NCBI RefSeq assembly: GCF_016820245.1
Contig: NZ_JAFCAR010000004.1
Location: 124,001-188,000, forward strand
DNA length: 64,000 nucleotides
Source: Jannaschia sp. Os4
GTDB taxonomy: Bacteria > Pseudomonadota > Alphaproteobacteria > Rhodobacterales > Rhodobacteraceae
Reading direction: 5' to 3'
The notes under the pieces were generated by a model. It did no database searches. It was not told the origin of the DNA and was given only the letters and a program-made list of their open reading frames with translations. The position numbers and the translations under genes were made by a program. Shown here piece by piece: positions 1 to 64,000 of the stretch (positions within the stretch are counted from its first letter, which is position 1; every line of letters begins with the position of its first letter).

Positions 1-2996
1 AAGGCGGCGGCCACCTTGGCCCGCGTCTCCCGGTGGAGCCGCGCCACCTCGTACTCGTCCTTGTAGGCGAGCAGCTTGTGATAGCCCTTCGCCACGGCCT
101 CGCGCAGCCGGTCGTCCGCGATCCCGTCCAGCAGGGCGGTGTAGCGCCGCGCATAGGCCGCCGACTGGTAGGCCGTGAGGTGCGCCACCCGCGTGGCGAT
201 CTTGCCGTCCAGCGTCTCGGGCAGCGGCACGACGGTGTCGTCCTCCAGCACCTTCGCCGCCGCCTCGGGGTTCGCGACGGCCCACCGGCCGTACTGGAAC
301 GCCTGCTGGTTGCGCTCGACGGCGGCGCCGTTCATCTCCACCGCCTTGAGGATCGCCTCCTCCGACAGCGGCACGAGGCCCGACTGCCACGCGGCGCCGA
401 GGATCGTCATGTTGGAGAAGATCGTGTCCCCGAGCAGCCGCTCGGCCAGCTTGGAGGCATCGAACATCACCAGCCGGTCGCGCAGCCGCGCCTGTAGCGA
501 AAGCGCGAGGCGGTCGGCGGGGAGCTTGAAGTCCGCGTCGCGGGTGAAGTCGCCGGTGACTATCTCGTGGGCGTTGACCACCGCGCCGGTGCGCCCGGTG
601 GAGGTCAGGCCTAGCGTCTTGGCCCCCGCGCTCACGACGAGGTCGCCGCCGATGAGGGCGTCGGCTTCGCCCAAGGCGACGCGGATGGCCGAGATGTCCT
701 CGGGCCGCTCCGCGATGCGCAGGTGCAGCGCGACCGCCCCGCCCTTCTGGGCGAGGCCCGCCATCTCCATCAGGCCCGCCGCCTTGCCGTCGAGATGGGC
801 CGCCATCGCGGACACCGCGCCGATCGTGATGACGCCCGTGCCGCCGACGCCGGTGACGACGACGTTCCACGTCCCGTCGATGGCGGGCAGCGTGGGTTCG
901 GGCAACGTGCCGATCTCGATGGAGGCCGTCGCCGCCTTCTTCAGCTTGGCCCCCTCGACGGAGACGAAGGACGGGCAGAACCCCTTGAGGCAGCTGTAGT
1001 CCTTGTTGCAGGACGACTGGTCCACCGCCCGCTTGGTGCCGAACGCGGTCTCGACCGGGACGAGCGAGACGCAGTTCGACTGCACCCCGCAGTCGCCGCA
1101 GCCCTCGCAGACGTCGGTGTTGATGAAGATGCGCCGGTCGGGGTCGGGGAACGTCCCTTTCTTGCGGCGGCGGCGCTTCTCGGCGGCGCAGGTCTGGATG
1201 TAGAGGATGACCGACACGCCCTCGACCTCCTGCAGCTCCTTCTGGACGTTCATCAATTCGTCGCGCGGATGGAAGGTCAGGCCCGCCGGGAAGGCGGACC
1301 GGTCCACGTCCTCCTTGTCGTCGTAGACGACGCGCAGTTCCTCCACGCCCATCGCCTTGAGCTCGCGCGCGATACGGTCCGGCGTCAGCCCGCCCTCGTT
1401 GGGCTGCCCGCCGGTCATGGCGACGGCGTCGTTGAAGAGGATTTTGTAGGTGATGTTCGTCCCGGCGGCCAAGGCCGCCCGGATGGCGAGGTTGCCGGAG
1501 TGGTTGTAGGTGCCTTCGCCGAGGTTCTGGAACGTGTGCTTGCGCTTGGAGAAGAGCGACTCGCCCACCCAGTTCACGCCCTCGGCGCCCATGTGGGTGT
1601 AGCCCTCGGTGTTCCGCCCCATCCACAGCGCCATCACGTGGCAGCCGATGCCCGCCCCCGCGCGCGCGCCCTCGGGCACCTTCGTCGAGGTGTTGTGCGG
1701 GCAGCCCGAGCAGAACCACGCGGTGCGGCTGGCCACCTCGGAGGCGTTGTCGGCGCGGCGCGCCTCCATCGTCTTGCGCAACCCCACCTCGATCCGGTCG
1801 GTGCCGCGTCCCTCGCGCTTGAGGATCTCGCCTAGCTTGAGCGCGATGAGGTTCGGGTCGAGCGCGTAGTGCTGCGGGAACAGGACGTTGCCGTCGCCGT
1901 CCTCGTAGCCCCAGACGCGGCGGCCCGCGCGGTCGTGGAAGATCGCCTCCTTGATCTGCACTTCCAGCAGCTTGCGCTTCTCCTCGACCACCACGATCAG
2001 GTCGAGCCCCTCGGCCCAGTCGTGCATGGACTCCATGTCCATCGGCCATGTCTGCGCGACCTTGTAGGTCGTGATGCCGAGGCGCTCACATTCCGCGTCG
2101 TCGAGCCCCAAGAGCGACATGGCATGCACGAGGTCGAGCCAGTTCTTGCCGTGGCTCACGAACCCGATCTTGGCGCCCGGCTTGCCGTGGACCCGCCTGT
2201 CGAGCCGGTTGGCCCGCGCGAAGGCCTCCGCCGCCCAGCGCTTGTGCTCCAGCAGGCGCTCCTCCTGCGGGATCCAGTGGTCGTTGAGGCGGATGTTCAG
2301 CCCGCCCTCGGGCATGTCGAAGTCCGACGGCTCCACGAAGGACATGCGGTCGGGGCGCCCGTCCACGACGGAGGTGACCTCGATGGTGTCCTTCATCGTC
2401 TTGAGGCCGACCCAGAGGCCCGAGTAGCGCGACAGCGCCCAGCCGTAGAGGCCAAAATCCATGATCTCCTGCACGCCGGCGGGCGACAGGACGGGCATGT
2501 GCACGTCGATCAGCGCCCAGTCCGACTGGTGGCAGGTGGTCGAGGACTCGCCGGTATGGTCGTCCCCCATCGCCATGAGGACGCCGCCGTGCCGCGACGT
2601 GCCCGCCATGTTGACGTGCCGCATCACGTCGCCCGAGCGGTCCACGCCCGGCCCCTTGCCGTACCAGAGGCCGAACACCCCGTCGTAGAGCCCCTCGCCC
2701 CGCAGCTCGGCCTGCTGCGCGCCCCAGTGCATCGTGGCTGCGAGGTCCTCGTTGAGCGCCTCGCGGAACTTGACGTCGTTCTCCTCGAGCTGCTTGCGGC
2801 GGCGCGCCATCTCGAGGTCGACGTTGCCCAAGGGCGAGCCGCGATAGCCGGCCACGAGCCCGGCCGTGTTCAGCCCGGCGGCAGCGTCGCGGTGCTTCTG
2901 CATCAGCATCAGGCGGACGAGCGCCTGCGTGCCGTTCAGAAGCACCTGCCCCTTCGACAGGTCGTAACGGTCCGAAAGACTTACGTCGTGACGCAT
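1..2996 (-). CDS. Indolepyruvate:ferredoxin oxidoreductase, fused single-chain form, C-terminus cut by the window
   Basis: The enzyme oxidatively decarboxylates aryl pyruvates (from aromatic amino acid transamination) to aryl-acetyl-CoA and reduces ferredoxin. It is cytoplasmic. 998 codons are visible; fused family members are about 1,100-1,200 residues, so only the tail is missing. The thiamine-diphosphate-binding part is recognised by CSGCPHN and, further on, by FNDAVAMTGGQPNEGG. A cysteine-rich segment starting near residue 630 (CEGCGDC) looks like a 4Fe-4S site, and the gamma-type domain (GVGGTGV) follows. The ATG at 2996 has a GGGAGGA ribosome site six bases upstream. The gene is divergent from a LysR regulator that probably controls it through the inverted repeat at 3021-3041. 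Confidence 0.93.
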   Translation of the reverse strand, partial: MRHDVSLSDRYDLSKGQVLLNGTQALVRLMLMQKHRDAAAGLNTAGLVAGYRGSPLGNVDLEMARRRKQLEENDVKFREALNEDLAATMHWGAQQAELRGEGLYDGVFGLWYGKGPGVDRSGDVMRHVNMAGTSRHGGVLMAMGDDHTGESSTTCHQSDWALIDVHMPVLSPAGVQEIMDFGLYGWALSRYSGLWVGLKTMKDTIEVTSVVDGRPDRMSFVEPSDFDMPEGGLNIRLNDHWIPQEERLLEHKRWAAEAFARANRLDRRVHGKPGAKIGFVSHGKNWLDLVHAMSLLGLDDAECERLGITTYKVAQTWPMDMESMHDWAEGLDLIVVVEEKRKLLEVQIKEAIFHDRAGRRVWGYEDGDGNVLFPQHYALDPNLIALKLGEILKREGRGTDRIEVGLRKTMEARRADNASEVASRTAWFCSGCPHNTSTKVPEGARAGAGIGCHVMALWMGRNTEGYTHMGAEGVNWVGESLFSKRKHTFQNLGEGTYNHSGNLAIRAALAAGTNITYKILFNDAVAMTGGQPNEGGLTPDRIARELKAMGVEELRVVYDDKEDVDRSAFPAGLTFHPRDELMNVQKELQEVEGVSVILYIQTCAAEKRRRRKKGTFPDPDRRIFINTDVCEGCGDCGVQSNCVSLVPVETAFGTKRAVDQSSCNKDYSCLKGFCPSFVSVEGAKLKKAATASIEIGTLPEPTLPAIDGTWNVVVTGVGGTGVITIGAVSAMAAHLDGKAAGLMEMAGLAQKGGAVALHLRIAERPEDISAIRVALGEADALIGGDLVVSAGAKTLGLTSTGRTGAVVNAHEIVTGDFTRDADFKLPADRLALSLQARLRDRLVMFDASKLAERLLGDTIFSNMTILGAAWQSGLVPLSEEAILKAVEMNGAAVERNQQAFQYGRWAVANPEAAAKVLEDDTVVPLPETLDGKIATRVAHLTAYQSAAYARRYTALLDGIADDRLREAVAKGYHKLLAYKDEYEVARLHRETRAKVAAA

Positions 2997-3020
2997 CTGA
3001 TCGTCCTCCCGGTGCGTATA

Positions 3021-3041
3021 TAGGTCAACAATGCTGACCTA
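3021..3041. promoter_or_regulatory. Inverted-repeat operator between the indolepyruvate oxidoreductase gene and its LysR neighbour
   Basis: TAGGTCA - 7 bases - TGACCTA is a perfect 7-bp inverted repeat. It overlaps a TATATA element that would serve as the -10 box of the minus-strand gene, so a bound protein could directly control that promoter. The divergent LysR-type protein is the obvious candidate. The assignment is inferred from position and symmetry only. Confidence 0.55.
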
Positions 3042-3122
3042 GGGAAGCGGACATTCGTCGCATCCCGATGATGCACGGACGGGGCGCCCATGCTAGGGGC
3101 CGCGCTCCGGCAGGAGACTCGC

Positions 3123-4019
3123 ATGGACTGGGACAAGCTACGCATCTTCCATGCGGTCGCCGACGCCGGGTCGCTGACCCACGCGGGCGACGTCCTGCAC
3201 CTGTCGCAGTCAGCGGTGTCGCGCCAGATCAAGTCGCTCGAGGAGGGGCTGGGCGTGACCCTGTTCCACCGCCACGCGCGGGGCCTGATCCTGACCGAGC
3301 AGGGGGAGCTGCTGTTCGACGCGACGCGGGCGATGAACAAGCGGCTCGACGCTGCCACCGCGCGCATCCGCGACAGCGAGGAGGAGGTGTTCGGCAACCT
3401 CCGCGTTACCACGACGATCGGCTTCGGATCGATCTGGCTCGCGCCCCGCCTGTCGAAGCTCTACGCCCTCTACCCCGACCTCAAGCTCGACCTCATGCTG
3501 GAGGAGCGGGTGCTCGACCTGCCGATGCGCGAGGCCGACGTCGCCATCCGCATGAAGGAACCGAGCCAAGCCGACCTCGTGCGCAAGCGGCTGATGGACA
3601 TCCGCATGTGCCTCTTCGCGTCACCCGCCTACCTCGAGGCGAACGGGACGCCCCGGAACATGGCGGACCTCGCCCTGCACCGTATCATCTGCCAGTCCCC
3701 CGACAGCACCCAAGTCTCGGCCGGACAGACGCTCGTGCAGGAGATCATGTCGCAGAACATCCCGCGCCTGCTGACGGTGAACAACTACTTCGGCGTGCTG
3801 CAGGGCGTCCTCGGCGACCTCGGCATCGGGGTGCTCCCCGACTACCTCGAGCAGGACTTCCACCAGTTGATCCGCGTCCTGCCGGAGGTGGAGTCGAACC
3901 CCGTGCCCGTGTTCCTCGCCTACCCGGAGGAGTTGCGCGGCTCGCGCCGGGTCGAGGCGTTCCGGGACTTCGTCCTCGAGGAGGTCGTGGCCTACCGGAA
4001 GGCCCGCGCCTCGGGATGA
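3123..4019 (+). CDS. LysR-family transcriptional regulator
   Basis: 298 residues, the normal length for LysR regulators. The N-terminal winged helix-turn-helix (about residues 4-63) contains HLSQSAVSRQIKSLE, followed by FHRHARGLILTEQG. The C-terminal part is the periplasmic-binding-like effector domain (about 90-295). The ATG at 3123 was chosen over an in-frame upstream codon at 3090 because GGAGA lies at the right distance and the protein then starts MDWDKLRIF, as relatives do. It is divergent from the indolepyruvate oxidoreductase gene, which is its likely target; the effector is unknown. Confidence 0.9.
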   Translation: MDWDKLRIFHAVADAGSLTHAGDVLHLSQSAVSRQIKSLEEGLGVTLFHRHARGLILTEQGELLFDATRAMNKRLDAATARIRDSEEEVFGNLRVTTTIGFGSIWLAPRLSKLYALYPDLKLDLMLEERVLDLPMREADVAIRMKEPSQADLVRKRLMDIRMCLFASPAYLEANGTPRNMADLALHRIICQSPDSTQVSAGQTLVQEIMSQNIPRLLTVNNYFGVLQGVLGDLGIGVLPDYLEQDFHQLIRVLPEVESNPVPVFLAYPEELRGSRRVEAFRDFVLEEVVAYRKARASG

Positions 4020-4040
4020 GCCATGCGCACGCCGCATGGC
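4020..4040. terminator. Stem-loop immediately after the LysR gene
   Basis: GCCATGCG - 5-base loop - CGCATGGC forms a perfect 8-bp stem starting one base after the LysR stop codon. There is no T-run after it, so it is either a weak or factor-assisted terminator or an mRNA 3'-end stabiliser. Confidence 0.35.
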
Positions 4041-4070
4041 CGGGTTGCACCGAACGGTTCAGGTTTTGCC

Positions 4071-4099
4071 TTGAGAGCGCCCACGTCGCCCACTAATTC
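4071..4099 (+). promoter_or_regulatory. Sigma-70 type promoter of the small RNA gene
   Basis: TTGAGA (4071-4076), a 17-base spacer and TAATTC (4094-4099) form a good housekeeping promoter. It would start transcription at about 4106, at the foot of the first predicted RNA hairpin. Promoter, first hairpin and terminator are therefore all in register. Confidence 0.65.
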
Positions 4100-4105
4100 C
4101 GCAAG

Positions 4106-4178
4106 CGAGGGCGGCCCGCATGGGCACCCTCACCTCCCTGTTGGACTGGGCCGGACCGTCGCGTCCGGCCTTTCTTTT
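4106..4178 (+). ncRNA. Small regulatory RNA, resembling the suhB/mmgR (alpha-r8) family
   Basis: About 73 nt, bounded by the promoter at 4071-4099 and a strong intrinsic terminator. Hairpin 1 (4107-4131) pairs GAGGG with CCCTC, with an inner GCCC/GGGC stem. A single-stranded stretch with ACCTCCCTGTTGGACT (4132-4147) follows, then the terminator hairpin (4149-4170) and T-run. Two hairpins flanking an exposed CCTCCCT, which can pair with Shine-Dalgarno sequences, is the layout I recall for the alphaproteobacterial suhB/mmgR RNAs of similar length. Family membership is from memory and was not searched. That an RNA gene exists is better supported than its family. Confidence 0.68.
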
Positions 4179-4180
4179 TT
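4149..4180 (+). terminator. Intrinsic terminator of the small RNA
   Basis: GGCCGGAC - 6-base loop - GTCCGGCC is a perfect 8-bp GC-rich stem followed directly by TTTCTTTTTT. It is the clearest rho-independent terminator in the window and ends three bases before the convergent sufE stop. Confidence 0.9.
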
Positions 4181-4182
4181 CC

Positions 4183-4590
4183 TCAGGCCGTCGCGGCCAC
4201 CTCGCGGATGCGCTGCACCATGGCGCGCACCCCGTTCGAGCGCTGCGAGGACAGGTGCTCGTCGAGGCCGAGCCGTCGCAGTTCCGCCGCCGCGTCGACC
4301 GCGCCGATCTCCGCCACGGGCCGACCGGCATAGAGCGCGTGGAGCACGGCGATCAGGCCCCGCACGATCATCGCGTCCGACTCGCCCGCGAAGTCGAACG
4401 TCCCCCCCTCGACGCGCGGGTACAGCCAGACTTGGCTGGCACAGCCGTCCACCTTGGTGGCCGGTACCTTCAGCGCGTCGTCCAATGGCGGGAACGCCTT
4501 GCCCATGTCGATGACGTGGCGATAGCGGTCCTCCCAGTCGTCGAGGAACTCGAACGTCTCGACCAACTCCTCGAACTCGTCGCGCGCCAT
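4183..4590 (-). CDS. sufE: SufE-type cysteine desulfuration protein
   Basis: 135 residues. SufE accepts persulfide sulfur from a SufS-type cysteine desulfurase and passes it to Fe-S cluster assembly in the cytoplasm. The acceptor cysteine is C50 in VDGCASQVW, the family's hallmark, and the length is typical. An AGGAGG site precedes the ATG at 4590. The gene stands alone, with no suf genes beside it in the window, and converges on the small RNA terminator. Confidence 0.92.
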   Translation of the reverse strand: MARDEFEELVETFEFLDDWEDRYRHVIDMGKAFPPLDDALKVPATKVDGCASQVWLYPRVEGGTFDFAGESDAMIVRGLIAVLHALYAGRPVAEIGAVDAAAELRRLGLDEHLSSQRSNGVRAMVQRIREVAATA

Positions 4591-4698
4591 CACCGCCTCC
4601 TGTCGCCTGCCGCCCACGTATGTCGGCGCATGGGCGGCGTCCACCTTCCCAGAGGGGCGGCGAGCGGCTAGGCCCGGTCGCGACCAGGGAGGGATTCC

Positions 4699-5145
4699 AT
4701 GCGCACCATCGCCGCCATCACCGCCACCGCGCTGGTCCTGTCGGGCTGCGGTCTGGGCGGCAGCCGCCTGAACCCGCTCAACTGGTTCGGCGGCGACCGC
4801 GAGGTTCGCGCGGCCCCGACCGAGCGCGCCGCGCCGCAGATACCGCTCGTGGACCAAGTCGTCTCGCTGCAGGTCGACCAGGCACCGGGCGGGGCGATCG
4901 TCTCCACCGTCGGCCTGCCCCCGACGCAGGGCTTCTGGGACGCCGAGCTCGTGCCGGTGCCGTCGGAGGACGGATCGACCTACGTTCTGGAGTTCCAGCT
5001 CCTCCCGCCCCCGGCGCCGCAGCCGCAGGGGACGCAGCCCTCGCGCGAAGTGCTGGCCGGCACGTTCCTCTCGGACCAGACGCTCGCCGGGGTGCGCCGC
5101 ATCGCGGTCCAAGGCGCGCGGAACCAGCGGGTCGTCAGCCGCTGA
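4699..5145 (+). CDS. Predicted lipoprotein of unknown function
   Basis: 148 residues. A short signal peptide ends in a lipobox LSGC with the lipidated cysteine at residue 17, so the protein should be membrane-anchored and periplasmic. The mature part is rich in Pro, Val and Gln with a proline stretch in the middle, and I recognise no domain. GGGAGGG precedes the ATG. It lies between divergent sufE and convergent rnd. Confidence 0.82.
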   Translation: MRTIAAITATALVLSGCGLGGSRLNPLNWFGGDREVRAAPTERAAPQIPLVDQVVSLQVDQAPGGAIVSTVGLPPTQGFWDAELVPVPSEDGSTYVLEFQLLPPPAPQPQGTQPSREVLAGTFLSDQTLAGVRRIAVQGARNQRVVSR

Positions 5146-5163
5146 CGCCGCCCCGTCCCGCCG

Positions 5164-6333
5164 TCAGAGCGGGACGATGCGGACCTTGTGCCCCTCGCAA
5201 GCCAGCGCGATCCGCCCCTCGCAGAGCCGAAGCGCATCGGCCCCGAACACCTCGGCCCGCCAGCCGCGGTTCCAGTCGCCGTCCCGCGCGCCCGCCGCGA
5301 TGTCGTCGAGGTCGGAGGCCGTCGCGATCAGCTTCTGCGCGACCCCCGCCTCCTCGGCCTTGGCCTTGAGCAGGACGCGGAGGAGGTCGGCCAGCGCCGC
5401 GTTGATCTGGTCGCGCGCCTTGGGGCGCGGCGGCTTGGGAAGCGATTCCTTCGGCACCGCCTCGGCCCGGGCGACGGCCTCGAGGATGCCCTTCGCCACG
5501 TCGCCTTTCCGTGCCTCCCGCAGCAGGAGGCGGGACTTGCCCAGTTCCGCGTCGTCCTTCGGCTTGTTCGAGGCCAGCTCCAGCAGGGCGTCGTCCTTGA
5601 ACACGCGGCTGCGCGGAACGTTGCGCGTCTGGGCGTGATGCTCGCGGAACGCGGCCAGTTCCGCGGCCACCGCGACGAAGCGCGGGGTCGGGTTCCGCAT
5701 CTTCAGCCGCTTCCATGCGTCCTCGGGCTGCACCTCGTAGGTGGCGGGGTCGCGCAGGACGGCCATCTCCTCCTCCAGCCACGCGGTGCGCCCGTTCCGG
5801 GCCAACTGCTCGCGCAGGGAATCGTAGACCACCCGGAGATGCGTGACGTCCGCCAGCGCATAGCGTTTCTGGGCGTCGGACAGCGGGCGGCGGGACCAGT
5901 CGGTGAAGCGCGACGACTTGTCGACGCTGCCCTTCGCGATCTTGCGCACCAACGTCTCGTAGCCGACCTGCTCGCCGAAGCCGCAAACCATGGCCGCCAC
6001 CTGCGTGTCGAACAGCGGCGCGGGGATGACGGAGCCGTCGGTCCAGAAGATCTCGAGGTCCTGTCGCGCGGCGTGGAACACCTTGGTCACGCCCTCGTCG
6101 GCCATCAGCGCCCAGAGCGGGGACAGGTCCAGCCCCTCCACCAGCGGATCCACCAGCACCGCGTCCTCCGGCCCGTCGCCGGGCACGGCCAGCTGCACGA
6201 GGCAGAGCTTAGCGTAGTAGGTCCGTTCGCGCAGGAACTCGGTGTCGACGGTCACGTAGTCGTGCGCGGCGGCGCGGGCGCAGAAGGCGGCCAGCGCGTC
6301 GGTCGTCGTCAGGGTCGGGATGTCGTCGGCCAA
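5164..6333 (-). CDS. rnd: Ribonuclease D
   Basis: 3'-5' exoribonuclease involved in tRNA 3'-end trimming. The DEDD-y active site is visible: D30 and E32 in VTVDTEFLRE, D92 in FHAARQDLEIF, and Y158/D162 in QKRYALADV. An HRDC domain follows (about 205-290). I chose the TTG at 6333 because AAAGGA lies just upstream and the protein then begins at the conserved domain edge. An ATG at 6381 would add 16 residues and is the alternative. Length 389 residues is normal. Confidence 0.9.
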   Translation of the reverse strand: MADDIPTLTTTDALAAFCARAAAHDYVTVDTEFLRERTYYAKLCLVQLAVPGDGPEDAVLVDPLVEGLDLSPLWALMADEGVTKVFHAARQDLEIFWTDGSVIPAPLFDTQVAAMVCGFGEQVGYETLVRKIAKGSVDKSSRFTDWSRRPLSDAQKRYALADVTHLRVVYDSLREQLARNGRTAWLEEEMAVLRDPATYEVQPEDAWKRLKMRNPTPRFVAVAAELAAFREHHAQTRNVPRSRVFKDDALLELASNKPKDDAELGKSRLLLREARKGDVAKGILEAVARAEAVPKESLPKPPRPKARDQINAALADLLRVLLKAKAEEAGVAQKLIATASDLDDIAAGARDGDWNRGWRAEVFGADALRLCEGRIALACEGHKVRIVPL

Positions 6334-6393
6334 GTTCGGGTCCTTTCCACGTCCGGGGGCCTTATCCCATGCCCCGCGCATGGAAAAGCGGGC

Positions 6394-6975
6394 CTAGAGG
6401 TGGAGGACGCCGGGTGTGCCCTCCGCCACGCGGCGCAGCACCGCCGGGTAGAGCGCGTGCTCCCGCTCGAGGACGCGCGCGGCCAGCGTGTCGGGCGTGT
6501 CGCCCGGCAAGACGGGCACGCGCGCCTGCCCGCGGATCGGTCCGGCGTCCAGCTCGCCCGTCACCTCGTGGACGGTGCAGCCCGCCTCGGCATCCCCGGC
6601 GGCGAGCGCGCGGGCATGGGTGTGGAGGCCCGGATACTTGGGCAGGAGCGAGGGATGGACGTTGAGCATCCGGCCCGCCCAGCCGCGCACGAAGCCCGGC
6701 GTGAGGATCCGCATGAAGCCCGCGAGCGCGATGAGGTCGGGGTTTGCCGCCCGGAGCGCCTCGTCCAGCGCGCCCTCGAACGACTCCCGGTCGGGATGGG
6801 CCGTGTGGTCGACCACGGCCGTCGGCACCCCCAGCGCCTCGGCCTTGGCGAGGCCGCCGGCCCCCGGCCGGTTCGACAGGACGAGCACCGGGCGGGCCGG
6901 GTGGTCGCCCGTCATGGAGCGGACCAGCGTCTCCATGTTCGACCCGCCGCCCGAGATCAGGACGGCGACCCTCAC
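6394..6975 (-). CDS. purN: Phosphoribosylglycinamide formyltransferase
   Basis: Third step of purine synthesis: transfers formyl from 10-formyl-THF to glycinamide ribonucleotide. 193 residues. Catalytic residues are in place: N105 and H107 in [14 protein letters not shown] and D143 in [10 protein letters not shown], matching the E. coli positions almost exactly. It starts at GTG (6975) inside a GTGA overlap with the purM stop, so the two are translationally coupled. Confidence 0.95.
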
Positions 6976-8033
6976 GCCGACAGGCGCCCCGTCATCCCGA
7001 AGCCCGCGCCCTCGGTCACGCGGCCCAACGCGGACACGTCCTCGCCTGCGTCGGCCAGCGCGGTGGCCACCGCCTCGGCGCGGTCGGGCGCGACCACCAG
7101 CACCATGCCCACGCCGCAGTTGAACGCGCGCAGCATCTCGGCCTCGGCGATGCCGCCCGCCTCGCGCAGCCACGCGAAGACCGGCGGCGGCGTCCACGCC
7201 CCGAGGTCGATCTTGGCGCCGCAGCCCTCGGGCAGGACGCGCGGCACGTTGCCGGGCAGGCCGCCGCCGGTGACGTGGGCGAGCGCGTGCACGCCCCCGC
7301 CCCGTAGCGCGTCCAGCACGGGCCTGACGTAGAGCCGCGTGGGCGTGCAGAGCGCTTCGCCCAGCGTGCCGTCCGAGAACGGCGACGGGTCGTCCCAGCC
7401 TAGCCCCGCGCGCTCGGCCACCTTGCGGACCAGCGAGAAGCCGTTGGAATGCACCCCGTCCGAGGCCAGCCCGAGGATCACGTCCCCCGGCGCGACGCCT
7501 GCGGGCAACTGCGCGCCCCGCTCCACCGCGCCCACCGCGAAGCCCGCGAGGTCGAGGTCGCCCGCCGCGTACATCCCCGGCATCTCCGCCGTCTCGCCGC
7601 CGATCAGCGCGCAGCCGGAGGCGGCACAGGCCCGCGCGATCCCCTCGACCACGCGGGCGGCCACGTCGCCGTCGAGGCGGCCCGTCGCCATGTAGTCGAG
7701 GAAGAACAGCGGCTCGGCCCCTTGGCAGACGAGGTCGTTGACGCACATCGCCACGAGATCCTGCCCCAGCCCGTCGAGCCGCCCGGTGTCGAGCGCGATC
7801 CGCAGCTTGGTGCCCACCCCGTCGGTCGCCGCCACGAGGATCGGGTCGTCGTAGCCCGCCGCCTTGGGGTCGAACAGCGCACCGAAGCCGCCGATCCCGC
7901 CCATCGTGCCGGGCCGGTCCGTTGCCTTGGCCGCGGGGCCGATGCGGTCGACCAAGGCGTCCCCCGCCTCGATGTCCACGCCCGCCTCGGCGTAGGTCAG
8001 GCCCTGCCCCGTCTTCGCGTCCTCGTCCGCCAT
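6972..8033 (-). CDS. purM: Phosphoribosylformylglycinamidine cyclo-ligase (AIR synthase)
   Basis: ATP-dependent ring closure giving 5-aminoimidazole ribonucleotide in purine synthesis. 353 residues, the family length. Typical segments are GVGTKLRIA, the [10 protein letters not shown] loop and [11 protein letters not shown] near the C-terminus. A GGAGG site precedes the ATG. It is the first gene of a purM-purN operon. Confidence 0.96.
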
Positions 8034-8167
8034 GCGCCCCTCCGTCGTCGGGGGTCCGGTAGCGGGCGGATCGGGGCGAGTCTAGCAATGCGCGCGACGC
8101 CGCCGGCGCTTGACCTCCGCACGCCCGGCGCGGCATCCCCGCACGGCGGGGCCGGCGGTCCCGCAGG

Positions 8168-8243
8168 GGGCCTGTAGCTCAACGGTTAGAGCAGAGCGCT
8201 CATAACGCTTTGGTTGCAGGTTCGAATCCTGCCGGGCCTACCA
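8168..8243 (+). tRNA. tRNA-Ile2 (anticodon CAU, lysidine type)
   Basis: A full cloverleaf with encoded CCA. The anticodon loop is CTCATAA (CAT), and the T arm is GCAGG-TTCGAAT-CCTGC. CAU could mean Met, but the body closely matches E. coli ileX (GTTAGAGCAG..., CTCATAA, GCTTTGGT), so I call it the isoleucine tRNA whose C34 is modified to lysidine by TilS. The first acceptor pair is G-U, and positions 15/48 are A-T rather than the usual G-C. Confidence 0.8.
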
Positions 8244-8247
8244 CCCC

Positions 8248-9486
8248 TCAGCGCGGCAGCACGATCTCCGCGCGCAGCCCGCCCCCCGTCGCCTCCCCCA
8301 GCCTGAGCGAGCCGCCATGCGCCCGGGCGACGTCGCGCACGATCGACAGGCCCAGCCCCACGTTCCCGCGCGTATTCGTCCGGGCCGCGTCGAGCCGGGC
8401 GAAGGGGCGCGTGACCGCCTCGCGCTGCGCCTCCGGGATGCCGGGGCCGTCGTCCTCCACGACGATGGAGACCGACCGATCCCGCGCCTCCACCCGGACG
8501 TCGGCGCGCGTGCCGTGCCGCAGCGCGTTCCCGACGAGGTTCGCGACCGCGCGGCGGATGCCCTCGGGTCGGACCGGCGCGCGGAGCGGATCGCCACGGA
8601 CGGTCGCCCCGCCCCCGGGGGCGGCCATCTCGGCGGCCTCGCGCACCAGCGCGGTGACGTCCGCCTCCACCCGCGCGTCCGTCGCGTCCGAGCGGGAGAA
8701 GTCGAGGAAGGTGTCGATGATCCGCTCCATCGCGGCCACGTCCCGCCCGAGGGCCTCGGCCTCCTCCCCGTCCATCATCGACAGCTCCAGCTTCATCCGC
8801 GTCAGCGGCGTCCGCAGGTCGTGGCTCACGCCCGAGAGCAGGAGGGTCCTCTGGTCGATGTGCCGCTCGATGCGCGCGCGCATGTCGAGGAAGGCGTGGC
8901 CCGCCGCGCGCACCTCCGTCGCGCCGGTGGGCTTGAACTCGACCGCCTCGCCGCGCCCGAAGGCCTCGGCCGCGCGGGCGAGGCGGCGGATCGGGCGGAT
9001 CTGCCCGCGCATGAACAGGATGGAGACCGTGCTCATCAGGAGCCCCACGATCACCATCAGCACGAGCAGCTGGTGCGGGTTCGACGGCGTCACGGCGTTG
9101 CGGCGGAAGGACATCGTCACGCCGTCCGCGAACCCCGCCTCCACCCGCCGCCGGTCGGAGGACAGGTCCACGGCGACGAGGTCCTCGAACTGCTCGTGCA
9201 GTTCGCGGATCAGGGCCCGTCCCGAAAGGTCGTAGAAGCGGCGCCCCGGCTCGACCGGTCCCGACCCGAGCGTGATCCCCAAGCCCTCCGCCACGCCCGG
9301 GTCCGCGCGGGCGAGCCGCATGTCGCGCGCCATGTTCCGCGTCATCTGCGCCGTGACATCCTCGAAATGGCGCTGCAGGAAGGCGAAGCCCACGGCGATC
9401 TGGAGCACGATGACCGGGGTGAGCAGGATCAGCGCGGCGCGGGCGTAGAAGCTGCGCGGCATGTATCGCTTGAGGGAGAACGCCAT
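8248..9486 (-). CDS. EnvZ-like membrane sensor histidine kinase
   Basis: 412 residues. One membrane segment lies at about 14-36, followed by a periplasmic sensor region, a second segment (about 139-158), HAMP, HisKA with the phosphorylated H222 in GVSHDLRTPLTR, and a C-terminal HATPase with EDDGPGIP. The architecture matches EnvZ/osmosensor kinases. No response regulator lies beside it, so its partner is elsewhere. Its ATG shares the bases CATG with the divergent hydrolase's start codon. Confidence 0.88.
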   Translation of the reverse strand: MAFSLKRYMPRSFYARAALILLTPVIVLQIAVGFAFLQRHFEDVTAQMTRNMARDMRLARADPGVAEGLGITLGSGPVEPGRRFYDLSGRALIRELHEQFEDLVAVDLSSDRRRVEAGFADGVTMSFRRNAVTPSNPHQLLVLMVIVGLLMSTVSILFMRGQIRPIRRLARAAEAFGRGEAVEFKPTGATEVRAAGHAFLDMRARIERHIDQRTLLLSGVSHDLRTPLTRMKLELSMMDGEEAEALGRDVAAMERIIDTFLDFSRSDATDARVEADVTALVREAAEMAAPGGGATVRGDPLRAPVRPEGIRRAVANLVGNALRHGTRADVRVEARDRSVSIVVEDDGPGIPEAQREAVTRPFARLDAARTNTRGNVGLGLSIVRDVARAHGGSLRLGEATGGGLRAEIVLPR

Positions 9487-10372
9487 GCCCCCACGCTACG
9501 GCGCGCCGGAGGAGGTGGGAAGCGGCGTCCGGCGCGTGCTCTGCCCGAACCCGTCGCCGATGACGGAGGCGGGGACGAACGCCTACGTGCTCCACGACGC
9601 GGGCGAAGCCGTGGTCGTCGATCCGGGGCCGGACCTGCCGGAGCATCGCGCCGCGCTCCTCGCGGCCGTGGAGGGCATGCGGGTGGCGGCCGTCGTTGTC
9701 ACGCATCCGCATCTCGACCATTCCCCCGGCGCGCGGCCCCTCGGGGACGCGGTCGGCGCGCCGGTCCTCGCCTTCGGGCCGCCGGAGGCCGGACGCTCGT
9801 CGACGATGCGGGCGCTGGCGGGGATCGGCGGGGGCGAGGGCGTGGACGACGGCTTCGCCCCCGACGAGCCCGTGGCGGACGGGGCGGAGATACGGTTCGG
9901 GGCGACCGCGCTGCGGGCACTGTGGACCCCCGGCCACATGGCCTCGCACATCGCGCTGCACTGGCCCGACCGGAAGGTCGCGTTCACGGGAGACGTGGTG
10001 ATGGGCTGGGCCTCGACGATGATCTCGCCGCCGGACGGCGACCTCGGCCAGTTCATGGCGTCCCTCGACCGCATGGAGGCGCTCGGCGCCATCACGGCGC
10101 TGCCGGGCCACGGCGGGGCCGTGCCCGACCTCGCGGCGCGGTGCCGCGCTCTTCGGGACCACCGCCGCGCGCGGGAGCGGCAGGTGCTGGACGCCTTGGC
10201 CGCGCACGACACGGTGGAGGGTCTGGTCGGCGCGATCTACGCCGACGTGGCCCCTGCCCTTCACCCCGCGGCGGCGCGCAACGTGCTCGCGCACCTGATC
10301 CACCTCCGGGAGGCGGGCCGGGTCGAAGCGGTGCCGGGCGTGGGCCTCGGGGCACGGTGGCGTCGCGCGTGA
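9485..10372 (+). CDS. MBL-fold metallo-hydrolase (LACTB2-like)
   Basis: 295 residues with the metallo-beta-lactamase metal motif THPHLDH (H74, H76, D78, H79), a later histidine in WTPGHMASHIA, the FTGDVVMGW aspartate loop and LPGHGG. The C-terminal helical part resembles the winged-helix tail of LACTB2-type hydrolases. Substrate unknown. The ATG at 9485 is preceded by GAGGGAG at good spacing, which favours it over the upstream ATG at 9461. Confidence 0.88.
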   Translation: MPPRYGAPEEVGSGVRRVLCPNPSPMTEAGTNAYVLHDAGEAVVVDPGPDLPEHRAALLAAVEGMRVAAVVVTHPHLDHSPGARPLGDAVGAPVLAFGPPEAGRSSTMRALAGIGGGEGVDDGFAPDEPVADGAEIRFGATALRALWTPGHMASHIALHWPDRKVAFTGDVVMGWASTMISPPDGDLGQFMASLDRMEALGAITALPGHGGAVPDLAARCRALRDHRRARERQVLDALAAHDTVEGLVGAIYADVAPALHPAAARNVLAHLIHLREAGRVEAVPGVGLGARWRRA

Positions 10373-10433
10373 CGAAACCCGCCCACGCCCCCTTGCGCGG
10401 TCCTTCGGGCGGCGCTATCCGCGCCCCCGGTGT

Positions 10434-10508
10434 TCCGGCGTAGCTCAGCGGTAGAGCAGTTGACTGTTAATCAATTGGTCGCAGGTTCGATCCCTGCCGC
10501 CGGAGCCA
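10434..10508 (+). tRNA. tRNA-Asn (anticodon GUU)
   Basis: Complete cloverleaf with encoded CCA. The acceptor TCCGGCG pairs with CGCCGGA, the anticodon loop is CTGTTAA, and the T arm is GCAGG-TTCGATC-CCTGC. Confidence 0.95.
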
Positions 10509-10525
10509 TCCTCCCCTCCTGACGA

Positions 10526-11332
10526 TCACTGGCACAGGCGGAAGCCGCCGTCGCGCTCGACCATGTCGAGGTGCAGGTGGTCGTCGTGATACTCGTCCGA
10601 GCCCGGGCCGAGCACGGTGGTGAACTCCATGCAGGCGGATGCACGCACGGCGTCTTGGAACGCCTCGGCCAAGGTGCCGTCGCGCTCGCGCGGCATGATG
10701 GCGATGGGCTCGCCCTCCGAGAAGGAGAAGGAGATCACGTCCACCGCGTTGCCGAAGCTGTGCTCGGACGGCTTGCCGTCGGGCTGGTTGTTGCGGCGGC
10801 GGCAGACATAGGTCGCGGCGTGGCCGATTGCCGTCAGGTCGCCGCGCCCAACCCGCTCGGTCGCCGGGAGGACGAAGTCGCGGGTCCAGCGGGCCGTTGC
10901 CAATGCTGCATCGCAGCGAAGCGGGTTCGCCGGCTCGAAGGCGATTCCCGGCAGCACCTCGGAGAGCTCGACGGGGCGGAGGATGCCGCAGTCGGGGTCA
11001 TTCGCGGCGACGATCGGATCGACCTCGGAATAGGTCGCACCGATCTCGTCGAGCGCGGCGAGGCAGGTCGCGTACGCCTCGTCCGAGAGGGCGAGAGTCT
11101 CGCGGATCGGCGCGGCGTCCCGGGTGGCCTCGGCCCCTGCCGCGATCCCGTCGGAGGCGTCGGCGGCGGGCGTGTCGTCCTCCGCCGCCTCCGCGCCGTC
11201 CGACCCGTCGAGGGACGGATCCTCCGCGACGTCGCCGGACAGGTCCGCGGGGCGCGGCTCCGGCGCGACGGAGCCGTCGACCTGCGCCCATGCGGGCGTG
11301 GCGAGCAGGAGGACGAGGGCCGCGGCCCTCAC
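10526..11332 (-). CDS. Extensin-like C-terminal domain secreted protein
   Basis: 268 residues. A signal peptide (ending TPAWAQ) is followed by an acidic, low-complexity linker of about 60 residues, then an extensin-like C domain (about 100-268). The domain has HSFGNAVDVISF and a final DDHLHLD, reminiscent of D-Ala-D-Ala metallopeptidase metal sites. It is therefore probably a periplasmic peptidoglycan-acting protein. It starts at GTG in a GTGA overlap with the L,D-transpeptidase upstream, so both should act together on the cell wall. Confidence 0.85.
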   Translation of the reverse strand: MRAAALVLLLATPAWAQVDGSVAPEPRPADLSGDVAEDPSLDGSDGAEAAEDDTPAADASDGIAAGAEATRDAAPIRETLALSDEAYATCLAALDEIGATYSEVDPIVAANDPDCGILRPVELSEVLPGIAFEPANPLRCDAALATARWTRDFVLPATERVGRGDLTAIGHAATYVCRRRNNQPDGKPSEHSFGNAVDVISFSFSEGEPIAIMPRERDGTLAEAFQDAVRASACMEFTTVLGPGSDEYHDDHLHLDMVERDGGFRLCQ

Positions 11333-12276
11333 TCGACGAACTCCACCGTGACCCCTTGGGACACCATGAACGCGAGCTCCTCCGCGTCCCAGTTCGTCAG
11401 GCGGACGCAGCCATGGCTCGCCTCCTGGAACAGCGACGCCGGCTCGGGGGTGCCGTGGATGCCGTAGGTCTCCTTCGAGAGGTCGATCCACACCGCGCCC
11501 ACGGGCCCGTTCGGGCCGGGCGGCAGCGTCAGCGGCTCCGCGTTGTCGCCCTGCTGGAAGTTGACGTCCGGGCGGTAGGAGTAGGTCGGGTCCATCGCCA
11601 CGGCCACCACCTCGACCGTGCCCGAGGGCGAGGGCGTCTGCTGCGAGCCGATCGCGGCCGGGTAGCTCGCGAGGATGGCGCCGTCCGCGTCCATCGCGTC
11701 GACGCGCCCATCGGCCTTGCGGACGGCGATGCGGGTCACCTCGCCCTCCGTACGGTCGCCGGGGGCGGCGACGGTGATCGTCTGGCCCGCCTCGAAGGAT
11801 GTACCGTCGTTGAGCGCGCGCAGCACGTCCTCGTCCATGTGGAACCGCTCGGCCAGCCGCTCGGCGACGGAGGTGTGGGGGATGGCATCGCGCTCGGCCA
11901 GCTCGGCGTAGTCGTCGGGGAGGCCGTCCGACGCGATGCCGGAGACGTCCTCCTCGGTGATGGTGTAGTCCTGCACCGCAGGCTCCATCGACGGGCCGCC
12001 CAGCGCCTCCCAGACCTCCAGATCCAGCTGGCCGTCGACCTCGAACCCTTCGCGGCGCTCGAAGGCGCGCAGCGCGGTCTCGGTCATGCCCCCGTCGTAG
12101 CCGTCGATCACGCCGGGCGAGACGCCCGCGCGGTCGAGCAGCACCTGGGTGGCGAAGGCGAGGCCGGACTGCCCTTCGGAGAGCGCCTCCCCGTCGAAGG
12201 CGGCGGAGCGGATGTCCTCCGGCGTAAGCGCGGCGGCGGGCGATGCGGCGAGGAGGAGGGCGGCGAACAGGCGCAT
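11329..12276 (-). CDS. L,D-transpeptidase (YkuD) with peptidoglycan-binding domain
   Basis: 315 residues. A signal peptide (MRLFAALLLAASPAAA) is followed by a peptidoglycan-binding domain (about 35-85), a LysM-like middle (about 130-170) and a YkuD catalytic domain ending in H288-G-C290-VRL, the nucleophile motif. It cross-links peptidoglycan or attaches proteins to it in the periplasm. ATG 12276 was chosen because it gives a proper signal peptide; the open frame continues further upstream. It forms an operon with the extensin-like gene. Confidence 0.92.
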   Translation of the reverse strand: MRLFAALLLAASPAAALTPEDIRSAAFDGEALSEGQSGLAFATQVLLDRAGVSPGVIDGYDGGMTETALRAFERREGFEVDGQLDLEVWEALGGPSMEPAVQDYTITEEDVSGIASDGLPDDYAELAERDAIPHTSVAERLAERFHMDEDVLRALNDGTSFEAGQTITVAAPGDRTEGEVTRIAVRKADGRVDAMDADGAILASYPAAIGSQQTPSPSGTVEVVAVAMDPTYSYRPDVNFQQGDNAEPLTLPPGPNGPVGAVWIDLSKETYGIHGTPEPASLFQEASHGCVRLTNWDAEELAFMVSQGVTVEFVE

Positions 12277-12390
12277 GTGAAATCTCGTGCAGGTTGCGGT
12301 GCGCGACCAACGCCCCGCCCCCCGTCCGGGTTTCCCCGCGCCCGCTTGCGCCCGTCCCCGCGCGCGTCTATCTCCGCCGCATCGGTGCGC

Positions 12391-12464
12391 GCGGGTATGG
12401 TGAAAAGGTATCACGCGAGCTTCCCAAGCTTAAGTTACGGGTTCGATTCCCGTTACCCGCTCCA
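12391..12464 (+). tRNA. tRNA-Gly (anticodon CCC)
   Basis: 74-nt cloverleaf with encoded CCA. The acceptor GCGGGTA pairs with TACCCGC, the anticodon loop is TTCCCAA, and the T arm is ACGGG-TTCGATT-CCCGT. The outermost anticodon-stem pair is a C-A mismatch. Confidence 0.92.
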
Positions 12465-12503
12465 CCGCCGATCCCCATCTCCGCCACGACCCGAGGGGAC
12501 CGC

Positions 12504-12983
12504 ATGGACCTCCTGAGACCGCTCGACCTCCCCGCCCTCCGCGCCGCGGGCGTGCCGGAACCCTTCGCCTTCGGTCAGGCCGATCGGGTGCGGTTCCACG
12601 AACTCGACGTGCTCGATCACGTGAACAACGCGGTCTACCTGTCGTGGTTCGAGACGGTGCGGATCGCCTACCTGCGGGCCTATGGGATCAGCGACTACGC
12701 GGGCGCGGCGGACCGCCCGGTGCTGGTGCTGAAACGGGTGGAGGTGGACTACCACCGTCCCCTGCATCTGGAGGACGTCTACGTCGTCGCGGCGCGGACC
12801 GTCGCCTATCGCCGGACGTCGTGGGCGATGGAGTATCAGGTGTGGTCCGGCGGGCATCACTGCGCCACGGGCGGGGCCGTGATCGTGCTGATGGAGCCAG
12901 ACTTCGTGACGAAGAAGCCGCTGCCGGAGGCCTACGTGCGGGCCTTCGCGGAGCGGGACGGGGCGGAGGATGCGACAGGGTGA
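12504..12983 (+). CDS. Acyl-CoA thioesterase, hot-dog fold (4HBT/YbgC-like)
   Basis: 159 residues, single hot-dog domain. HELDVLDHVNNAVYLSWFE carries the catalytic aspartate context typical of 4HBT thioesterases. The substrate is probably an acyl-CoA, but its chain length cannot be read from sequence. GAGGGG precedes the ATG. It converges on pgi, and its stop codon lies in the left arm of the long inverted repeat 12979-13040. Confidence 0.87.
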   Translation: MDLLRPLDLPALRAAGVPEPFAFGQADRVRFHELDVLDHVNNAVYLSWFETVRIAYLRAYGISDYAGAADRPVLVLKRVEVDYHRPLHLEDVYVVAARTVAYRRTSWAMEYQVWSGGHHCATGGAVIVLMEPDFVTKKPLPEAYVRAFAERDGAEDATG

Positions 12984-13040
12984 TCGGCGGGCTTGGTGAG
13001 GCCCACCCCGCGTCGGGCGGGCCCCGCAGTGCCGATCACC
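12979..13040. terminator. Branched inverted repeat between convergent genes, likely bidirectional terminator
   Basis: GGTGATCGGC (12979-12988) pairs perfectly with GCCGATCACC (13031-13040). Inside are two further hairpins, GGGCTT/AGGCCC (12989-13004) and CCCGC/GCGGG (13007-13021), giving a three-way junction on either strand. The outer arms contain both stop codons. There is no T-run. Confidence 0.5.
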
Positions 13041-14643
13041 GATCGCGCATCCCACGCAGCTTCCCGAGCAGCAGCCGCGTCGAGGCGTCCTTGCCCGCCG
13101 CGTCTCCGCCCTCGACCAGCGGCTCCAGCGACTTGGCCAGTTCCTTGCCCAGCTCGACGCCCCACTGGTCGAAGCTGTTGATCCCCAGCATCGCGCCCTC
13201 GCAGAACACGCGGTGCTCGTAGAGGGCGACGATCGCGCCCAGCGTGCGGGGATCGAGCTTCGGGTAGACCAGCGTGGTCGAGGGCCGGTCGCCGGGGAAC
13301 ACGCGGTGGGCGGCCTGCCGCTCCAGCTCGTCGCCGGTGAACTTGCCCGCTAGCATGTCCTTCGCCTCGGCGTGGGTGCGGCCCTTCATCAGCGCCTCGG
13401 ACTGGGCGAGGCAGTTGGCGATGAGCAGCCGGTGGTGGTGGTCGAGGGCGGGCTCGTGCCCCTCGGCGGCGACCATGAACTCGCAGGGGACCGGCGTGCG
13501 GCCCTGGTGGATGAGCTGGTAGAAGGCGTGCTGGCCATTGGTGCCCGGCTCGCCCCAGACGACGGGTCCGGCGGGGCCTTCGAGCGGCGCCCCGTCCATG
13601 GTCACGCCCTTGCCGTTGCTCTCCATCTCCAGTTGCTGGAGGTAGGCCGGCAGCCGCGCGAGCCGGTCGTCGTAGGGCAGCACGGCGCGGGTCGGGTAGC
13701 CCCGCACCTGGTGGTGCCAGATGCCGACGAGCGCCAGCAGGACCGGCATGTTCCGCGCGAGCGGGGCCTCGCGGAAGTGGTCGTCCATCGCCCGCGCCCC
13801 CGCGAGCATGTCGTCGAACCCGTCCGGCCCGATGGCGAGCATCAGCGACAGGCCGATCGGCCCCCACATGGAGTAGCGCCCGCCGACCCAGTCCTCGAAG
13901 CCGAACACCCGCTCCTCGGGGATGCCCCACTCGCTGGTCTTGTCGGCGGCGGAGGAAAGCGCCGCGAACTGCGCCGCCGGGTCCTTCACCTTCCTCGCCA
14001 TCCAGTCCCACGCCGTCTTGGCGTTGGTCATGGTCTCGGTGGTGGTGAAGGTCTTGGAGGCGACGATCACGAGCGTCTTTCGCGGGTCGAGCCCCTTGGC
14101 CGTGTCGGCCCAGTCCGCCCCGTCCACGTTCGACACGAAGTGGCAGCGCGGCCCGTCGTGGTAGGGAGCCAGCGCGCGCACCGCCATCGCGGGGCCGAGG
14201 TCGGAGCCGCCGATGCCGATGTTGACCACGTCGGTGATCTTGCCGCCCTGCCCCTTGACCTCGCCCGTCCGCACCGCGTCGGCGAAGGCGCGCATTCGCT
14301 TCAGCGTCTCGCGCACGTCGGGCATGACGTCCGAGCCGTCGACGGTCATGCGGGCGTCCGGTCCCGCGCGCAGCGCGGTGTGCAGCACGGCGCGGCCCTC
14401 AATCTCGTTGATCGCCTCGCCCCGGAACATGGCGTCCCGGCGGGCGGGCACGGGGGCGGCGAGGTCGAGCAGCCTGTCGAGCGCCTCGTGAGTGATCGAC
14501 GTCTTGGAGAAGTCGAAGGTCATCCGCCCCAGCGAGACGGCGAAGCGGCCCATGCGGTTGTCGCGCCCCAGCAGGTCGCGGATCGGGCGGGTCTCGACGG
14601 CCCGCAGGGCGCGCACGCCCTCCCAGAAGTCGTGGTCGGTCAT
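13036..14643 (-). CDS. pgi: Glucose-6-phosphate isomerase
   Basis: Interconverts glucose-6-phosphate and fructose-6-phosphate. 535 residues, normal length. Signature segments are [37 protein letters not shown] (carrying the conserved glycine/arginine loop), [13 protein letters not shown] and the C-terminal [13 protein letters not shown]. The ATG overlaps the pgl stop (ATGA), making it the last gene of the zwf-pgl-pgi run. Confidence 0.97.
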
Positions 14644-15308
14644 GGGGCCCAGTGCACCTCCGCGTTTCTCAGGAACGCCGCGATGGGCGCGTCGAGGGGG
14701 TCCATCCCCTGCGCGCGCTCCAACGCGGCCCGCTTCTCGTCCCCGGTGATGAGGACGTGGGTCTCCATCGCGCCCTTCAGCACGGGCGCGGTGAGGGTGA
14801 TGCGCGGCTCCTGCCCCTCGGGGTGGACGCCCATCAGGCGGGGCGCGTCGTCGGCCAGCGCGGCCTTGGTGGCGGGCTCGCCGGGGAAGAGCGAGGCGGT
14901 GTGCATGTCGCCGCCCATGCCGAGCAGCAGCAGCGAGATCGGCAACTCCCCGTCGAGGCCCGCGGCGAGGCGGGACGCGCCCTCCTTGGGCGTGGGCGCG
15001 TCGTTCACCATCGGCACGAGGGTGGCGGCGGCGGCGCGCCCGGTCAGCAGCGTCTCGCGCAGCAGCTTGGTGTTGGACCGGGCATGGTCCTCCGGCACCC
15101 AGCGCTCGTCGTTGAGGAAGACGTGCACGCGCTCCCATTCGAGGTCGGCGTCCGCGAGCAGCGCGAAGGTCTCGCCCGGGGTGGAGCCGCCGGGGACGCA
15201 GAACGAGGCGTGATCGTGGACCAGCAGGCAGTTCTTGAGCGCGGAGGCCAACACGTCGGCGAGCGCCATCGCCTGCATCTCGCGGTCGGGATACGTGCGG
15301 AGCTTCAT
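14640..15308 (-). CDS. pgl: 6-phosphogluconolactonase
   Basis: 222 residues, NagB-like fold. Hydrolyses 6-phosphogluconolactone made by Zwf. The substrate-binding [13 protein letters not shown] and [12 protein letters not shown] are visible, with [22 protein letters not shown] overlaps join it to zwf upstream and pgi downstream, consistent with a coupled oxidative pentose-phosphate/Entner-Doudoroff entry operon. Confidence 0.95.
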
Positions 15309-16753
15309 TCCCCGTCCCCCAGGTCGCGCCAGCGGCGTCCGTCGGCGTGGACCAGCATCATCGCCTCCTCCGGCCCGGACGAGCCTTGGGCGTATTGGTG
15401 GGGGCGCTGGCCCTCCCATGCGTCGATGATCGGATCGGTCCACTTCCACGCGGCCTCCACCTCGTCGCCGCGCATGAACAGGGTCTGGTTGCCGCGGATC
15501 ACGTCCATGATCAGGCGCTCGTAGGCGTCGGGCATCGCGTCCTCGCCCAAGGCGTCCGCGAATGTCATGTCCAGCGGCGCGGTGGTCAGGCGCATGCCGC
15601 CCGGCCCCGGCTCCTTGACGGTCACGGCGAGGTCGATCCCCTCGTCCGGCTGAAGGCGGATCACCAGCGCGTTGGGGCGCGCGCCGTTGTCGCGCTCGAA
15701 GATCGAGTGGGGCGCGTCCTTGAACTGGATGACGATCTCGGAGTGGCGCTTGGCCATCCGCTTGCCCGTCCGAAGGTAGAAGGGCGTGTGCGCCCACCGC
15801 CAGTTCGAGATGCCGACCTTCATGGCGACGAAGGATTCGGTCGTGCTGTCGGGCGCTTCCGCGTCCTCGCGGTAGGATGCCCCGTCCGGCCCCGCCTTGT
15901 ACTGGCCGCGCACGACGTGCTCGGGCTCCACGGGGTCGAGCGCGCGGATCACCTTGAGCTTCTCGTCGCGCAGCATGTCGGGCTCGAACCGCGTCGGCGG
16001 CTCCATCGCCGTCAGGCAGAGCAGCTGCATTAGGTGGTTCTGCACCATGTCCCGCATGGCGCCCGACTTGTCGTAGTACCCGCCGCGCCCCTCCACGCCG
16101 AGCTCCTCGGCCACGGTGATCTGGACGTGGTCGACGTAGCGCTCGTTCCAGAGGGGCTCGAACAGGACGTTGGCGAAGCGGATCGCCATCAGGTTCTGGA
16201 CCGTCTCCTTCCCGAGGAAGTGGTCGATCCGGTAGATCTGGTCCTCGCGGAAGGACTCGGCGAGGTGGTCGTTCAGCTCCTTCGCCGAGGCGAGGTCGTG
16301 GCCGAACGGCTTCTCGACCACGAGGCGGGCCTCGCCCTCGGTCAGGCCGTTGGCCTTGAGCCGCGTGGCGAGGTCGCGGAAGAGCGCGGGTCCGACGGAG
16401 AAGTAGAAGGCGTGGATCACGCCGGGCCGGACCTTCTTGCAGAGCTCCTTCCACCCGCCGTCGCCCTTCGCGTCGATCGCGACGTAGGCGCAGTTCGCCG
16501 CGAAGGCGTCGACCTGCCCCTTCTCCCGGAGCCCGGCCGGCACGAACTCCTCCAGCGCCTCGCGGACGAGCTTGCGGAACTCGTCGTCCGACAGGTCCGA
16601 GCGGGCCGCGCCGATGAGCTGCGCGCTCTCGGGTGCCTGCCCGGCGACGAAGCGCCGGAAGAGCGATGGGATGATCTTGCGCTTGGCGAGGTCGCCGGTC
16701 GCGCCGAACAGGATCAGGTCGAAGTCGTCGACGGGGATGGTGCGGGCGGGCAT
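15305..16753 (-). CDS. zwf: Glucose-6-phosphate 1-dehydrogenase
   Basis: 482 residues. Oxidises glucose-6-phosphate with NAD(P)+. N-terminal nucleotide motif [12 protein letters not shown], substrate signature [13 protein letters not shown] and C-terminal [15 protein letters not shown] are all present. GGAGG precedes the ATG. It starts 39 bases after anmK ends and overlaps pgl by ATGA, so anmK-zwf-pgl-pgi may be one transcript. Confidence 0.97.
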
Positions 16754-16792
16754 CGGGCCTCCGGTGTGCTGGACCAGAACCCGGCGTTACCG

Positions 16793-17962
16793 CTAACGGG
16801 TTCCACTCGCCCCGCGCGATACCCCCCTCCCCCGCCCATGTCGAGCGTTGTGTCGAGCCCGCGCCCGGACGGTGTCGAGCGCGCCTTGCGGGTCGCTGAC
16901 GATCCCGCCCGCGACGGGGGCGGCCACGCCCGTGGTGCCGGGGAACGACGTCGGCAGGCCGCGCAGGACGCGGACCGCGAGGAAGGCGAAGGCCTGCGCC
17001 TCAAGCATGTCCCCGTCGAGGCCCACGGACTCGATCGGGTCGACGGCGCAGGGGCACGCCGCCCGCAGCGCGTCCATGATCGCCGGGTTCCGCCGCCCGC
17101 CGCCCGCGACGAGGACGCGCGCCGGCATGGCGGGGCATTGCGAGAGGCCGTGCGCGACCGAGAGCGCGATCACCCGCACCCACGTGGCGGCGGCATGGGA
17201 GGGCGGCAGGTCGTCGATATCGGCCCCGCGCTCCCGCCACGCGTCGCGGTCGAGCGACTTGGGGGGCACCCGGAAGAAGTAGGGATGGCGCAGGATGGCG
17301 GCGGCGAGGGCCTCGTCGGCCTCGCCCTCGCGCGCCAGCCAGCCGTCGCGGTCGTAGGGCTCGCCCAGCCAGTCCTGCGCGAGGTCGTCGATGGGGGCGT
17401 TCGCCGGGCCGGTGTCGAAGGCCAGCAGCGCCCCCGCGTCGGCCACGTCCCGCGCCGGGTCGATCCATGTGAGGTTGCCGACGCCGCCGAGGTTCAGGAT
17501 GGCGACCGGCTCGGCGATCCCCGCATGGCGGACGCAGGCATGGTGGTAGGCTGGCGCCAGCGGTGCGCCCTCTCCGCCGAGGCTCACGTCGGCCGAGCGG
17601 AAGTCCCACACGACGGGCCGGTCGAGGCGCGTGGCGAGCGCCGCTCCGTCGAGCGCCTGATGGGTGCCGCGGCCGCCGGGGTCGTGCGCGAGGGTCTGGC
17701 CGTGGACGGCGAGCGCGTCGCCCTTGAGGTCGGCGAGGAGGTCCGCGTGCGCGTCCTCGACCACGCGCGCGGCGGCCTCCGCCGCCGGGTCGCCCGGCCA
17801 TGTCCCGAGCGCCGCGCGCAGGATCGCGCGCTCCGCCTCCGCGTAGGGGCGATAGGCCGAGCGCCCGAGCCCGAGGATCGCCTCGCCGTCCGTCTCGAGG
17901 ACGGCCGCGTCGACCCCGTCGAGCGAGGTGCCGGACATCGCGCCCACGACCCTGAGCCTCAT
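16793..17962 (-). CDS. anmK: Anhydro-N-acetylmuramic acid kinase
   Basis: Phosphorylates and opens 1,6-anhydro-MurNAc released during peptidoglycan turnover, giving MurNAc-6-phosphate. 389 residues. Family marks: [12 protein letters not shown] at the N-terminus, [34 protein letters not shown] and [12 protein letters not shown]. It sits upstream of the sugar-phosphate genes and is divergent from tyrS; the gap of 56 bases must hold both promoters. Confidence 0.95.
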
Positions 17963-18018
17963 GGCTTCCCCTCCCCCAGCCCCTTCGCTATCCCGGCGCC
18001 CTCACGAGGAGCGACGCC

Positions 18019-19272
18019 ATGACCTACACGCCCAGATCCGACTTCCTGCACGTGATGGTCGAGCGCGGGTATCTGGCCGACTGCACCGACCTGCAAGGGC
18101 TGGACGAGGCCCTGATGGCCGGCGTGGTGCCCGGCTACATCGGCTTCGACGCGACGGCGTCCTCGCTGCACGTGGGCTCGCTGATCCAGATCATGATGCT
18201 GCGCTGGCTGCAGAGGACCGGCGGCAAGCCGATCGTGCTGATGGGCGGGGGCACGACCAAGGTGGGCGATCCCTCGTTCCGCGCGGACGAGCGGCCCCTG
18301 CTGACGCCCGCGCAGATCGACGCGAACATCGCGGGCATCCGCGAGGTGTTCTCGCATTACGTGAGCTTCGGCGACGGCGCGTCCGACGCGATCATGTCGA
18401 ACAATGCGGAGTGGCTCGACGGCCTGAACTACCTCGAGTTCCTGCGCGACGTCGGCCGCCACTTCTCGGTCAACCGGATGCTGGCCTTCGAGAGCGTGAA
18501 GTCCCGGCTGGACCGCGAGCAGTCGCTGTCCTTCCTCGAGTTCAACTACATGATCCTGCAGGCCTACGACTTCATGGAGCTGCACCGCCGTCACGGCTGC
18601 CTGCTGCAGATGGGCGGGTCGGACCAGTGGGGGAACATCGTCAACGGGATCGACCTGACCCGCCGGATCATGGACGACCAAGTGTTCGGCCTGACCTCGC
18701 CGCTGCTGACGACGGCGGACGGCAAGAAGATGGGCAAGTCGCAGTCGGGGGCCGTATGGCTGAATGCGGACCTGCTCAGCCCCTACGAGTTCTGGCAGTT
18801 CTGGCGGAACACGGCGGATGCCGACGTGGGCCGCTTCCTGAAGCTCTACACCGAGGTGCCGGTCGACGAGTGCGACCGGCTCGGCGCGCTGCAGGGCGCC
18901 GAGATCAACGAGGCGAAGGCGCGGCTGGCCCACGAGGTGACGGCGCTCCTGCATGGCGAGGACGCGGCGAAGGGCGCCGCCGAGACGGCTAAGGCGGTGT
19001 TCGAGCGGGGAGGCGCGGGCGACGACCTGCCGACGCTGACCCTCGCCCCGGAGGAGGCGGCGGCGGGCGTGTCCATCGTGCAGGTGATCGTGCGCGCGGG
19101 GCTGGCCAAGTCCGGCAAGGAGGCCAAGCGGCTCATCGCCGAGGGCGGGGCGCGCATGGGCGAGGACGCGGTGACCGACGCGGGGCGCGTGCTGACCGAT
19201 GCCGACCTTGCCGAGCCCCTGCGCCTGTCGGCCGGCAAGAAACGGCACGCTCTGGTCCGTCTGGGCGAGTGA
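18019..19272 (+). CDS. tyrS: Tyrosyl-tRNA synthetase
   Basis: 417 residues, bacterial TyrRS. The class I HIGH motif is HVGS (51-54), and the KMSKS loop is KMGKS (237-241). The tyrosine pocket region [14 protein letters not shown] is intact. A C-terminal S4 RNA-binding domain (about 350-412) contains [24 protein letters not shown] site precedes the ATG. Confidence 0.97.
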
Positions 19273-19336
19273 CGGAACGGAGGGGGGGCGGGAGTCGTTC
19301 CCTCTCCGGAACCGCAACCACCACGAGGAGCGTCCC

Positions 19337-19537
19337 ATGAGCGCCCCGAACACCGACATCGAAAAGCAGGAGAAGCGGCACGCCGGGCCGCTCATCGGCA
19401 TGGCGGGGGGCGTGATCCTCGCGCTGATCTTCCTCGGCGCGATGATGTTCTTCCTGATCTCCGACGGCGAGTCCCCGCGCGACGACGCGGCGACCGTGCA
19501 GCCGGGCATCAACACCCCCGTGGTGCCCGCCGACTGA
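19337..19537 (+). CDS. Small single-span membrane protein
   Basis: 66 residues. A charged N-terminus (about 1-17) is followed by one hydrophobic segment (about 18-42, PLIGMAGGVILALIFLGAMMFFLI) and a short acidic tail. Function unknown. CACGAGGAGCG upstream supplies a ribosome site. It is 64 bases downstream of tyrS, on the same strand. Confidence 0.72.
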   Translation: MSAPNTDIEKQEKRHAGPLIGMAGGVILALIFLGAMMFFLISDGESPRDDAATVQPGINTPVVPAD

Positions 19538-19544
19538 CGCGGGC

Positions 19545-19564
19545 GGGGGCGCCGCGGCGCCCCC
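19545..19564. terminator. Perfect 20-bp GC palindrome between convergent genes
   Basis: GGGGGCGCC-GC-GGCGCCCCC lies between the small membrane protein and the convergent cyclophilin gene. It could end transcription from both sides, but it lacks a T-run. Confidence 0.45.
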
Positions 19565-19570
19565 TGCCCC

Positions 19571-20114
19571 TCATTCCACGACGGCGACCGTCTCCATGAC
19601 GTCGGGCTGGCCCGTGACCGCCCCGTTGCCGCCCGTGCCGCGCTTGATCGCGTCGACCACGTCCATGCCCTCGGTGACCTCGCCCACGATCGTGTACTGG
19701 CCGTCGAGGAACGGGCCGGGCGCGAACATGATGAAGAACTGGCTGTTGGCCGAGTCCGGGTCGGCCGCGCGGGCCATCCCTACGATGCCGCGGTCGAACG
19801 TACGGTCGGAGAACTCGGCCGGCAGGTTCGGAAGGTCGGAGGCGCCCGTTCCCGCACGGCGCATGTCGCCCCCGAGGCGGCCGAACTCGACGTCCCCGGT
19901 CTGGGCCATGAACCCGTCGATGACGCGGTGGAACACGACGCCGTCATAGGCGCCCTCGTTGGCGAGCGCCGTGATCCGCTCGACATGCTGCGGGGCCACG
20001 TCCTCGAACAGGTCGATCAGGATCGTGCCCTGCGCCTCGCCGTCGACGGTGATCGAGAGGCCCATCGCCCACGCGGGCGCGGCCAAGGCGGCGAAGATGC
20101 CGGAAAGGAGGAGG

Positions 20115-20122
<8 letters not shown>
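19571..20122 (-). CDS. Periplasmic cyclophilin-type peptidyl-prolyl isomerase
   Basis: 183 residues. The signal peptide MRSLLLSGIFAALAAPAWA points to the periplasm. The cyclophilin core contains the active-site FHRVIDGFMAQTGD and NSQFFIMFAP. The usual tryptophan is absent near the end, as in many bacterial forms. It overlaps the upstream cytoplasmic paralogue by 8 bases, so a duplicated isomerase pair serves both compartments. Confidence 0.93.
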
Positions 20123-20618
<496 letters not shown>

Positions 20619-20640
20619 GGGGGCCTCCTGCCTGTGGGGT

Positions 20641-20665
20641 GCCCGGCGGAGGTAGCCCGCCGGGC
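20641..20665 (-). terminator. Hairpin downstream of the DUF533 gene
   Basis: GCCCGGCGG and CCGCCGGGC form a perfect 9-bp stem with a 7-base loop, 15 bases past the DUF533-family stop codon on the minus strand. It has no T-run. It also lies in the 5' region of the cyclophilin operon. Confidence 0.45.
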
Positions 20666-20679
20666 GCCGGAGGAAAACC

Positions 20680-21438
20680 TCAGACCGGCTTGCCCTGCGC
20701 CTCGTGGAGCTGGCGCACCTCGGAGGGACGCATGTCGAGCGCGGACGCGAAGCGGGACAGGAACTCGCGCTCCGGCGCGCGGTCGGGGTCGATCGCGGTG
20801 AGGGCGGCGGCGTAGACCTCGGCCTCGTGCCCGGCGGGGACGTCGCGGGCCAGCCCCTCCGGGTCGATCGGCTCGTTCAGCGCGGCCTCCACGGCCTCCC
20901 GGTCGCCGGGATCGTTCGCGTCGTCGAGGAGCTCCATCAGGACCTGCCGCTCCTGCGCGTCGATCTCGCCGTCGGCGCGCACGGCTTGGGCCATGGCCCG
21001 GATCATCACGCCCGCCGTCGCCTCGTCGGACGGACCGGCCTCGGCGTGCTGCGCCATGTCCGCGTCCGAGCCCAGCGCCGCGGAGCCGCCCGCCATCGCG
21101 GCGAGGCCGCCGAGCAGGCCGCCCATGCCGCCCCCGGACATCCCGCCGCCGACGGTCGAGCCCTGCCCGCCCAGCGCGCCGAGCAGGCCGCCGAGGCCGC
21201 TACCGCCCGCCGCGCCGCCTGACGACAGCCCGCCCAGCAGGCTCCCGAGGCCGCCCGTCGTGGTGCCGGTGCCGCCGACGCGGCCCTGTATTCCGGAGGA
21301 CGCGTTCTGCGCGCCGCCCTGCATCTGGCCGATGGAGCGCTTGAGGCCCGACAGCCCGCCGTTGTTCCGAAACGCCTGGACGCCCTTCGCGGCGGCGTAG
21401 GCGAGGGCCATCTTCATGGCCATCCGCTTGAGTGACAT
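20680..21438 (-). CDS. DUF533 (YebE-like) membrane-associated protein
   Basis: 252 residues. An Ala-rich N-terminal helix is followed by a long Gly/Ser low-complexity stretch (about 45-125), then a DUF533/TerB-like helical domain (about 135-250) with MAQAVRADGEIDAQERQVL. The family has no firm biochemical role; TerB-like domains occur in stress-response proteins. Start ATG 21438 is preceded by GGGAGAACG. Confidence 0.82.
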   Translation of the reverse strand: MSLKRMAMKMALAYAAAKGVQAFRNNGGLSGLKRSIGQMQGGAQNASSGIQGRVGGTGTTTGGLGSLLGGLSSGGAAGGSGLGGLLGALGGQGSTVGGGMSGGGMGGLLGGLAAMAGGSAALGSDADMAQHAEAGPSDEATAGVMIRAMAQAVRADGEIDAQERQVLMELLDDANDPGDREAVEAALNEPIDPEGLARDVPAGHEAEVYAAALTAIDPDRAPEREFLSRFASALDMRPSEVRQLHEAQGKPV

Positions 21439-21470
21439 GGACGTTCTCCCGTTGGTCGGGAGAGGAACGC

Positions 21471-21833
21471 CTACGCGGGCTCGGGGTTGCGCCGGTTGTG
21501 ACGGAGCAGCGCGATCGCGAGGCCGGTCGCGACCGCGAGGGAGAGCGCGTCGATGGCGAGGCTCGCGTCCGCGGGGGCGTTGACCTGCAGCACGAGGAGA
21601 CCGGCGAGGACGAGGGCCACGGGCCACGCCGCGATCCGCCCCGTCCAGAGTGCGCCGCCGATCGCGATCTTCGAGAGGCCGAAGGCCGCGGCGAGCAGGA
21701 CCATCGAGAGCGGCGGGCGGGGAACGCCGTTGACCACCTGGTCCACCATCACCCAGCCGGCGCCCGCGCCGTAGCAGAGGATGAGCGCCGCGATGATCCG
21801 GCGTGGGACGACGGGGTCGGACAGGGCACGCAT
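21471..21833 (-). CDS. Small integral membrane protein, unknown
   Basis: 120 residues with four predicted membrane segments (about 14-34, 44-66, 69-88 and 91-112). No family recognised. The ATG at 21833 has GGAGGG eight bases upstream and is preferred to the in-frame ATG at 21848, which would add five residues. Confidence 0.7.
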   Translation of the reverse strand: MRALSDPVVPRRIIAALILCYGAGAGWVMVDQVVNGVPRPPLSMVLLAAAFGLSKIAIGGALWTGRIAAWPVALVLAGLLVLQVNAPADASLAIDALSLAVATGLAIALLRHNRRNPEPA

Positions 21834-21911
21834 CGGAAGGCCCTCCAAGCGATTCTGGACGCGGCGGGATTGCCGGTCGGGAAACGATGGGCGGCGATTG
21901 TGGCGCCAGTG

Positions 21912-21939
21912 CGGCCCCGGGACGCAGGTCCCGGGGCCG
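21912..21939 (-). terminator. Terminator-like hairpin after the TRAP operon
   Basis: CGGCCCCGGGAC - GCAG - GTCCCGGGGCCG is a perfect 12-bp stem with a four-base loop, 24 bases past the large permease stop. It is very stable but has no T-run. Confidence 0.6.
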
Positions 21940-21963
21940 ACGCCTCGAGTGGGACGCGCCGCG

Positions 21964-24321
21964 CTAGTTGTTCGGCAGCAGGTCCGGCACGATCGTCACG
22001 ATCGACGGGAACCACCACAGGATCGCCAGCCCGACCACTTGGATCAGCACGAACGGGATGACGCCGCGGTAGATGTGGCCGGTGGTCACCTCCTTCGGCG
22101 CCACCCCCCTCAGGTAGAACAGCGCGAAGCCGAAGGGCGGGGTGAGGAACGACGTCTGGAGGTTCACCGCGACCATGATCGTCACCCATTTCGGGTCCAG
22201 CTCGCCGCCGTAGATCACGGGGCCGACGATGGGGATCACGATGTAGATGATCTCGAGGAAGTCGAGCACGAAGCCGAGCACGAACAGCACCAGCATCACC
22301 ACGAGGAACACCGTGTAGATGTTGTCGAAGCTGCGCAGGAACTCTTGGATGTAGTGCTCGCCCCCGAAGGAGATCAGCACGAGGTTCAGGAGCTGCGAGC
22401 CGATCAGGATGGTGAACACCATCGACGTGACCTTGGCCGTCTCGCGCACCACCGGCCCGAGCACGCCGGTCCGCAGCAGCACCCAGCAGGCGTAGAGCAG
22501 GCCGATGAATGCCGCGTGATAGGCGATCTGCGCGATCACGAGCGCGATCACGTCCGCCGTGGTCGTCGTCTCGAGCCCCGTGCGGAGGTCGAAGTTGATG
22601 CCGATGAGCAGCATGATCACGAGCGCCAGCGACGCCAGCAGGATCCAGCGCCCCCCGCGCCCCTCGTCCGAGAGCTTGCGGTAGGCCGCGAGCATGATCG
22701 CGCCCCCCGCCCCCAGCGCGGCGGCCGGCGTCGGATTGGTGATCCCCCCGAGGATGGAGCCCAGCACCGCGACGATCAGCACGAGCGGCGGGAAGACCAC
22801 GCGCAGCAGCTCGTTCTCGGCGAGCCGCGTCAGGCCCGGCCAGAGGCCGACGACGACCAAGGCCATCGGGATCGCCATCAGTACGAAGGTCGCGCCCGAG
22901 GTCGTGGTCGGCGTGATGAGCGCCCAGTCGATCAGGAAGGCCAGCGCGATGCCCGCCGCGCCGATGGCCAGGGGACGCCCGTCCTTGAGCGTGTTCACGC
23001 CGCGCGCGACCGACAGCACGAGGCCCAGCCCGAGGAACAGGGTGGCGATGCCCGTCCCGATTGGCGCCGCCGTGGCGACAGCCAGCGCGCGGGCCTCGGC
23101 CAGCTCCTCGGCCGTCAGCTCCCGCGCCGCCTGAACGCCGCCGGCGGCGTCGATCACCGACTGCTGCAGCACCGCCGCGTCCCACGCGGCCTGCCCGTGC
23201 AACTCGATCATCGCGGCTGCGCAGGCGGGCGAGACGTTGGTCCGGAGCGACGCGCTCTCCGAGGCGATGGAGAAGGAGGACACGACGGCGGACTGCGACC
23301 CGATCACGTCCACGAGGCCGAGCGCGATCGCGCCGCCGATGATCGCCGCCGGGACGGCGAGGAACCAGACGACGGCGTCGTTGCGCGTGATGGTGGAGCC
23401 TGCGGTCCCGTCCATCACGACCGGCGGGGCCTTGTGCGGCCGCAGGAGCGCGTAGCCGAACGCGTAGGCGCCGTAGAGGCCCGCGAGGAAGATGCCCGGC
23501 AGCAACGCGGCTTGGAACAGGGTGCCGACCGAGACCACGGCGGGCTCGCCGAGATAGGTCAGCGCGTCCGAGCAGCCCACGAGCTGCGCGCGGTTCTCCT
23601 GCGCGGTGGAGTAGATGTCCCCCGCGAGCGTTCCGAGCAGCACGATCACGATGGAGGGCGGGATGATCTGGCCCAAGGTGCCGGACGCGGCGATCACGCC
23701 GGTGGAAAGTTCGGGCGAGTAGCCGTTCCGCAGCATCGTGGGCAGCGCGAGCAGGCCCATGGTCACGACGGTCGCGCCCACGATCCCCGTCGAGGCGGCG
23801 AGGAACGCGCCCACGATCACGATGGACACCGCGAGGCCGCCGGGCAGCGGGCCGAACACCCGCGCCATCGTCGTGAGGAGATCCTCGGCGATCTTGGAGC
23901 GCTCCAAGGTGATGCCCATCATCACGAACATCAGCACGGCGAGCAGCGTCTCGATGGACTGGCCCGCGATGACCCGTTCGTTCATCCGGTTCACGATGAA
24001 GGCGATGTTGCGGTCGAGCGCCTGCTCCCACCCGCCGGGGAACAGCGCCTCCTCGACCCGTGGGAGCTCGGGGTAGCGGAAGGTGGAGATCGCGTCGCGC
24101 GCCACGCCCTCGGCGAGGAGGGCCGCGTACTCGGCGGACGATGTGTCGATCGCCTGGTGGATGAGGAGGCCCGCGCTGTCGAGCGCCGCGATGATCCCGA
24201 AGGAGATGACCCCCGCCCCGCCGATGGCGAAGGCCACCGGGAAGCCGGACATGATGCCTCCGAAGAGGCACAGGAACACGATGATGAGGCCGACCTCGAT
24301 CCCGTCCAAGCCGAATGGCAT
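21964..24321 (-). CDS. TRAP transporter large permease (DctM-type), unusually long
   Basis: 785 residues against about 430 for ordinary DctM. It is a multi-span membrane protein forming the sodium-driven import channel with the small permease. Family segments SGFPVAFAIGG, GATVVTMGLLALPTMLRNGY and GTLGQIIPPSIVIVLLG are clear. Extra length lies in a soluble insert near residues 50-110 and in a larger one between about 320 and 450 with additional hydrophobic segments. Such long forms occur with TakP/mannitol-type TRAP systems. Last gene of the dctP-dctQ-dctM order; the substrate is not evident. Confidence 0.9.
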   Translation of the reverse strand: MPFGLDGIEVGLIIVFLCLFGGIMSGFPVAFAIGGAGVISFGIIAALDSAGLLIHQAIDTSSAEYAALLAEGVARDAISTFRYPELPRVEEALFPGGWEQALDRNIAFIVNRMNERVIAGQSIETLLAVLMFVMMGITLERSKIAEDLLTTMARVFGPLPGGLAVSIVIVGAFLAASTGIVGATVVTMGLLALPTMLRNGYSPELSTGVIAASGTLGQIIPPSIVIVLLGTLAGDIYSTAQENRAQLVGCSDALTYLGEPAVVSVGTLFQAALLPGIFLAGLYGAYAFGYALLRPHKAPPVVMDGTAGSTITRNDAVVWFLAVPAAIIGGAIALGLVDVIGSQSAVVSSFSIASESASLRTNVSPACAAAMIELHGQAAWDAAVLQQSVIDAAGGVQAARELTAEELAEARALAVATAAPIGTGIATLFLGLGLVLSVARGVNTLKDGRPLAIGAAGIALAFLIDWALITPTTTSGATFVLMAIPMALVVVGLWPGLTRLAENELLRVVFPPLVLIVAVLGSILGGITNPTPAAALGAGGAIMLAAYRKLSDEGRGGRWILLASLALVIMLLIGINFDLRTGLETTTTADVIALVIAQIAYHAAFIGLLYACWVLLRTGVLGPVVRETAKVTSMVFTILIGSQLLNLVLISFGGEHYIQEFLRSFDNIYTVFLVVMLVLFVLGFVLDFLEIIYIVIPIVGPVIYGGELDPKWVTIMVAVNLQTSFLTPPFGFALFYLRGVAPKEVTTGHIYRGVIPFVLIQVVGLAILWWFPSIVTIVPDLLPNN

Positions 24322-24363
24322 TGCGTCTCCCCCCTCAGGCGCGTCCCCGGCGCCGGTCGTCGT

Positions 24364-25299
24364 TCAGTGCGCCTGCGCGGCGGTCTCTGCGGTCTCGTCG
24401 CCGAGGATGTCGCGGTCGAGGTAGCGCCCGGCGGACAGCTCCCCTTCCCGGAACTCGAGCCACGAGCGCCAGAAGAACACGAAGGCCTGCATCAGCGCCG
24501 TCGCCGTGAAGAGCACGATCAGCAGCTTGAACAGGAAGTAGGCGTCGAAGCCGTTCGGGCTGAAGCCGATGGTCTCCACGTTCCACCGCAGCGCGCGCGC
24601 CTTCATCTCAAGGCGCTCCAGCGGCTCGGACGCCGACGGGTTCGGCACGATCAGGTGCCGCCAAAGGAAGAACCACGAGTAGAGCCAGATCAGCACGAGC
24701 GCGGGCACCATGAAGAGCAGGCTCCCGGCCATGTCGATGGCGCGCTTGGTGCGGTGCGACACGGCGGAGTAGACGAGGTCTACGCGCACGTGGCCCCCTT
24801 GGATGAAGGTCCACGCCACGCAGAGGCAGACGATCATCGCGTTGTAGAGCTTCAGCTCCTCTGAGTACCACGACAGGTCCTTGGTGAACGCGCTGCCGAA
24901 CGGCCCGATGGAGATCTCCGAGACGCGGAAGATGCGCTGGAGGAAGACGATCATGATCTGCTGCAGGACCATCACGAGGCCCGCCCAGGCAGCGATCCGC
25001 CCGATCCAGTTGAGGACGAACTCGGAGCCGCGCACGACGCCCCAGAGGAAGTCGCGCTTGAAGCCGCCGACCACGGTCAGCACGGCGACGGTCACGAGCA
25101 CGACGAACAGCAGTTCCGCGCTCGCGCCGTAGTAGACGAAGCGCATGAGCGACTGCTTGGCTTCCAGCGTCGCCTCGGGCGTGTCCCGTTCGAACCCGGC
25201 GAGCCACGCCAGCCACGAGGGCGCGTTGATGACGGCCTGCACGACGTGCACGGGTGCGAGCACGATCTGCTGCAGCGTCCAGATCAGTCCTTCGAGCAT
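24364..25299 (-). CDS. TRAP transporter small permease (DctQ-type)
   Basis: 311 residues, longer than the usual 160-200, matching the enlarged large subunit. Several hydrophobic segments are visible (about 70-90, 107-130, 175-195 and 210-235), with charged loops. It lies between the binding protein and the large permease genes, 42 bases before the latter. Confidence 0.86.
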   Translation of the reverse strand: MLEGLIWTLQQIVLAPVHVVQAVINAPSWLAWLAGFERDTPEATLEAKQSLMRFVYYGASAELLFVVLVTVAVLTVVGGFKRDFLWGVVRGSEFVLNWIGRIAAWAGLVMVLQQIMIVFLQRIFRVSEISIGPFGSAFTKDLSWYSEELKLYNAMIVCLCVAWTFIQGGHVRVDLVYSAVSHRTKRAIDMAGSLLFMVPALVLIWLYSWFFLWRHLIVPNPSASEPLERLEMKARALRWNVETIGFSPNGFDAYFLFKLLIVLFTATALMQAFVFFWRSWLEFREGELSAGRYLDRDILGDETAETAAQAH

Positions 25300-25330
25300 G
25301 CGTCCCCCTCGCGGTGCCCGCTGTCGGAAG

Positions 25331-25393
25331 GATGCGCCCCCGGAAGCGGGGACGCATCGTCGGCGAAGGGGCCGCCCCGTCCGGGGCGGCCCC
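25331..25393 (-). promoter_or_regulatory. Two tandem stem-loops between the binding-protein and permease genes
   Basis: GATGCG-C-CCCC / GGGG-A-CGCATC (25331-25358) and GGGGCCGCCCC - GTCC - GGGGCGGCCCC (25368-25393). In transport operons such intergenic hairpins protect the upstream mRNA or partly terminate it, so binding protein is made in excess over permease. That role is inferred here. Confidence 0.6.
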
Positions 25394-25401
25394 GCCGTGC
25401 C

Positions 25402-26487
25402 TCAGCCCATGACCCGATCGCGCTGGGCGCGGTAGGCGCCCTCCGAGCGGGTGAGCCAGCCGGAGGAGGAGCGCATGGACGTCATGGCCGACTCGCGGAT
25501 GGCGGCGAAGAGGTCGTCGCCCATGTTCTCGTCCAGCGTCTCTGCGGCGGCCTGGCCCATCGCGTCCCAGACCGAGTCCGGGAACTCGCGGAGCTGGACG
25601 CCGGCCTGCTGCAGGCGCTGCAGCGCGGCGCCGTTCTCGGACAGGAACTGCGCGAGGTTCCACTGGTGCGTGGCGGCGGCGGCATGCTCGATGATGGCCT
25701 GCTGCGCCGGGGTCAGCGACTCGAAGACCTCGCGGTTGGTCGCGAGCGACAGGCCCGCGCCCGGCTCGTGGAAGCCGGCGGTGTAGTAGGTCTTCGTGAT
25801 CTCCTGGAAGCCGGCCTTCTCGTCGGCCCACGGACCGATCCATTCGGTGCCGTCGATCGCGCCCGAGGACAGCGCCTGGTATACCTCGGAGCCGGGCAGG
25901 TTCTGCACGGACGCGCCCATCTTGCCGAGCGCCTGGCCGCCGAGGCCGGGCATGCGGAACTTGAGGCCTTGGAAGTCCTCGGGTCCGTTGATCTCGTTGC
26001 GGAACCAGCCGCCCGCCTGGGCGCCCGTGTTGCCGGCGAGGAACGACTTGAGGCCGAAGATCTGGCCCAGCTCGTCGTGCTGCTCCATGCCGCCGTCGTG
26101 GTAGTACCAGTTCACCAACTCCTGCGCCGTCATGCCGAACGGCACGGCGGTGAAGAAGGCGTAGCCCGGGTGCTGGCCCACGAAGTAGTAGTCCGCGCCG
26201 TGGTACATGTCGGCTTGGCCGGAGGTCACGGCGTCGAACACCTCGAACGCGCCGACGAGCTCGCCCGCGGCCTTCAGGTCCACGGTCAGCGCGCCGTCCG
26301 ACATGGTGGTGATGATGTCGGCCACGCGCTGGGCCGAATCGTGCACGCCCGCGAGGCCGCGGCCCCACGTCGTCACCATCGTCAGCGTCCGGTTGCCCTG
26401 CGCGTAGGCGGGCGCGGCCAGGGCGGCCGTGGTGGCGGCGGCGGCGCCGCCGAGAGAAGCGTTCTTGAGGAATGAACGACGGTCCAT
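25402..26487 (-). CDS. TRAP transporter substrate-binding protein (TakP/DctP-like), Tat-exported
   Basis: 361 residues. It begins with a twin-arginine signal (RRSFLK...APAYAQ). The mature protein shows DctP-family features: FDAVTSGQADMYHGADYYF, GNTGAQAGGWFRNEI and DGTEWIGPWADE. The last two closely resemble TakP of Rhodobacter, an alpha-keto acid binder. The substrate may be a keto or hydroxy acid, but this is inference. First gene of the operon, with GGGGAGGGG before the ATG. Probably controlled by the divergent two-component system through 26566-26610. Confidence 0.9.
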   Translation of the reverse strand: MDRRSFLKNASLGGAAAATTAALAAPAYAQGNRTLTMVTTWGRGLAGVHDSAQRVADIITTMSDGALTVDLKAAGELVGAFEVFDAVTSGQADMYHGADYYFVGQHPGYAFFTAVPFGMTAQELVNWYYHDGGMEQHDELGQIFGLKSFLAGNTGAQAGGWFRNEINGPEDFQGLKFRMPGLGGQALGKMGASVQNLPGSEVYQALSSGAIDGTEWIGPWADEKAGFQEITKTYYTAGFHEPGAGLSLATNREVFESLTPAQQAIIEHAAAATHQWNLAQFLSENGAALQRLQQAGVQLREFPDSVWDAMGQAAAETLDENMGDDLFAAIRESAMTSMRSSSGWLTRSEGAYRAQRDRVMG

Positions 26488-26565
26488 GATCCCCTCCCCT
26501 GTTCGTTTTTGCGACCGCCCAGTCCTCCCGACCGTGGCGGCGAACCCCTTGCGAGGCGTGCGCGG

Positions 26566-26593
26566 ACCCTAAGGGCCCCGTCGGGGGTGTCAA
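26566..26593 (-). promoter_or_regulatory. Promoter of the TRAP operon
   Basis: On the minus strand, TTGACA (26593-26588), a 16-base spacer and TAGGGT (26571-26566). The -35 box is perfect and the -10 box poor, as expected for an activated promoter. Confidence 0.6.
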
Positions 26594-26594
26594 A

Positions 26595-26610
26595 TACCCG
26601 ATACCGGGTA
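26595..26610. promoter_or_regulatory. Activator-site palindrome upstream of the TRAP promoter
   Basis: TACCCG-ATAC-CGGGTA is a perfect 6-bp inverted repeat one base from the -35 box, so its centre is about 43 bases upstream of the expected start: the class II activator position. It lies between the TRAP operon and the divergent histidine kinase/NarL-type regulator genes, which makes that regulator the likely binder. Confidence 0.62.
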
Positions 26611-26659
26611 GGCCGCGCCCCCTCGTCGCACGCCGGCGCCGCCTGTAGGGTACCGCGCG

Positions 26660-28051
26660 ATGCCCCTGCCCCGCCCGTCCTACGGCACCAAGCTGCTTCT
26701 GCTCGCCGCCGCCCCCCTCGTGCTGGCGGGCGCGCTGATCGCGGTGCTCGTGACGTGGCAGGCGGGCCGCGTGGCCGAGCGCGAGATCGCCGCGCTGGAG
26801 CGCGCCACGGTGGCCGCCAAGCGCGAGGAGCTGCGCAACTACGTGCAGCTCGCGCGCTCCGCCTTCGTGACGATCTACGGCAACGCCTCGCCCGACGACG
26901 AGGCGGCGAAGCTGCGCGTCACGCAGATCCTCTCGGCGATGGTCTACGGGGAGGACGGGTTCTTCTTCGTCTACGACTACGACGGCACCAACCTCGTGGC
27001 CCCGCGGCAGACGTGGCTGATCGGGCGCGACTGGTCGGGCCTGCGCGACGCGGACGGGATCCCCGTGACGGACGCGCTCATCGACCGCGCCCGCGACGGG
27101 GCCGGCTACCACACCTACACGTGGCGCAAGCCGTCCACCGGCGAGGAGGCGACGATCCTGTCCTACGTGGTGGGGTTGCAGGACTGGCGGTGGGCCATCG
27201 GCACGGGCGTGTTTCTCGACGACGTCATCGCCACCGCGGCCACCGCGCGGGCCGAACTGCGCGACAGGGTCCGCGACACGTTCCTGACGGTCGGCGCAGT
27301 GACGGGCGCGGCGCTACTGCTGGTCTTCGCCTCCGGCTTCTGGATCACCGTGCGCGAGCGGCGGCTGGCGGACGCGAAGCTCAAGGCGCTCACCCAGCGC
27401 GTCCTCGACACCCAGGAGGAGGAGCGCGGGCGCGTCGCGCGCGAACTCCACGACGGGATCAGCCAACTGCTCGTCGCCGTGCGGTTCAAGCTGGACCTCG
27501 CCCGCCGCCTCGCCGGGGAGGTCGAGCCGCGCGCGGCGAGCGCCGTCGGCGAGGCGGTCGAGGGCCTGCAGGAGGCCATCGCGGAGGTGCGGCGCATCTC
27601 CCACGACCTGCGCCCCGGCGTGCTCGACGACCTCGGGCTCGGCCCCGCGCTCAAGGCGCTGTGCGAAGGGTTCGCCGCCCGGACCGGGATCGCGGTGGAC
27701 TTCGCCACGGTCGTGTTCCGCAACCGGCTCGACATCGAGTCGAAGACCGCCCTCTACCGCATCGCGCAGGAGGCGCTGACGAACGTCGAGCGCCACGCCG
27801 GGGCGAGCCGCGTCGAGGTGGAGCTCTTCGGCCACCGCGCCGGCGGCACGCTCCGCATCGTCGACGACGGGCGCGGGATCGGCGGCGGCGCGGCGGGCCT
27901 CGGCCTGCGCAACATGGCCGAGCGGATCGAGCAGCTGGGCGGCACCCTCTCGCTCGGGCCCGGCCCCGGCGGGCGCGGCACGCAGGTCGAGGCGACCGTC
28001 CCCCTCACCCACCTTCTCGCCCCGGAGGAGACCGCCCTTGCCGCCGAGTGA
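26660..28051 (+). CDS. Cache-domain sensor histidine kinase (NarL/UhpB class)
   Basis: 463 residues. A membrane segment (about 10-32), an extracytoplasmic sCache_2 sensor (about 40-190, GEDGFFFVYDYDGTNLV) and a second membrane segment (about 210-230) precede a HisKA_3 dimerisation domain with H264 in RVARELHDGISQLL and a HATPase ending in LGLRNMAERIEQLGG. It probably senses the small molecule imported by the divergent TRAP system. The ATG at 26660 lacks a strong ribosome site. It overlaps the regulator gene by 14 bases. Confidence 0.9.
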   Translation: MPLPRPSYGTKLLLLAAAPLVLAGALIAVLVTWQAGRVAEREIAALERATVAAKREELRNYVQLARSAFVTIYGNASPDDEAAKLRVTQILSAMVYGEDGFFFVYDYDGTNLVAPRQTWLIGRDWSGLRDADGIPVTDALIDRARDGAGYHTYTWRKPSTGEEATILSYVVGLQDWRWAIGTGVFLDDVIATAATARAELRDRVRDTFLTVGAVTGAALLLVFASGFWITVRERRLADAKLKALTQRVLDTQEEERGRVARELHDGISQLLVAVRFKLDLARRLAGEVEPRAASAVGEAVEGLQEAIAEVRRISHDLRPGVLDDLGLGPALKALCEGFAARTGIAVDFATVVFRNRLDIESKTALYRIAQEALTNVERHAGASRVEVELFGHRAGGTLRIVDDGRGIGGGAAGLGLRNMAERIEQLGGTLSLGPGPGGRGTQVEATVPLTHLLAPEETALAAE

Positions 28052-28679
28052 TCCGAACCCCGTCCGCGTGCTGATCTGCGACGACCACCCGATGGTCGCG
28101 GAGGGCATCCGCGCCCTCCTCGAGACCTATGACGACCTCGCCGTGGTCGGCGTCGCGGGCGACGGGGCCGAGGCGCTCGCGATGGCGGGGACGCTCGCGC
28201 CGGACCTCGTGCTGCTGGACCTCAACATGCCCAAGGTCGACGGCCTCTCCGCGACCGAGATGCTGCGCGACCGCCATCCGGGGATGCGCGTCCTGATCCT
28301 GTCGATGCACGACACGCCGGAATACGTGGCGACCGCCCTGCGCCACGGCGCGGCGGGCTATTGCCTCAAGGACCAGGACATGGACGAGATCCGGCGCGCC
28401 ATCGACGTCGTGATGGGCGGCGGACGCTACCTCTGCCCGGGCGTGGAGCCCGAGGATGGCGGGGCCGAGCCCCTGACCTCGCGCGAGCAGACGATCCTGC
28501 TGCACCTCGCCCAAGGGCGGTCCAACAAGGAGGTGGCGGCGGCCTTGGACATCTCGGTGCACACGGTCGAGACGCACCGCAAGAACCTCAAGCGCAAGCT
28601 GGGAATCTCCTCGACCGCCGGTCTGACGCGCTACGCGATGGAGCACGGGGTGCTGCAGGGGACGGGCCTGCGGCGCTAG
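28038..28679 (+). CDS. NarL/FixJ-family response regulator
   Basis: 213 residues. Receiver domain with acidic pocket ICDDHP (D15, D16), phosphorylated D61 in LVLLDLNMPKVDG, then a LuxR-type helix-turn-helix (about 145-207, SNKEVAAALDISVHTVETHRKNLKRKL). It starts at TTG: GGAGGAG lies about seven bases upstream, inside the kinase gene, and no better start exists. Partner of the preceding kinase and presumed regulator of the TRAP operon. Confidence 0.9.
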   Translation: MPPSDPNPVRVLICDDHPMVAEGIRALLETYDDLAVVGVAGDGAEALAMAGTLAPDLVLLDLNMPKVDGLSATEMLRDRHPGMRVLILSMHDTPEYVATALRHGAAGYCLKDQDMDEIRRAIDVVMGGGRYLCPGVEPEDGGAEPLTSREQTILLHLAQGRSNKEVAAALDISVHTVETHRKNLKRKLGISSTAGLTRYAMEHGVLQGTGLRR

Positions 28680-28680
28680 G

Positions 28681-30486
28681 TCATTCGGCCGGGACGCCCC
28701 CGATCCGCGTCCGCAGCTCCGCCGCCCGCTCCCGCGCCATGCGCCGGACCGTCGGCTCGCGCAGGTCCTGCGGCGTCGCCAGCCAACCCTGTGCGCCCAC
28801 CGCGCCCAGCCGCGACAGCGGCACCGCCAGCGCGAGGCTGGCGGCCACCGGCAGGAGCCACGGCGACGCGGCGCCCGCGGCGATCCCGCACAGCATCGCG
28901 ACGCCGAGCGCGGTCTCGACCGCGTGGAACCGGAGCAGCATCTCCCAGCCGTCCGGCGCGCCGTCGCGCCGTTGCGGCGTCCAGCCCCCGCGCAGCCCGA
29001 GCGCCACGCGCGCCACCGCGAGCGTCTGCTGCACCATGAGGATCGGCGCGAACAGCACCGACAGCGCCGTCTCGACCACCACCGACCCCACGAGGCGGAG
29101 CCGTCCTCCGAGGCGGGCGGCGGGCACCGTCAGGAGGGTGGCGAGCGTGCCGACCAGCTTGGGCGCGAGCAGCATCCCGTAGAGCGCGAGCATGATGGTC
29201 ACGTGGTCCACCGGCGCCATCTCGGGCCAGACGGGGCGCGTCGGGTCCGTCGGGTTGAAGTAGGACCAGACCGAGCGCTCCGCGCCCGCGCCCGACAGCG
29301 TCCAGAGTAGCAGGAGCGCGAACCACAGCGGCGACAGCAGGTAGCCCGCCGCGCCCTGCAGCAGGTGGAAGCGCGACACCGCGTGCATCCCCCGGACGCC
29401 CAGCAGGCCGAGATGCTGGAGGTTGCCCTCGCACCAGCGGCGGTCCCGCAGGCAGTGGTCCACGAGCGTCGGCGGCGTCTCCTCGTAGGAGCCGCCGACG
29501 CGCGGCAGGAACCGCACCGCCCAACCCGCGCGCCGCAGCAGCCCCGCCTCAACGAAGTCGTGGGACAGGATCGCGCGCCGCGCGCGGCCCACGCGCGGCA
29601 GCCCCGCCGAGGCCGCGAAGGCCCGCGTCCGGATCACCGCGTTGTGGCCCCAGTAGTTGCCCTCGCCCCCCGTCCAGCGCGCCAGCCCCTCGGCCAAGGC
29701 GGCCCCGTAGACCGTGTTGGCGAAGGCCTGCGCCCGGGCGAAGAGCGTGCGCGCGCCGATCAGCTGCGGAAAGGACTGCACCAGCCCCGCGCCGGGGTCG
29801 CGGGACAGCGCGTCGGTCAGTCCGACGATGGCGCGCGCCGACATCAGGCTGTCGGCGTCGAGCACCAGCATCGCGTCATGCGCCCCACCCCAGCGCGTCA
29901 CCCAGTCGTGCAGGTTGCCCACCTTGGCGTCCGCGTTCTCCGCACGTCTGCGGTAGTGCAGCTGCGGGAGGCGCTCGGCGAGGGCGGCGAAGGCGATCTC
30001 CTCCTGCGCGGCGCGTCCGGGATCGCGCGTGTCGGATAGGACGTAGAGGGTGAAACGGTGCGGGGTGGCCGCCCCCCTCAGCGCCTCCAGCATGGCGGCC
30101 GCGTTGCCGAAGCAGTCCCACGGCGCCTCCTCGTAGATCGGCATGAGCAGCGCGACGTCCAGCTTGTCCGCCCGCGCATCCCGCCGGGGCCGGTCCCGCG
30201 CGATGGCCACCGCGCCGGCCGTGGCCGTCGCCAGCGACAGCGCGATCCAGAACACGCCCGCCGCCATCAACGCGGCGAGCGCCACCTCCATCGCGGTCGT
30301 CCCGTCCGCGTCGAAGCGCGCGAGGACGGCCCAGAGCAGCACGCCCGTCGAGAGGAGCGCGGGCAGCAGGATCGCCGCCCGCCACGCCCTCGTGCCCCAG
30401 CCGGCCACGTGCCCCGGCGCCGCGTCGTCGTGGAACGGGCGGGCGAAGTCCTGCGCCGGATAGGCGAGCGGCGCCTCGGGCGGCAT
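28681..30486 (-). CDS. opgH: Glucan glucosyltransferase H
   Basis: Inner-membrane glycosyltransferase that makes the beta-1,2 backbone of osmoregulated periplasmic glucans from UDP-glucose. 601 residues. The GT2 core shows LMPIYEEAPWDCF, LVLDADSLMSA, ILSHDFVEAGLLRR and the processive-enzyme motif RDRRWCEGNLQH. Membrane segments flank it (about 40-90 and 350-560). It is shorter than the roughly 840-residue E. coli form. It starts two bases after opgG ends. Confidence 0.94.
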   Translation of the reverse strand: MPPEAPLAYPAQDFARPFHDDAAPGHVAGWGTRAWRAAILLPALLSTGVLLWAVLARFDADGTTAMEVALAALMAAGVFWIALSLATATAGAVAIARDRPRRDARADKLDVALLMPIYEEAPWDCFGNAAAMLEALRGAATPHRFTLYVLSDTRDPGRAAQEEIAFAALAERLPQLHYRRRAENADAKVGNLHDWVTRWGGAHDAMLVLDADSLMSARAIVGLTDALSRDPGAGLVQSFPQLIGARTLFARAQAFANTVYGAALAEGLARWTGGEGNYWGHNAVIRTRAFAASAGLPRVGRARRAILSHDFVEAGLLRRAGWAVRFLPRVGGSYEETPPTLVDHCLRDRRWCEGNLQHLGLLGVRGMHAVSRFHLLQGAAGYLLSPLWFALLLLWTLSGAGAERSVWSYFNPTDPTRPVWPEMAPVDHVTIMLALYGMLLAPKLVGTLATLLTVPAARLGGRLRLVGSVVVETALSVLFAPILMVQQTLAVARVALGLRGGWTPQRRDGAPDGWEMLLRFHAVETALGVAMLCGIAAGAASPWLLPVAASLALAVPLSRLGAVGAQGWLATPQDLREPTVRRMARERAAELRTRIGGVPAE

Positions 30487-30488
30487 GC

Positions 30489-31982
30489 TCACGTGGTCCA
30501 CCGGTAGAGCCAGACCTCCGACGCCGCCTCCCCGCCCCGCAGCAGCTGCGCGCGCAGCTCCACGGCGTTGCGGGTGCCGGGATCGAAGGAGAAGGCCAGC
30601 CGCGCGCCGCCCGTCTCGGGGTTCCTCTGCAGGACGCCCTCGGACACCTCCGCCCGGTTGGACGAGACGTGCACCGTCACGTCCGACAGGTCCCCCGCCA
30701 GCGCCGGATGGTCCGCGAAGTCGATCACTGCCAGACGCCGGTCCCCCGCGAAGGTGAGACCCATCGCCGTGTCGCGCACGTGCGCCACCTCGCGCGTCGC
30801 CGGCTCGCCGCCCCACGACAGGCGGTAGGTCATCCGGTGCTCGCCCCCTGCCGGGATCACCGCCCGCGGGCGCCAGTAGGCGACGACGTTGTCGTAGATC
30901 TCCTGGTCCGCCGGGATCTCGACCAGCCGCACGTGCCCCGTGCCCCAGCCCTCGCCCGGCTCAACCCAGAGCGAGGGGCGGCGGTGGTAATCCGCCTCGA
31001 GGTCGTTGAACTCGCCCAGCCGGCTCGCCCGCTGCATCAGGCCGAAGCCCTTCGGATCCTCGTCCACGAAGGCGCTGATCTGCAGCGTCCGCGGGTTCTT
31101 GAGCGGACGCCACAGCAGCTCGCCCATCCCGTTCCACACCAGCAGCCCATCGCTGTCGTGCACCGCCGGGCGGAAGTCGTCGAACCGCGTCCGGTCCGTC
31201 GCGTCGTAGAGGAACATCGACGTCAGCGGCGCGATGCCAACGTGGTCGAGGTCGACGCGCGGGAACAGCACCGCCTCCACCTCCATCTCGGTGGCCTCGC
31301 CCGGCGTCACCTTGATCCGGTAGGCCCCCGCGGTCGACGGCCCGTCGAGCAGCGCGTGCACGACGACGTGCCCCTCCCCCGGCTCCAGCCAGAAGCGCGT
31401 GAACTCCGGGAACTCCTCGCCCCCCTCGTCCGCCGTCCGCAGCGCGAGGCCCCGCGCCGAGAGGCCGTAGACCTGCCCCTGCCCGTGGCCGCGGAAGTAG
31501 CTCGCCCCTTGGAACACCGCGAACTCGGTCGGGATGTCCGGCCGGTCCAGCGGCCCGCGCAGGCGCAGCCCCGAGTAGCCCAGCGTCTCGTCCACCGGCA
31601 GGTCGGGCGCCATGTCCGTGCGGTCGAACCAGTCGAGCTCGAACGGCACCGGCACCGCGACGCCGTCGCGCACCGCCGACACCGCCACGGGACGCGGGAA
31701 ATAGAGGCCGGGGTGGAAGAAGTCGACGCGGAACGGCGTGTCCTCCCCGGTCCAGAGCGCGTGGCGCCCGTCGAACCAGAGGGTGCGGTACTCGTCGTAG
31801 GTCATGTCCCGCCACGCCTGCGGGATCAGCGGCGCGGGCTCGAACGGGCGCTCTGCGAGGTCGCGGGCGACCCGCTCGGGCAGCCCCGCGTCGAACGGCT
31901 CGCCCTCGCCGGGCGCGGCGCGCGCGAGCGTGGGGGCCGCGCCCGCGGCGGCCACGACCGCGAGGAAGTCCCGCCGCCTCAT
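30489..31982 (-). CDS. opgG: Periplasmic glucan biosynthesis protein G (OpgG/OpgD family)
   Basis: 497 residues. The N-terminal RRRDFL followed by an Ala-rich stretch suggests Tat export, as in OpgD. The mature beta-sandwich domain carries FHPGLYFPRPV, SSYFRGHGQGQVYGLSARGLAL-like sequence and WGTGHVRLVEIPADQEIYDNVVAYWRP. It is needed for glucan branching or processing in the periplasm. ATGA overlap with opgC; opgH follows after two bases. Confidence 0.93.
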   Translation of the reverse strand: MRRRDFLAVVAAAGAAPTLARAAPGEGEPFDAGLPERVARDLAERPFEPAPLIPQAWRDMTYDEYRTLWFDGRHALWTGEDTPFRVDFFHPGLYFPRPVAVSAVRDGVAVPVPFELDWFDRTDMAPDLPVDETLGYSGLRLRGPLDRPDIPTEFAVFQGASYFRGHGQGQVYGLSARGLALRTADEGGEEFPEFTRFWLEPGEGHVVVHALLDGPSTAGAYRIKVTPGEATEMEVEAVLFPRVDLDHVGIAPLTSMFLYDATDRTRFDDFRPAVHDSDGLLVWNGMGELLWRPLKNPRTLQISAFVDEDPKGFGLMQRASRLGEFNDLEADYHRRPSLWVEPGEGWGTGHVRLVEIPADQEIYDNVVAYWRPRAVIPAGGEHRMTYRLSWGGEPATREVAHVRDTAMGLTFAGDRRLAVIDFADHPALAGDLSDVTVHVSSNRAEVSEGVLQRNPETGGARLAFSFDPGTRNAVELRAQLLRGGEAASEVWLYRWTT

Positions 31983-33202
31983 CGCTTCGCCCGCCACGGC
32001 TGCGACTTGAACCAGCCGCAGAGGTAGGCGACCCCGATCAGGAGCGCGAAGCCCGAAAGGTTCACCAGCGCCCACGTCGCTGCGTTCCGCCCGATCACGT
32101 CCAGCACGAACCCGTTGAACCGCGCCAGCGCCATCGAGAACACGAAGATCGCGAGCGACTGCTGCCCCACCTTGGTGATCCAGCGGATGGCCACGCGCCC
32201 CGCGCCCTCGGCCAAGGCGATCAGGCGCCGTCCGCCCACGCCGCATGCCGCCCACGCGAGGTAGCCCAAGGCGAGGAAGTGGAGGTAGCGCAGCGGGCCG
32301 AAGTCGGACTTGTCGAACCACGCCCGGTTCGCCTCGCGCCAGTCCTTCGCGAACTCGAGGTCCAGCACCCGCACCCCGACGTTGGAGTAGAGGACGTTGA
32401 CCCCCACCACGACCACGCAGAGCGCGATCAGCCACGCGGCGACCGGCGGCTTGGGCAGCCAGCCCGCCATGAACGAGAAGCCCGTGAAGAAGATGAGTTG
32501 CCACCCGAACGGGTTGAAGAACCACGTCCGCTCCGTCCACGGCTCGGCGGGCAGCGCGAGGTGCCAGCCCGGCACCCCCGCCCACGTCACCAGCGCGTCC
32601 TGCGCCAGCAGCCAGACCGCCACCGAGGCCGCCGCCGCCGCCGGGAACCACCACCGCGCCAAGGCGACGAAGGCGGGCATCATCGCCAAGACGACGAGGT
32701 ACATCGGCAGGATGTCAAAGTAGTTCGGCACGTAGCGCAGCGTCATCAGCGCGAGGATGATGCCGTCGTTGGTCCAGTTCTCGCCGTCCACGATCACCGG
32801 CCACAGGTTCAACTGCCCCCAGTAGTTGCGCGTCCCCAGCCCGCTCTCGGTCAGGGCGATGGTCAGCGCGAGCGTCGCCATGAACAGCCCGATATGCGCC
32901 CAGTAGACCTGCCAGCAGCGATAGCCCACCCGCGCCGTCCCCAGCGCCCAGCCCGCCCGGTCAAAGGTCCGCCCGAAGGCGATGGCCGACGCCATGCCCG
33001 AGCAGAACACGAAGATCTCGGTGGCGTCCGAGAAGCCCCAGCGCGCCGGGATCCAGAGCGTCCACGCGTTGCCCGGCGTGTGCGCGAGCAGGATGATGAA
33101 CATCGCCAGCCCCCGGAACACGTCGAGCCGGGGGTCGCGCACCGTCGCCACGGGCGCGGCCGCCGCGGGCGCGGCGACGGGGAAGTCTGCGGTGATCGCC
33201 AT
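31979..33202 (-). CDS. opgC: OpgC membrane succinyltransferase-like protein
   Basis: 407 residues with about ten hydrophobic segments. RLDVFRGLAMFIILLAH near the start is the OpgC signature, and YWGQLNLWP and YFDILPMYLVVL are also typical. OpgC decorates periplasmic glucans with succinyl groups. Rhodobacter is known to have this gene with opgG/opgH. It begins seven bases after the TPR gene and overlaps opgG. Confidence 0.92.
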   Translation of the reverse strand: MAITADFPVAAPAAAAPVATVRDPRLDVFRGLAMFIILLAHTPGNAWTLWIPARWGFSDATEIFVFCSGMASAIAFGRTFDRAGWALGTARVGYRCWQVYWAHIGLFMATLALTIALTESGLGTRNYWGQLNLWPVIVDGENWTNDGIILALMTLRYVPNYFDILPMYLVVLAMMPAFVALARWWFPAAAAASVAVWLLAQDALVTWAGVPGWHLALPAEPWTERTWFFNPFGWQLIFFTGFSFMAGWLPKPPVAAWLIALCVVVVGVNVLYSNVGVRVLDLEFAKDWREANRAWFDKSDFGPLRYLHFLALGYLAWAACGVGGRRLIALAEGAGRVAIRWITKVGQQSLAIFVFSMALARFNGFVLDVIGRNAATWALVNLSGFALLIGVAYLCGWFKSQPWRAKR

Positions 33203-33209
33203 GCGCGCC

Positions 33210-34565
33210 CTATTCGGCAGCCGGCAGCGCCGCGCAAGCCTCGCGGCGGGCCTGCGCGATCAGGTCGTGGCGCACGCTGGCGTAGGCGTCGAGATGGCCG
33301 CGCTGGCGCGTGCGGTCCAGCAGCACCCCCTCCGCCTCGTCCAAGCGCCCGGCCCGCAGGCCCGCGTCGATGCACATCCGCTGGAACACGTCACGCTGCG
33401 CGTGGCTGCCGCCCGCGAGGCGCAGGTCGGACCGCGCCGCGCGCAGCGCGTCGAAGGCGAAGGACCACTGCCCGTCCCCGAACGCCTCCAGCCCGGCGGC
33501 GGCGTCCATGCCGGGGACGGCCATGCGCGCCTGCGTCTCGTTGCGCTCCTCGGCCGCGTCGCGGGCCAGACGGCCCATCATTCGCGCCGTCGCCGCCTCG
33601 CGCCGCCCGCCGGTCAACGCCAGCAGGTAGTGCAGGTCCGCGAAGATCAGGCAGCCGTCCTCGGTCCGCTTCTCGCAGAGGTCGGCGAGTTCGACCCAGC
33701 GGTCGCCGACGCCCATGCCCTCCAGCTCCAGCCGCATCAGCAGCGAGGTCGCGTTCGAGATGTCGCGCCAGTCGTCCGTCCGCTCGGCGCGAACCTGCGC
33801 GTCGTAGAGCGCCAGCGCCGCATCCAGCGCGCCGGTGTCCACCAGCATCAGCGCCTTGTGCCACCAGACGTGGAAGCGGAAGTTGTTGCAGTGGCTCCAC
33901 GCCGCCTCGCGGCCCGACAGCCAGTCGAGGCCGCCCTCCGCGTTGCCCGTCATGTCGTGCACGTGGGCCACCGCGTGCAGGCCCCACGCATCGTCCGGCG
34001 CCCGTTCCAGCGCGGCACGGCCCGCCGCCTGCGCCGCGGCGTAGTCGCCCGTCTCCTCCAGCGCGAAGGCGCGGCAGCCGAGGAAGTAGCCGGTGCCCGG
34101 ATGGTCGTCGCCATAGGCCCCCGCCGCCCGGTCCAGCGACGCGCGCATCCCCGCCGCGTCGCCCAGCGTGAAGCGGATCGCGTGCGAGAGCTTGAGCAGG
34201 AGCATGTCGCCCGGATGGGTGGCGAGCCATCGCTCCAGCGCCTCCACCGCGCGCGTCGCGTTGCCCGCGAGGGCATGGCCCGCCGCCTCGATCAGCGCCG
34301 CCTCGCGGGGATCGGACGGGCCGAAGCGCCGCGCCCGCGCCAGCGCGTCGCGCGCCTGCGCCACCGTCTCGCGGCGCCCTAGCAGGTAGAGGAACAGCGA
34401 CTTCAGCGCCTGCGGCCCGGCCGCCTCGGGCGCATGGATCAGCAACTCGCCCAGATGCGTCGGGGCCGATGCCCCGTGCGCGAGGAACGCCATCGCCGTC
34501 GCGTTCCACGCGCCGCGCGCCGCAGGGTCGGCGAAGGCGAGCGGCTGGTCGAAGAGGTCGGTCAT
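33210..34565 (-). CDS. TTC38-like tetratricopeptide repeat protein
   Basis: 451 residues, helical repeats throughout, no signal peptide. The conserved stretches HAVAHVHDMTGNAEGGLDWL and NNFRFHVWWHKALMLVDTG are those of the TTC38 family, shared by bacteria and animals, whose biochemical role is unsettled. It ends eight bases before the opgC start and is probably the first gene of the opg transcript, so a link with glucan synthesis is possible. Confidence 0.85.
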   Translation of the reverse strand: MTDLFDQPLAFADPAARGAWNATAMAFLAHGASAPTHLGELLIHAPEAAGPQALKSLFLYLLGRRETVAQARDALARARRFGPSDPREAALIEAAGHALAGNATRAVEALERWLATHPGDMLLLKLSHAIRFTLGDAAGMRASLDRAAGAYGDDHPGTGYFLGCRAFALEETGDYAAAQAAGRAALERAPDDAWGLHAVAHVHDMTGNAEGGLDWLSGREAAWSHCNNFRFHVWWHKALMLVDTGALDAALALYDAQVRAERTDDWRDISNATSLLMRLELEGMGVGDRWVELADLCEKRTEDGCLIFADLHYLLALTGGRREAATARMMGRLARDAAEERNETQARMAVPGMDAAAGLEAFGDGQWSFAFDALRAARSDLRLAGGSHAQRDVFQRMCIDAGLRAGRLDEAEGVLLDRTRQRGHLDAYASVRHDLIAQARREACAALPAAE

Positions 34566-34735
34566 GGCACGGTCCCGGTCTGAGTCGCCTTCCGGCTTAG
34601 CGGCCCCCGCCCCCTGCGCCTACGGGGGCGGACGCGCACGTCACGGCCATGTGAGGCGATCCGCCCAATTCGTGAGGGGTCCGGTGGGTTTCCGCCGACG
34701 CGCCCGCAGGTTGGGCATCCCTGCCCGGAGGCGCG

Positions 34736-35914
34736 TCACTCCTCGAACGGGTCGTCGCGCTCGAGCCGGTCGGCGTCCGCGCCGAAGCGCGGCGGCGGAT
34801 GGCGGTAGGTCACGGGCGTCCGCGACAGGTGGAGCGGGTTGCCGATCAGCGGCAGGGTCGCGCCGTCCGCCTCCATGTCGAGGCAGAGGCCCCGCGCCCG
34901 CGCCTGCTCGGACGCGAAGACCTGCGGCATGGTCTGGACCGGCCCCACCGTGACGCCCGCCGCGTCGATGGCGGCCATCGCCGCGTCGGTCGCGAGGCGC
35001 GACATCGCCCCCTCCACCAGCGGCGTCAGCGCGTCGCGGTTCTCCAGCCGGGCCGGGTTCGTCGCGAAGCGCGGGTCGTCGGGCGCGCCCGACAGCCCGA
35101 TGGCCCCGCAGAACCGGCGGAACTGCGCGTCGTTGCCGACCGCGACGACCACGTGCCCGTCCGCCGTCGGATAGAGCGCGTAGGGCACGATGGAGGGATG
35201 CTCGTTCCCCCGCCGCTGCGGCGCCTCGCCGGTCAGCCGCGTCGCCACCCCCTCGTTGATCGTCCACGCCACCTGGCTGTCCACCAACGCGAGGTCGATC
35301 CGCTGGCCTTCGCCGGTGGCCTCCGCATGCCGCAGCGCAGCGAGGATGCCGACCGTCGCATACATCCCGCACATCACGTCCGCGATGCCGACGCCCACCT
35401 TCATCGGCGGCCCCTCGACCGGGCCCGTCAGCGACATGATGCCCCCGAAGGCCTGCGCGACGAGGTCGTAGCCGGGACGGTCGCGGTTCGGCCCCGTCTG
35501 CCCGTAGCCGGAGATGGAGCAGTAGACGAGGCGCGGGTTCAGCGCGTGCACCGACTCCCAGCCGAGGCCGTGCTTCTCCAGCCCGCCCGGCTTGAAGTTC
35601 TCGATGAGGATGTCCGCCATCCCCGCGAGGCGGCGCAGGGTGGCCTGCCCGTCGGCACTCGCGATGTCGACGGGGATGGACCGCTTGTTGCGGTTCGCCG
35701 ACATGAAATAAGCTGACAGGTCAGTGTCCTGCGCGCCGTCCTTCACGAAGGGCGGACCCCACTGCCGGGTGTCGTCGCCCCCGGTGCGCGGGTTCTCGAC
35801 CTTGAGCACGCTCGCGCCCAGGTCGCCGAGAAGCTGCGTGCAGGTCGGCCCCGCGAGGATGCGGGACAGGTCCAGGACCTTCACCCCGGCGAGCGGTCCC
35901 TCAGATGCGGCCAT
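34736..35914 (-). CDS. Class III CoA-transferase (CaiB/BaiF, formyl-CoA transferase-like)
   Basis: 392 residues. Moves CoA between carboxylic acids. Family marks: GVKVLDLSRILAGPTCTQLLGDLGA at the N-terminus, RNKRSIPVDI, ENFKPG and the catalytic aspartate D150 in RPGYDLVAQAFGGIMSLTG. I chose ATG 35914 because GGAGGG precedes it at good spacing; an upstream start at 35944 is possible. It overlaps the ThDP-enzyme gene by 14 bases. Specific acid unknown. Confidence 0.9.
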   Translation of the reverse strand: MAASEGPLAGVKVLDLSRILAGPTCTQLLGDLGASVLKVENPRTGGDDTRQWGPPFVKDGAQDTDLSAYFMSANRNKRSIPVDIASADGQATLRRLAGMADILIENFKPGGLEKHGLGWESVHALNPRLVYCSISGYGQTGPNRDRPGYDLVAQAFGGIMSLTGPVEGPPMKVGVGIADVMCGMYATVGILAALRHAEATGEGQRIDLALVDSQVAWTINEGVATRLTGEAPQRRGNEHPSIVPYALYPTADGHVVVAVGNDAQFRRFCGAIGLSGAPDDPRFATNPARLENRDALTPLVEGAMSRLATDAAMAAIDAAGVTVGPVQTMPQVFASEQARARGLCLDMEADGATLPLIGNPLHLSRTPVTYRHPPPRFGADADRLERDDPFEE

Positions 35915-37496
35915 CGTAGGCCCTCCGGTCGATCTCGACGGCAATTACGGTGAAGGTGTCGGCGGCCAGCGCGTCGCGCACCGCCGCCTCCATCCCCGCG
36001 GCGTCCGACACGGTCGCGCCGCGCCCGCCGAACCCCTCGGCGATGCGGGCGTAGTCGTGCCGTGCGAGCTCGACGCCGACGTTCGCCAACTGCATCCCGC
36101 GCTGCTTCTTCTCGATCAGCGCGAGGGAGGCGTCGACGAAGACGACGAACACGACCGGCGCGCCGAGCGCGGCCGCCGAGGCCAGCTCGCCCGTGCACAT
36201 CAGGAAGCCGGCGTCGCCCATGAACCCGACCACGGGACTGTCGGGCGCGGCGCGCTTGGCCCCGATGGCGAGCGGCAACGCGCAGCCCATCGTGCAGAGC
36301 CCCGTGGACTGTAGCATCTGCCCCGACCCGTCGCAGGCCCATTGCTGGGACAACAGGATGCGGTGCGCGCCGGAATCGACCGTGACGACCGTGCCCTCCG
36401 GACAGGCCGCGCGGGCGGCGGCGATGGCCGCGCCCGGTCCCCAGCCCTCGGGCGCGAAGGCGTCCGCGAGGGCATCGCGGACGGCCTCCGGTTCTCCGTC
36501 CGGCCACGCCTCGCGCGCGGCTTCGGGCGTCAGCGCGGTCAACGTCGCGGCGGTGTCGGCCACGATCTCGAGGCCGGCGGCGTGCATCCCGTGGTCGTTG
36601 GGGGCGGCGCAGACGTCGATCACCCGCTGGCGCGCGGGATCCCAGACGTCGCGCCAGCCGGTCCGCATCTCGATCGGGTCGTAGCCCGCGAGGAGCACGC
36701 AGTCGGCCTGCCGGAAGAGCGGCAGCAGGTGCCCGTCCGCCAAGGGCGACAGCCCCGCGCCGCCGAGGACGCGCGAGTGGTCCTCCGGGACGAGGCCCTT
36801 GCCCTTGTAGGTCGTGACCAGCGGCGCGCCCGTCGCCTCGCAGAAGGCGCGGAGCGCGTCGCCCGCGCCATCGCGGAGCGCGTCCAGCCCGGCGAGGACG
36901 ATCGGGCGCTCGGCCTTCAAAACCCATTCCCGCGCGGTCGCCAGCGCGTCCGGGGCGGCGGTGGGCGTGGCGGGCGCGGGCAGGACGAGGGCCTCGCCCC
37001 CGACCTCGGCCTCGGCCGCCGAGATCGGCACGTCGATCAGGACGGGGCCGGGGCGCGGGCCGGTGGCGATGCGGACCGCGCGGTCGACCTGCACCGCCGC
37101 CGCGCCGGGCTCGAGGGTGAAGGTCGCCTTGCAGACGGGGCCGAAGGCCGCGCGGTGGTCGAAGACCTGATGGGTGTAGGTCGCCGCGTCCACCGGATCG
37201 ACGCAGCCGGTCAGCACGATGACCGGCACCCGGTCCTGCTGCGCGTTGGCGACGAAGTTGAAGGCGTTGGCGATGCCGGGGCCGACGGTGGCCAGCAGGA
37301 CGGCGGGCGCGCCGTCCATGTGGTGGCCGCCCTCGGCCATGAAGCCGCCCGCGGTCTCGTGGTGGCAGAGGACGAACTCGATGCCTTCGGCGCGCAGGGC
37401 GTCGAGGAGGGTCAGCACCTCGCCGCCGGGCATGCCGTAGGCGCGGGTCACGCCGGCGGCCCGGAGGCGGCGGGCGACGATGTCGGCGGCTCTCAT
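35901..37496 (-). CDS. Thiamine-diphosphate-dependent enzyme, acetolactate synthase-like
   Basis: 531 residues with the three-domain layout of the family. The cofactor-activating glutamate is E47 in CHHETAGGFMAEGG, and VGPGIANAFNFVANAQQDRVPVIVLTG follows. The C-terminal metal/ThDP motif is GDAGF... and ends FVDASLALIE, where most relatives have GDG...NN, so the usual asparagine pair is replaced. Coupling with a CoA-transferase recalls oxalyl-CoA decarboxylase/formyl-CoA transferase, but the N-terminal half looks like acetolactate synthase. Substrate undecided. Confidence 0.85.
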   Translation of the reverse strand: MRAADIVARRLRAAGVTRAYGMPGGEVLTLLDALRAEGIEFVLCHHETAGGFMAEGGHHMDGAPAVLLATVGPGIANAFNFVANAQQDRVPVIVLTGCVDPVDAATYTHQVFDHRAAFGPVCKATFTLEPGAAAVQVDRAVRIATGPRPGPVLIDVPISAAEAEVGGEALVLPAPATPTAAPDALATAREWVLKAERPIVLAGLDALRDGAGDALRAFCEATGAPLVTTYKGKGLVPEDHSRVLGGAGLSPLADGHLLPLFRQADCVLLAGYDPIEMRTGWRDVWDPARQRVIDVCAAPNDHGMHAAGLEIVADTAATLTALTPEAAREAWPDGEPEAVRDALADAFAPEGWGPGAAIAAARAACPEGTVVTVDSGAHRILLSQQWACDGSGQMLQSTGLCTMGCALPLAIGAKRAAPDSPVVGFMGDAGFLMCTGELASAAALGAPVVFVVFVDASLALIEKKQRGMQLANVGVELARHDYARIAEGFGGRGATVSDAAGMEAAVRDALAADTFTVIAVEIDRRAYDGRI

Positions 37497-37521
37497 GGCG
37501 GCGTTCCTAGGCGGCGGCGGC

Positions 37522-38004
37522 TCAGCCGTCGAGGCCCGCCATCACGGCGGCGAAGGCGGCGTCGAGCTCGGCCGCCACGGCATCGAAGGCCGCCGGGTCC
37601 GCGCTGTCCTCCCGGTAGGGCGCGAGGCGGACGGACGGGATCACGTGGGAGACGGTCGCGTCGCCGTCCGCGTCCTCGGTCACGTAGACGCGCAGCGGCG
37701 CCTCGATCATCGCGGGGGTCGAGAGGCGCAGGAGCCGGACGGCGAAGTCGTTGTTGTAGAGGCCGAGCGCGCGGTTGCCGGGGATCTCGATCCCGCGCGC
37801 CGCGGCGGCGCCGGTCGGACCGGCCTGCGTGACGACCGCCAGCCCCGCCGCCCTCGCCGCGTCCCTAACCGCGTCGACGGCCTCGTCGAAGCCCAGCCGG
37901 AGGTCGCGCACGACCCATCCGTCGCGCGGTGCCATGTCGGCCACCTCCTGCGCGGCGAGGGGCGCGGCGGCGAGCGAGAGCAGGAGGGCGAGCGGGCGGA
38001 GCAT
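37522..38004 (-). CDS. Secreted DUF302-family protein
   Basis: 160 residues. A signal peptide (MLRPLALLLSLAAAPLAAQ) is followed by one DUF302-like domain with LGLYNNDFAVRLL and a closing acidic helix. Members are small periplasmic or cytoplasmic proteins of unknown role, related to a fold that binds small ligands. It stands alone between the ThDP-enzyme gene and the tRNA-Ser. Confidence 0.8.
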   Translation of the reverse strand: MLRPLALLLSLAAAPLAAQEVADMAPRDGWVVRDLRLGFDEAVDAVRDAARAAGLAVVTQAGPTGAAAARGIEIPGNRALGLYNNDFAVRLLRLSTPAMIEAPLRVYVTEDADGDATVSHVIPSVRLAPYREDSADPAAFDAVAAELDAAFAAVMAGLDG

Positions 38005-38139
38005 GGCGGACCTCGTGTGGGGACGCGCCCTCCCTGCCCCGGCCGCGCGTGGATGTCCCGTCACGCCTCCGCGATCGCCGTCCGCGCGGGCCGATCCCCA
38101 CCCTTGCGGCCCCCGCCCCCCTCGGCTAACCCCGCCCGC

Positions 38140-38229
38140 GGAGAGGTGGCCGAGTGGTCGAAGGCGCACGCCTGGAAAGTGTGTAGGCGGGAAACCGTCT
38201 CGAGGGTTCGAATCCCTTCCTCTCCGCCA
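38140..38229 (+). tRNA. tRNA-Ser (anticodon GGA)
   Basis: 90-nt class II tRNA with a long variable arm and encoded CCA. The acceptor GGAGAGG pairs with CCTCTCC, the anticodon loop contains CTGGAAA, and the T loop is TTCGAAT. Confidence 0.95.
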
Positions 38230-38267
38230 CCCCCCTTCCGAAGGGACCGCATGGGGGCGCGGGACGC

Positions 38268-41200
38268 CTAGCGGCCCTCCGCCCCCAGAAGCGTCGCGTT
38301 GCCGCCCGCCGCCGTCGTGTCGGTGCAGACGTGGCGCTCCACCGTGGACAGCGCGAGGCCCGGATCGGTCATCCACGGCACGATGGGCCCCGTCCGGCCG
38401 GCGAGCTCCGCGCGTGCGGCGCGTGCGCCCGCTGCGTCGCCCCACCACGCCACCGCGGCCACGTCGTCCGGGATCGATCCGGACGGCAGGACCGGGACGC
38501 CGCCCGCCGCGCGCACGACCTCGACCTGCCGCTCCGCCGCCGCCGCGCCCGGGCCGAGGCACAGCACGGGGCCGCGCGGGTGACGGGAGAGGTGGTTCCG
38601 CTCCCCGGTCGGGCCGGGCAGCGCGCCGGTTTCGGGCCGGAAGTGGACGCCCTTGCGGAACCGGGCGACGTAGGCCGGACCGCCGGCCTTGGGTCCGGTG
38701 CCGGACCGCGCCTCGCCGCCGAAGGGCTGGCTGCCGACGACGGCGCCGATCTGATTGCGGTTGACGTAGACGTTCCCCACCCGCGCCCGCTCCGCCACCC
38801 GCCGGGCGACCCGCTCGATCCGGCTGTGGAGCCCGAAGGTGAGCCCGAAGCCCCGCGCGTTGACGGCGTCGACGACCGCGTCGAGCCCGCCCGCGGGAAA
38901 GGTCGCGACGTGCAGGACCGGGCCGAACACCTCGCGCTCCACCTCCGCGATGCCCTCCACCCGCAGGATCGCGGGGGCGAGCGCGTGGCCCGGCCCGCTG
39001 CCGGGGTGGCGCGCGATAAGGCGCCCTTCGGCCGCGGCGCGCTCGACATGGGCGGCGATGTCCGCGCGGGCGGCGGCGGTGATGATCGGTCCGACATCCG
39101 TGGCCTCGTCCCACGGGTCGCCCATGCGCAGCTCGCGCATCGCCCCCGTCAGCATCTCGAGGATGCCGGGCGCCACGTCCTCCTGCAGGTAGACGATCCG
39201 CGCCGCCGAGCAGCGTTGGCCCGCCGACTGGAACGCGGAGGCGAGCAGGTCGCGCACCACCTGCTCCGGCAGCGCGGTGCTGTCCACGACCATCGCGTTG
39301 ATGCCGCCGGTCTCGGCCACGAGGGGGGCGAGCGGCGCGGCCCCGGCCATCGCGCGGTCGATGATCTTCGCCGTCGGGGTGGAGCCGGTGAAGGCGGTGC
39401 CCGCCAGCCGGGGGTCGCCGGTGAGGGCCGCGCCGACCTCCGGTCCGCCGGGGAGGAGCTGCAGCGCGGCGCGCGGCACCCCCGCCTCGTGGAGCAGGCG
39501 CGTGGCGAACGCGGCGATCAGGGGCGTCGGCTCGGCGGGCTTGGCGAGCACGGCGTTGCCGGCGGCCAGCGCGCCCGCGATCTGGCCCGTGAAGATCGCC
39601 AGCGGGAAGTTCCACGGGGAGATGCAGGCGACGGTGCCGAGGGGCGCGCCCTCGTCCGTCGCGTGATCCGCGTAGTAGCGCAGGAAGTCGACCGCCTCGC
39701 GCATCTCGGCCACGGCGTCCTTCAGGCCCTTGCCGGCCTCGCGCGCGAGCAGCGCGAAGGCCTCGCCCGAGCCCGCCTCGTAGAGGTCGGCCGCGCGCCG
39801 CAGCACGTCGGCGCGCGCCGCGGCGGGCGCGTCCCACGGGGCCGCCGCGGCGAAGGCGGCGTCCACCTCGGCCACCGTGGCGGGGCGGACCGTCCCGACG
39901 GCGTCCGACGGGTCGGCGGGGTTCTCGACCGGCGTGGCGGCGTCGCCCGCCGCCGCGTCCGACCCGGCCGCGAGGATAGGTCCGGCGGCCCATGTCGCGG
40001 CGCGATGGGGCGCGCGCGCGGCCTCCAGCGCCGCGAGGTCGGAGGGGTCGTGCAGGTCCCACCCGCGCGAGTTGCGGCGCGCCCCGAACAGGTCGGCGGG
40101 CGACGCGATGCCGCGCGCCGGGACGGCGGCCGGGCCGAAGGGGTCGGCGACGACCTCCTCCGGCGGGACGTCCGGGTCCGAGACCTTGTTCACGAAGGAC
40201 GAGTTGGCCCCGTTCTCGAGCAGCCGCCGCACGAGGTAGGCGAGCAGGTCGCGGTGGCGGCCCACGGGGGCGTAGACCCGCAGGCGGGTGCCCCACCGCG
40301 CGCGGGCGGTGGCGTGCATCGCCTCGCCCATCCCGTGGAGGCGCTGGAACTCCCAGTCGGTCCGCCCGGCCTCCCGCGCCATGCGATGGATCGCGACCAT
40401 GCTGTGCGCGTTGTGGGTGGCGAATTGCGGATAGAGGCCCGGGGCGGCCAAGAGGCGGCGCGCGCAGGCGAGGTAGGACACGTCCGTCGCGGCCTTCCGC
40501 GTGAACACGGGGAAGCCCGGCAGGCCCTCGACCTGGGCGCGCTTGATCTCCGCGTCCCAGTAGGCGCCCTTCACGAGGCGCACGCAGATGCGGCGGCCCT
40601 TCGCCCGCGCCTCGAGCCAGTCGATCACCGGCAGGGCGCGCTTGCCGTAGGCCTGCACCACCACGCCGAACCCCGCCCATCCGGCGAGGCGGGGATCGCT
40701 CAGCGCCGCGTCGATCACGTCGAGCGACAGGTCGAGGCGATCCGCCTCCTCCGCGTCGACCATCAGCCCGATCTTCGCGGCCGCGGCGCGCGCGGCGAGG
40801 TCGGCGAGGATCGGCGCGAGCTCCGCCATCACGCGGTCGCGCTGGGACGCCTCGTAGCGGGGGTGGAGTGCGGAGAGCTTGACCGAAATGCCGGGGCGGC
40901 GGTCGACCTCGCCCTCTCCCTCGTCCGCCAGCGCGTCGATCGCCGCCTCGTAGGCCGCGCGGAAGGCGTCGGCGTCGGCCTGCGTCATCGCCGCCTCGCC
41001 CAGCATGTCGTAGCTGTGGGTCACGCCCCTCGCCACGTCCGGGCGCGCGCGCCGAAGCGCGGCGCCGATGTCCTCGCCCAGCACGAACTGGGTCCCCATC
41101 TCGCGCATCGCGCGCCGGGTCGCGGCGCGGATCACCGGCTGCCCGAGCCGCCGCGCCGCGCCGTTCAGCGTGCCCCTCGCCTCCTCCGTGCCGAGCACGC

Positions 41201-41594
41201 GGCCCGTGAGCGCGAGGCCCAGGGTCGAGGCGTTCACCAGCCGCGAGGCGGAGTGCCCGAAATGCGCGGCCCAGTCGCCGCCGGCCACCTTGTCGGCGAT
41301 CAGCGCGTCCACCGTCGGCGCGTCCGGGACGCGCAGCAGCGCCTCCGCGAGGCACATCAGCGCGAGCCCCTCGGAGGTGGAGAGGCCGTACTCGGCGAGG
41401 AAGGACTCCATCAACCCGGTCTCCGCCTCCGCGCGCATGGCCCGCACGAGGTCTGCGGCCTCGGCGGAGATCGCGGCGCGGGCCGCCGCGTCGAGCGCGG
41501 CCGCGTCGGCGAGGCGGGCGACGAGCGCGTCCTCGGGGGCGCGCGTCGCGGCGCGGATGGCGGCGCGGAGGGTATCGGGCGTGGCGTCGAGCAT
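38268..41594 (-). CDS. putA: Bifunctional proline dehydrogenase / pyrroline-5-carboxylate dehydrogenase
   Basis: Oxidises proline to glutamate in two steps at the membrane. 1,108 residues. The FAD-dependent proline dehydrogenase barrel (about 100-460) shows SVKLSALHPRYE, VRLVKGAYWDAEIK and FATHNAHS. The aldehyde dehydrogenase part (about 540-1000) has PWNFPLAIFTGQIAGAL, catalytic Glu in AETGGINAM and Cys in AGQRCSAARI. It lacks the N-terminal ribbon-helix-helix of E. coli PutA, so it cannot regulate itself; the divergent putR does that job. ATG 41594 follows AAAGGG. Confidence 0.96.
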   Translation of the reverse strand: MLDATPDTLRAAIRAATRAPEDALVARLADAAALDAAARAAISAEAADLVRAMRAEAETGLMESFLAEYGLSTSEGLALMCLAEALLRVPDAPTVDALIADKVAGGDWAAHFGHSASRLVNASTLGLALTGRVLGTEEARGTLNGAARRLGQPVIRAATRRAMREMGTQFVLGEDIGAALRRARPDVARGVTHSYDMLGEAAMTQADADAFRAAYEAAIDALADEGEGEVDRRPGISVKLSALHPRYEASQRDRVMAELAPILADLAARAAAAKIGLMVDAEEADRLDLSLDVIDAALSDPRLAGWAGFGVVVQAYGKRALPVIDWLEARAKGRRICVRLVKGAYWDAEIKRAQVEGLPGFPVFTRKAATDVSYLACARRLLAAPGLYPQFATHNAHSMVAIHRMAREAGRTDWEFQRLHGMGEAMHATARARWGTRLRVYAPVGRHRDLLAYLVRRLLENGANSSFVNKVSDPDVPPEEVVADPFGPAAVPARGIASPADLFGARRNSRGWDLHDPSDLAALEAARAPHRAATWAAGPILAAGSDAAAGDAATPVENPADPSDAVGTVRPATVAEVDAAFAAAAPWDAPAAARADVLRRAADLYEAGSGEAFALLAREAGKGLKDAVAEMREAVDFLRYYADHATDEGAPLGTVACISPWNFPLAIFTGQIAGALAAGNAVLAKPAEPTPLIAAFATRLLHEAGVPRAALQLLPGGPEVGAALTGDPRLAGTAFTGSTPTAKIIDRAMAGAAPLAPLVAETGGINAMVVDSTALPEQVVRDLLASAFQSAGQRCSAARIVYLQEDVAPGILEMLTGAMRELRMGDPWDEATDVGPIITAAARADIAAHVERAAAEGRLIARHPGSGPGHALAPAILRVEGIAEVEREVFGPVLHVATFPAGGLDAVVDAVNARGFGLTFGLHSRIERVARRVAERARVGNVYVNRNQIGAVVGSQPFGGEARSGTGPKAGGPAYVARFRKGVHFRPETGALPGPTGERNHLSRHPRGPVLCLGPGAAAAERQVEVVRAAGGVPVLPSGSIPDDVAAVAWWGDAAGARAARAELAGRTGPIVPWMTDPGLALSTVERHVCTDTTAAGGNATLLGAEGR

Positions 41595-41727
41595 GGCGGA
41601 CCCTTTCGCTGACCCGTCCATCATAGCCTTGCGGCCGCAGCCCGTTCGTCCGAAATCAGCGGGCACGTGGACGCATCGACCTCGTTTCGGCCTATCGCCG
41701 GACCTTCCGGAAAGCTATCCCTTCGGG

Positions 41728-42192
41728 ATGGACCGCTTCGACCACGCCATCCTCTCGATCCTCGCGGTCGAGGGCCGGTTGCCCGTCACCGACCTCGCGC
41801 AGCGGATCGGCCTGTCGAAGACGCCCACCCTCGCCCGGATGCGGCGGCTGGAGGCGGAGGGGGTCATCCGGGGCTACCGCGCGGAGATCGACCTCGAACG
41901 GCTCGGCGCCGCGCATGTCGCCTTCGTCGAGGTGAAGCTCTCGGACACGCGCGAGGGCGCGCTGCAGGCGTTCGCGGCTGCCATCCGCAAGCTGCCCGAG
42001 GTCGAGTCGTGCCACATGATCGCGGGGGCGTTCGACTACCTGCTGAAGGTCCGCACCCGCGACATCGCCGCCTACCGCGCCGTGCTCGGCGAGGCGATCA
42101 GCCGCCTACCCCACGTCGCGTCGACCTCCACCCACGTCGCCATGGAGACGGTGCTCGACCACGATCCGGCGGTCGGCCTCGCGGCTCAGTAG
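41728..42192 (+). CDS. putR: Lrp/AsnC-family regulator of proline catabolism
   Basis: 154 residues. N-terminal helix-turn-helix (about 4-52, VTDLAQRIGLSKTPTLARMRRLE) and C-terminal RAM domain (about 65-145). Its position, divergent from putA, matches the Rhodobacter and Agrobacterium putR activators. No Shine-Dalgarno precedes the ATG; instead the start codon lies in a small hairpin (41715-41731), and TATCCC seven bases upstream could be a -10 box of a leaderless message. It overlaps the convergent phosphatase gene by 7 bases. Confidence 0.9.
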   Translation: MDRFDHAILSILAVEGRLPVTDLAQRIGLSKTPTLARMRRLEAEGVIRGYRAEIDLERLGAAHVAFVEVKLSDTREGALQAFAAAIRKLPEVESCHMIAGAFDYLLKVRTRDIAAYRAVLGEAISRLPHVASTSTHVAMETVLDHDPAVGLAAQ

Positions 42193-43355
42193 GGTCCGTC
42201 CTCCAGCACCCCGTCCGCCGACATCTGCGCGTAGAGCAGCCCCTCGCGCAGGCCCCGGTCCGCGACCGAGAGGCGGTCCGTCGGCCAGACGCGCAGCAGC
42301 GCCTGCAGGATCGCCGAGCCCGACATGATGAGCTGATGCCGGTCGCGCCCGATGCGCGGGTCGTTGCGGCGCCCGTCCGGCCCCAGCGCGAGGTAGGAGC
42401 GGATCACCTTGTCGATCTGCGCGCTCGTCATGCGCAGCCCGTCCACCTTGTTCCGGTCGTAGCGGCGCAGGTTGAGATGGGTCGCCGCCACGGTCGTGAC
42501 GGTGCCCGACGTGCCGATGATCTGGAAGCCGGGGTCGATCTCGCCCTCGGCGTCGGCGTAGGGCGAGAACTCCGCGAGGCATTCCTCGAAGTGCCACGAC
42601 ATCAGCGCGAAGCGCGCCGAATCGTCGGTCACGTCCCGGAACTGGTCCTTGAGGGTGGCGACGCCGAGCGGGATGGAGATCCAGTCCACCACCTTGGCGC
42701 GGGGGAACGGATCGTCCGCCTGCCCCGCGAAGCCCGCGTGGAGGCGCATGATGGCGCGGGGCCGCTCGATCCGCGGGACGCCGGAGAGGTCGATCCACAC
42801 CAGCTCGGTGCTGCCCCCGCCGATGTCCACGACGAGCAGCTGCTCTGTCTTGGTCGAGACGAGCGGCGCGCAGGAGACCACGGCGAGCCGCGCCTCCTCC
42901 TCGGGCTGGATGATGTCGAGGCGCAGGCCCGCGTCCCGCTCCACGAGGTCGATCAGCTCGGACGCGTTGGCCGCCCGGCGGCACGCCTCCGTCGCGACGA
43001 GGCGCATCCGGTTCGGATCGACGTCGTGCGTCTCCAGCTTGCGGCGGCAGATCTTCAGGGCGCCGACGGTGCGCGCCATCGACCCGCGCGACAGGCGGCC
43101 CGAATGCTCCAGCCCGTTGCCCAGCTGCACCGACTTCGAGAAGCTGTCCACGACGTGCAGATGGCTGCCCTTGGGCTGCGCGATCAGCATCCGGCAGGAG
43201 TTCGTCCCGAGGTCCAGCGCGGCGTAGAGGTCGGCCGGGTCCGCCCGCTCGGCGGTCGGCGCGGGCGCGACCGGCTGCGGCCCGCGGGCGCGGGCGAGGC
43301 CGGGATCGGGCGGTGTGACGGGCCGGGGTCTGGGGCCGGGCGTCTCGGGGGGCAT
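42186..43355 (-). CDS. Ppx/GppA-family phosphatase
   Basis: 389 residues, exopolyphosphatase/guanosine pentaphosphatase family (ASKHA fold). A proline-rich tail of about 45 residues precedes the first motif YAALDLGTNSCRMLI; then VVDIGGGSTELVW and IGTSGTVTTVAATHL. The length and the N-terminal Pro-rich extension are like other alphaproteobacterial members. Whether it prefers polyphosphate or pppGpp cannot be told. Confidence 0.9.
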   Translation of the reverse strand: MPPETPGPRPRPVTPPDPGLARARGPQPVAPAPTAERADPADLYAALDLGTNSCRMLIAQPKGSHLHVVDSFSKSVQLGNGLEHSGRLSRGSMARTVGALKICRRKLETHDVDPNRMRLVATEACRRAANASELIDLVERDAGLRLDIIQPEEEARLAVVSCAPLVSTKTEQLLVVDIGGGSTELVWIDLSGVPRIERPRAIMRLHAGFAGQADDPFPRAKVVDWISIPLGVATLKDQFRDVTDDSARFALMSWHFEECLAEFSPYADAEGEIDPGFQIIGTSGTVTTVAATHLNLRRYDRNKVDGLRMTSAQIDKVIRSYLALGPDGRRNDPRIGRDRHQLIMSGSAILQALLRVWPTDRLSVADRGLREGLLYAQMSADGVLEDGPY

Positions 43356-43563
43356 GGCTGACTCGGAGCTTGGGTTGACCCTAGGGTAATGCCTCGACCC
43401 CCGCCCGGGCAAGCGTCCCGACCGCGCCTCACCATTCCGTTGAACGTCTTTCACGGGCGCGCGACCGTCGCGCATGGGAGTCGCGGACCGTGCGCGCGGT
43501 GTCGCCTCCGGGCGCGGGGTCCGCCGGTCGCGGGCCTATCCGCAGGGAAACGGGAGGGCGCGC

Positions 43564-43860
43564 ATGCCGGAGGTCACGGTCGTCTACTGGCGGGACATCC
43601 CCGCGCAGGTCATCGTCGGGCGCGGGCGCCGGGGCGCCAAGGCGCAGCTGGCGGAGCGGTTCGAGCAGGCGATCGACCGCGCGGCCATGCGCTCCGGCGC
43701 GGCGGAGACGGACGACTACCTCGCCGAATGGCGCAAGGTGCCCGAGGGCGAGCGCGAGGGCGATCCGGACGCGCTCGCCAAGGCGCGCGCCGAGGAGATC
43801 GAGGCGGATTGGGACGACGCGCGGCTCAGGGCCGTCGCCATGGCCGGGGGGCACGAGTGA
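43564..43860 (+). CDS. Small protein of the virulence-factor family in a C1-metabolism operon
   Basis: 98 residues, EVTVVYWRDIPAQVIVGRG at the start, then charged helices. I recall this small family being annotated only as virulence factor and typically sitting next to methylenetetrahydrofolate reductase and methyl-THF methyltransferase genes in Rhodobacterales, as here. Function unknown; an accessory subunit is likely. GGGAGGGCGC lies upstream of the ATG, and the stop overlaps the next start (TGATG). Confidence 0.78.
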   Translation: MPEVTVVYWRDIPAQVIVGRGRRGAKAQLAERFEQAIDRAAMRSGAAETDDYLAEWRKVPEGEREGDPDALAKARAEEIEADWDDARLRAVAMAGGHE

Positions 43861-44753
43861 TGTTCGGATTGGGCAAGCGCGAGGAGGTGGACCGCGTCGA
43901 CCCCGTGGTCGCGGCGTTCCTGCAGGGGTTCTCGATCGAGGTGATGCCCCGCACCGCCGAGAAGGTGGAGGACTTCCGCGCGATCCTGCCCGCCGGCACG
44001 CGCGTCTACGTCGCCCATATCGAGGGGACGCCCATCGAGGAGATGGTCGCCACCGCCGCGCGCCTGCGCAAGGAGGGGATGGAGCCGATGCCCCACTTCC
44101 CCGCCCGCATCATCGCCGACCGCGACACGCTGCAGGGGTGGATCGCGCGCTACCGGGCCGAGGCGGACGTGCGCCAAGCGCTGCTGCTCGCGGGCGGCGT
44201 GGCCGAGCCTGCGGGCGACTTCCACTCCTCCATGCAGCTCTTGGAGACGGGGCTCTTCGGCGCCTTCGAGCGGCTGCACGTCGCGGGCCACCCGGAGGGC
44301 AACCGCGACATCGACCCCGACGGGGGCGACGCGAACGTGTCGGACGCGCTGCGCTGGAAGCAGCGCTTCTCCGAGACGACGGACGCCCGCATGGCGCTCG
44401 CCACGCAGTTCGCCTTCGACGCGCAGCCGATCATCGCATGGGCCGACGCGATCAAGGCGGCGGGGATCGACCTGCCGATCCACATCGGCATCGCGGGGCC
44501 GGCCAAGCTCCAGACGCTCCTCAAGTTCGCCATCGCCTGCGGCGTCGGCCCGTCGCTCAAGGTGCTGCAGAAGCGCGCGGCGGACGTGACCAAGCTGCTG
44601 CTGCCCTACGAGCCCGACGAGGTCGTCGCCGCCCTCGCCCACCACAAGGCCGCGCATCCGGGGTTCGGGATCGAGGCCGTGCATATCTTCCCCCTCGGGG
44701 GCATCAAGACGTCGGCCGCGTGGCTCGACAAGCATACGAAAGTCGCCGCATGA
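43860..44753 (+). CDS. Methylenetetrahydrofolate reductase-like protein
   Basis: 297 residues, a beta/alpha barrel of the MetF family. FSIEVMPRTAEKVEDF matches the family start, VYVAHIEGTPIEEMVATAARL and MPHFPARIIAD correspond to the folate-site region, and FPLGGIKTSAAWL closes it. It probably interconverts methylene- and methyl-THF. Overlaps the methyltransferase gene by ATGA. Confidence 0.86.
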   Translation: MFGLGKREEVDRVDPVVAAFLQGFSIEVMPRTAEKVEDFRAILPAGTRVYVAHIEGTPIEEMVATAARLRKEGMEPMPHFPARIIADRDTLQGWIARYRAEADVRQALLLAGGVAEPAGDFHSSMQLLETGLFGAFERLHVAGHPEGNRDIDPDGGDANVSDALRWKQRFSETTDARMALATQFAFDAQPIIAWADAIKAAGIDLPIHIGIAGPAKLQTLLKFAIACGVGPSLKVLQKRAADVTKLLLPYEPDEVVAALAHHKAAHPGFGIEAVHIFPLGGIKTSAAWLDKHTKVAA

Positions 44754-45814
44754 CCCGCACCGTCATCGAGTCCAAGACCCGCACCACCGTGATCGGCTTC
44801 GACGAGCCGTTCTGCGTCATCGGCGAGCGGATCAACCCGACGGGCCGCAAGGTGCTCAACGAGGAGCTGGAGCGCGGCGACTTCTCCCGCGTGGAGCGCG
44901 ACGCGCAGGCGCAGGTGGCGGCGGGCGCGACGGTGCTCGACGTCAACTCCGGCGCGGTGTTCTCCAACAAGATGGCCGAGGACCCCCGCTACGCCGACAA
45001 CAACTTCGTCGAGCCGGACCTGATGGAGCAGCTCGTCCGCACGGTGCAGGCCGTCACGGACTGCCCGCTCTGCATCGACTCCTCGGTGCCCGGCGCGCTG
45101 GAGAAGGGCCTCGCCGCCGCCGAGGGCCGCCCGCTCCTGAACTCCGTCACGGGCGAGGAGGAGCGCATGGAGCTCGTCCTCCCGCTCGTGGCCAAGTACG
45201 GCGTGCCGGTCGTCGCCATCTCCAACGACGACACCGGGATTAGCGAGGATCCGGACGTCCGCTTCGCCGTCGCCAAGACCATCGTGGAGCGCGCCGCCGA
45301 CCACGGCATCCCCGCCCATGACATCGTGGTCGACCCGCTCGTCATGCCGATCGGCGCGATGGCCACCGCCGGCAAGCAGGTGTTCACGCTGGTGCGCCGC
45401 CTGCGCGAGGAACTGGGGGTCAACACGACCTGCGGCGCGTCCAACATCTCCTTCGGGCTGCCCAACCGGCACGGCATCAACAACGCCTTCCTGCCGATGG
45501 CCTTCCAAGCCGGTATGACGAGCGCGATCATGAACCCCGTCGCGCTGCCCGTGGGGCCGAAGAAGATCGCCGAGAAGAAGGCCGCCGTCGAGGCGGCGGG
45601 CGTCGTCCTGCCGGAGGGGATGGACGACGAGGCCTTCGTCAAGCTGTTCGGCATGGGCTCCACCCTGCCCCGTCCCGGCAAGGAGATGGAGGCGATCCGC
45701 GCCGCGAACTTCCTGCTGGACCACGACGACGGCGGCGCCGCGTGGATCGCGTTCAACAAGGATCCCGACGCGGCTCCCGGCGGGCGCGGCGGACGGCGGC
45801 GGCGCAGGGGATGA
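44750..45814 (+). CDS. Methyltetrahydrofolate:corrinoid methyltransferase (pterin-binding family)
   Basis: 354 residues. Pterin-binding barrel: VIGERINPTGRK (residues about 24-34), ATVLDVNSGA, CPLCIDSSVPGALEKGL, PLLNSVTGEE and GASNISFGLPNRH are the classic motifs of MtgA/AcsE/MetH-type domains. It moves methyl groups between THF and a cobalamin protein. The C-terminus is a Gly/Arg tail ending RRRRRG, absent from the core fold and repeated in the next protein. Confidence 0.92.
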   Translation: MTRTVIESKTRTTVIGFDEPFCVIGERINPTGRKVLNEELERGDFSRVERDAQAQVAAGATVLDVNSGAVFSNKMAEDPRYADNNFVEPDLMEQLVRTVQAVTDCPLCIDSSVPGALEKGLAAAEGRPLLNSVTGEEERMELVLPLVAKYGVPVVAISNDDTGISEDPDVRFAVAKTIVERAADHGIPAHDIVVDPLVMPIGAMATAGKQVFTLVRRLREELGVNTTCGASNISFGLPNRHGINNAFLPMAFQAGMTSAIMNPVALPVGPKKIAEKKAAVEAAGVVLPEGMDDEAFVKLFGMGSTLPRPGKEMEAIRAANFLLDHDDGGAAWIAFNKDPDAAPGGRGGRRRRRG

Positions 45815-45850
45815 CCCGCGGCGTGGCGCGCATGCGGGAGGACCGGGCGG

Positions 45851-47842
45851 ATGGCTGACCCCCTTGTCGTCTTCATGCCGTCCGGCAAGCGCGGGCGCGT
45901 TCCCGTGGGCACCCCCGTCCTCGACGCCGCGCGCCGCCTCGGCGTCGACCTCGACAGCGTCTGCGGCGGGCGGGGCATCTGCTCGAAATGCCAAGTGGAG
46001 CCGGGATCGGGCGCCTATCCGAAGCTCGGCCTCACCGTGGACGACCACGCCCTGTCGGCCCCCAACGCGGTCGAGACCCGCTACGAGGAGAAGCGAGGCC
46101 TGAAGCCCGGCCGCCGCCTCGGGTGCCAAGCCAAGGTGATGGGCGACCTCGTCGTCGACGTCCCGCCCGAGAGCCAAGTCCACCGGCAAGTCGTTCGCAA
46201 GGCCGCCTCGGACCGCCCGATCACGATGGACCCTGCCACGCGGATGCACTTCGTCACCGTCGCCGAGCCGGACATGGACGCGCCCTCGGGCGACCTCGAG
46301 CGCCTGCGCGACGCGCTGCGCGCGCAATGGCAGGTGGACGACCTGACCGTCCCCCTGCCCCTGCTGCGCGGCCTCCAGACGACGCTCCGCAAGGGCGGCT
46401 GGCAGGTCACGGCGGCGGTGAACCACGACGAGGGCGCGCTCGTCGCCCTCTATCCCGGCTTCCACGAGCCCGCGCCGTTGGGCCTCGCCATCGACCTCGG
46501 CTCGACCACGATCGCCGCGCATCTATGCGACCTCGCCACCGGGGCGGTGCTGGCCTCGGGCGGCGTGATGAACCCTCAGATTCGCTACGGCGAGGACCTG
46601 ATGAGCCGGGTCTCCTACGCCATGATGAACCCCGGCGGCGACGTCACCATGACCGAGGCCGTGCGCGCCGCGCTCGACGCGCTGGCCGTGGAACTGGCCA
46701 CCGAGGCGGGCCGCGCGGCGGCGGACGTCCTCGAGACGGTGATCGTCTGCAACCCGGTGATGCACCACCTGCTGATCGGCGTGGACCCGGTGGAACTTGG
46801 GCAGGCACCCTTCGCGCTCGCCACCTCCGATGCCCTGCGCCTCGCGGCCCACGACCTCGGGATGACGTCGGCGGCGCCCGGCGCGCGCGCCTACCTGCTG
46901 CCTTGCATCGCGGGGCATGTCGGCGCCGACGCCGCCGCCGTCGCGCTCTCCGAGGCGCCGGACGAGGCGGACGAGCTGACCCTCATCGTAGACGTCGGCA
47001 CGAACGCCGAGATCCTGCTCGGCGACCGCAACCGCGTCCTCGCCTGCTCGTCCCCCACCGGCCCCGCCTTCGAGGGCGCACAGATCAGCGCGGGCCAGCG
47101 GGCCGCGCCCGGCGCCATCGAGCGCGTGCGGATCGACCCCGTCACCAAGGCCGCGCGCATCCGCATCATCGGCTGCGAGGCGTGGTCCGACGAGCCGGGC
47201 TTCGCGGGCGAGATCACCGGGATCTGCGGCTCCGGCATCATCGAGGCGGTAGCCGAGTTGCGCCTCGCCGGGCTGATGGACCCGACCGGCCTGATCGGCT
47301 CGGCCGAGGCCACGGGCACGGACCGCTGCGTCGCGCAGGGCCGCACCCACGCCTACCGCCTGTGGTCGGACGGGGACCGCGAGATCCTTGTCACCCAAGG
47401 CGACGTGCGCGCGATCCAGCTGGCGAAGTCCGCGCTCTACGCGGGCGCGCGGCTGCTGATGGACGAGCTGGGTGTCGACCGCGTCGCCTCCGTGCGGCTG
47501 GCGGGCGCGTTCGGCGCGCACATCTCCCCGCTTCACGCGATGGTGCTCGGCATGATCCCCGACGCGCCCGTCGAGAAGGTCACCGGCGCGGGCAACGCCG
47601 CCGGGCACGGGGCGCGCATGGCGCTGTGCGATCGGGGCGCGCGGACGCGGATCGAGGTGCTGGTCCGCCGCATCGAGAAGGTCGAGACGGCCATCGCACC
47701 GCGCTTCGAAGAGCATTTCGTCGCCGCCAACGCCGTGCCCCACGCCGTCGATCCCTTCCCCGAACTGCGCGCGGCGGTGACGCTGCCGGAGGTGTCGTTC
47801 GGGGCGTCCGGCGGCGAGGGGCGGCGCCGCAGGCGGCGCTAG
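45851..47842 (+). CDS. ASKHA-domain corrinoid activation protein with N-terminal 2Fe-2S ferredoxin (RACo/RamA-like, DUF4445)
   Basis: 663 residues. The N-terminal ferredoxin domain has C38-X5-C44-X2-C47 and C92. The C-terminal part is an ATPase-like actin fold with AIDLGSTTIAAHL and LIVDVGTNAEILLG. Such proteins use ATP to re-reduce cob(II)alamin on corrinoid methyl carriers. It ends in a run of six arginines after GGEG. Its TAG overlaps the convergent ynjD stop (CTAG). Confidence 0.9.
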   Translation: MADPLVVFMPSGKRGRVPVGTPVLDAARRLGVDLDSVCGGRGICSKCQVEPGSGAYPKLGLTVDDHALSAPNAVETRYEEKRGLKPGRRLGCQAKVMGDLVVDVPPESQVHRQVVRKAASDRPITMDPATRMHFVTVAEPDMDAPSGDLERLRDALRAQWQVDDLTVPLPLLRGLQTTLRKGGWQVTAAVNHDEGALVALYPGFHEPAPLGLAIDLGSTTIAAHLCDLATGAVLASGGVMNPQIRYGEDLMSRVSYAMMNPGGDVTMTEAVRAALDALAVELATEAGRAAADVLETVIVCNPVMHHLLIGVDPVELGQAPFALATSDALRLAAHDLGMTSAAPGARAYLLPCIAGHVGADAAAVALSEAPDEADELTLIVDVGTNAEILLGDRNRVLACSSPTGPAFEGAQISAGQRAAPGAIERVRIDPVTKAARIRIIGCEAWSDEPGFAGEITGICGSGIIEAVAELRLAGLMDPTGLIGSAEATGTDRCVAQGRTHAYRLWSDGDREILVTQGDVRAIQLAKSALYAGARLLMDELGVDRVASVRLAGAFGAHISPLHAMVLGMIPDAPVEKVTGAGNAAGHGARMALCDRGARTRIEVLVRRIEKVETAIAPRFEEHFVAANAVPHAVDPFPELRAAVTLPEVSFGASGGEGRRRRRR

Positions 47843-48456
47843 CCCAAGCGGACGACGCGCCCCCCGGCCGCCTCCGCGTCCGCCGCGTCGTGGGTCACCA
47901 GCAGCACGGGCACCCCCGCCGCCCGCGCCCGCGCGAACACGAGGGTGCGGATCGCCGCGCGCCGCTCGGCGTCGAGCTTGGAGAACGGCTCGTCCAGCAG
48001 CAGCGCGCGCGGCTCCGACAGCAGCACCCGCATCAGCGCGACCCGCGCCGCCTGCCCCCCCGACAGCGTCGCGGGATCGCGCCGGGCCGTCCCCTCCAGT
48101 CCGATCTCCGCCAAGGCCCGCTCGACCCGCCCCCGCCGGTCCCGCCGCCCCGGCATCCCGAAGGCGAGGTTCGCCCCGACCGACAGGTGCGGGAACAGCA
48201 GCGGGTCCTGATAGAGCAAACCGATCCGCCGCCGCTCCGGGGGCCAGCCCGTCACGTCCACGCCCCCCAGCCGCACCGTCCCCTCCGCCGCGAAGCCCGG
48301 CGCGAGGTCGCCGATCACGAAGTCCAAGAGCGTCGACTTCCCCGACCCCGACGGCCCCATCACGGTCAGCACCTCGCCCGCCCCCACCGTCTCGGACAGC
48401 GCGACCAGCGGCGTGCCCGCCCACGCAATCCGCACGTCCACCGAGAGGTCAGCCAC
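47839..48456 (-). CDS. ynjD: ABC transporter ATP-binding protein (YnjD-like)
   Basis: 205 residues. Walker A GPSGSGKST (34-42), Q-loop LYQDPLLFPH, signature LSGGQ (131-135) and Walker B LLLDEP (152-157) are intact. It energises the fused permease encoded just upstream, with which it overlaps by 8 bases. Related to ThiQ-type ATPases. Confidence 0.88.
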   Translation of the reverse strand: MADLSVDVRIAWAGTPLVALSETVGAGEVLTVMGPSGSGKSTLLDFVIGDLAPGFAAEGTVRLGGVDVTGWPPERRRIGLLYQDPLLFPHLSVGANLAFGMPGRRDRRGRVERALAEIGLEGTARRDPATLSGGQAARVALMRVLLSEPRALLLDEPFSKLDAERRAAIRTLVFARARAAGVPVLLVTHDAADAEAAGGRVVRLG

Positions 48457-50119
48457 GGCCCATCCCCCTGCGGTTCCGCCACGCCAGCGCGGGCACGAGC
48501 AGCGCCAAGGCGAAGGGCGCGAATGCCGCGCCCGCCTGCCCGATCCCCCACGCGCCGATGGCGCGCCGGTCGCCGCCGGCGGCCAAGGCCACCGCCTCCG
48601 TGGTCAGCGTCGCGGTGCGCCCGCCCCCGATCAGCAGGGTCGGCAGGTACTGCCCGACGCTCACCGCCATGCCGACCGCGACGGCCGTGAGGACGGGCGC
48701 GAGCAGCATCGGCAGCCGCAGGCGCCACAGCACCGCGTCCGGCCCGCGCCCCAGCCCCGCCGCCACGCGCGCCGTCCGGTCGTCCCACGCGCGCCACGGC
48801 CCGGAGAGAGACAGGAACACGTAAGGCAGCACGAACACCACGTGCACCGCCGTGACCGCGCCCCACCCGGCCGACGCCCCCAGCCAAAGCGGCAGCAGCG
48901 CGAGCCCAGGAAGGAAGGCGATCTGCGGCACCAGCAGCGGCAAGTAGAGCAGCCACAGCGCCCGCGACGGCCCGAGGCGGTGGCGGTGCTCCGCCTCAAG
49001 GCAGCCGACCACCAACAGCAGGGACGCCGCCGTCGCCGCCAGCGCGAGGCCGAGGGTCGCGCCCGCCACCTCCAGCATCTCCGGCCCGTGCCGCATCCAC
49101 GTCCGCGCCGTCAACCCCTCGGGCCATGCGTCGGGGAACCGCCACCGCGCCGCGACCGACCACAGCGCCAGCGCCGCCAGCCCGCCCAGCACGCCGAGCG
49201 CCGAGACGAGGCCGAGCGCCGCGCCCGTCCCCCGCGCCGCCGCCTCGGGCAGGCCCCGCGCCCGGACGGTCCACGCCAACGCCGCGCGCGCCACGCCCCG
49301 CTCGCCGATCCGCCACGCCGCCAGCGCGCCCGCGACCAGCGCCAGCTGCACGACCGCCCCCGCCGCGCCCACCGCGCGCATGGCGAGGTCGGGGTCCACC
49401 ATCCACCGCGTCACCTGCACCGACAGCGTCGGCGGCGTCGACGGCCCGAGGATCGCGGCCACGTCCACGTTGGTCATCCCGTAGACCAGCACCACCAGCA
49501 CCGGCAGGCGCACCTGCGCATAGACCGTCGGGAACACCGCCTTCAGCCATGCCGCCACCCGGCCCTGCCCCAGAGACCGCGCGACGCGCAGGCGGCGGGC
49601 GGGGTCGGCCTGCGGCAGCGCGGCCAGCATCATCAGCAGCAGGAACGGCACCTCCTTGGCGATCAGCCCCGCCGTGAGGGCGAGGCCCCACGGATCCTGC
49701 ACCACCAGCGCGTCGGGCGGGCGGTCGAGGCCCAGCGGCCCGGCGGCGACGCGCACGATCCACCCCGAGGGCGCGATCAGGAACGCGAGGCCCAAGGCCG
49801 CCGCCGCGTGCGGCACCGCGAGCAGCGGCGACAGAAGCCGCTCAAGCGCCCGCGCGACCGGCGTGCCGTGCCACCCCGCGAGCAGCAGCGTCGCCACGAG
49901 CAGCGCGCCCGCCGTCGAGAGCAGCCCGGAGGACAGCGACACCCCGGCGGCGGCGGGCAGGCCCGGCCAGTCCGCCACGGCCCGGAGAGGTGCGAGCGAC
50001 CACCCCGTCAGCCCGGCGGCGGGCAGCCAGCCCAACGCGGGCAGCACCGTCCCCGCCAGCCCCAGCGCCACCGGCCCGGCGAGGACCAGCACGGTCAGGA
50101 GCGGCAGGGGGCGCAGCAT
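48449..50119 (-). CDS. ynjC: ABC transporter fused permease (YnjC-like)
   Basis: 556 residues holding two successive permease halves of about 260 residues, each with about six membrane segments and a cytoplasmic coupling loop (SLGQGRVAAWLKAVFP in the first half, GLGRGPDAVLWRLRLP in the second). Two-in-one permeases are typical of the YnjC, ThiP and FbpB groups. It starts one base after ynjB ends. Confidence 0.88.
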   Translation of the reverse strand: MLRPLPLLTVLVLAGPVALGLAGTVLPALGWLPAAGLTGWSLAPLRAVADWPGLPAAAGVSLSSGLLSTAGALLVATLLLAGWHGTPVARALERLLSPLLAVPHAAAALGLAFLIAPSGWIVRVAAGPLGLDRPPDALVVQDPWGLALTAGLIAKEVPFLLLMMLAALPQADPARRLRVARSLGQGRVAAWLKAVFPTVYAQVRLPVLVVLVYGMTNVDVAAILGPSTPPTLSVQVTRWMVDPDLAMRAVGAAGAVVQLALVAGALAAWRIGERGVARAALAWTVRARGLPEAAARGTGAALGLVSALGVLGGLAALALWSVAARWRFPDAWPEGLTARTWMRHGPEMLEVAGATLGLALAATAASLLLVVGCLEAEHRHRLGPSRALWLLYLPLLVPQIAFLPGLALLPLWLGASAGWGAVTAVHVVFVLPYVFLSLSGPWRAWDDRTARVAAGLGRGPDAVLWRLRLPMLLAPVLTAVAVGMAVSVGQYLPTLLIGGGRTATLTTEAVALAAGGDRRAIGAWGIGQAGAAFAPFALALLVPALAWRNRRGMGRG

Positions 50120-50120
50120 G

Positions 50121-51305
50121 TCAGGCGCCGTAGCGCTCCACCCACTCGGCGGCGAGGCGCTCGGCCCACGACGGGTGCGGCTCCGGCAGGGCCTGCCCCA
50201 GCTCGGCGGGCGAGAGCGTGGCGATCCCGAGGTCCAGCGCCTCGAACCGCGCGCGGTCCTCGGGCGACAGGGCCTCCATGTCCAAGACCGTGCCGTAGCC
50301 CAGCACGTCCGGGTCCTGCGCCCGCGCCTGCGCCTCGGGCGAGAGCAGCTCGTTCGCCACCACCATCGCGCCCGCCGCGTTCGCCGCGTTGTAGGGGATC
50401 GCCACGAAGGACGCGTTGCCCAGCGTGCCGCCCTCCAGCACCGCCGTCCGCACCGTCTCGGGCAGCTCGAAGTTCGCGATCGCCGCCGTGGCCTCCCCCG
50501 GCGAGAAGGAGAAGGCGATGTCGATCTCCCCGTCGTTCATCAACTGCAACTGGCGCGGCCCGGTCTGCGGATAGGCCTCGCCCGAGCGCCACAGCAGCGG
50601 GGTCAACTCGTCCAGATAGGCCCAGAGCGGCGCGGTCACCGCGTCGTAGTCGTCCCCGGCGGCGGATTGCAGGACGGCGGGATCCTCCACCAGTTCGATG
50701 AGCAACTGCTTGAGCACCGTCGTCCCGAGGAAGTCCGGCGGCTGCGGGAAGGTGAACCGCCCCGGGTTGGCCCGCGCCCAGTCGAGGAGCGCCTTAGCCG
50801 AGCGCGGCACCTCGGGCACCGTGGCCGTGTCATGCATGACGACCACCTGCGCCATGGCCCAAGGGCTCTCGAACCCCTCGGTCGGCACGGTGAAGTCGGT
50901 CGTCACCGTCTTGCCGTCCACGTCCACGAGGCGCCAGTTCGGCAAGCTTTCGGCGAACGGCCCGAACAGCAGGTCCGCCTCCTTCATCGAAGCGAAGTTC
51001 GCCCCGTTGATCCAGATCAGGTCGACCGCGCCGCCGGCGTCCACGCCCGCCGCCTTCTCCGACAGGACGCGGGCCACCGCGTCCGCCGTGTCCGACAACT
51101 TCACGTGCTCCAAGGTCACGCCGTGCTCCGATACCTGCTCGCCGATCCACGCGATGAAGTCGTTCGTCGTCGTCGAGCCGCCCCACGCGTTCCAGTAGAC
51201 GGTCTGCCCCTCCGCCTCGGCGAGCACGGCGTCCCAGTCCGTCGGGTCGGGCTGGTCCGCGAAGGCCGGCGTGGCGAGGAGGGCGAGGGCGAGGAGGGCG
51301 CGCAT
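50121..51305 (-). CDS. ynjB: ABC transporter substrate-binding protein (YnjB-like)
   Basis: 394 residues. Signal peptide MRALLALALLATPAFA, then a type II periplasmic binding fold beginning QTVYWNAWGGSTTTNDFIAWI, with DLIWINGANF and GTLGNASFVAIPYNA. The start and order of motifs are those of E. coli YnjB. The substrate of the YnjBCD system is not established; a thiamine-related role has been suggested by similarity only. It abuts ynjF with no gap. Confidence 0.87.
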   Translation of the reverse strand: MRALLALALLATPAFADQPDPTDWDAVLAEAEGQTVYWNAWGGSTTTNDFIAWIGEQVSEHGVTLEHVKLSDTADAVARVLSEKAAGVDAGGAVDLIWINGANFASMKEADLLFGPFAESLPNWRLVDVDGKTVTTDFTVPTEGFESPWAMAQVVVMHDTATVPEVPRSAKALLDWARANPGRFTFPQPPDFLGTTVLKQLLIELVEDPAVLQSAAGDDYDAVTAPLWAYLDELTPLLWRSGEAYPQTGPRQLQLMNDGEIDIAFSFSPGEATAAIANFELPETVRTAVLEGGTLGNASFVAIPYNAANAAGAMVVANELLSPEAQARAQDPDVLGYGTVLDMEALSPEDRARFEALDLGIATLSPAELGQALPEPHPSWAERLAAEWVERYGA

Positions 51306-51911
51306 TCAGGATCCGATCGTGTGGCGGGCGTTGAGGACGCGGGCGGCGGCGGTCACGAGGCAGAGCGCCCCGAACCCCCATGCCAGCGGGGCGAAGAACT
51401 GAGGCAGCAGGCAGAGCAGGACGAAGAACAGGATCGTCTCGGTCCCCTCCAAGAGCCCGGCGGAGTAGTGCAGCGACTTGAGGCCCTGCTTCGTCGACTG
51501 GACCCCCCGCTTCGCCGCCATCACGGCGAGGCCGAGGAAGCTGGTCCCGTTGACGTAGAAGGCGAAGAGCAGGAAGGCGGCCGCCGTCGCGTTCGCCGGG
51601 TCCAGCACCGCGAAGGCCAAGGGCACCGCGCCGTAGAAGACGAAGTCGCACCAGATGTCGAGGAAGCCGCCGAGGTCCGTGCGCCGCGTGGCCCGCGCCA
51701 CCGCCCCGTCCAGCCCGTCCAGCAGCCGCGAGGCCAGCAGCGGCACCAGCGCCCAGCCCGGCGCCCCCAGCGCGATCGTCAGCGCGGCGAGCAGCCCCAG
51801 CGCCAGCCCGGCCCACGTCACGGCGTCGGCGCCCACGCCCCGCGCGGCGAGGCCGCGCCCCAGCGCGTCCAGCGGCGGGTCGATCAGGCGGCGGGCGGCG
51901 CCGTCGAGCAT
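51306..51911 (-). CDS. ynjF: CDP-alcohol phosphatidyltransferase family protein (YnjF-like)
   Basis: 201 residues, membrane protein. The family motif D-G-x2-A-R-x8-G-x3-D-x3-D is fully present in LDGLDGAVARATRRTDLGGFLDIWCD, here written only as the pattern and its surroundings. It would transfer a phosphatidyl or similar group from a CDP-alcohol. In E. coli ynjF also lies beside ynjBCD, so the association is conserved over a long distance. GAGGGGCG precedes ATG 51911. Confidence 0.88.
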   Translation of the reverse strand: MLDGAARRLIDPPLDALGRGLAARGVGADAVTWAGLALGLLAALTIALGAPGWALVPLLASRLLDGLDGAVARATRRTDLGGFLDIWCDFVFYGAVPLAFAVLDPANATAAAFLLFAFYVNGTSFLGLAVMAAKRGVQSTKQGLKSLHYSAGLLEGTETILFFVLLCLLPQFFAPLAWGFGALCLVTAAARVLNARHTIGS

Positions 51912-52044
51912 AGGTTCGCCCCTCGGTTGCGTCCCGGCCCTGTTGCGCGATGCGCCCCCCGCCCCGCAAGCCCGCCTGACGCGCCCGTGATGGGCCGCGC
52001 GCCCCTTCCGTCGGGGCATCCCCCGCGCTAGCAGGCGCGGGACC

Positions 52045-52134
52045 GGAGACGTGGCAGAGTGGTCGAATGCGGCGGTCTTGAAAACCGTTGGCCGTTCACG
52101 CGGCCCGTGGGTTCGAATCCCACCGTCTCCGCCA
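52045..52134 (+). tRNA. tRNA-Ser (anticodon UGA)
   Basis: 90-nt class II tRNA with encoded CCA. The acceptor GGAGACG pairs with CGTCTCC, the anticodon loop contains CTTGAAA, and the long variable arm includes GGCCGTTCACGCGGCC. The stop codon of the next, convergent gene starts at the very next base. Confidence 0.95.
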
Positions 52135-52332
52135 TCACCGCTCGTAGTCGGCGGGGTCGAAGGCGATCAGGTAGGCCCACGCGAGGTAGGCCGCCGCCGC
52201 TCCGAACACCCCGGCCCAGAGCCATTCGCCCCGCGCCGCCTCGAACGCCGCCCACGCCCCCGGCACCGCCACCGCGACGAGCCGCGCCCAGAGCGGGCGG
52301 AACGCCGGGTGGCGGACGTCGAGGAACCTCAC
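52135..52332 (-). CDS. Small membrane protein coupled to the peptide transporter
   Basis: 65 residues with two hydrophobic segments (about 15-30 and 36-55). It begins at GTG in a GTGA overlap with the ATPase gene upstream, so it is translated as the last gene of the transporter operon. No family recognised. Its stop codon touches the 3' end of the opposing tRNA-Ser gene. Confidence 0.68.
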   Translation of the reverse strand: MRFLDVRHPAFRPLWARLVAVAVPGAWAAFEAARGEWLWAGVFGAAAAYLAWAYLIAFDPADYER

Positions 52333-53282
52333 GCCACGCCCTCCAGCCGAACCTCGCCCGCCCGGTGGCACGCCGCGCGGCCCGGCCCCACCGGCTCCAG
52401 CGCGGGGCGCTCCCGGCGGCACAGGTCGATCGCCAGCGGGCAGCGCGGGTTGTAGGCGCAGCCCGGCGGCGGCGCGATCGGGTCGGGGATCTCGCCCACC
52501 GGCGGCGGCACCTCGCGCCCGAACCCGTCCAGCTTGGGCGCCGCGTCGATCAGCATCGCGGTGTAGGGATGCGCAGGGCGCTCGAACAGCGTCGCGGGCG
52601 CCGCCTCCTCCACCAGCCGCCCGAGGTAGAGCACCCCGATCACGTCGGCCATGTGCCGGATCACCGTCAGGTCGTGTGAGATCAGCAGGAACGCGATCCC
52701 CGTCTCCTCCTGCAGGTCCTTCATCAGGTTGAGCACCTGCGCCTGCACCGACACGTCCAGCGCGCTCGTCGGCTCGTCCGCCACGATCAGCCGGGGGCGC
52801 GAGGACAGCGCGCGCGCCACCCCGATCCGCTGCCGCTGCCCGCCCGAGAACTCGTGCGGATAGCGCTGCGCGTCGATCGCCCGCAGCCCCACCCGCTCCA
52901 AGAGCGCGCCGGGCTCCACCTCCATCCCCCGCGCCCGCGCGGGCTCGGCCACGATGTCGCCCACCCGCCAGCGCGGGTTGAGGGAGGCGTAGGGGTCCTG
53001 GAAGATCATCTGCACGTCGGCGCGCGGCGCGCGCACCGCCTCGCCGTCGATCCGCACCTCGCCCTCCGAGGGCCGCAGCAGGCCCGCCACCATCCGCCCG
53101 ATGGTCGACTTGCCCGACCCGCTCTCGCCCACCAGCGCATAGGTCCGGCCCGCCTCGATGGTCATCGACACGTCCGACACGGCGGTCAGCGACCGCTTCG
53201 GCTGCCGCCCGATCACCCGCTCCAGCCACGGCTTCGACACGTCGAACCGCCGCGTCAGCCCCTCCACCACCGCGAGGCTCAT
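52329..53282 (-). CDS. Peptide-type ABC transporter ATP-binding protein (DppF/OppF-like)
   Basis: 317 residues. Walker A GESGSGKST, signature FSGGQRQR and Walker B LIVADEPTSALD are present. The C-terminal oligopeptide-transport extension (about 240-317) carries CAYNPRC, then LCRRERP and a last cysteine in RAACH, a pattern recently linked to an Fe-S site in dipeptide transporters. Second ATPase of the importer, overlapping the first by ATGA. Confidence 0.92.
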   Translation of the reverse strand: MSLAVVEGLTRRFDVSKPWLERVIGRQPKRSLTAVSDVSMTIEAGRTYALVGESGSGKSTIGRMVAGLLRPSEGEVRIDGEAVRAPRADVQMIFQDPYASLNPRWRVGDIVAEPARARGMEVEPGALLERVGLRAIDAQRYPHEFSGGQRQRIGVARALSSRPRLIVADEPTSALDVSVQAQVLNLMKDLQEETGIAFLLISHDLTVIRHMADVIGVLYLGRLVEEAAPATLFERPAHPYTAMLIDAAPKLDGFGREVPPPVGEIPDPIAPPPGCAYNPRCPLAIDLCRRERPALEPVGPGRAACHRAGEVRLEGVA

Positions 53283-54262
53283 GCCGTCGCCTCCGCGCCC
53301 TCGCCCACGGGGAACCAACAGGCGGCGCGGGGATGCGCCCTGCCCACCTCCGGCCGGGGATCGCGGCGGCACACGTCCTGCGCCTTGCCGCAGCGCGGGT
53401 GGAAGGCGCAGCCGTCCGGCAGGCTTCCCGCGCGCGGCATCGCGCCGGGGATCTGCCACAGACGCCCCTTGCCCGCCGACGCCGCCGGCGTCGCGCCCAT
53501 CAGCCCTTGGGTGTAGGGATGCTTGGGATCGGTCAGCACGTCGCGCACCGGCCCGATCTCCGCCAGCCGCCCGGCATAGAGCACCGCCACCCGGTCCGCC
53601 GTCTCGGCGATCACGCCCATGTCGTGGGTGATCAGCATCACGGCCGTCCCCCGCTCCCGGCAAAGCCGCTTCAGCAGCGCGGTGATCTGCGCCTGCACGC
53701 TCACGTCCAGCGCCGTGGTCGGCTCGTCCGCGATCACGAGGTCCGGCTCCGCGCAGAGCGCCAGCGCGATCACCACCCGCTGCCGCATCCCGCCCGAGAA
53801 CTCGTGCGGCCACGCGTCCAGCCGGTCGGCGGCGGCCGGGATGCCCACCTCCTCCAGCGCCCGCACCGCGCGCTCCCGCGCCTCGCCCTGCCCGACCGGC
53901 AGGTGCCGCCGGATCGTCTCGGTCAGCTGGTCCCCGATGGTCATCAGCGGGTCGAGCGAGGTCAGCGGGTCTTGGAACACCATCCCGATGCCCCGCCCCC
54001 GCACGCCCCGCATCGCGTCCTCGTCGTTCGGGTCGAGCGCCTCGCCCTTCAGCGCGACCGTCCCCCCCGACACGTGCGCCGGCCGGTCCAAGAGCCCCAT
54101 CACGGCGGCCCCCGTCATCGACTTCCCCGCCCCCGACTCGCCGACGACCCCGAGGATCTCGCCGGCCGCGATGTCCCACGACACCCCGTCCACGACCCGC
54201 AGCGTGCCGCGCCGGGTCGGGATGTCGACGGTCAGGTCGCGGATCGAGAGGGTCGGCGTCAT
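53279..54262 (-). CDS. Peptide-type ABC transporter ATP-binding protein (DppD/OppD-like)
   Basis: 327 residues. Walker A GESGAGKS, signature FSGGMRQR, Walker B LVIADEPTTALD. The C-terminal extension has CAFHPRC, VCRRDP and RAACW, the same four-cysteine arrangement as its partner. ATGA overlaps on both sides tie it to the permease and to the second ATPase. Confidence 0.92.
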   Translation of the reverse strand: MTPTLSIRDLTVDIPTRRGTLRVVDGVSWDIAAGEILGVVGESGAGKSMTGAAVMGLLDRPAHVSGGTVALKGEALDPNDEDAMRGVRGRGIGMVFQDPLTSLDPLMTIGDQLTETIRRHLPVGQGEARERAVRALEEVGIPAAADRLDAWPHEFSGGMRQRVVIALALCAEPDLVIADEPTTALDVSVQAQITALLKRLCRERGTAVMLITHDMGVIAETADRVAVLYAGRLAEIGPVRDVLTDPKHPYTQGLMGATPAASAGKGRLWQIPGAMPRAGSLPDGCAFHPRCGKAQDVCRRDPRPEVGRAHPRAACWFPVGEGAEATA

Positions 54263-55224
54263 CGGAGCCTCGGGTTCAGCGCGTCGCGCAGCCAGTCGCC
54301 CAGCAGGTTCACCGACAGCGCCAGCATCAGGAGCGTCGCCGCCGGGAAGAACAGGATCCACCACTCGCCGGAGAACAGGTAGTCCTGCCCGATCCGGATC
54401 AGCGTCCCGAGCGACGGCTGCGTCGGCGGCGCGCCCACCCCGAGGAAGGACAGCGTCGCCTCCGCGATGATGGCCAAGGCCAGCGAGATCGTCGCGATCA
54501 CCAGCACCGGAGACAGCACGTTGGGCAGGATGTGCCGGAACAGGATCGACGGCCCCCGCCGCCCCGCCAGCCGCGCCGCCGAGACGTAGTCCTTGCGGCT
54601 CTCCACCATCGTCGCCCCCCGCACGACTCGCGCGAACTGCACCCAGTCCGACAGGCCGATGGCGATGATCAGCACCCAGATCGCCATGTCGTCGCGGTTC
54701 TGGACGGGGATCACCCCCTTGGCGATCCCGAAGATCAGCATCGCCACGAGGATCGACGGGAAGGTCAGCTGGATGTCCGCCACCCGCATGATGACCGCGT
54801 CCACCACGCCCCCGGCCCATCCGGCGATCAGCCCCAGCGTGATCCCCAGCACCATCGCGAAGGCCACCGCCATGAACCCGACGAACAGGCTGATCCGCAT
54901 CCCGTAGAGGATGGTCGAGAACACCCCCCGCCCTTGGTCGTCCGTCCCCATGGGGAAGGTCGCGCCCGTGAAGTCGTTCGGCGTCATCGGCGGCGTGAAC
55001 CCGTTCATCAGGTCGAGGGACGCCGGATCGAACGGGTTCGACGGCGCCACCCACGGCGCGAACACCGCCGACAGGATCAGCAGCGTCGACACCGCGAAGG
55101 CGACGATGGCCACGGGCGAGGTCCGGAACGCGTACCACAGGTCCGACTCGACCATCCGCCGCCACCGCGACGGCGGCTTGACCGGTGCGTCCGGCGGCAC
55201 GTCGAGCATGGGCGCGTCCGTCAT
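54259..55224 (-). CDS. Peptide-type ABC transporter permease (DppC-like)
   Basis: 321 residues. A cytoplasmic N-terminal segment precedes a first membrane helix (about 36-58), a periplasmic loop with the family's GTDDQGRGVFS, and a five-helix permease domain with the coupling motif RRGPSILFRHILPNVLSP. The ATG at 55224 overlaps the DppB-like stop (ATGA). Confidence 0.92.
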   Translation of the reverse strand: MTDAPMLDVPPDAPVKPPSRWRRMVESDLWYAFRTSPVAIVAFAVSTLLILSAVFAPWVAPSNPFDPASLDLMNGFTPPMTPNDFTGATFPMGTDDQGRGVFSTILYGMRISLFVGFMAVAFAMVLGITLGLIAGWAGGVVDAVIMRVADIQLTFPSILVAMLIFGIAKGVIPVQNRDDMAIWVLIIAIGLSDWVQFARVVRGATMVESRKDYVSAARLAGRRGPSILFRHILPNVLSPVLVIATISLALAIIAEATLSFLGVGAPPTQPSLGTLIRIGQDYLFSGEWWILFFPAATLLMLALSVNLLGDWLRDALNPRLR

Positions 55225-56189
55225 CGCTCCGCCCTCAGCCGCGGATCGACCCGCACGTAGAGCAGGTCCACGACCAGGTTGATGCCGACGAACATGACCG
55301 AGATGAACATCAGGTAGGCGGCCATCACGGGGATGTCGACGAACTGCACCGCGTTGATGAACAGCAGGCCCACCCCCGGCCACTGGAACACCGTCTCGGT
55401 GATGATGGCGAAGGCGATGATCGACCCCAGCTGCAGGCCCGTCACCGTGATCACCGGCACCAGCGTGTTCTTCAGCGCGTGGCGCAGGCGGATCGCGCGC
55501 TCAGACAGGCCGCGCGCCCGCGCGAAGCGCACGTAGTCGGCGCGCAGCTGCTCCAGCATCTCGGACCGCACCAGCCGCATGATCAGCGTCATCTGATAGA
55601 GCCCCAGCGTGATCGCGGGCAGAATCAGCGACTTCAGCCCCGAGACGGTCAGCAGCCCCGTCGTCCACCACCCGAGGTCCACCACCTCGCCCCGCCCGAA
55701 GGTCGGCAGCCACCTCAGCTGCACCCCGAAGACGTAGATCAGCAGGATGCCGATCAGGAAGGTCGGCAGCGAGACCCCGATCAGCGAGGCCGACATGATC
55801 GCGTTGGCCAGCACGCCGCGACGGTTGATCGCCGTGTAGATGCCCAGCCCGATCCCCAGCGCGATGGCGAAGACGCCTGAGATCAACGCAAGCTCCAGCG
55901 TCGCGGGCAGCCGCTCGGCGATGATGTCCGCCACGGGCCGCGCCTGCCGGTAGGAGATGCCGAAGTCGCCCTGCACCGCGCGGGCCATGAAGTCGAAATA
56001 CTGCACGGGGAACGGGTCGTTCAGCCCCAGCCGCTCGCGCAGCCGCTCGATGTCCTCGACCGTCCGCTCCTGCCCCAGCATGGAATCGATCGGGTCGCCC
56101 ACGAAGCGGAACATCGCGAACGCCACCAGCCCCACGGCCAAGAGCACGAGGACCGACTGCAGGATCCGGCGGAGGATGTAGGCGAACAT
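55221..56189 (-). CDS. Peptide-type ABC transporter permease (DppB-like)
   Basis: 322 residues, six membrane segments, with GDFGISYRQARPV, FARARGLSERAIRLRHALKNTLVPVITV (coupling region) and the C-terminal YVRVDPRLR typical of DppB. AAGGTGGGG lies before ATG 56189; a GTG at 56198 is an alternative start. First gene of the permease/ATPase block, 69 bases after the cysteine-rich protein gene. Confidence 0.92.
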   Translation of the reverse strand: MFAYILRRILQSVLVLLAVGLVAFAMFRFVGDPIDSMLGQERTVEDIERLRERLGLNDPFPVQYFDFMARAVQGDFGISYRQARPVADIIAERLPATLELALISGVFAIALGIGLGIYTAINRRGVLANAIMSASLIGVSLPTFLIGILLIYVFGVQLRWLPTFGRGEVVDLGWWTTGLLTVSGLKSLILPAITLGLYQMTLIMRLVRSEMLEQLRADYVRFARARGLSERAIRLRHALKNTLVPVITVTGLQLGSIIAFAIITETVFQWPGVGLLFINAVQFVDIPVMAAYLMFISVMFVGINLVVDLLYVRVDPRLRAER

Positions 56190-56258
56190 CGCCCCCACCT
56201 TGCGCGGGGGCCGTGCGGGGTCAAGCGCGCCGGCGCCCGCCCCGCCCGCAGGGACGCG

Positions 56259-56849
56259 TCAGAGGCGCGGCAGCAGCCCCTCGCACCGCATGTCGCAGAT
56301 GGCCGACCGCAGCTCGCAGATGACCGGATGGGCGTCGCAGGCGAGGTCCTCGAGGAAGCAGTCGAGGTAGCAGCCCGCCGTCGATCCGTCGGGCGGCACC
56401 CACCCCCCGATCACGCCGCCGAGCCCGAGGCCCCGGCCCCGCCCCGCGCGCCCGGCCAACGCCCGCATCATCGCCGGCGTGCGGTCCGCGCCCCGGTCTC
56501 GGCCCTCCGCCATGCGGCCCGCCCGACCGCCCCGCGCCCGCTGCCCGAGCAAGGCCAGCGCCGCCGCCGCCGTCGCGTCCTCCGGCGCGGCGAGCGTCAG
56601 GCGCATCATCGGGTGCGAATGCCCCTCGCACGGCGCCGACCCGATCCGCTCGGCCCGCTCGATGGCCGCGGCGGGGAACGCCACCCAGTCCGAGCAGCCC
56701 GCCTGCGAGACCATCACCGTCCCCTCCGCCTCGCCCGCCTTCACCATCACCTCCAGCGACGGCCCCCCGTCGCCGTCCTCCATCGTGCCGTCCGAGAGCG
56801 CCCGCGCGAGTTCCGCGCCGGACAGGGTCTGTCCTGCGTCGTCAGCCAT
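56259..56849 (-). CDS. Unknown protein with a regularly spaced C-terminal cysteine stripe
   Basis: 196 residues, no recognised family. The acidic N-terminal third is followed by an Ala-rich part (about 85-105), an Arg/Gly-rich stretch (about 103-150) and a final segment with six cysteines at 160, 164, 171, 178, 185 and 189 (C-X3-C-X6-C-X6-C-X6-C-X3-C). C52, C74 and HSHPMM (77-82) are also present. An AGGAGG site six bases before ATG 56849 and an AT-richer upstream region argue that it is expressed. It lies just ahead of the dppB-like gene. Heptad-spaced cysteines on one helix face suggest metal binding or disulfides; function is not known. Confidence 0.72.
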   Translation of the reverse strand: MADDAGQTLSGAELARALSDGTMEDGDGGPSLEVMVKAGEAEGTVMVSQAGCSDWVAFPAAAIERAERIGSAPCEGHSHPMMRLTLAAPEDATAAAALALLGQRARGGRAGRMAEGRDRGADRTPAMMRALAGRAGRGRGLGLGGVIGGWVPPDGSTAGCYLDCFLEDLACDAHPVICELRSAICDMRCEGLLPRL

Positions 56850-58105
56850 GATCGCCTCCTGTGAAGATGACGTAACGTAAAGCAAGCTCGGCGATCCGTC
56901 CATGGCCGTGCCTGCGAACGCGGTTTGCCTGACGACCGCAGCCCGACCGTCGCCCCTCCCCTCACGCGGCGGCAAACGCGCGCGCCTCTCCCGACGAGGC
57001 ACCGCGTCCCGGCGCGAGGGTGGCTCCGCCACCCGTCCCGCCTCCTCCTGGCCACCTCGGTCGTCGTCGATGGGAGGCGGGCCGCGACGGCCGCCGTCCA
57101 CCCGCAGGGCGTCGCCCCCGCCGTCGGCGAACCGGTCTCCCTCACGCGACTGTCTTCGAGCCGCCGGCTCGCCCCGGCGTTCCGTCCGCACGCTGCGGAC
57201 TCCCGCACCGAACGGGCCCAACCAGCTCCGGGAACCAGTTGCCCTGCGCGCATGCTTGTCCCGTTCCTGGCATGTTAAAGTTCGATGAGAGCCTCCGTAT
57301 CGCTGGCGCTGCCGCGTCCGTCGCCGCCACCGGGAAGTTCGGCGTCGAAGGCGACGACCCCGCTCCGCTGCGCTCCGGCGATCCCCGTGGCGCGGCCAAT
57401 GAGAACCATTTTCCGCCGGTCGCGGCACGAGGACCGCGGTGGAAGGCCCCCGCACGGTCATCCGCCCGAGAGACCGCGCGCCTATCCCTTCGGTGCTCGG
57501 CTCCACGGCGGGGGCTGTCCCGCTCGCTCACGGGACGATGCCGAAAGGATCGCCCCAAACGCCGTCGCCTTGCCCATCCCCGACGAACGACGGCGTGCCC
57601 GTTTCCTGCGGAATCACAAACCCTCGACGCAGCCGACCGCGCCGCGGTCGCGGCAGGGCCCCCGCTCTACCCCCCATACTCTAGGGCTGGCCCTCCGCCG
57701 GTCCCGCCGCTCCGGAGACGAAGCGCATCGGGCGTGGTGCGGCGTGCCCTGCCGCGGCAACGTCGAGAACGGGATCCCGTTCTCGCGCGACATCGGCAAC
57801 GCGGCTCAGCCTGCCAGGGGCGCCCGCCGCCCGCGCGGCCTAGCGCCGCTTGCCACCGAACGCCGATCCTTGCCCCGTTCATTGCGTCCATCAATCCAAG
57901 GGCGACCGTGCCCGGCGCCCTCGCGCCACCTCGCACCGTTCGCGCGCGGGGGATCCCCAGCGCATTCCCCTCGACCCGCTCGGATGCTCCACCCCCGACC
58001 CGGGCCTCGACTCAGCGCCGCCGAGCCTCCTCCTTCGATCCGATCCACGGATACGGCCGCGGTCGATGCGCCCCGCCGATCTGCCTCGTCGGTTCGCGGA
58101 CGGCC
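56850..58105. other. About 1.25 kb without a credible gene
   Basis: Long frames exist on both strands, but they overlap one another, lack ribosome sites and resemble nothing I know. The 30 bases next to the cysteine-rich gene (TTTACGTTACGTCAT, about 56866-56880) are AT-richer and may be its promoter (TGGACG-17-TACGTT on the minus strand). Small hairpins occur, such as GTCCGCA/TGCGGAC near 57185 and CGAGCC/GGCTCG near 57158. I see no IS ends, tRNA or rRNA. Confidence 0.6.
57764..57785. repeat. Perfect 22-bp palindrome
   Basis: CGAGAACGGGA followed directly by TCCCGTTCTCG, with no spacer. It has the form of an operator or recombination site, or could extrude as a cruciform. No gene starts beside it. 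Confidence 0.6.
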
Positions 58106-59340
58106 ATGAGGTGCGGACGGCGCGCGAGGTCGGTCCGGGCCGCGAGGTGCGGACGGGCCGCGGAGTACGAACGACCGTGACGCTAAGATGGGACATGAGG
58201 TGCGGACGGCGCGCGAGGTCGGAAGGGGCGCGAGACGTCCAACGGGGTGCGCGGTCGAAGGGGGTGAGAGAGGCGGGCGGGCTGTGGGGTTACGGACGAC
58301 CGCGAGGTGGCAGCTGGCTGCGGGACGCGGAAGTTCGAGAGGCCGAGACGGGTCAAGGGATACGGACGGGGCGCGAGTTCGGATAGGGCACAAGGTCGGA
58401 CAGTCTGCGAGGTCGGAAGGGCCCCGAGGTGAGGAGAGGCGGCAGGGTGCGGACGACCGCGAGGGGCGGACGGGCCGCGAGGTGCGGAGGAGCTCGGGGG
58501 CAGGATGGGCCATGAGGTAGGGACGGCGCGCGGAATAGACCCGCGCGCAAGGTCGGTCGGCGCGCTGGATCGGACGGCGCGCGAGAGCGGACCGCACGCA
58601 AGGTCGGACGGCGCGCGAGGCCGGATGGGGCATGAGGTCAGACAGGCTGCGGGGTCGGAAGGGCCACGAGGTGGCGACAGGCGATGGGGTGCGGACGACC
58701 CCGAGGGGCGGACGGACCGCGAGGCGCGGGGGAGTTCGGGGCAGGATGGGCCATGAGGTAGGGACAGCGCGCGAGATCGGATGAGGCACAAGGTCGGACA
58801 GGCTGCGGGGTCGGAAGGGCCACGAGGTGACGACAGGCGGTGGAGTGCGGACGACCCCGAGGGGCGGACGGGCCGCGAGATGCGGAGGAGCTCGGGGGAG
58901 GATGGGCCATCAGGTAGGGACGGCGCGGAATAGACCCGCGCGCAGGGTCGGTCGGTGCGCTAGATCGGACGGGGCGCGAGAGCGGACCGCACGCAAGGTC
59001 GGACGGCGCGCGAGGTCGGACCGCGCGCAAGGTCGGACGGGGCGCGAGGTCGGATGGGACACATGGTCGGACAGGCTGCGGGGTCGGAAGGGCCACGAGG
59101 TGAGGACAGGCGGTACGGTGCGGACGACCGCGAGGGGCGGACGGGCCGCGAGGTGCGGAGGAGCTCGGGGGCAGGATGGGCTAGGAGGTAGGGACGGCGC
59201 GCGAGATCGGACCGCGCACAAGGTTGAACGGCGCGCGAGGTCGGACGGCGCGCAAGGTCGGACGGGACGCGACGTGAGGACAGGCTACGGGGTGCGGCCA
59301 ACCGCGGGGTGCGGATGACCGCGAGAGGCGGACGGGCCCC
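58106..59340. repeat. Two-level minisatellite: 17/18-bp units in larger copies of 156-273 bp
   Basis: Almost the whole stretch is built from head-to-tail units of 17 or 18 bp with consensus near GGTCGGACGGCGCGCGA. The units form longer copies starting GAGGTG(A/G) at 58426 (242 bp), 58668 (156 bp), 58824 (273 bp), 59097 (174 bp) and a partial one at 59271. Within each, the same ordered series recurs (for example GGTGCGGACGACCGCGA, GGAGCTCGGGG, GGATGGGCCATGAGG, GACAGGCTGCGGGGTCGG). 58106-58425 is a more decayed copy. A 17-bp unit shifts the reading frame at each step, and all frames are open only by base composition, so I do not call a protein here. Confidence 0.85.
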
Positions 59341-59432
59341 ACCGGGCACGCGGCGCCCGACCGCGGCCCGCGGCGCGACCTCAGGCAGCGGGGCTCGACG
59401 CGGGCCGCGGCGCCGCGCTTCCCCGTGCATCG

Positions 59433-59454
59433 GGGCGCGGCACGGGCCGCGCCC
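59433..59454 (-). terminator. Stem-loop just after the binding-protein gene
   Basis: GGGCGCGGC - ACGG - GCCGCGCCC is a perfect 9-bp stem starting seven bases past the binding-protein stop. It may end or stabilise that transcript before the repeat array. No T-run. Confidence 0.5.
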
Positions 59455-59460
59455 GCGCCG

Positions 59461-60999
59461 TCACATCTCGATCCAGCGCAGCACCACGAAGTTGTCCGGG
59501 CGCTGCACGAGGTCGATCCCCGCCCGCGCGCCCCAGAGCAGCGGCTGCACGTAGAGGGGCACGTAGGCCGTGTCCTCCGCGAGGATCGTCGCCACCTCGT
59601 CCAGCATCGCCTGGCGCGCCGCGTCGTCGATCTCGGCTTGGATCATCGGCAGCAGCTCGTCCACGCGCGCGTTCGAGTAGCCGCCGAAGTTCCACGATCC
59701 AAGCTTCGCCTCCTCGTCCGGCGTCGCCGCGAGGAATCGGATCGGGTGCTCCGCGTCGAACGTCCCCGGCGACCAGCCCAGCAGGTACATGTCGTGCGCG
59801 GGCGAGCGCAGCTCCGGCCAGTACTGCGCGACCGGCATGGTCTCCAGCGTGACGTCCAGCCCGACCTGCTCCAGCATCGCGGTGATCGCCGTGCACACCG
59901 CCTCGTCGTTGAGGTAGCGGTCGTTCGGGCATTTGAGCGAGACCTGCGCGCCCTCGGCCCCCGCGCCGGCGATGGCCGCGCGCGCCGCCTCCGCGTCGTA
60001 GGCGGGCCGCTCGAGTCCCTCGGTGAAGCCGCGCATCGCGGGCGAGACCAGCTGCGACGCCTCCTCGGCCGAGCCGCGCATCACCGTGCGCAGGATCGCG
60101 GGCACGTTCACAGCCTGCGCGATGGCGCCCCGCACCACCGGATCGGCCAGCACGTTCTCGCCCCCGCCGACCAGCGTCCCGGCGTCGTGCGGGAAGCCCA
60201 GCATGATGACCCGCGCCTCGATCCCGCGGATCACCTGCACGTCGGGCGCCGCGTCCAGCCGGTCGGCGTCCTGCACGGGCACCGGCTCGATCAGGTCCAG
60301 CTCGCCCGACAGCAATGCGGCCACCGAGGTCGCCGCGTTCTGCACCGGGGTGAACACGGCTGTCGTCACGTTGCCCCGCTCCTCGCCCCACCAGCCGTCG
60401 AACGCCTCCAGCGTCGTGGACAGCCCCGGCTGCCGCTCGGTCACGCGGTAGGCGCCCGTGCCGTTGGCGTTCAGCGTGGCGAAGTTCCCCGTCTCGATCG
60501 CGGGCCGCGTCGCGCCGTTCGCCTCGGCCCAGCCGGAATCCATGATCATCCAGTTGGCGATGCTGTCCGGGAAGATCGGGTTCGGCGCCGCCGTCATGAT
60601 CTCGACGGTCGTCGCGTCCGGCGCGCGCACCTCCGTCACGCCCGCGAACCACGACGCGGTGTCCGATTCCGGCGACGAGGCCCGCTCGTAGGAGAACACC
60701 ACGTCCTCCGCGTCGAACGCCTCGCCCCCGTGGAACGTCACGCCCTCGCGCAGGGTGAAGCGCCAGCCCTCGCCGTCGCCGATCGGCTCCCACGCCGTGG
60801 CCAGCGCCGGCTCGATCGACATGTCGCGGCCCCGCCGCACCAACCCCTCGTAGACGTTGCCCAAGAGCGAGAAGACCGGCGCCGAGTTCCCCGCATGCGG
60901 GTCCAGCGTCGTCGGATCGGAGGTCGCGGCGTAGCGCAGCGTCTCGGCGGTGGCCGGCATCGCGGTCGCCAGCAGCAGGGCGGATAGGGTCAGGCGCAT
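59461..60999 (-). CDS. Peptide-type ABC transporter substrate-binding protein (SBP family 5)
   Basis: 512 residues. Signal peptide MRLTLSALLLATAMPATA, then the DppA/OppA fold: LRYAATSDPTTLDPHAG, WRFTLREGVTFHGGEAFDAEDVVFSYER and GTGAYRV. Ligand may be a peptide, an opine-like or a quaternary compound. It is on the same strand as the dppB-like permease, but 3.27 kb upstream of it. It is divergent from the XRE-cupin regulator and the demethylating dehydrogenase, which suggests an N-methylated substrate. Confidence 0.92.
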   Translation of the reverse strand: MRLTLSALLLATAMPATAETLRYAATSDPTTLDPHAGNSAPVFSLLGNVYEGLVRRGRDMSIEPALATAWEPIGDGEGWRFTLREGVTFHGGEAFDAEDVVFSYERASSPESDTASWFAGVTEVRAPDATTVEIMTAAPNPIFPDSIANWMIMDSGWAEANGATRPAIETGNFATLNANGTGAYRVTERQPGLSTTLEAFDGWWGEERGNVTTAVFTPVQNAATSVAALLSGELDLIEPVPVQDADRLDAAPDVQVIRGIEARVIMLGFPHDAGTLVGGGENVLADPVVRGAIAQAVNVPAILRTVMRGSAEEASQLVSPAMRGFTEGLERPAYDAEAARAAIAGAGAEGAQVSLKCPNDRYLNDEAVCTAITAMLEQVGLDVTLETMPVAQYWPELRSPAHDMYLLGWSPGTFDAEHPIRFLAATPDEEAKLGSWNFGGYSNARVDELLPMIQAEIDDAARQAMLDEVATILAEDTAYVPLYVQPLLWGARAGIDLVQRPDNFVVLRWIEM

Positions 61000-61113
61000 T
61001 CGTGTCTCCCGTGTCGGTGCCTCACCGATGGGGCCCCGGTCACGTGCCCGTCAACGCATAGCGCCCGAACCTTACCGAAGCGTGAACGCCGCGCTTGACC
61101 GGACCGCGCCGCC

Positions 61114-61138
61114 GTGAAAATTTCAGGCAAATTTTCAC
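61114..61138. promoter_or_regulatory. Perfect inverted-repeat operator upstream of the XRE-cupin regulator
   Basis: GTGAAAATTT - CAGGC - AAATTTTCAC, a 10-bp perfect inverted repeat, AT-rich in a very GC-rich region. A TTGACC at 61095-61100 with about 17-base spacing puts the -10 box inside the repeat, so a bound protein would block this promoter. It lies 20 bases before the regulator's start and may also affect the divergent binding-protein gene. Autorepression is the simplest reading. Confidence 0.75.
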
Positions 61139-61157
61139 GCAGACGCGAGGAGGGACC

Positions 61158-61724
61158 GTGCAGACCGAACCGATCGGCGCCGACCTGCGGGCGCTGCGCC
61201 GCGCCCGCGGCCTGACCCTCGCGGCCCTCGCCGCGCGGCTCGGACGCTCCACCGGCTGGCTCTCCCAGGTCGAGCGCGACCTCTCCACGCCCGACGCCGC
61301 CGACATGGACCGCTTGGCCCACGCGCTCGACGCGCCCCGCTCGCTCCTCGACCCGGTCACGACCGGCGCCGTCGTCCGCGCCGCCGACCGCCGCCCCATC
61401 GGCGAGCGCGTCCCCGGCCTGACCGAATCCCTCCTGAACCCCGACCTCACCGACGGGTTCGAGGTCATCCACTCCACCTTCGCGCCCGGCGCCCGCCGCG
61501 ACGCCCCCGTCGCCCGCGACACCACCGAGATCGCGCATCTCCTCTCGGGCCGGCTCACCCTCTGGCTCGGCGACGACCGCCACGACCTGACCCCCGGCGA
61601 CACCGCCCGCCTGCGCGGCGAGCCGTTCCGCTGGGCCAACCCCGGCCCCGATCCCGCCGTCGCGGTCTGGATCATCACTCCCGCCATCTACACGCAGCAT
61701 TCAGTCCAAGGATCGACCCCATGA
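61158..61724 (+). CDS. XRE-family regulator with C-terminal cupin sensor domain
   Basis: 188 residues. N-terminal helix-turn-helix (about 8-62, LAALAARLGRSTGWLSQVERDLSTPD) and C-terminal cupin barrel (about 110-180, EIAHLLSGRLTLWLGDDRHDLTPGD). PuuR-like regulators of amine catabolism share this layout. GTG 61158 was chosen because GAGGAGG precedes it at good spacing. The stop overlaps the dehydrogenase ATG (ATGA), so regulator and enzyme are one operon. Confidence 0.9.
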   Translation: MQTEPIGADLRALRRARGLTLAALAARLGRSTGWLSQVERDLSTPDAADMDRLAHALDAPRSLLDPVTTGAVVRAADRRPIGERVPGLTESLLNPDLTDGFEVIHSTFAPGARRDAPVARDTTEIAHLLSGRLTLWLGDDRHDLTPGDTARLRGEPFRWANPGPDPAVAVWIITPAIYTQHSVQGSTP

Positions 61725-64000
61725 CCGAGACCGCCCGCGTCGTCATCATCGGCGGCGGCGCCGTCGGCACCTCGTGCCTCTATCACCTGGCTGAACGCGG
61801 CTGGACCGACTGCACCCTGCTGGAGAAGAACGAGCTGACGGCGGGCTCCACGTGGCACGCGGCGGGCAACTGCCCGACCTACTCCACCGGCCTCGGCATG
61901 ACAAAGCTGCAGGTCGAGTCGATGCGCCTCTACCGCGATCTCGAGCGCGCGACGGGCACCCCCTTCACCTACAACGTCACCGGCTCCGTCCGCCTCGCCC
62001 ACACCGCCGACCGGATGCGCGAGTTCGAGCAGGTGGCCTCGTGGGGCCGCAAGCTCGACCTCCCCACCCGCATGATGAGCGTGTCCGACCTCAAGGACGC
62101 CTACCCCTTCATGGAGACGCACGACCTCGCGGGCGGCTTCTGGGACGCGCATGACGGCGACGCGGACCCCGCCTCGCTCACCGGCGCGCTGGCGGCGGGC
62201 GCACGGCAGATGGGCGCCACGATCCACCGCTTCCGCCCCGCCACGGGCGTGTCGCGCGACGGCGACGAATGGATCGTCCACACCGACAAGGGCGACATCC
62301 GCTGCCACTACGTCGTCAACGCGGGCGGCTGCTACGCGCAGCGCATCGGCGAGTGGTTCAGGCCCTTCGGCGGCCGCACCGTCCCCATGACCGTGCTCCA
62401 GCATCAATACCTGCTGACCGAGGAGATCCCCGAACTCGTCGAATGGACGAAGGAGCATGGCCGCAAGGTGCCCCTCCTGCGCGACCCCGACGTGTCCTAC
62501 TACCTGCGGCAGGAGAAGGCGGGCCTGAACCTCGGCCCCTACGAGCGTGGCGGCCAGCCCTACTGGACCGACGGCTCGATGCCCGAGGACTTCTCCTTCC
62601 AGCTCTTCCCCGACGACCTCGACCGGCTGGAGCCCTACATCGAGGACGCGATGGCCCGCGTGCCCCTCCTCGGCACAGCGGGCATCAACAAGGTCATCAA
62701 CGGCCCCATCCCCTACGCCCCCGACGGCCTGCCGCTGATCGGCCCGATGCCGGGGGTGCCCAACGCCTTCGAGGCCTGCGTCTTCACCTTCGGCATCGCG
62801 CAGGCGGGCGGCGCGGGAAAGCTGCTGACCGACTGGATCGTCGAGGGCGCGCCCGAATGGGACGCATGGTCCATGGACCCCCGCCGCTTCACCGGCTGGG
62901 CCGACCAAGCGGCGGCGGACGCGATGGGCCTGCAGGTCTACCGCCACGAATACGCGATCCACCACCCGCACCACGCGTGGCCCGAGGGCCGCGACAAGCG
63001 CCTCTCCCCGGTCCACGACAGCCTGCTGGCGGCGGGCGCGCAGATGGGCGCCTTCGGCGGGTGGGAGCGCGCGATGTGGTTCGCCCGCCCCGGCGACGAC
63101 ACGTCCGAAGCGGCGACCGAGACGTATCAACGCCAAGGCCCGTGGTGGGGCGCGGTGCAGGAGGAGGTGGCCGCCGTGCGCGACGGCGTCGGCGTCATCG
63201 ACATCTGCGGCTTCTCGCGCTTCAACCTCTCGGGCGAGGGCGCTGCCGACTGGCTCGCCGCCAAGATCGCCACGCGGATGCCGAAGGTGGGCCGCCTCGC
63301 CCTCGCCTACCTGCGCGACGGCCACGGGCGCTGCCTGACCGAGTTCTCGATCCTCCGCCACGCGCAGGACCACTTCACCCTCATCACCGCCGCCGCCGCC
63401 CAGTGGCACGACTGGGACGCGCTTGCCCACGACCTGCCCAACGGCCTGTCGCTCACGGACCATACGGGCGACTACTCCACCCTTCTCGTCACGGGGCCGA
63501 AGTCACGCGACCTGCTCCGGTCCCTGCAGACCGAGGCCGACCTCCACGCCCCGTGGCTGACCCATCAGGGGGCCCGCGTCGCGGGCATCGCCTGCGCCCT
63601 CGCCCGCGTCTCCTTCGCGGGCGAGCTCGGGTGGGAGATCCACGCCGCCAACGCCGACATCCCCGCCCTGTGGGACGCCGTGACCGGCGCGGGCGCGCGG
63701 CCCTTCGGGATGATCGCCCTCGACTCCATGCGGCTGGAGAAGGGCTGGCTCGCGTGGAAGGCCGACATCTCCAACGATTACACCCTGGAGCAGCTCGGCC
63801 TGTCGCGCTTCCTGCGCGCGCCGGACGAGGCCGACACCCGCCTCGTCCTTCTGGAGCACGAGGGCGAGGCCGAGCCGCTCTACATGTCGAACGTCCTGTC
63901 GGGCGGCGCCATCGTCGGCGAGACCACCTCCGCCGCCTACGGGCACCGCACGGGCAAGCCGCTCGTGCTCGCCATGCTGCCGGTCGCGCTGACCGAGCCG
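61721..64000 (+). CDS. Dimethylglycine/sarcosine dehydrogenase-like FAD protein with GcvT domain, C-terminus cut by the window
   Basis: 760 codons visible, about 40-60 short of the family's length. N-terminal FAD-binding VVIIGGGAVGTSCLYHLAERG; H46 in AGSTWHAAGN corresponds to the histidine that binds FAD covalently in dimethylglycine and sarcosine dehydrogenases. Oxidase domain to about residue 385, with TFGIAQAGGAGKLL. From about 430 a GcvT-type folate-binding part follows (FGGWERAMWF, GVGVIDICGFSRFNLSG, SFAGELGWEIHA). It should oxidatively remove an N-methyl group and pass it to THF. Exact methylated substrate unknown. Confidence 0.92.
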   Translation, partial: MTETARVVIIGGGAVGTSCLYHLAERGWTDCTLLEKNELTAGSTWHAAGNCPTYSTGLGMTKLQVESMRLYRDLERATGTPFTYNVTGSVRLAHTADRMREFEQVASWGRKLDLPTRMMSVSDLKDAYPFMETHDLAGGFWDAHDGDADPASLTGALAAGARQMGATIHRFRPATGVSRDGDEWIVHTDKGDIRCHYVVNAGGCYAQRIGEWFRPFGGRTVPMTVLQHQYLLTEEIPELVEWTKEHGRKVPLLRDPDVSYYLRQEKAGLNLGPYERGGQPYWTDGSMPEDFSFQLFPDDLDRLEPYIEDAMARVPLLGTAGINKVINGPIPYAPDGLPLIGPMPGVPNAFEACVFTFGIAQAGGAGKLLTDWIVEGAPEWDAWSMDPRRFTGWADQAAADAMGLQVYRHEYAIHHPHHAWPEGRDKRLSPVHDSLLAAGAQMGAFGGWERAMWFARPGDDTSEAATETYQRQGPWWGAVQEEVAAVRDGVGVIDICGFSRFNLSGEGAADWLAAKIATRMPKVGRLALAYLRDGHGRCLTEFSILRHAQDHFTLITAAAAQWHDWDALAHDLPNGLSLTDHTGDYSTLLVTGPKSRDLLRSLQTEADLHAPWLTHQGARVAGIACALARVSFAGELGWEIHAANADIPALWDAVTGAGARPFGMIALDSMRLEKGWLAWKADISNDYTLEQLGLSRFLRAPDEADTRLVLLEHEGEAEPLYMSNVLSGGAIVGETTSAAYGHRTGKPLVLAMLPVALTEP

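Follow-up and report, generated by a model that had tools for sequence, protein, structure and literature searches.

What is a 1.2-kb run of short degenerate repeats doing between two genes of an ABC transporter? The question is raised by a 64,000-nucleotide stretch of the Jannaschia sp. Os4 genome, hereafter the window, in which an unbroken head-to-tail run of 71 degenerate 17/18-bp units occupies positions 58097-59338 (+ strand). On one side lies the gene of a substrate-binding protein (SBP; SBP_bac_5, 59461-60999, - strand; Pfam PF00496, E 3.2e-72), the upstream neighbour in the operon sense; on the other lies that of an ABC permease (55221-56198, - strand; Pfam PF00528, E 2.5e-38), the downstream neighbour. 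The array therefore does separate transporter genes, as a preliminary description of this DNA had it. The reading that best accounts for the data, and that can be held with good though not full confidence, is a non-coding minisatellite that grew in place, by slippage and then by block-wise recombination, in a tolerant spot, most likely with little or no function. The array is probably filler and not a new kind of element: bacterial satellites are already known, and this one is a well-developed new example.

Units of the array

The array is delimited by a cyclic profile HMM trained on it, by TRF, by the unit parse and by the consensus. A local search with the HMM places its bounds at 58097 and 59338 with 708.8 bits, while ten 8-kb Markov sequences reach at most 21.0 bits and the window elsewhere at most 21.2 bits. 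When applied to 58106-59340, the model yields 72 pieces, namely 44 units of 17 bp, 24 of 18 bp, two of 16 bp, one of 19 bp, and a 4-bp stub. The trained unit consensus is GGTCGGACGGGCCGCGA, and the unit variant of the preliminary description is GGTCGGACGGCGCGCGA; the array is G/A-rich on the + strand. TRF reports periods of 17, 18, 34/35 and 156 bp, all inside 58096-59323. Autocorrelation of the array peaks at lag 17 (z 13.3), followed by lags 34 (z 8.4) and 242 (z 6.7), then 35 and 156 (z 6.3), and the adjacent 56860-58100 has no autocorrelation period, its largest z being 2.6. Self-trained scores amount to 424 at period 17 and 431 at period 18, whereas eight mononucleotide shuffles of its sequence score between -13 and -31 at period 17; that both periods score equally well is expected of a 17/18 mixture.

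TRF, autocorrelation and the HMM parse thus agree with the initial report of about 1.2 kb of degenerate 17/18-bp units, and tandem-repeat detection, which that report had proposed as a check, recovers the 17-bp period. Its argument that an array without spacers is not CRISPR holds as well: the units are degenerate and follow one another head to tail, which places the array outside that class.

A second level of blocks

The units are organised in longer blocks that start at 58394, 58636, 58792, 59065 and 59239, all on the + strand, and the full copies are 86-92% identical to each other. Copy 1 (58394-58635, 242 bp) is 92% identical to copy 3 over 232 bp and 88% to copies 2 and 4. Copy 2 (58636-58791, 156 bp) shares 91% identity with copy 3 over 136 bp and 90% with copy 4 over 147 bp, while copy 3 (58792-59064, 273 bp) is 86% identical to copy 4 over 206 bp. 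Block alignment defines copy 4 (59065-59238, 174 bp). A partial fifth block (59239-59338) follows; over 95 bp it is 77% identical to the beginning of copy 1, positions 1-95 of which align to positions 175-268 counted from the start of copy 4. Placing the boundary at 59239 is a matter of choice, as the alignments of copies 1 and 3 to copy 4 continue past it to 59270 (206 bp). The block sizes given in the preliminary description are therefore recovered from the block starts for 242, 156 and 273 bp, whereas the 174-bp copy with its partial successor is matched with a right boundary that depends on this choice.

Series of unit variants reappear in unchanged order at offsets of 9, 14, 16, 23, 25 and 39 units, and 29 monomer classes (single linkage, edit distance 2) stand in recurring order, the hallmark of a higher-order repeat. 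Together with the identity between blocks, this upholds the earlier proposal that whole blocks were duplicated after the units had diverged. To the left of 58394, nearly 300 bp of like units (58097-58393, + strand) are mostly devoid of this order: 58106-58393 matches the blocks piecewise only, at 70-89%. The block order nonetheless extends one or two units into this part, order runs beginning at 58359 and 58377.

Aligned to copy 1, copy 3 shows gaps of 2 bp and 1 bp and copy 2 a gap of 1 bp, and because of these indels the reading frame is not kept between blocks. That three block spacings are multiples of three, to which attention had been drawn, carries no meaning, as 242 breaks it, the 1-2 bp indels shift the frame and no codon signal is present.

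The junction between the two transporter genes

Of 19 same-genus genomes, 16 allow the junction to be read; G009, G012 and G017 were left out for want of an SBP match above 43% identity. The gap between the SBP and permease genes, measured in the relatives between tblastn ends, is 100-233 bp long in seven of the 16 and 650-2147 bp in the other nine; it reaches 3262 bp in the window (56199-59460). The array is missing from all 16 syntenic gaps read: TRF returns no row in any of them, and the cyclic HMM does not exceed 18.4 bits at any of the 16 loci (L047-L062). A single 39-bp DNA match (E 0.009) connects the relatives' gaps to that of the window, outside the array. By DNA similarity, the long gaps of L047, L052, L053, L059 and L060 share one gene, and those of L048 and L055 share another. 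Of five gap ORFs compared with Pfam, three represent the first gene and match HAD (HAD-type hydrolase), one of these below the gathering score; a fourth represents the second gene, which lies antisense, and matches MatE; the fifth, in the L049 gap, has no Pfam match. Since the gap is short or filled with other DNA, without the array, in 16 genomes, the junction is a spot that tolerates insertions across the genus. The array pinpoints a place within an ABC-transporter cluster where insertions are tolerated.

Two further features share the gap with the array. An orphan 196-residue ORF with a cysteine-rich C-terminus (56259-56849, - strand) scores +0.55 per codon in the codon model described below; it matches nothing in the 39 other relatives that were searched, nor any model of Pfam or NCBIfam. 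Its codon usage is genome-like. Between this ORF and the array extends a stretch without codon signal in any frame (56859-58096), which shows no periodicity by autocorrelation or by self-trained score. Its ORF 57285-58109 has no Pfam or NCBIfam match, and 31 ORF queries (E 0.05) detect no remnants of the relatives' gap genes in 56850-58100. The length of this non-coding stretch, 1.24 kb, nearly equals that of the adjoining array. A scan of 56000-59700 finds no sigma-70-like promoter or intrinsic terminator, a result that is uninformative as shuffles give just 0.0 and 0.6 matches.

Probable growth in place and relation to known repeats

The array would have started from a G/A-rich unit of about 17 bp, amplified by replication slippage, whose copies then diverged. 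Blocks of 9-16 units were subsequently duplicated, a step documented by the recurring ordered variants, presumably through unequal recombination or longer slippage. The strand asymmetry described below would come from the founder unit, and the array sits in the SBP-permease junction, whose tolerance is attested in the genus. A slippage hot spot had been named among the possible roles, and the anatomy of the array supports slippage as its origin. Growth in place without function is further favoured by a similar two-level array of 18-bp units in a different gene context, in a genome of another genus of the family (G161). Several points pull the other way. That 1.2 kb persisted through 8-14% divergence between blocks might indicate a useful element. 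The family contains two arrays whose units are nearly equal in size and similar in consensus, which could reflect a common constraint or a common origin. The unit-position test presented below is weak, and its non-independent versions point to constraint.

A prokaryotic satellite has been defined by four or more units of 10-200 bp in tandem, with one length shared by at least 60% of them (Subirana and Messeguer 2019, PMC6749651). With 71 units of 16-19 bp, 44 of which (62%) measure 17 bp, the array conforms in unit size, unit number and length, and adds a clear second level of blocks. According to the same source, satellites are few in most prokaryotic species, about 40% of those in bacteria are unique and outside any family, and transposition of the non-coding ones is rare; in that paper, the terms “higher order”, “slippage” and “Alphaproteobacteria” never occur. 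Bacterial tandem repeats of constant size, 20-21 and 52 nt, have also been described (PMC8161180). They are likewise generally non-coding, with a near-constant unit whose sequence varies between species, but they occur many times per genome, in contrast to the single locus of 17-18-bp units in the window. Satellites of Bacillus coagulans are transcribed (PMC8625621), and minisatellites make up 2-4% of the loci in a table of variable segments of E. coli (PMC2884548).

Among the open-access titles listed for higher-order repeats with bacterial terms, a limited survey from which non-existence is not claimed, none reports a bacterial two-level minisatellite. The two-level pattern is best known from eukaryotic centromeric DNA, where higher-order repeats such as alpha satellite arrange divergent monomers in duplicated multi-monomer blocks. 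The array shares this arrangement of diverged monomers, but it is bacterial, only 1.2 kb long, built on a 17-bp monomer and without a centromere. It is therefore a clean bacterial two-level satellite, illustrating that diverged monomers can be duplicated block by block in the absence of a centromere.

Strand asymmetry and a possible role of Rho

The array is strongly asymmetric between its strands. In the operon sense, its RNA would contain 49% C and 24% G, and YC dinucleotides reach 0.33 per nt, as compared to 0.125-0.148 in three neighbouring stretches. All 1165 of its 78-nt windows have a C/G ratio above 1 and 60% a ratio above 2, the corresponding values in 400 kb of the own genome, both strands, being 47% and 0.8%. 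It is also the longest asymmetric run in 464 kb sampled of this genome, with 1316 nt against 777 for the next. A Rho-utilisation (rut) site is described as 78 nt with more C than G and regularly spaced C, and C-rich, G-poor RNA is preferred by Rho (PMC6407284). The excess of C over G in 78 nt that characterises Rho-dependent terminators is thus found in the array, a weak indication at a base rate of 47%.

These figures are consistent with a giant Rho-utilisation attenuator, in which an untranslated C-rich 1.2 kb would load Rho and lower the expression of the permease relative to that of the binding protein, with the copy number tuning the effect. The array resembles the rut sites of PMC6407284 in being C>G asymmetric within a stretch without codon signal, but it is about 16 times longer than a 78-nt site. 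Several observations make such an attenuator unlikely. Amplification of any skewed unit yields the same asymmetry. Two arrays found elsewhere, described below, are oriented otherwise with respect to their genes: that of Paractinoplanes ovalisporus (L136) lies between two same-strand genes with the G-rich strand as sense, opposite to the window, and that of G161 lies between convergent genes. In seven of the 16 relatives, moreover, the gap spans only 100-233 bp. The low probability given to this explanation follows from the skewed founder, which would give the same result, and from the orientation of these two arrays. Its extension to a slippage-tunable Rho rheostat, in which block recombination would alter the array length between the binding-protein and permease genes and thereby set the ratio of two products of one operon, is slightly less likely still. 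The array offers a simple way to test whether Rho is recruited when C exceeds G so strongly between the genes of an operon.

Conservation of unit positions and possible protein binding

A protein-binding array had been among the first suggestions for this locus. In a version modelled on the proposal made for constant-size bacterial repeats (PMC8161180), a nucleoid-organising protein might polymerise on the regularly spaced units. The 71 units of near-constant size, the strong conservation of unit positions 1, 2, 5, 6 and 10 in the unit parse, and the similar unit of G161 would fit such a role. A further test compares polymorphism between blocks with the conservation of each unit position, over 17 positions, 54 variable columns and 16 reference units from the left part of the array, a design of low power. 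When conservation is taken from the left part, which makes the comparison independent, the correlation is negligible (rho -0.16, p 0.54), as befits neutral decay. Two other versions, with conservation computed over all units (rho -0.55, p 0.02) or only over block 1 (rho -0.50, p 0.04), point to constraint, but neither is independent, since conservation and polymorphism share data; a split between high- and low-information positions gives p 0.16. Besides the lack of positional constraint in the independent, if weakly powered, test, the unit length varies between 16 and 19 bp, the array forms a single locus that none of the 16 syntenic gaps read contains, and the constant sizes reported in PMC8161180 are 20-21 and 52 nt, not 17-18. 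A protein-binding function is thus not supported by the independent test and is very improbable.

Distribution of the array

A DNA search of the own 3.54-Mb genome finds one array locus. When three mismatches are allowed, a 20-base pattern of the unit matches nine times in the array and eight times elsewhere, the latter matches being isolated and all with three mismatches; two of these eight, scored by the cyclic HMM, fall in the control range (17.7 and 16.4 bits). A periodicity survey covers 864 kb, made up of the window plus 400 kb from the own genome and a further 400 kb from four genomes of the same genus, in 600-bp windows at lags of 10-60 excluding multiples of three. Outside the array, the highest z is 4.6, against 11.5 inside it, with the L222 windows dropped; the autocorrelation match in L222 was caused by a run of 999 N. 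TRF rows of the survey that beat the score of the array or rival its length all have unit lengths that are multiples of three; the 138-bp array of L240 attains a TRF score of 1007, as compared to 525 for the window array, and L247 holds another such set. The L240 array (L240:2700-3381, 4.9 copies) belongs to the same-genus genome G014.

In other genomes, matches are few. A DNA search of 60 relatives at E 0.001 returns seven genomes, the own genome included, and one of 394 family genomes at E 1e-5 returns two, the own genome and G161; among 337 class genomes, the two that match are the own genome and G042. Plasmid and phage collections give no array match. These genome sets overlap, and seven (60 relatives) or two (394 and 337 genomes) candidates per genome were scored, so that sensitivity is limited and the absence of the array from other genomes is not firm. 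The short matches from the search of 60 relatives, at seven loci (L002-L008, 29-54 bp), do not score above 28.0 bits under the cyclic HMM; two of the loci, at 28.0 and 26.9 bits, rise above the 21.0 bits of the best control, and they do so over 35-42 bp or about two units. TRF detects one 15-bp two-copy row in L002 and none in L003 and L258. The minisatellite has so far been seen in this one species.

The search of related genomes for the unit, recommended in the preliminary description, does bring up the similar array of G161. It spans 616 bp (L063:1075-1690) and is made of 18-bp units, with second-level lags of 112, 148 and 130 and a self-trained score of 249 against at most 7.0 for six shuffles. 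Its consensus, GGCGGACGGACCGGCGAG, is G/A-rich and resembles the window unit, and the two arrays are 76% identical over about 80 bp. Both come from the same family and both have a second level, but the G161 array differs in its unit length and is not syntenic, as its neighbours are an RTX-repeat gene on one side and a class II tRNA-synthetase-like gene on the other. Similar consensus and different neighbours may reflect either common origin or convergence. By eye, palindrome-like sequences are visible near L063 7-28 and 1725-1746.

Other arrays of comparable unit size are recovered by pattern. Three CGGAC motifs at 16-18-bp spacing occur in 87 of 394 genomes, the reversed control being non-zero, by eye, in at least as many rows, and no conclusion is drawn from this pattern. 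Three GGTCGGA motifs are found in at least 120 stretches of genome contigs, and among the matches listed the spacing is mostly 18 bp, again by eye. A TRF filter on loci L063 and up (at least 150 bp, period 15-36, non-multiple of three or more than 2% indels) retains at least 19 rows, three of which have a unit of 16 or 17 bp: L136, L203 and L165. The P. ovalisporus array (L136:1407-2079, 17 bp x 39.6), found through a pattern that contains part of the unit, lies between Band 7 and response-regulator genes and may be coding, since a long ORF joins it to the response regulator. L203:3386-3590 is a tandem array of 17 bp x 12.2, and L165:4388-4562 one of 16 bp x 10.9.

Could the array then belong to a mobile or horizontally spread satellite family? 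The partial identity with the G161 array would be in line with this. The family-wide search, with its few candidates scored per genome, yields only these two genomes, however, and a search with the G161 array adds only a 49-bp match in G109 (L258), where TRF finds no repeat. The own genome holds one locus where a transposed family would show several copies, plasmids and phages contribute no match, and the gene neighbours differ in G161. Mobility is therefore a highly implausible account of the array.

Coding capacity and RNA structure

Codon usage was assessed with a model trained on 22 ORFs of window positions 1-52000, picked by G+C at codon positions. Per codon, the SBP gene scores +0.90 and the permease gene +1.09, whereas the array scores between -0.59 and -0.70 in all six frames, each of which contains stops. 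None of the four ORFs that overlap the array matches Pfam or NCBIfam, and the differences between copies 1 and 3 are spread 6/9/7 over the three phases. A decayed or cryptic repeat protein gene, to which long ORFs on both strands and the three block spacings divisible by three might have pointed, is thus already contradicted by the codon scores, the stops, the frame-shifting indels between blocks, the spread of differences over the phases and the lack of any family match, and deserves next to no credence. The earlier view that the array is not a repeat protein is borne out, and the codon-usage test for one continuous frame across the region, put forward in the preliminary description, is negative in all six frames.

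A structured RNA had also been considered. At the gathering threshold, Rfam has nothing in the array and only five tRNAs across the whole window. Folding of four array stretches on both strands gives inconsistent z values, from -2.88 to +0.58: 58416-58725 is low on both strands (-2.16 and -2.88), and the other six folds range from -1.6 to +0.58. This role is thus not supported. No G3 motif of a G-quadruplex occurs on either strand of the array; two-tetrad motifs number 37 on the + strand and 0 on the - strand, a count without shuffle control. In the adjoining non-coding stretch, 57481-57790 gives folds more stable than those of shuffles on either strand (z -3.31 and -2.07) and harbours an inverted repeat that pairs 57633-57659 with 57746-57772.
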